From NCBI GenBank assembly GCA_019348095.1, contig JAHWKC010000036.1, positions 1 through 12,917 of the forward strand: a DNA stretch of 12,917 bases, written 5' to 3'. Each line of letters begins with the position of its first letter. Positions within the stretch are counted from its first letter, which is position 1. Of the stretch, positions 1 through 12,917 are shown in pieces. A model generated the notes under the pieces. The model did no database searches. It saw only the letters and a program-made list of their open reading frames with translations, and was not told the DNA's origin. Both the position numbers and the translations under genes were made by a program. Origin of the DNA: Pseudomonadota bacterium. Its GTDB lineage: Bacteria; Pseudomonadota; Gammaproteobacteria; Xanthomonadales; Xanthomonadaceae.

Positions 1-1
1 G

Positions 2-1360
2 ATGTCGATCAAGGCCGTCAACTCGCTGTCGCACTACACCGACTGGACCGTCGGGCACGTGCATTCGGGCGCGCTCGGCTGGGTCGGCCTGATCTCGTTC
101 GCCGCCGTCTACTTCCTGGTGCCGAAGCTGTGGGGCCGCCAGCGGCTCTATTCGGTGCGCTTCGTCAGCGTCCACGTGTGGCTCGCCACGCTCGGCATCG
201 TCGTCTACGCCGCGGTCATGTGGGTGTCGGGCATCATGCAGGGCCTGATGTGGCGCGAGTACGACGACCAGGGCTTCCTGGTCTACTCCTTCGCCGAAAC
301 CGTTGCGGCCATGTTCCCCTACTACGTCATGCGCACGCTGGGCGGCCTTCTCTACCTCGCCGGCGCGCTCATCATGGCCTTCAACGTCACCATGACCATC
401 CTCGGTTATCAGCGCCAGGAAGAGCCGGTCGGCGGCGCCGCCCCGGCGCTGGGTGCCGACGAGCAGCCCGTCGAGGCGCACACCGTGGACGACCTCGACG
501 TGCTGCGCGGCGAGCGCGAGGGCTTCCAGGTCGCCGTCCGCAACGACACCGGCGGTGCGCTGCGCCTCGATGCGCGCATCGTCAAGGACGGCGGCCTCGC
601 CGCCGCGGCCGGCACGGTCGACTTCGAGCTGCAAGCGGCCGTCGTTGACCTGCACCGGAAACAGGTTGATCGCAATCCCGACCTCCTGCCCGCCGACCCG
701 GGGCCAGCGCGCGGCGTCGTGGCAGGCGCGCTGCAGGATCCAGCGCCCGACATCGGCGGCGACCGGGCTGCTGGAAAGCGCCTCGATGAACATCACCGGC
801 GACAGCAGCCCGCGTTGCGGGTGGCGCCAACGCAACAGCGCCTCGGCGCCGACCGTGCGGCCGGTGCGCAGATCGATCTGCGGCTGGTAGTGCAGCTCGA
901 ACTCGCCACAGGCATGCGCGCGGCGCAGTTCCATGTCGAGCTGGCGGCGGTCGAGCACCTGCTGCCGCATGTCCGGGTCGAACAGGCACACCTGGCGCCC
1001 GCCGACCGCCTTGGCCCGGTACAGCGCCAGATCTGCGCGCGAGATCAGGTCGTCGCCGTCGGTGCCGGGCTCGTGCACGGCCAGGCCGATGCTGGCGTCG
1101 AGGTGGATGGTGTGGCCGTCGATCAAAAACGGCTGCGAGATAGCGGCCAGCAGCGGCTGCAGTTGCACCGACAGCAACGGACCGGACAGCTCCGCCGGGT
1201 TGGGCAGCAGCATCGCGAACTCGTTGCCGCCGAAGCGCGCGAGCACCGCCTCGCTTGGCAGCATGGCCTGCATGCGGGTGGCGGTCTCGCGCAGCACCGC
1301 ATCGCCGACGGTGTGGCCCAGGGTGTCGTTGAGGCTCTTGAAGTTGTCGAGCTTCAGTAG
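2..1360 (+). CDS. ccoN: C-terminal part of cbb3 cytochrome c oxidase subunit I (CcoN), no stop at its natural end
   Basis: The first ~135 residues are the last third of CcoN, the heme-copper catalytic subunit of cbb3 oxidase, an inner-membrane high-affinity terminal oxidase. The motif [17 protein letters not shown] is visible. The HVH pair (residues 19 and 21 here) corresponds to the family's heme b3 and heme b ligands. It is followed by hydrophobic helices and the family signatures LVPKLWG, GLMWRE and YVMRTLGG. The ATG at 2 is an internal methionine; the gene begins outside the window. Recognisable CcoN ends near base 440-480. Codon bias (G at position 1, G/C at position 3) stays in this frame to about 636, in a stretch I cannot assign. 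The frame then stays open to a stop at 1360, but from ~640 it is only the antisense of the EAL/GGDEF gene. The real coding part is therefore roughly 2-636. The gene looks truncated by a rearrangement or an assembly join. Confidence 0.72.
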
Positions 1361-2371
1361 CGCCACTGCAAGTTTATGCCGGGCGGCATGCGGATCGTCG
1401 GTGTGCAGCCGTGCGGTCAATGCCTCGACCAGGGCGTTGCGGTTGGGCAGCCCGGTCAGCGTGTCGTACAGCGCGATCTTGCGCAGGTGCGCCTGCTGGC
1501 GCAGATGCTCGGTGATGTCGCGCAGGATCAGTGCGACGCCCTGGCCGTCGCTGACCCGCCAGGCGCATCGCGCTGCCTCCAGCGTGCGCGTCTCGCCGTC
1601 ACTCCCGGCGGTGCGCAGGTGAAGCGGCTCATCACGCTGCGCCGGTTGCCCGGCGGCCGGTTGCAGCCATGCGGCCGCGGCGGCGGGATCGTCCTGCAGG
1701 TGGGGCGGGAACAATAGCTCCATCGGTTGCCCGCGCATCGCGCGCGCACCGCTGCCGAACAACGCCTGCGCCGCACGGTTGACGAACACCACATCGCCAC
1801 GCGCATCGGTCACCACCACCGCGCTGAAGTCGGCCTGCATGATCTGCGCGGCGATGCGGTTGCGCCGCTGTAATTGATGGCGCTCGAGCAGGCGCGCGGC
1901 GAGCCGGCCCAGCCGCTCGAGCGTTTCGGTGGCATGGGTCGCATCGGCCCGCGGCGCGGTGTCGGCCACGCCGAGCACGCCCAGGCATTGTCCGTCGCCG
2001 GCGAACAGCGCCAGGCCCAGGCAGAAGCGCACGCCGACCTGGCGCACCATCGGATCTTCCCGGAAGCGCGCGTCCTCGCCCGCGTCGGTGATCGCCAGCA
2101 GCGGCAGCTCGGGCCCGGGCGCACGGTACAGCGCGCTGCCGGCGATGACGGCCTCGCCCGGCCCGCATCGCGCAATTATCCGGAGGGCTTCGCCATGGCC
2201 GGCGGCCAGGATCGCGATCGGCGTCTCGCATAGTCTTGCGGCCAGCGAAACCACATCGGCAAATTCTTCGCCATCCAGCGCCGCATCACTCAGCAGGTCG
2301 TCGCCGATCCGGTTCCACGGCGCGCCCAGATGACCTGCAATGCGGGGCTGAAACGGGTTGTGCAGGCTCAT
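640..2371 (-). CDS. GAF-PAS-GGDEF-EAL cyclic-di-GMP signalling protein, truncated inside EAL
   Basis: Starts at ATG 2371 with an AAGGA ribosome site (2378-2382) 6 bases upstream. There are no membrane segments, so it should be cytoplasmic. Domains by residue: GAF-like sensor ~35-165; PAS ~172-290 ([17 protein letters not shown], ending ILRDITEH); GGDEF ~300-460 (opening [11 protein letters not shown]); EAL from ~485 ([29 protein letters not shown]). The cyclase signature is GGNEF (residues 381-385), so the metal-binding acidic residue is replaced by Asn, and no RxxD inhibitory site precedes it. Cyclase activity is therefore doubtful. The EAL domain is recognisable only to ~residue 580 and lacks the family's later catalytic Glu and DDFGTG-type residues. 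The frame stays open to the left window edge, but left of ~640 it is antisense of the ccoN reading frame. A sigma-28-type promoter at 2489-2515 places the gene in the motility regulon. Phosphodiesterase activity is unlikely unless the left end is a misassembly. Confidence 0.82.
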
Positions 2372-2488
2372 GGAGCGTCCTTGGGGCGTGCTGCCAGCCA
2401 TCGTGGCGGGAGGTGCTTCATTGCGTGGGCGACGCTGCCGGGCAGGAGATAGGGTGGAGTGAAATAGGGCTCGGCGTCTCCTCTGTCG

Positions 2489-2515
2489 TTAACGGCGCGC
2501 GCGGCCGGGACTTGA
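2489..2515 (-). promoter_or_regulatory. Sigma-28 (FliA)-type promoter for the GGDEF/EAL gene
   Basis: On the minus strand: TCAAGTCC (2515-2508), 11 bases, then GCCGTTAA (2496-2489). The family consensus is TAAAGTTT-N11-GCCGATAA, with TCAAG common in pseudomonad-type promoters. The predicted start of transcription is near 2482, giving a leader of ~110 bases to ATG 2371. The -35 lies inside a 7-bp inverted repeat (2503-2509 with 2517-2523). Confidence 0.7.
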
Positions 2516-2544
2516 GCCCGGCCAGCGCCACGGGCCATCGAACC

Positions 2545-2570
2545 GCCCACGGGCGCGATCGCCCTCCTAC
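2545..2570 (-). repeat. Palindromic repeat, GTAGGAG type
   Basis: Read on the minus strand this begins GTAGGAGGGCG and contains GGGCG-CGAT-CGCCC. It resembles the repeats at 6211-6235, 6374-6397 and 12574-12606. It lies just upstream of the sigma-28 promoter. Confidence 0.5.
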
Positions 2571-2615
2571 GGATCCCCGATCACGGTCACGGTCACGGCC
2601 GCTGACCGCGCATCC

Positions 2616-2638
2616 GTAGAGCTGAGCTGCTCCGCTGC
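2616..2638 (+). repeat. GTAG-headed REP palindrome (copy facing right)
   Basis: GTAGAGCTGAGCTGCTCCGC followed by TGC. It has the same head and near-palindromic body as the copies at 6409-6431 and 6446-6469. This is the layout of the GTAG REP family described in Stenotrophomonas. It pairs with an inverted partner at 2661-2677. Confidence 0.6.
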
Positions 2639-2660
2639 CCGCCCAGCCGCGCAATAGCAG

Positions 2661-2677
2661 GCGAGCAAGCTCGGCTG
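2661..2677 (-). repeat. Partial REP palindrome, inverted partner
   Basis: On the minus strand CAGCCGAGCTTGCTCGC, matching the body of the 6409-6431 copy but without the GTAG head. It forms an inverted pair with 2616-2638, separated by 22 bases. Confidence 0.5.
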
Positions 2678-2702
2678 AATCCATGCGCCTGGACGCCAGA
2701 CG

Positions 2703-2730
2703 ACGAACGCGCCCCGGAGGACGCGTTCGT
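2703..2730 (-). terminator. Terminator-like hairpin after MCP1
   Basis: Perfect 9-bp stem ACGAACGCG / CGCGTTCGT with a 10-base loop, starting ~30 bases past the MCP1 stop codon. No U-run follows on the minus strand, so it may be a weak terminator or an mRNA-stabilising hairpin. Confidence 0.45.
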
Positions 2731-2760
2731 GAACCAACCCTTCGGTGCCGGCGCCGCGGC

Positions 2761-5490
2761 CTAAAACTCCTGCCAATGCTGGTCGCCGCCGGTGCCTGCG
2801 CCGCTGCCGCCGGCGGCCTTGCGTGCAGGTATGGGCTTGGCCGCCTGCGGTGCAGCGGAGCGGGGTGCGGCTGCTGCGCGCCGTGCCGCGGCTGCGCCTA
2901 ACTCGATTACCGGCTCGCTCCTGGCTGCCGGTGGCTGCGCGCTGCGCGAGGTGGGCGTGGCGGACGCTGCGGCGTTGGTTTCCAGGTTCAGCCGGAATGC
3001 GGCGACGGTCTGCACCAGATGGCCGGACTGCTGCTCCAGGCTGCGCGCCGCGGCGGAGGCCTCCTCGACCAGCGCGGCGTTCTGCTGGGTGCCCTCGTCC
3101 ATCTGCAGCACCGCCTGGTTGATCTGCTCGATGCCGGTGCTCTGCTCCTGGGAGGCGGCGCTGATGTCGGCGATGATGTCGGTCACCCGCTTCACGCTGG
3201 TGACGATCTCGCCCATGGTCTTGCCGGCCTGGTCGACCAGCGTGCTGCCTTCCTCGACCTTGCCGACCGAGTCGTCGATCAGCTGCTTGATCTCCTTGGC
3301 CGCACCGGCCGAACGCTGCGCCAGCGAGCGCACCTCGGAGGCGACCACCGCGAAGCCGCGGCCCTGCTCGCCGGCGCGGGCCGCTTCCACCGCAGCATTG
3401 AGCGCCAGGATGTTGGTCTGGAAGGCGATGCCGTCGATCACGCTGATGATGTCGACGATCTTGCGCGAGGAGGCGTTGATGGCGCTCATGGTGTCGACCA
3501 CGCGGCCGACCACCTGGCCGCCTTGGGATGCGACATCGCCCGCGCCGATCGCGAGCTGGTTGGCCTGGCGCGCGTTGTCGGCGTTCTGGCGGACGGTGGA
3601 GGTCAGCTGTTCCATCGAGGAGGCGGTTTCCTCCAGCGATGCGGCCTGCTGCTCGGTGCGCTGCGACAGGTCGCTGTTGCCGGCCGAGATTTCGCCGGCG
3701 GCCGCGCTGATCGCGTCGCTGCCCTGGCGGATCTGGCCGACCACGGAAGCCAGCTGGCGCACGGTGCCGTTGGCGTTGGCTGCCAGCTCGCCGAACTGGC
3801 CCGGCAGGTTGGCGTCGGCCTCTTGTGTGAGGTCGCCCTCGGCCACGGCGGCCAGCAGGGTGCCGACCTCGTTCAGGCCGCGGTCGGCGCTGGTCATCAG
3901 CTCGTTGAGGGACTCGATCATCTCGCGGTAGACGAACTCGAAGCGCTCGGCCTGGCCACGGCGGCTGAAGTCGCCGGCCACGGCGGCATCGACCAGTCCC
4001 TTGATCTCGGTATTGACCGCCAGCATGCGCGACTTGACGTCATCGACCGCCTCGGTGATGCGCGCCTTCTTGCCGGGCAGCCGCTCGATGTCCTCCGACA
4101 GGTCGCCGCGGCCGTAGGCATCGACCATCGCGATGACTCGGGTCTGCAGGTCGATGTGCGAGGCCACCAGGGTGTTGATCTCGTCGGCCATGACGCCGAA
4201 GGACCCGGGGAATGCCTTGGCGTCGAGCCGCTCGTCGACCTCGCCGGCCTGGTGCGCGTCGAACATCGCGCGCTGCGCCTGCGCGAAGCCGCGCAGGCTG
4301 CCCACCGCTCGGTCCAGGCTGACCGCGATGTCGCGCATCTCGTCACGGCTGCTGATGCTGACGCGCTGCGGGAACTCGCCGGCGGCGATCGATTCGGCCG
4401 CCTGCTTGATCGCTTGCAGCGATGTGCGCGTGCTGCGGGTGAAGCCCAGGAACAGGTAGGCGGTCAGCAGCAGCACCATGGCGATGAACACCCAGGTCAG
4501 CGCCAACTGGCGCTCCAACGCGCCGATCTCGGCATCGGTCGCGGCGAACAGCGCATTGTTCGCCCCGACCAGCGCGGCGGCCAGCGCCAGGCGGGTGGCC
4601 TCCTCGCGCGCAGCCATCGCCGGGACCGGCATGTCCGGGAAATCGGCATCGAGGATCCGTTCCTGCATCACCTGGTCCTGCTTGGCGACCGCCGCGATCG
4701 CGCTGTCCAGCCGCGTGCCCAGGCTTTCGGCCAGCGACGGCATCGCCTTCTCGGCGTTGCCCGCCTCGAGCTGCGCACGGCGGCGCAGGAAGTCCTGCAT
4801 GTTGCGGGTCACCGCGATGGCGGTGCGGTCATCGACCCAGATTGCGCCGTCGCCGAGCACGCGCATGGCAACCGCCGACTGCTGCGAGGTGTACTCGGTC
4901 AGCGTCGGTAGCCACTCGGTGGCGATCTGGCCGGTGTAGAGGATCTCCGCCCGGTCGGCCCGCGACAGTCCGCTGAGGTCGGCCACCACGCCTATCACCT
5001 GGCGCAACTGGCGCACCGCCTCGTTGCGCTCCTCGACCAGCGCGTTCGCATCGGCGCCGCGGGTAGCTTCGGTCCAGGCCGACCGCGCCTCGGCGAACGC
5101 AGCCTTCAGGGTGGCCGAATCGGGCAGGTTGGCCTGCGCCCACTGCTCGACCCGGTCCAGCTCGCGGCTGGCTTCGGCCGATGCATCGCTGAGCGCCTGC
5201 GGCGGTACCGCATCACCCGAGGCGTTGCGCGTGGCCAGCTGCCGGTATTTCTGCATCGCCAGCATCGAGCGGTGCAGCCCGCCGAGCGGGTCGACCACAT
5301 CGCGCTGCATGCGCGCGGTTTGCAGATCGCTGCTGGCGCGGGTGATCAGCATGCCGCCGAGCACGCCGCAGGTCAGCATGAACGACGCGCCGATCACCAG
5401 CGCCTTCTGGCCGAAGCGCAGGCGCGCCATCAGGCGGGAGGCCGGCGCGAGTACGCGGTCAAGCAATGAGGAGGGCGGGCGGTTGGACAT
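2761..5490 (-). CDS. Methyl-accepting chemotaxis protein (MCP1), helical periplasmic sensor, C-terminal HWQEF
   Basis: Inner-membrane chemoreceptor of 909 residues that passes a periplasmic signal to CheA through CheW. TM1 is ~28-50 and TM2 ~330-350. Between them is a ~280-residue, probably all-helical sensor that I cannot assign to a named ligand-binding family. A HAMP domain (~353-410) and further HAMP-like repeats to ~600 follow ([31 protein letters not shown]). The MCP signalling domain is ~610-850, with the conserved hairpin tip [20 protein letters not shown] at ~685-705. A ~74-residue Ala/Pro-rich tail ends HWQEF, the W-x-x-F form of the CheR-tethering pentapeptide. Start ATG 5490 is chosen because GAGG lies 5 bases upstream and a sigma-28 promoter sits at 5532-5558; the ATG at 5625 lies upstream of that promoter. 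The cytoplasmic half closely matches MCP2 while the sensor does not, which suggests duplication with divergence or swapping of the input domain. Confidence 0.95.
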
Positions 5491-5495
5491 GGGGA

Positions 5496-5499
5496 CCTC
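5496..5499 (-). promoter_or_regulatory. Ribosome binding site deciding the MCP1 start
   Basis: GAGG on the minus strand, 5 bases before ATG 5490. It supports this start over the in-frame ATG at 5625. Confidence 0.7.
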
Positions 5500-5531
5500 G
5501 GCAAAGGGATACGCAACTGTGTCTGCCCCCG

Positions 5532-5558
5532 GCAACGGCGGCCGCGCCGGAAACTTTA
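5532..5558 (-). promoter_or_regulatory. Sigma-28 (FliA) promoter for MCP1
   Basis: Minus strand TAAAGTTT (5558-5551), 11 bases, GCCGTTGC (5539-5532). The -35 is an exact match to the classical FliA -35 with the classical spacing; the -10 keeps GCCG. The predicted transcription start is near 5525, giving a ~35-base leader to ATG 5490. Confidence 0.8.
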
Positions 5559-5685
5559 GGACGGCGCGGCCGGTAGCACCGGGGTAGCCCGGTGCGCCAT
5601 TACGCCCGGCGAGCGGAAACCGCAAATTTGCCCCGCTGCACCCAAAAGACCGGTTCGATATGCGACGGCGCGCACACGAGCGCGC

Positions 5686-5712
5686 TAAAGAACGTGCATC
5701 CGCGGCCGTTGA
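5686..5712 (+). promoter_or_regulatory. Sigma-28 (FliA)-type promoter for the TonB-domain gene
   Basis: Plus strand TAAAGAAC (5686-5693), 11 bases, GCCGTTGA (5705-5712). It is divergent from the MCP1 promoter, with 127 bases between the two -35 boxes. The predicted start is near 5719, giving a ~41-base leader to ATG 5760. Confidence 0.68.
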
Positions 5713-5759
5713 AATGGATGCAGACCGCAGCCAGACCGTTCATACCGGAGGAGCACCCC

Positions 5760-6065
5760 ATGTCCCGAACATCCGTCGCCGCCGTCGCATTCCTGGCGCT
5801 GGCACTCGCGATGCCGGCCCACGCCAGCCTCACCCCGACCAAGCGGGTGGACCCGGTGTTTCCGCCGGAAGCCGCGCGCAGCGGTACCGAAGGGTTCGTC
5901 GAAGTGGAGTTCACCGTCGGCGCCGACGGCAAGGTCGAGAGCGTCTCGGTGGTCAATGCCAAACCGTCACGCACCTTCGAATCGGCCGCCGTGCGTGCGG
6001 TGAAGCAGTGGGAGTTCGCCCCCGGCGGCGGGCGCGGCAAGGTACGGCTGGATTTCACGCTCTGA
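5760..6065 (+). CDS. Exported single-domain TonB C-terminal family protein
   Basis: 101 residues. Start ATG 5760 has GGAGGAG (5747-5753) 6 bases upstream and lies downstream of a sigma-28-type promoter; the in-frame ATG at 5592 lies before that promoter. The N-terminus is a signal peptide (hydrophobic AAVAFLALALAMPAHA, AxA cleavage after residue 22). The ~79-residue mature part is a TonB C-terminal domain: VDPVFPPEAARSGTEGFVEV, FTVGADGKVESVSVVNAKPS, FESAAVRAVKQWEFAPG. True TonB energy transducers have an N-terminal membrane anchor and a long Pro-rich spacer (usually 200 or more residues); both are absent. If cleaved as predicted, the protein is free in the periplasm and cannot transduce energy from ExbBD in the usual way. 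It is monocistronic, divergent from MCP1, and closed by a strong terminator. A role in motility or envelope is inferred only from the promoter; its partner is unknown. Confidence 0.88.
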   Translation: MSRTSVAAVAFLALALAMPAHASLTPTKRVDPVFPPEAARSGTEGFVEVEFTVGADGKVESVSVVNAKPSRTFESAAVRAVKQWEFAPGGGRGKVRLDFTL

Positions 6066-6100
6066 GCGTGCCGGGCTCCCTCCAGGGGTTTCGAAATGAA

Positions 6101-6127
6101 AACGCGCCGGCAGGGCGCGTTTTTTTT
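6101..6127 (+). terminator. Rho-independent terminator of the TonB-domain gene
   Basis: 8-bp stem AACGCGCC / GGCGCGTT with a 5-base loop followed by a run of eight T, 36 bases past the stop codon. An A-run on the left side may give some activity in the other direction. Confidence 0.9.
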
Positions 6128-6180
6128 GCCCGAAAAGTCGAAAACGCCGCGCTGTGCGCTCCTGCGGTGGCGCACGATCT

Positions 6181-6204
6181 GTCGAGCCGAGCTTGCTCGG
6201 CTGC
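6181..6204 (+). repeat. REP palindrome (GTCGAGC head)
   Basis: GTCGAGCCGAGCTTGCTCGG then CTGC. Its body is identical to the 6409-6431 copy, with one change in the GTAG head. Confidence 0.6.
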
Positions 6205-6210
6205 CTCCGC

Positions 6211-6235
6211 TAGGAGCGCCCCCACGGGCGCGATT
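6211..6235 (+). repeat. Palindromic repeat, TAGGAGCGCCC type
   Basis: Arms GCGCCC / GGGCGC (6216-6221 with 6226-6231) after a TAGGAG head. An inverted copy lies at 6374-6397. Confidence 0.55.
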
Positions 6236-6373
6236 GGTATCCACATTCCAGCTGTGCCCTTCGCCAAACCTGCGCCTCCGGCTCGTACGCAGGTCATCAC
6301 GCTCAACCTGCCCGGTGCCGAGCAGTTGGCGCGCATTGGAGGGCGGGCGGTCCGCTGAAGGACATGCGACCGT

Positions 6374-6397
6374 CGCGCCCGTGGGGCGCTCCTGCAG
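6374..6397 (-). repeat. Palindromic repeat, inverted copy of 6211-6235
   Basis: On the minus strand CTGCAGGAGCGCCCCACGGG then CGCG, matching the 6211 copy almost base for base. Confidence 0.55.
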
Positions 6398-6408
6398 GGG
6401 CGTGATTC

Positions 6409-6431
6409 GTAGAGCCGAGCTTGCTCGGCTG
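6409..6431 (+). repeat. GTAG-headed REP palindrome
   Basis: GTAGAGCCGAGCTTGCTCGG then CTG. It faces an inverted copy at 6446-6469 across 14 bases, an arrangement like a REP doublet. Confidence 0.65.
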
Positions 6432-6445
6432 GGGGTGCGATCGAG

Positions 6446-6469
6446 GCAGCGGAGCAAGCTCCGCTCTAC
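6446..6469 (-). repeat. GTAG-headed REP palindrome, inverted
   Basis: On the minus strand GTAGAGCGGAGCTTGCTCCG then CTGC. Arm bases differ from 6409-6431 but are compensated (CCGAGC..GCTCGG versus CGGAGC..GCTCCG), so the hairpin is kept. Confidence 0.65.
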
Positions 6470-6494
6470 GCCGGTCCGGTACTTGGCAGCTCGC

Positions 6495-6531
6495 AAAAAG
6501 CCGCGGGCAGGGGTATGAGCCCGGCCCGCGG
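6495..6531 (-). terminator. Rho-independent terminator of the chemotaxis operon (after MCP2)
   Basis: On the minus strand, stem CCGCGGGC / GCCCGCGG (6531-6524 with 6508-6501) and a 15-base loop followed by C and five T. It starts 23 bases past the MCP2 stop codon. Confidence 0.85.
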
Positions 6532-6554
6532 TCCGATCGGTCAGCGGATCAATT

Positions 6555-8828
6555 TCAGAACTCCCGCCACTCCTGCTCGCCGCCGGCGTGGGCCAGTGCC
6601 GGCTTGGCTGCGCGCTGCGGCGGCGTAGTTTTCGGGGCAGGACGCTGGGGTGGTTCGCGGCGGGGGCTGCTGGCACCGATTTCGCTGACCCTTGCGGTGA
6701 CCTGGGCCGCGACCGGCGAGGCGCGGCCGCTGTCGAGGCGGAACGCCGCCACGGCCTGGCTGAGTTCGTGGGCCTGCGACTCCAGGCTGCGGGCGGCGGC
6801 ATTGGCTTCCTCGACCAGGGCGGCGTTCTGCTGGGTGGTCTCGTCCATCTGCAGCACGGTCTGGTTGACCTGCTCGATGCCGGAGCTCTGTTCGGCCGAG
6901 GCGGCGCTGATATCGGCCATGATGTCGGTCACCCGCTTCACGCCGGTGACGATGTCCTGCATGGTCTTGCCGGCCCGGTCGACCAGCGCGGTGCCCTGTT
7001 CGACCTTTTCCACCGAGTTGCCGATCAGGGCCTTGATCTCCTTGGCCGCGGCGGCCGAGCGTTGCGCCAGGCTGCGCACCTCGGATGCGACCACCGCGAA
7101 ACCGCGGCCCTGTTCGCCGGCGCGCGCGGCCTCGACAGCGGCGTTGAGCGCGAGGATGTTGGTCTGGAACGCGATGCCATCGATGACGCTGATGATCTCG
7201 ACGATCTGCTTGGACGATGCGTCGATCTCGCCCATGGTCGTGACCACGTCGCCGACCACGCCGCCGCCGCTGGTGGCGACCTCCGATGCGCTGATCGCCA
7301 GCTGGTTGGCCTGGCGCGCGTTCTCGGCGTTCTGGCGCACGGTGCTGGTCAGCTCCTCCATCGAGGAGGCGGTTTCCTCCAGCGAGGCGGCCTGCTGCTC
7401 GGTGCGCGTGGACAGGTCGGTGTTGCCGGCGGAGATCTCGCGCGCGGCGGTGTTGATGGTCTCGGTGCCTTCGCGGATCTGGCGCACGATCTCGCTCAGC
7501 TTCTGCACGGTGCGGTTGGCATCGCCGGCGACTTCGCCGAACTTGCCGTTGAGCTGGGCGGTGATGCGACGGCTGAGGTCGCCCTCGGCCATTGCCGACA
7601 GCAGGGTACCGACCTCGTCTAGGCCGGAGTCGGCGGTCTGCATCAGCTGGTTGAGCGAGCCGATCATCTCGCGGTAGGCGAACTCGAAGCGGGCGGTGTC
7701 GCCGCGCTGGGCGAAGTCGCCGGCCACGGCGGCATCGACCAGGCGCTTGAGTTCTGCGTTGACCCCGAGCATGCCGTATTTGACCCCGTCGATGGCCTCG
7801 GTGATCTCGGCCTTCTTGCCGGGCATGCGGTCGATGTCGGCCGACAGGTCGCCCTTGGCGTAGCGCGAGACCACTTCGACCACGTGGCGGCTGACCGCGA
7901 TGTGCGAGTCGACCAGCTCGTTGATCGCCTGCGCCATCGCGCCGTAGGCGCCGGGGAAACTGGCGCTGTCGATGCGGTGGTCGGTATCGCCGGCTTCGTG
8001 GCGTTCGGCCATCTGCAACTGGGCGGTGTTGAAGCTGCGCAACTGCTGCTGCAGCTGGCGCATGTCGGCCAGCAGCGAAGGGCCGGAGGACTGCACCCGC
8101 ACTTCGCGGTCGAGCTCGCCGGCGCCGATGCGGCGCACGACTTCGGCGGCGTAGGCCGGCTCGCCACCGAGCTGGCGCATCAGGCTGCGGCGGATCAGCA
8201 GGCCCATCCAGACGGCTATGACCACGGCGAACAGATCGCCGAGCACACTGAGCAGGGTGCTGCGCGATTCAATCGCTTTCGCTTGTGCACCGCGTTCGGC
8301 GAGCAGGTCCCGTTCTGTCTTGTCGAATTCGGCGATCAGCGCCCGCGTGCGGTCGGAGATCTGTTTGCCCGGTCCATCGTCGAAGTTCACGAGCAGCGCC
8401 TCCATGGTCTGCTCGCCGCCGTCGACTGCACGGCGCTGGTCGATCAGGCCTTGTTCGTATGCCACGAACTGCTGCTGCAGCTCGCGCACCTGGGCAAGGC
8501 GGTCCTGCTGGACGGGGTTGTCGGAGGTCAGCCGTTTCGCCTCTGCCCAGGCGGCGTCGAAATCGCGCTGACCGTCGATGAAAGGCTCCAGATAGCTGTC
8601 CTTGCCGGTAAGCACGAAGCCGCGCGTGCTCGACGCCATGTGGACCATGTCCTGCAACAGCTGCTCGCCTTCCAGCAGTACCCGGAAGGTGTGCTCGTTG
8701 GCGTCGGACGCCACCGTGAGCTGCCTCTGCCCGGCCATGTTGATGCCGCTGATCAGCAGCATGAGCACGATGATTGCGGAAAAGCCGACTGCGAGGCGGC
8801 CTGTGACGCTGAGCTTGTCGAAAGACAT
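6555..8828 (-). CDS. Methyl-accepting chemotaxis protein (MCP2) with CHASE3 sensor, C-terminal EWREF
   Basis: 757-residue inner-membrane chemoreceptor, last gene of the STAS-cheY-cheA-cheW operon. TM1 is ~12-31. The periplasmic CHASE3-type helical domain is ~35-175 ([17 protein letters not shown] is its hallmark). TM2 is ~189-211 and the first HAMP ~212-265. More HAMP-like modules run to ~470 ([31 protein letters not shown]). The MCP signalling domain is ~480-700, with hairpin tip [20 protein letters not shown] near 555-575. A ~58-residue Pro/Ala-rich tail ends EWREF, a W-x-x-F pentapeptide of the CheR-docking type. Two in-frame ATGs are 6 bases apart. AGAGGA (8835-8840) directly abuts the first (8834) and is 6 bases from the second (8828), so 8828 is chosen. 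The start lies 59 bases after the CheW stop, suggesting co-transcription. The ligand is unknown. Confidence 0.95.
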
Positions 8829-8834
8829 GCGCAT

Positions 8835-8840
8835 TCCTCT
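8835..8840 (-). promoter_or_regulatory. Ribosome binding site choosing between two MCP2 ATGs
   Basis: AGAGGA touches ATG 8834 (no usable spacing) but sits 6 bases before ATG 8828. Confidence 0.65.
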
Positions 8841-8887
8841 GTTCGGATGGAGCAGATGGGCGACGGACGCTTGCCGCCATGGACACG

Positions 8888-9379
8888 CTAGGCGGCTTTT
8901 GCGACCAGCCCCATGTCGGCATCGGTCATGAGCTTCTCGATGTCGATCAGGATCAGCATGCGTTCGTCCAGCGTGCCGATGCCGGTCAGGAACTGTCGGT
9001 CGATGGTGGCGCCGAGTTCCGGCACGTCGCGGATCTGCTCGCGGCCCAGCTGCACCACGTCGGACACGCTGTCGACCACCATGCCGACCACGCGGTCGGC
9101 GACGTTGAGCACGATCATCACCGTCAGCGCGTTGTATTCGGCCCTGGCCAGGCGGAACTTCAGCCGCATGTCGATCACCGGCACGATGATGCCGCGCAGG
9201 TTGATCACGCCCTTGATGTAGTCCGGTGCGTCAGGCAGGCGGGTGACCGCGTCGTAGCCGCGGATCTCCTGCACCTTGAGGATCTCGACGCCGTACTCCT
9301 CCTCACCGAGCGCGAACGTGAGGAACTCGTGGGTCGCGAGGTCGGTGCGAGTGGCGGCGCTGGGGAGCGGATGGTTCAT
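8888..9379 (-). CDS. cheW: Chemotaxis adaptor protein CheW
   Basis: 163-residue cytoplasmic adaptor that couples receptors to the P5 domain of CheA. The single CheW domain spans ~18-155: [20 protein letters not shown], then [20 protein letters not shown], the hallmark [18 protein letters not shown], and the late [10 protein letters not shown] and [19 protein letters not shown] segments. Start ATG 9379 is chosen because AGGAA (9387-9391) is 7 bases upstream. The open frame continues to an ATG at 9571, but that extension reads through an inverted-repeat element and is not CheW-like. The gene lies 201 bases downstream of cheA, a gap filled mostly by that element, and 59 bases before MCP2. No promoter was found in the gap, so it probably depends on read-through from cheA. 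Confidence 0.95.
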
Positions 9380-9434
9380 GGCATTGTTCCTGTGACGCGG
9401 ATGCGGTGTGTGGTGGGCAGCTGATATCTCAGCC

Positions 9435-9544
9435 CGTCGTTCCCGCGAAGGTGGGGATCCAGTGATTTGCGTGCGCAACAGCAACGTCGCTGGGTAGCCG
9501 CCTACGGCGGCACGATGAGGCAACCCGCGTTCGCGGGAATGACG
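9435..9544. repeat. 110-bp element with terminal inverted repeats between cheA and cheW
   Basis: Left end CGTCGTTCCCGCGAA and right end TTCGCGGGAATGACG are 14/15 inverted copies of each other. Inside are a GCCGCC-TAC-GGCGGC hairpin and GGGGATCCAGTG next to the left arm. This is the look of the small non-coding CGTCATTCCCGCGAA repeats scattered in many proteobacteria. It has no gene and is too small to encode a transposase. It would fold as a long hairpin in the operon mRNA. Confidence 0.7.
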
Positions 9545-9580
9545 AGCGAAGAAAAGCGGCAGTGTTTCCAAGAGCGTCCA

Positions 9581-11575
9581 TCACGCAGCCACCGGCAGGC
9601 GCTCGCTTGGCTGGCCGAGGCCGCCGGCGTCGACGATCAGTGCCACGCGGCCGTCGCCGAGGATGGTCGCGCCCGACACACCCGGGATGCGGCGGTAGTT
9701 GGTTTCCAGGTTCTTGACCACGACCTGCTGCTGCCCGAGCAGTTCGTCGACCTCCAGCGCCAGCTTGCGGCCGCTGCTTTCGACCACCACCGCGATCGGC
9801 ACCGCGCCGGACGCGACGCCTTCCGGCGCCGGCAGGCGGTACTGCTCGCGCAGGTTGACCAGCGGCAGGTAGTCGTCGCGCACGCGCAGCACGCGGGTGT
9901 CGCCGGCGATCGTGCGGACCTCGCCGGCGCCCAGCTGCAGCGATTCAAGAACCATGTTCAGCGGCAGGATGAAGACCTGGTCGCCGACCGCGACCGACAT
10001 TCCATCCAGGATCGCCAGGGTCAGCGGCAGTCGGATCGATATGGTGGTGCCGACGCCCTTGGTGCTGCGGATCTCGACCTGGCCACCGAGCGCGACGATG
10101 TTGCTCTTGACCACGTCCATGCCGACGCCGCGGCCTGAGAGGTCGGTCAGCGCCTCGGCGGTGGAGAAGCCGGGGTGGAACACCAGGTCCCAGACCTGCG
10201 CGTCCGTCGGGTTTTCCGGCACCGGCAGGTCGCGCTCGGCGGCCTTGCGCAGGATGCGTTCGCGGTCAAGGCCTTTGCCGTCGTCGCCGACCTCGATGAT
10301 GATATGGCCGCCCTGGTGCGCGGCGGTCATGGTGATGGTGCCGGTCTCGTCCTTGCCCGCGGCACGGCGCTCGGCCGGCATCTCCAGACCGTGGTCGATC
10401 GCATTGCGCATCAGGTGCACCAGCGGGTCGACGATCTTCTCGATCACACCCTTGTCGAGCTCGGTCGCCTCGCCCTGGGTCTTCAGCCGCACCTTCTTCT
10501 CCAGGCGGGTGGCCAGGTCGCGGACCATGCGCGGGAAGCGGCTGAAGGCGAACTCCACCGGCAGCATGCGCACGCTCATCACCGCTTCCTGCAGGTCGCG
10601 GGTGTTGCGGTCGAGCTGGCCCAGTCCGGTCAGCAAGGCCTCGTTGGCGACCGGGTCGAGCGACTCGGAGCGCTGGCGCAGCATCGCCTGGGTGATGACC
10701 AGCTCGCCGACCAGGTTGATCAGCGCGTCAACCTTGGCCACGGCGACGCGGATCGAGTTGTCGCCATCGCTGGCGCGGCGAGCCGGCGGTGCGGCCGGAT
10801 CGGCTGGATTGCCGACAGGTGCGCCGTCGCTGCGTGCCAGCTCGGTCCTGGCCTGGCGCAGTTCCTCGATCGACAGCTCACACTGGTCCTCGACCCAGGC
10901 GAAGGCCTCGTCGATCGCGGCGCGCGGCACGCTGCCGGGCAGCATCAGGTCCCAGGCCAGGTGTGCCTCGAACGGATCGAGTTCGGTGAACGGCGGCAGC
11001 CGGTCGTCCAGGCAGGTGGTGCTGAGCTCGCCATGGCTGCCGAGCTCGCGCAGGATCCGCAGCGGGTCGTTGCCGCTCATGAACAGCGACGGCTCCGGGC
11101 GGAAGGCGATGCGCCAGTTGTCCGGCGCGGTGGGGGCGGACGGGTCGGACGCAGCCGCAGCCGGCGCCGCCGCGTCGGCGGCGAGCAGGCGGTCGAGCGC
11201 GGCGCGCGCCTGCGCGAGCGCCTCGCGGTCGGCGGCCTCGTCGCGCCCGGCGCTGCCGTACTCGGCCACCGACAACAGGCCGCGCAGCACGTCGACCGAG
11301 GCCAGCAACGCGCCGGTCGCGCCGGCGTCGAGCACGCGTCGGCCGCTGCGGGCTTCGTCGAGCAGGGTCTCCAGCAGGTGGGTCAGGTCGGTGACCGCGC
11401 CGAAGCCGAAGGTTGCCGCGCCGCCCTTGATCGAATGCGCCGCACGGAAGATCACGTTGACCGTGTCCGGGTCGGCGCTGCCGGAGGCTTCCAGCCCGAG
11501 CAGGCTGGCTTCCATCGCATCCAGACCCTCACGGCTTTCCTCGAAGAACGCGGCGTGGAACTGGGTGATGTCCAT
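9581..11575 (-). CDS. cheA: Chemotaxis histidine kinase CheA
   Basis: 664-residue cytoplasmic kinase that phosphorylates CheY under receptor/CheW control. The P1 Hpt domain (1-~105) has the phospho-acceptor His47 in AAHSIKGGAATFGF. A conserved middle region at ~150-240 (WRIAFRPEPSLFMSGNDPLR ... FAWVEDQCELSI) takes the place of a classical P2. P3 dimerisation is ~270-345 (VDALINLVGELVITQAML). The P4 ATPase is ~346-525: N box LVHLMRNAIDHGLE, G1 VGDDGKGLD near 430, G2 GRGVGMDVV near 478, and TTISIRLPLTLAILDG. The CheW-like P5 runs ~530-655 (QVFILPLNMVLESL ... VVVKNLETNYRRIPGVSGAT). All catalytic motifs are present, so an active kinase is expected. The ATG at 11575 follows the CheY stop codon after only 3 bases, indicating tight translational coupling. 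No in-frame damage was seen. Confidence 0.97.
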   Translation of the reverse strand: MDITQFHAAFFEESREGLDAMEASLLGLEASGSADPDTVNVIFRAAHSIKGGAATFGFGAVTDLTHLLETLLDEARSGRRVLDAGATGALLASVDVLRGLLSVAEYGSAGRDEAADREALAQARAALDRLLAADAAAPAAAASDPSAPTAPDNWRIAFRPEPSLFMSGNDPLRILRELGSHGELSTTCLDDRLPPFTELDPFEAHLAWDLMLPGSVPRAAIDEAFAWVEDQCELSIEELRQARTELARSDGAPVGNPADPAAPPARRASDGDNSIRVAVAKVDALINLVGELVITQAMLRQRSESLDPVANEALLTGLGQLDRNTRDLQEAVMSVRMLPVEFAFSRFPRMVRDLATRLEKKVRLKTQGEATELDKGVIEKIVDPLVHLMRNAIDHGLEMPAERRAAGKDETGTITMTAAHQGGHIIIEVGDDGKGLDRERILRKAAERDLPVPENPTDAQVWDLVFHPGFSTAEALTDLSGRGVGMDVVKSNIVALGGQVEIRSTKGVGTTISIRLPLTLAILDGMSVAVGDQVFILPLNMVLESLQLGAGEVRTIAGDTRVLRVRDDYLPLVNLREQYRLPAPEGVASGAVPIAVVVESSGRKLALEVDELLGQQQVVVKNLETNYRRIPGVSGATILGDGRVALIVDAGGLGQPSERLPVAA

Positions 11576-11578
11576 GGC

Positions 11579-11944
11579 TCAGCCGAGCACCTTGCGAACC
11601 GTCGAGAGCAGTTGCTCCGGGTCGAACGGCTTGACCAGCCAGCCGGTGGCGCCGGCGGCCTTGCCCTCGGATTTCTTGTCGCCGCCCGATTCGGTGGTCA
11701 GCATCAGCAGCGGGGTGAATTTGTAGTCCGGCAGCTGGCGCAGCTGTCGGATCAGCTCGATGCCGTCCATGCGCGGCATGTTGACGTCGGTGACCACCGC
11801 ATCGAACCGCGCGGTCCTGGCGATCTCGAGCGCCGCCTGGCCGTCCTCGGCTTCGCGCACCTCGTAGCCGCCCGAGGACAATGCGAAGGCGACCATCTGT
11901 CGCATGGAAGTCGAGTCGTCGACGATCAGTAGCTGTGCGCTCAC
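11579..11944 (-). CDS. cheY: Single-domain response regulator CheY
   Basis: 121-residue receiver-only protein; when phosphorylated by CheA it should act on the flagellar motor switch or another output. Key residues are present: acidic pair D9/D10 (LLIVDDSTSMRQ), phospho-acceptor D53 (VVTDVNMPRMDG), T83 (MLTTES) and K105 (LVKPFD). A GTG start at 11944 is chosen because GGAGA (11951-11955) lies 6 bases upstream and the receiver fold begins directly after it. The upstream in-frame ATG at 12091 would force translation through two copies of a tandem repeat with Cys-rich, non-receiver sequence. GTG plus the preceding repeats may keep expression modest. The gene is the second in the operon, 3 bases before cheA and 189 bases after the STAS gene. 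Which effector it controls cannot be told from sequence alone. Confidence 0.95.
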   Translation of the reverse strand: MSAQLLIVDDSTSMRQMVAFALSSGGYEVREAEDGQAALEIARTARFDAVVTDVNMPRMDGIELIRQLRQLPDYKFTPLLMLTTESGGDKKSEGKAAGATGWLVKPFDPEQLLSTVRKVLG

Positions 11945-11950
11945 GCAGAA

Positions 11951-11955
11951 TCTCC
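11951..11955 (-). promoter_or_regulatory. Ribosome binding site for the cheY GTG start
   Basis: GGAGA, 6 bases before GTG 11944, lying just beyond the end of the tandem repeat. Confidence 0.7.
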
Positions 11956-11957
11956 AT

Positions 11958-12108
11958 GAGATTGCGCACTCGACGCAGTCGAGTGCCACGAGTTTCCTTC
12001 CTCCGCAGCGCGGGGGAAGGCAAGGATGGGGGCACGAGATTGCGCACTCGACGCAGTCGAGTGCCACGGGTTTCCTTCCCCTGCAGCGCAAAGGAAGGCG
12101 GGGATGGG
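11958..12108. repeat. Two tandem copies of a ~73-bp double-hairpin repeat upstream of cheY
   Basis: Copies begin at 11958 and 12036 (period 78). Each holds a perfect 9-bp palindrome GCACTCGAC-GCA-GTCGAGTGC (11966-11986 and 12044-12064) and a second imperfect hairpin built on CTTCC(N)5-AGC-(N)5GGAAG. The first palindrome is identical in both copies, while the second varies with a partly kept stem. It lies in the STAS-cheY gap, so it would be transcribed in the operon mRNA. Confidence 0.85.
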
Positions 12109-12133
12109 GATGAAGGGGAGCGGGCCAGTCATG

Positions 12134-12427
12134 TCAGGCCTGGCCCGGTTCGGCTGGCGCGTCCAGGCCCAGGCTTGCGGCCAGCGCAAGATGTCGCGCG
12201 GCATCGGCCAGGATCGGGGAGGCGAGGGTGACGAGGGTGCTGCGCCCGGCGCTGGCGCGGTCGCGCACGAATGCATGCAGCAACTGCAAGCCGGCGGCGT
12301 GGACCCGTTCGACCCGGTCGGCGGTCAGGGTCAGCGGTTCCTCATCGTCCAGGTGCGGCAACAGCGCCGCCTGCAGTGCGGCGACATGCTCGATGCCAAG
12401 GTCGGATTGCAGGGACAGCTGGGTCAT
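12134..12427 (-). CDS. STAS-domain protein (anti-sigma-factor-antagonist-like), first gene of the chemotaxis operon
   Basis: 97-residue cytoplasmic protein with a STAS-type fold: LGIEHVAALQAALLPHL (helix 1), LTLTADRVERVHAAGLQLLH (core strand and helix) and STLVTLASPILADAARHLAL. In SpoIIAA-like members the DSxG motif carries the phosphorylated Ser; here the corresponding positions are H43-A44-A45-G46, so it cannot be switched by phosphorylation there. It is therefore probably a constitutive binding or scaffold partner (inference). Start ATG 12427 is chosen over the in-frame TTG at 12460, because the sigma-28-type promoter at 12461-12487 predicts transcription beginning near 12454, downstream of that TTG. 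No clear Shine-Dalgarno precedes either start. It is followed by the tandem repeat and cheY. STAS genes occur beside cheY/cheA in several gammaproteobacterial clusters, but the partner is not evident here. Confidence 0.83.
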   Translation of the reverse strand: MTQLSLQSDLGIEHVAALQAALLPHLDDEEPLTLTADRVERVHAAGLQLLHAFVRDRASAGRSTLVTLASPILADAARHLALAASLGLDAPAEPGQA

Positions 12428-12917
12428 GGCGGATGGGGCGGCCGTTGAGGTTCGTGTCAATTAACGGCGGCGGCGGCGGCGACTTGAGCGGGCGGCACTG
12501 CACCGGGCTCTGGCGGAGCGGCCATGGCCCGACCGCGCATGCGCAGCAGACCATCGCGCCCATCGGCGCCGTTGTAGGAGCGGGCCATGCCCGCGACTGG
12601 AATGACGCGGCCGCGCCGGTCGCGCCGCCGAGCGACAGCAGGGCGCGCATGCGCTCGATCACGTGCTCGGGGTACCGGCCCCGGTCGTAGAAGCACAGCG
12701 CGCGCGCCCGCGGCCTGCTTTGCAGGACGCGGTCGAGCCCGGCGTCGTACTCGGTCAGGCTCACCCCGCCGGCCTCGCGGAGCGCGGAGCTGGCCTGGTG
12801 GGTCATCCGGAAGCCGGGGTAGCCCGCGCTGAACGTCGCGTCGATCTGCTGGAGGATCATCTGCTCGACCTGCTCGACGGGGCTGCGCAGGGCCTCCTGC
12901 GTGACGTCGGCGGGCAC
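12342..12917 (-). CDS. MEDS-like sensory protein, 3' part, C-terminus probably altered
   Basis: The gene enters from the right edge; the GTG at 12917 is probably internal, so the N-terminus is outside. Residues ~12-103 of the visible part resemble the MEDS/DcmR-type sensory domain, including FSAGYPGFRMTHQASSALRE, LTEYDAGLDRVL and the near-diagnostic ALCFYDRGRYPEHVIERM. This assignment rests on motif recognition alone. After LLSLGG (~12635) the frame runs through a palindromic repeat (12574-12606) and low-complexity sequence, through the operon promoter, and 86 bases into the STAS gene before stopping at 12342. That tail is not a credible domain. In the next frame the same region ends at a TGA at 12457-12459, so a frameshift linked to the repeat may have changed the C-terminus. 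It is likely a separate unit from the sigma-28 operon, with a possible role as a small sensor linked to signalling. Confidence 0.55.
   Translation of the reverse strand: MPADVTQEALRSPVEQVEQMILQQIDATFSAGYPGFRMTHQASSALREAGGVSLTEYDAGLDRVLQSRPRARALCFYDRGRYPEHVIERMRALLSLGGATGAAASFQSRAWPAPTTAPMGAMVCCACAVGPWPLRQSPVQCRPLKSPPPPPLIDTNLNGRPIRHDPAVPAIRPWHRACRRTAGGAVAAPGR
12461..12487 (-). promoter_or_regulatory. Sigma-28 (FliA)-type promoter for the STAS-cheY-cheA-cheW-mcp2 operon
   Basis: Minus strand TCAAGTCG (12487-12480), 11 bases, GCCGTTAA (12468-12461). Both boxes nearly match those before the GGDEF/EAL gene (7/8 and 8/8), while the spacer is a different GCC repeat. The predicted start is near 12454, ~27 bases before ATG 12427. 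Confidence 0.72.
12574..12606 (+). repeat. GTAGGAGCGGGC-type palindromic repeat inside the MEDS-like reading frame
   Basis: GTAGGAGCGGGCCATGCCCG followed by CGACTGGAATGAC, with a perfect GCGGGC-CAT-GCCCGC stem. It resembles common extragenic repeats in Pseudomonas/Xanthomonas relatives, and such repeats rarely sit inside genes. Here it coincides with the loss of recognisable MEDS sequence. Confidence 0.65.

Follow-up and report, generated by a model that had tools for sequence, protein, structure and literature searches.

The window considered here, which is the whole stretch of 12,917 nucleotides that was analyzed, contains four short sites of like sequence and like spacing, each ahead of a different gene. 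Do these sites mark a single motility regulon under the control of the flagellar sigma factor σ28 (FliA), and which genes would such a regulon include? The consensus sequence for FliA-controlled promoters in Escherichia coli is TAAAG-N14-GCCGATAA, and at the hook–basal body checkpoint export of FlgM frees the late flagellar promoters.

A chemotaxis cluster and its four sites

The window is contig 299 of a genome of 2.71 Mb that is distributed over 480 contigs and is 72% complete. As judged by Pfam matches, it is a chemotaxis cluster consisting of a GGDEF–EAL gene, MCP1, a small TonB gene on the opposite strand, MCP2, cheW, cheA, cheY, and a STAS gene, followed by a MEDS-domain gene. Among named loci, those closest in the small TonB protein belong to Lysobacter, Luteimonas, Vulcaniibacterium, and Thermomonas. 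The genes (assigned with Pfam) and the predicted promoters are as follows.

650..2401, minus strand: GAF–PAS–GGDEF–EAL gene (c-di-GMP enzyme), 3′ end missing, with EAL ending at profile position 91 of 236
2489..2515, minus strand: predicted σ28 promoter before the GGDEF–EAL gene, TCAAGTCC-N11-GCCGTTAA
2764..5490, minus strand: MCP1, chemoreceptor with HAMP and MCPsignal domains
5532..5558, minus strand: predicted σ28 promoter of MCP1, TAAAGTTT-N11-GCCGTTGC
5686..5712, plus strand: predicted σ28 promoter of the small TonB gene, TAAAGAAC-N11-GCCGTTGA
5760..6065 (including the stop codon), plus strand: small secreted TonB-domain protein of 101 amino acids (TonB_C)
6558..8828, minus strand: MCP2, CHASE3 chemoreceptor
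8891..9379, minus strand: CheW
9584..11575, minus strand: CheA
11582..11944, minus strand: CheY-type response regulator
12137..12427, minus strand: STAS-domain protein, gene 1 of the che operon
12461..12487, minus strand: predicted σ28 promoter of STAS–cheY–cheA–cheW–MCP2, TCAAGTCG-N11-GCCGTTAA

Positions 1 to 646 contain the end of a gene for cytochrome oxidase subunit I (COX1 domain, Pfam). Because this gene end runs head-on into the GGDEF–EAL gene, whose EAL domain is cut at about position 646, the truncation is probably an assembly join. At the other end of the window, a gene for a MEDS (DcmR sensory) domain (12459–12917) lies upstream of STAS; nine relatives that share the cluster have a cheW-like gene in this position and no MEDS match. 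Repeats are also present: a tandem pair of 77-bp units, 88% alike, is found between cheY and STAS (11955–12109), and further repeat elements are located at 6169–6470 and 9427–9552.

Inspection of the sequence confirmed the coordinates and strands of all four sites. The original prediction placed each of them in a non-coding gap before a gene. The sites do lie 33–117 bp ahead of the starts (measured from the end of the −10 element, 41 bp for MCP1, 47 bp for small TonB, 33 bp for STAS, and 87 or 117 bp for the GGDEF–EAL gene, which has two possible starts), but the fourth site (12461–12487) falls within an open frame, 12342–12917, that extends past the MEDS-domain gene. The MEDS homology ends at residue 91, near position 12644. 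Meanwhile, the −10 sequence GCCGTT(A/G)A that had been ascribed to all four sites fits three of them, the second site having C as its eighth −10 base. MCP2 has no strict σ28 site of its own (the only matches in the window are the four sites) and is probably read from the STAS promoter.

The spacing of the two elements

That four sites should share one spacing had been held to be hard to obtain by chance, and the controls bear this out. When the distance between TMAAG and GCCGWT was set at each value from 8 to 20, the window contained four matches at 14 and none at the other twelve spacings. In 300 first-order Markov shuffles of the window, TMAAG-N14-GCCGTT was found on average 0.003 times and at most once per shuffle. 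A control with 16 loci, several of them already known to hold a match at spacing 14, yielded 46 matches at that spacing and six at others, with zero or one for scrambled −10 elements. Because the outcome was thus partly known beforehand, the control was repeated on loci chosen by protein alone. In relatives, 33 loci picked by the small TonB protein (362,602 bp) contained 91 matches at spacing 14 and six at the twelve others combined, and 29 loci picked by the STAS protein held 27 and none, respectively; 13 loci of distant TonB proteins had none at 14 and four elsewhere. A TAAAG-like −35 element and a GCCGATAA-like −10 element are therefore found together with a peak at 14 bp. The named loci overlap the other genome set and three genomes contribute two loci each, so the locus sets are not independent, and Fisher values in this analysis ignore kinship among genomes.

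Conservation ahead of orthologous genes

The σ28 sites lie close upstream of late flagellar and chemotaxis genes, and three of the four are kept at orthologous positions in relatives. The STAS promoter is present in 28 of 30 STAS loci, these being the best 30 of 65 matched genomes; it is missing in L209 and L213. On the MCP1 side, 29 of the 33 close loci have the site and none of the 13 distant ones do; three of the four close loci that are without it are unlinked copies of small TonB. The site on the small TonB side was found in 31 of the 33 close loci (the exceptions being L224 and L238) and, again, in none of the 13 distant loci. In an overlapping set, the divergent pair of sites was present in all 23 close loci with scores of at least 11 of 12.5, two of them (L119 and L130) having one −35 mismatch on the small TonB side. 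Weaker TonB matches had no upstream site (0/7).

The promoter before the GGDEF–EAL gene is, as read from sequence, the weakest of the four with respect to conservation. A like site precedes the orthologue in one of five relatives (L174, and not L169, L171, L172, or L176), and no orthologue was found within reach in the other four of nine syntenic loci.

Sites in genomes with and without FliA

We asked how the sites are distributed with respect to FliA, which was found over the curated cut-off (FliA+) in 16 of 40 relatives. Within the family, sites are present where FliA is encoded and nearly missing where it is absent: 13 FliA+ genomes contained 72 sites (31 GCCGTTR and 41 GCCGATR), whereas ten FliA− genomes contained two (one of each form). 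Reversed-pattern controls gave 52 matches in each of the two groups. For GCCGTTR on its own, the 31 matches in the FliA+ genomes are fewer than the 35 of the reversed control, and so for this form the argument is carried only by the comparison with FliA− members of the family, in which there was one match against 28 for the control.

The association is weaker in the rest of the order. Sixteen genomes outside the family, which were excluded from the family contrast, included three FliA+ genomes with 22 matches (controls, 25) and 13 FliA− genomes with 24 matches (controls, 94). In view of these 24, a match alone proves nothing. Among the FliA− genomes outside the family with the most matches is G038, which is in 460 contigs and belongs to the genus of a FliA+ genome (G028). 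The STAS gene tracks FliA more widely than does small TonB, with 63 of 65 carriers being FliA+.

Other sites in the same genome and the missing fliA gene

A scan of the whole genome gave 17 matches to the bare pattern and 11 to its reversal, and six and four, respectively, for the GCCGATR form. These numbers are close to their controls, and the genome-wide count was dropped as proof of enrichment. The bare pattern barely exceeds its control; the signal lies in position and conservation. Eight of the 17 matches stand before genes: the four window sites and, with Pfam, sites ahead of flgM, flagellin, an MCP, and a response regulator. The other nine, as judged by eye, are inside genes. Some of the eight are also overlapped by long open frames of the kind that arise by chance where GC content is so high. 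One of the six GCCGATR matches, GCCGATA, precedes a paralogue of small TonB, one precedes a frame without a Pfam match, one is in a flgH-like gene, and three are apparently intragenic. A σ28-like site is located at the same place, in the flgH-like gene shortly before flgI, in L266 (about 1500, minus strand) and L179 (about 408, plus strand), where we take the genes to be flgH and flgI from their sequences. This internal site may be a promoter within the gene or a by-product of conserved codons.

In this assembly, which is incomplete (72%), no FliA scored over the cut-off; there is a single weak match (E 5.7e-5), region-4-like, to the end of the FliA model. The case for FliA dependence accordingly comes from relatives. 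Another contig (G000:C146) carries the flagellar cheA and begins within a cheY-like frame. It aligns at 77% with a relative's locus (L168), and from the point where it stops about 134 bp would remain to the FliA match in that locus. Because the contig stops just there, fliA is probably absent from the assembly by virtue of lying in an assembly gap. A position just beyond the right end of the window, as in relatives, is uncertain, the gene found there being the MEDS gene that has no match in the nine relatives.

Base preferences of the −35 and −10 elements

The original prediction took the local −10 element to be GCCGTT. This proved to be an over-reading: A and T both occur as the fifth −10 base at orthologous promoters, and the GCCGATA before the small TonB paralogue is in the same genome, and a GCCGTT-only element was therefore rejected. 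The GCCGTT sites in the window, only four in number, represent a wider GCCGWT(R) element. At STAS promoters the fifth −10 base is T in 21 and A in seven of 28 cases; at MCP1 promoters it is A in 22 and T in eight of 30, and at small TonB promoters A in 27 and T in five of 32. Because the pattern used for selection admits nothing but A or T at the fifth −10 base, and nothing but A or C as the second base of the −35 element, the counts tell how promoters share the allowed bases and not that other bases are absent. Likewise, the seventh −10 base is A in 28/28 STAS and G in 29/30 MCP1 sites, and the second −35 base is C in 27/28 STAS and A in 30/30 MCP1 sites. Bases other than these two may be allowed at the second −35 position, as the variant TGAAG gave seven matches in the 16-locus control. 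The sub-type of a given promoter is retained from genus to genus, which suggests a tuning of promoter strength and not a changed sigma factor.

A small TonB-domain protein

The small TonB protein has 101 residues and consists of a signal peptide (recognized by eye) that runs straight into a TonB C-terminal domain. The domain was identified by PF03544, by TIGR01352, and by fold: an AlphaFold2 model with a mean pLDDT of 77.5 had solved TonB C-terminal domains as its best Foldseek matches. Reading by eye, we found in this protein of about 100 amino acids neither the N-terminal membrane anchor of TonB, which contacts ExbB–ExbD, nor the long proline-rich spacer. An alignment of 22 small TonB sequences contains 32 invariant columns.

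Close relatives of the protein (E below 1e-30) were found in 23 of 149 genomes of the family, of which 21 were FliA+. A larger sample of 396 family genomes (completeness of 95% or more, our own genome excepted; many genomes common to both samples) contained 254 FliA+ genomes and 36 carriers, 34 of them FliA+; in this survey part of the candidates were scored per genome (12 and 7). The two carriers that are not FliA+ are our own genome and a draft (G081). In genera having small TonB, all FliA+ genomes carry the gene (21/21 and 34/34 in the two samples). Six FliA− genomes from five of these genera (G002, G147, G005, G053, G144, and G148) had no small TonB gene or a distant TonB match only. Since 220 of the 254 FliA+ genomes are without the gene, its addition to the regulon is specific to certain lineages.

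Copies of the gene that are not linked to the cluster (L165, L177, and L178) have their own σ28 site, which starts 63–78 bp before the chosen start codon, and second tandem copies in L115 and L121 also have their own upstream site. The neighbors of the unlinked copies, inspected by eye, have no common theme.

Discussion

As predicted from sequence, the four sites are very probably promoters for RNA polymerase containing FliA, and the proposal of one σ28 motility regulon is upheld by the fixed spacing, the conservation at orthologous genes, the difference within the family between genomes with and without FliA, and the sites at flagellin and flgM in the same genome. It is the spacing, the association with FliA, the conserved place, and the like sites in the same genome that identify the sigma factor as σ28. 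Spacing, conservation, the FliA contrast, and gene context can be read directly; from them we infer transcription from the sites and its dependence on FliA. Counted against this reading are the lack of a FliA over the cut-off in the assembly, the low genome-wide excess, the shortfall of GCCGTTR relative to its control, the matches in FliA− genomes outside the family, the finding of the GGDEF–EAL site in one of five relatives, and the presence of small TonB in only 34 of 254 FliA+ genomes.

Could TMAAG and GCCGTT instead have come to stand 14 bp apart by accident in GC-rich DNA? The genome-wide count of 17 versus 11 and the 24 matches in the 13 FliA− genomes outside the family are what such an account would draw on, but the spacing controls that peak at 14, the near absence of the pattern from shuffles of the window and from FliA− genomes of the family, and its retention before orthologous genes make chance scarcely credible. 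A different account would have σ28 itself changed in this lineage so as to prefer GCCGTTRA in place of GCCGATAA. Relatives mostly have GCCGAT, with A prevailing at both the MCP1 and the small TonB promoters, GCCGATA precedes the paralogue in the same genome, and the FliA of one relative gives a good alignment with the solved structure 6pmi, which we take to be FliA of E. coli. A changed sigma factor is hence very improbable, even though GCCGTT is found at the four window sites and at the flagellin and flgM sites of this genome and T is the commoner base at STAS promoters.

It might also be supposed that the small TonB gene is a bystander, the site serving something else and the protein being an ordinary component of iron uptake. 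The missing N-terminal part of TonB, the presence of a separate upstream site at each of the unlinked and tandem copies examined, and the restriction of the gene to FliA+ genomes in 34 of 36 cases render this unlikely, against which are to be set a C-terminal domain that is standard for TonB in both sequence and fold and the many FliA+ genomes that do without the gene.

How would a σ28 regulon of this kind work? A −35 element T(A/C)AAG and a −10 element GCCG(A/T)T(R), 14 bp apart, would be used by FliA-containing polymerase to transcribe the c-di-GMP enzyme gene, MCP1, the STAS–cheY–cheA–cheW–MCP2 unit, and, divergently to MCP1, small TonB. By analogy, the promoters would become active upon export of the anti-sigma factor FlgM by the hook–basal body; flgM itself has a promoter of the same kind in this genome. 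The sites resemble the late FliA promoters of γ-proteobacteria in their two elements, in spacing, and in the classes of genes that they precede (flagellin, flgM, MCP, and che). They differ from that consensus in that the second −35 base is often C, as at nearly all STAS promoters, and in that either A or T stands fifth in the −10 element, the favored base varying from promoter to promoter. The case illustrates that an incomplete assembly, even one lacking the sigma gene, can still reveal a motility regulon.

Finally, we consider what the small TonB-domain protein might do. In fold and sequence family it is like the TonB C-terminal domain (solved as 1u07, 2gsk, and 6fip), but it differs from the TonB transducer in being without anchor and spacer, in its small size, in having an apparently cleavable signal peptide, and in its σ28 promoter. 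TonB3 of Pseudomonas aeruginosa, which is reportedly necessary for twitching motility, is likewise a TonB-like protein linked to motility; TonB3, however, concerns type IV pili, whereas the protein described here is linked to the flagellar sigma factor. The likeliest role, although a guess and a doubtful one, is that of a periplasmic binding partner made along with the chemotaxis machinery. Its docking site could be the TonB box of outer-membrane receptors or the periplasmic face of the motor or of a receptor. We suggest, tentatively, that flagellated Lysobacter, Luteimonas, Thermomonas, and Vulcaniibacterium may have gained a new late flagellar gene, encoding a soluble periplasmic TonB C-terminal domain under σ28 control, a gene that in many cases diverges from a chemoreceptor promoter and in some has been duplicated as a unit with its own promoter. 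The protein is, in any case, a candidate for a new part of the flagellar program. If the suggestion is true, swimming or chemotaxis would be linked through this protein to the status of outer-membrane receptors that depend on TonB, or else to the cell wall surrounding the motor.
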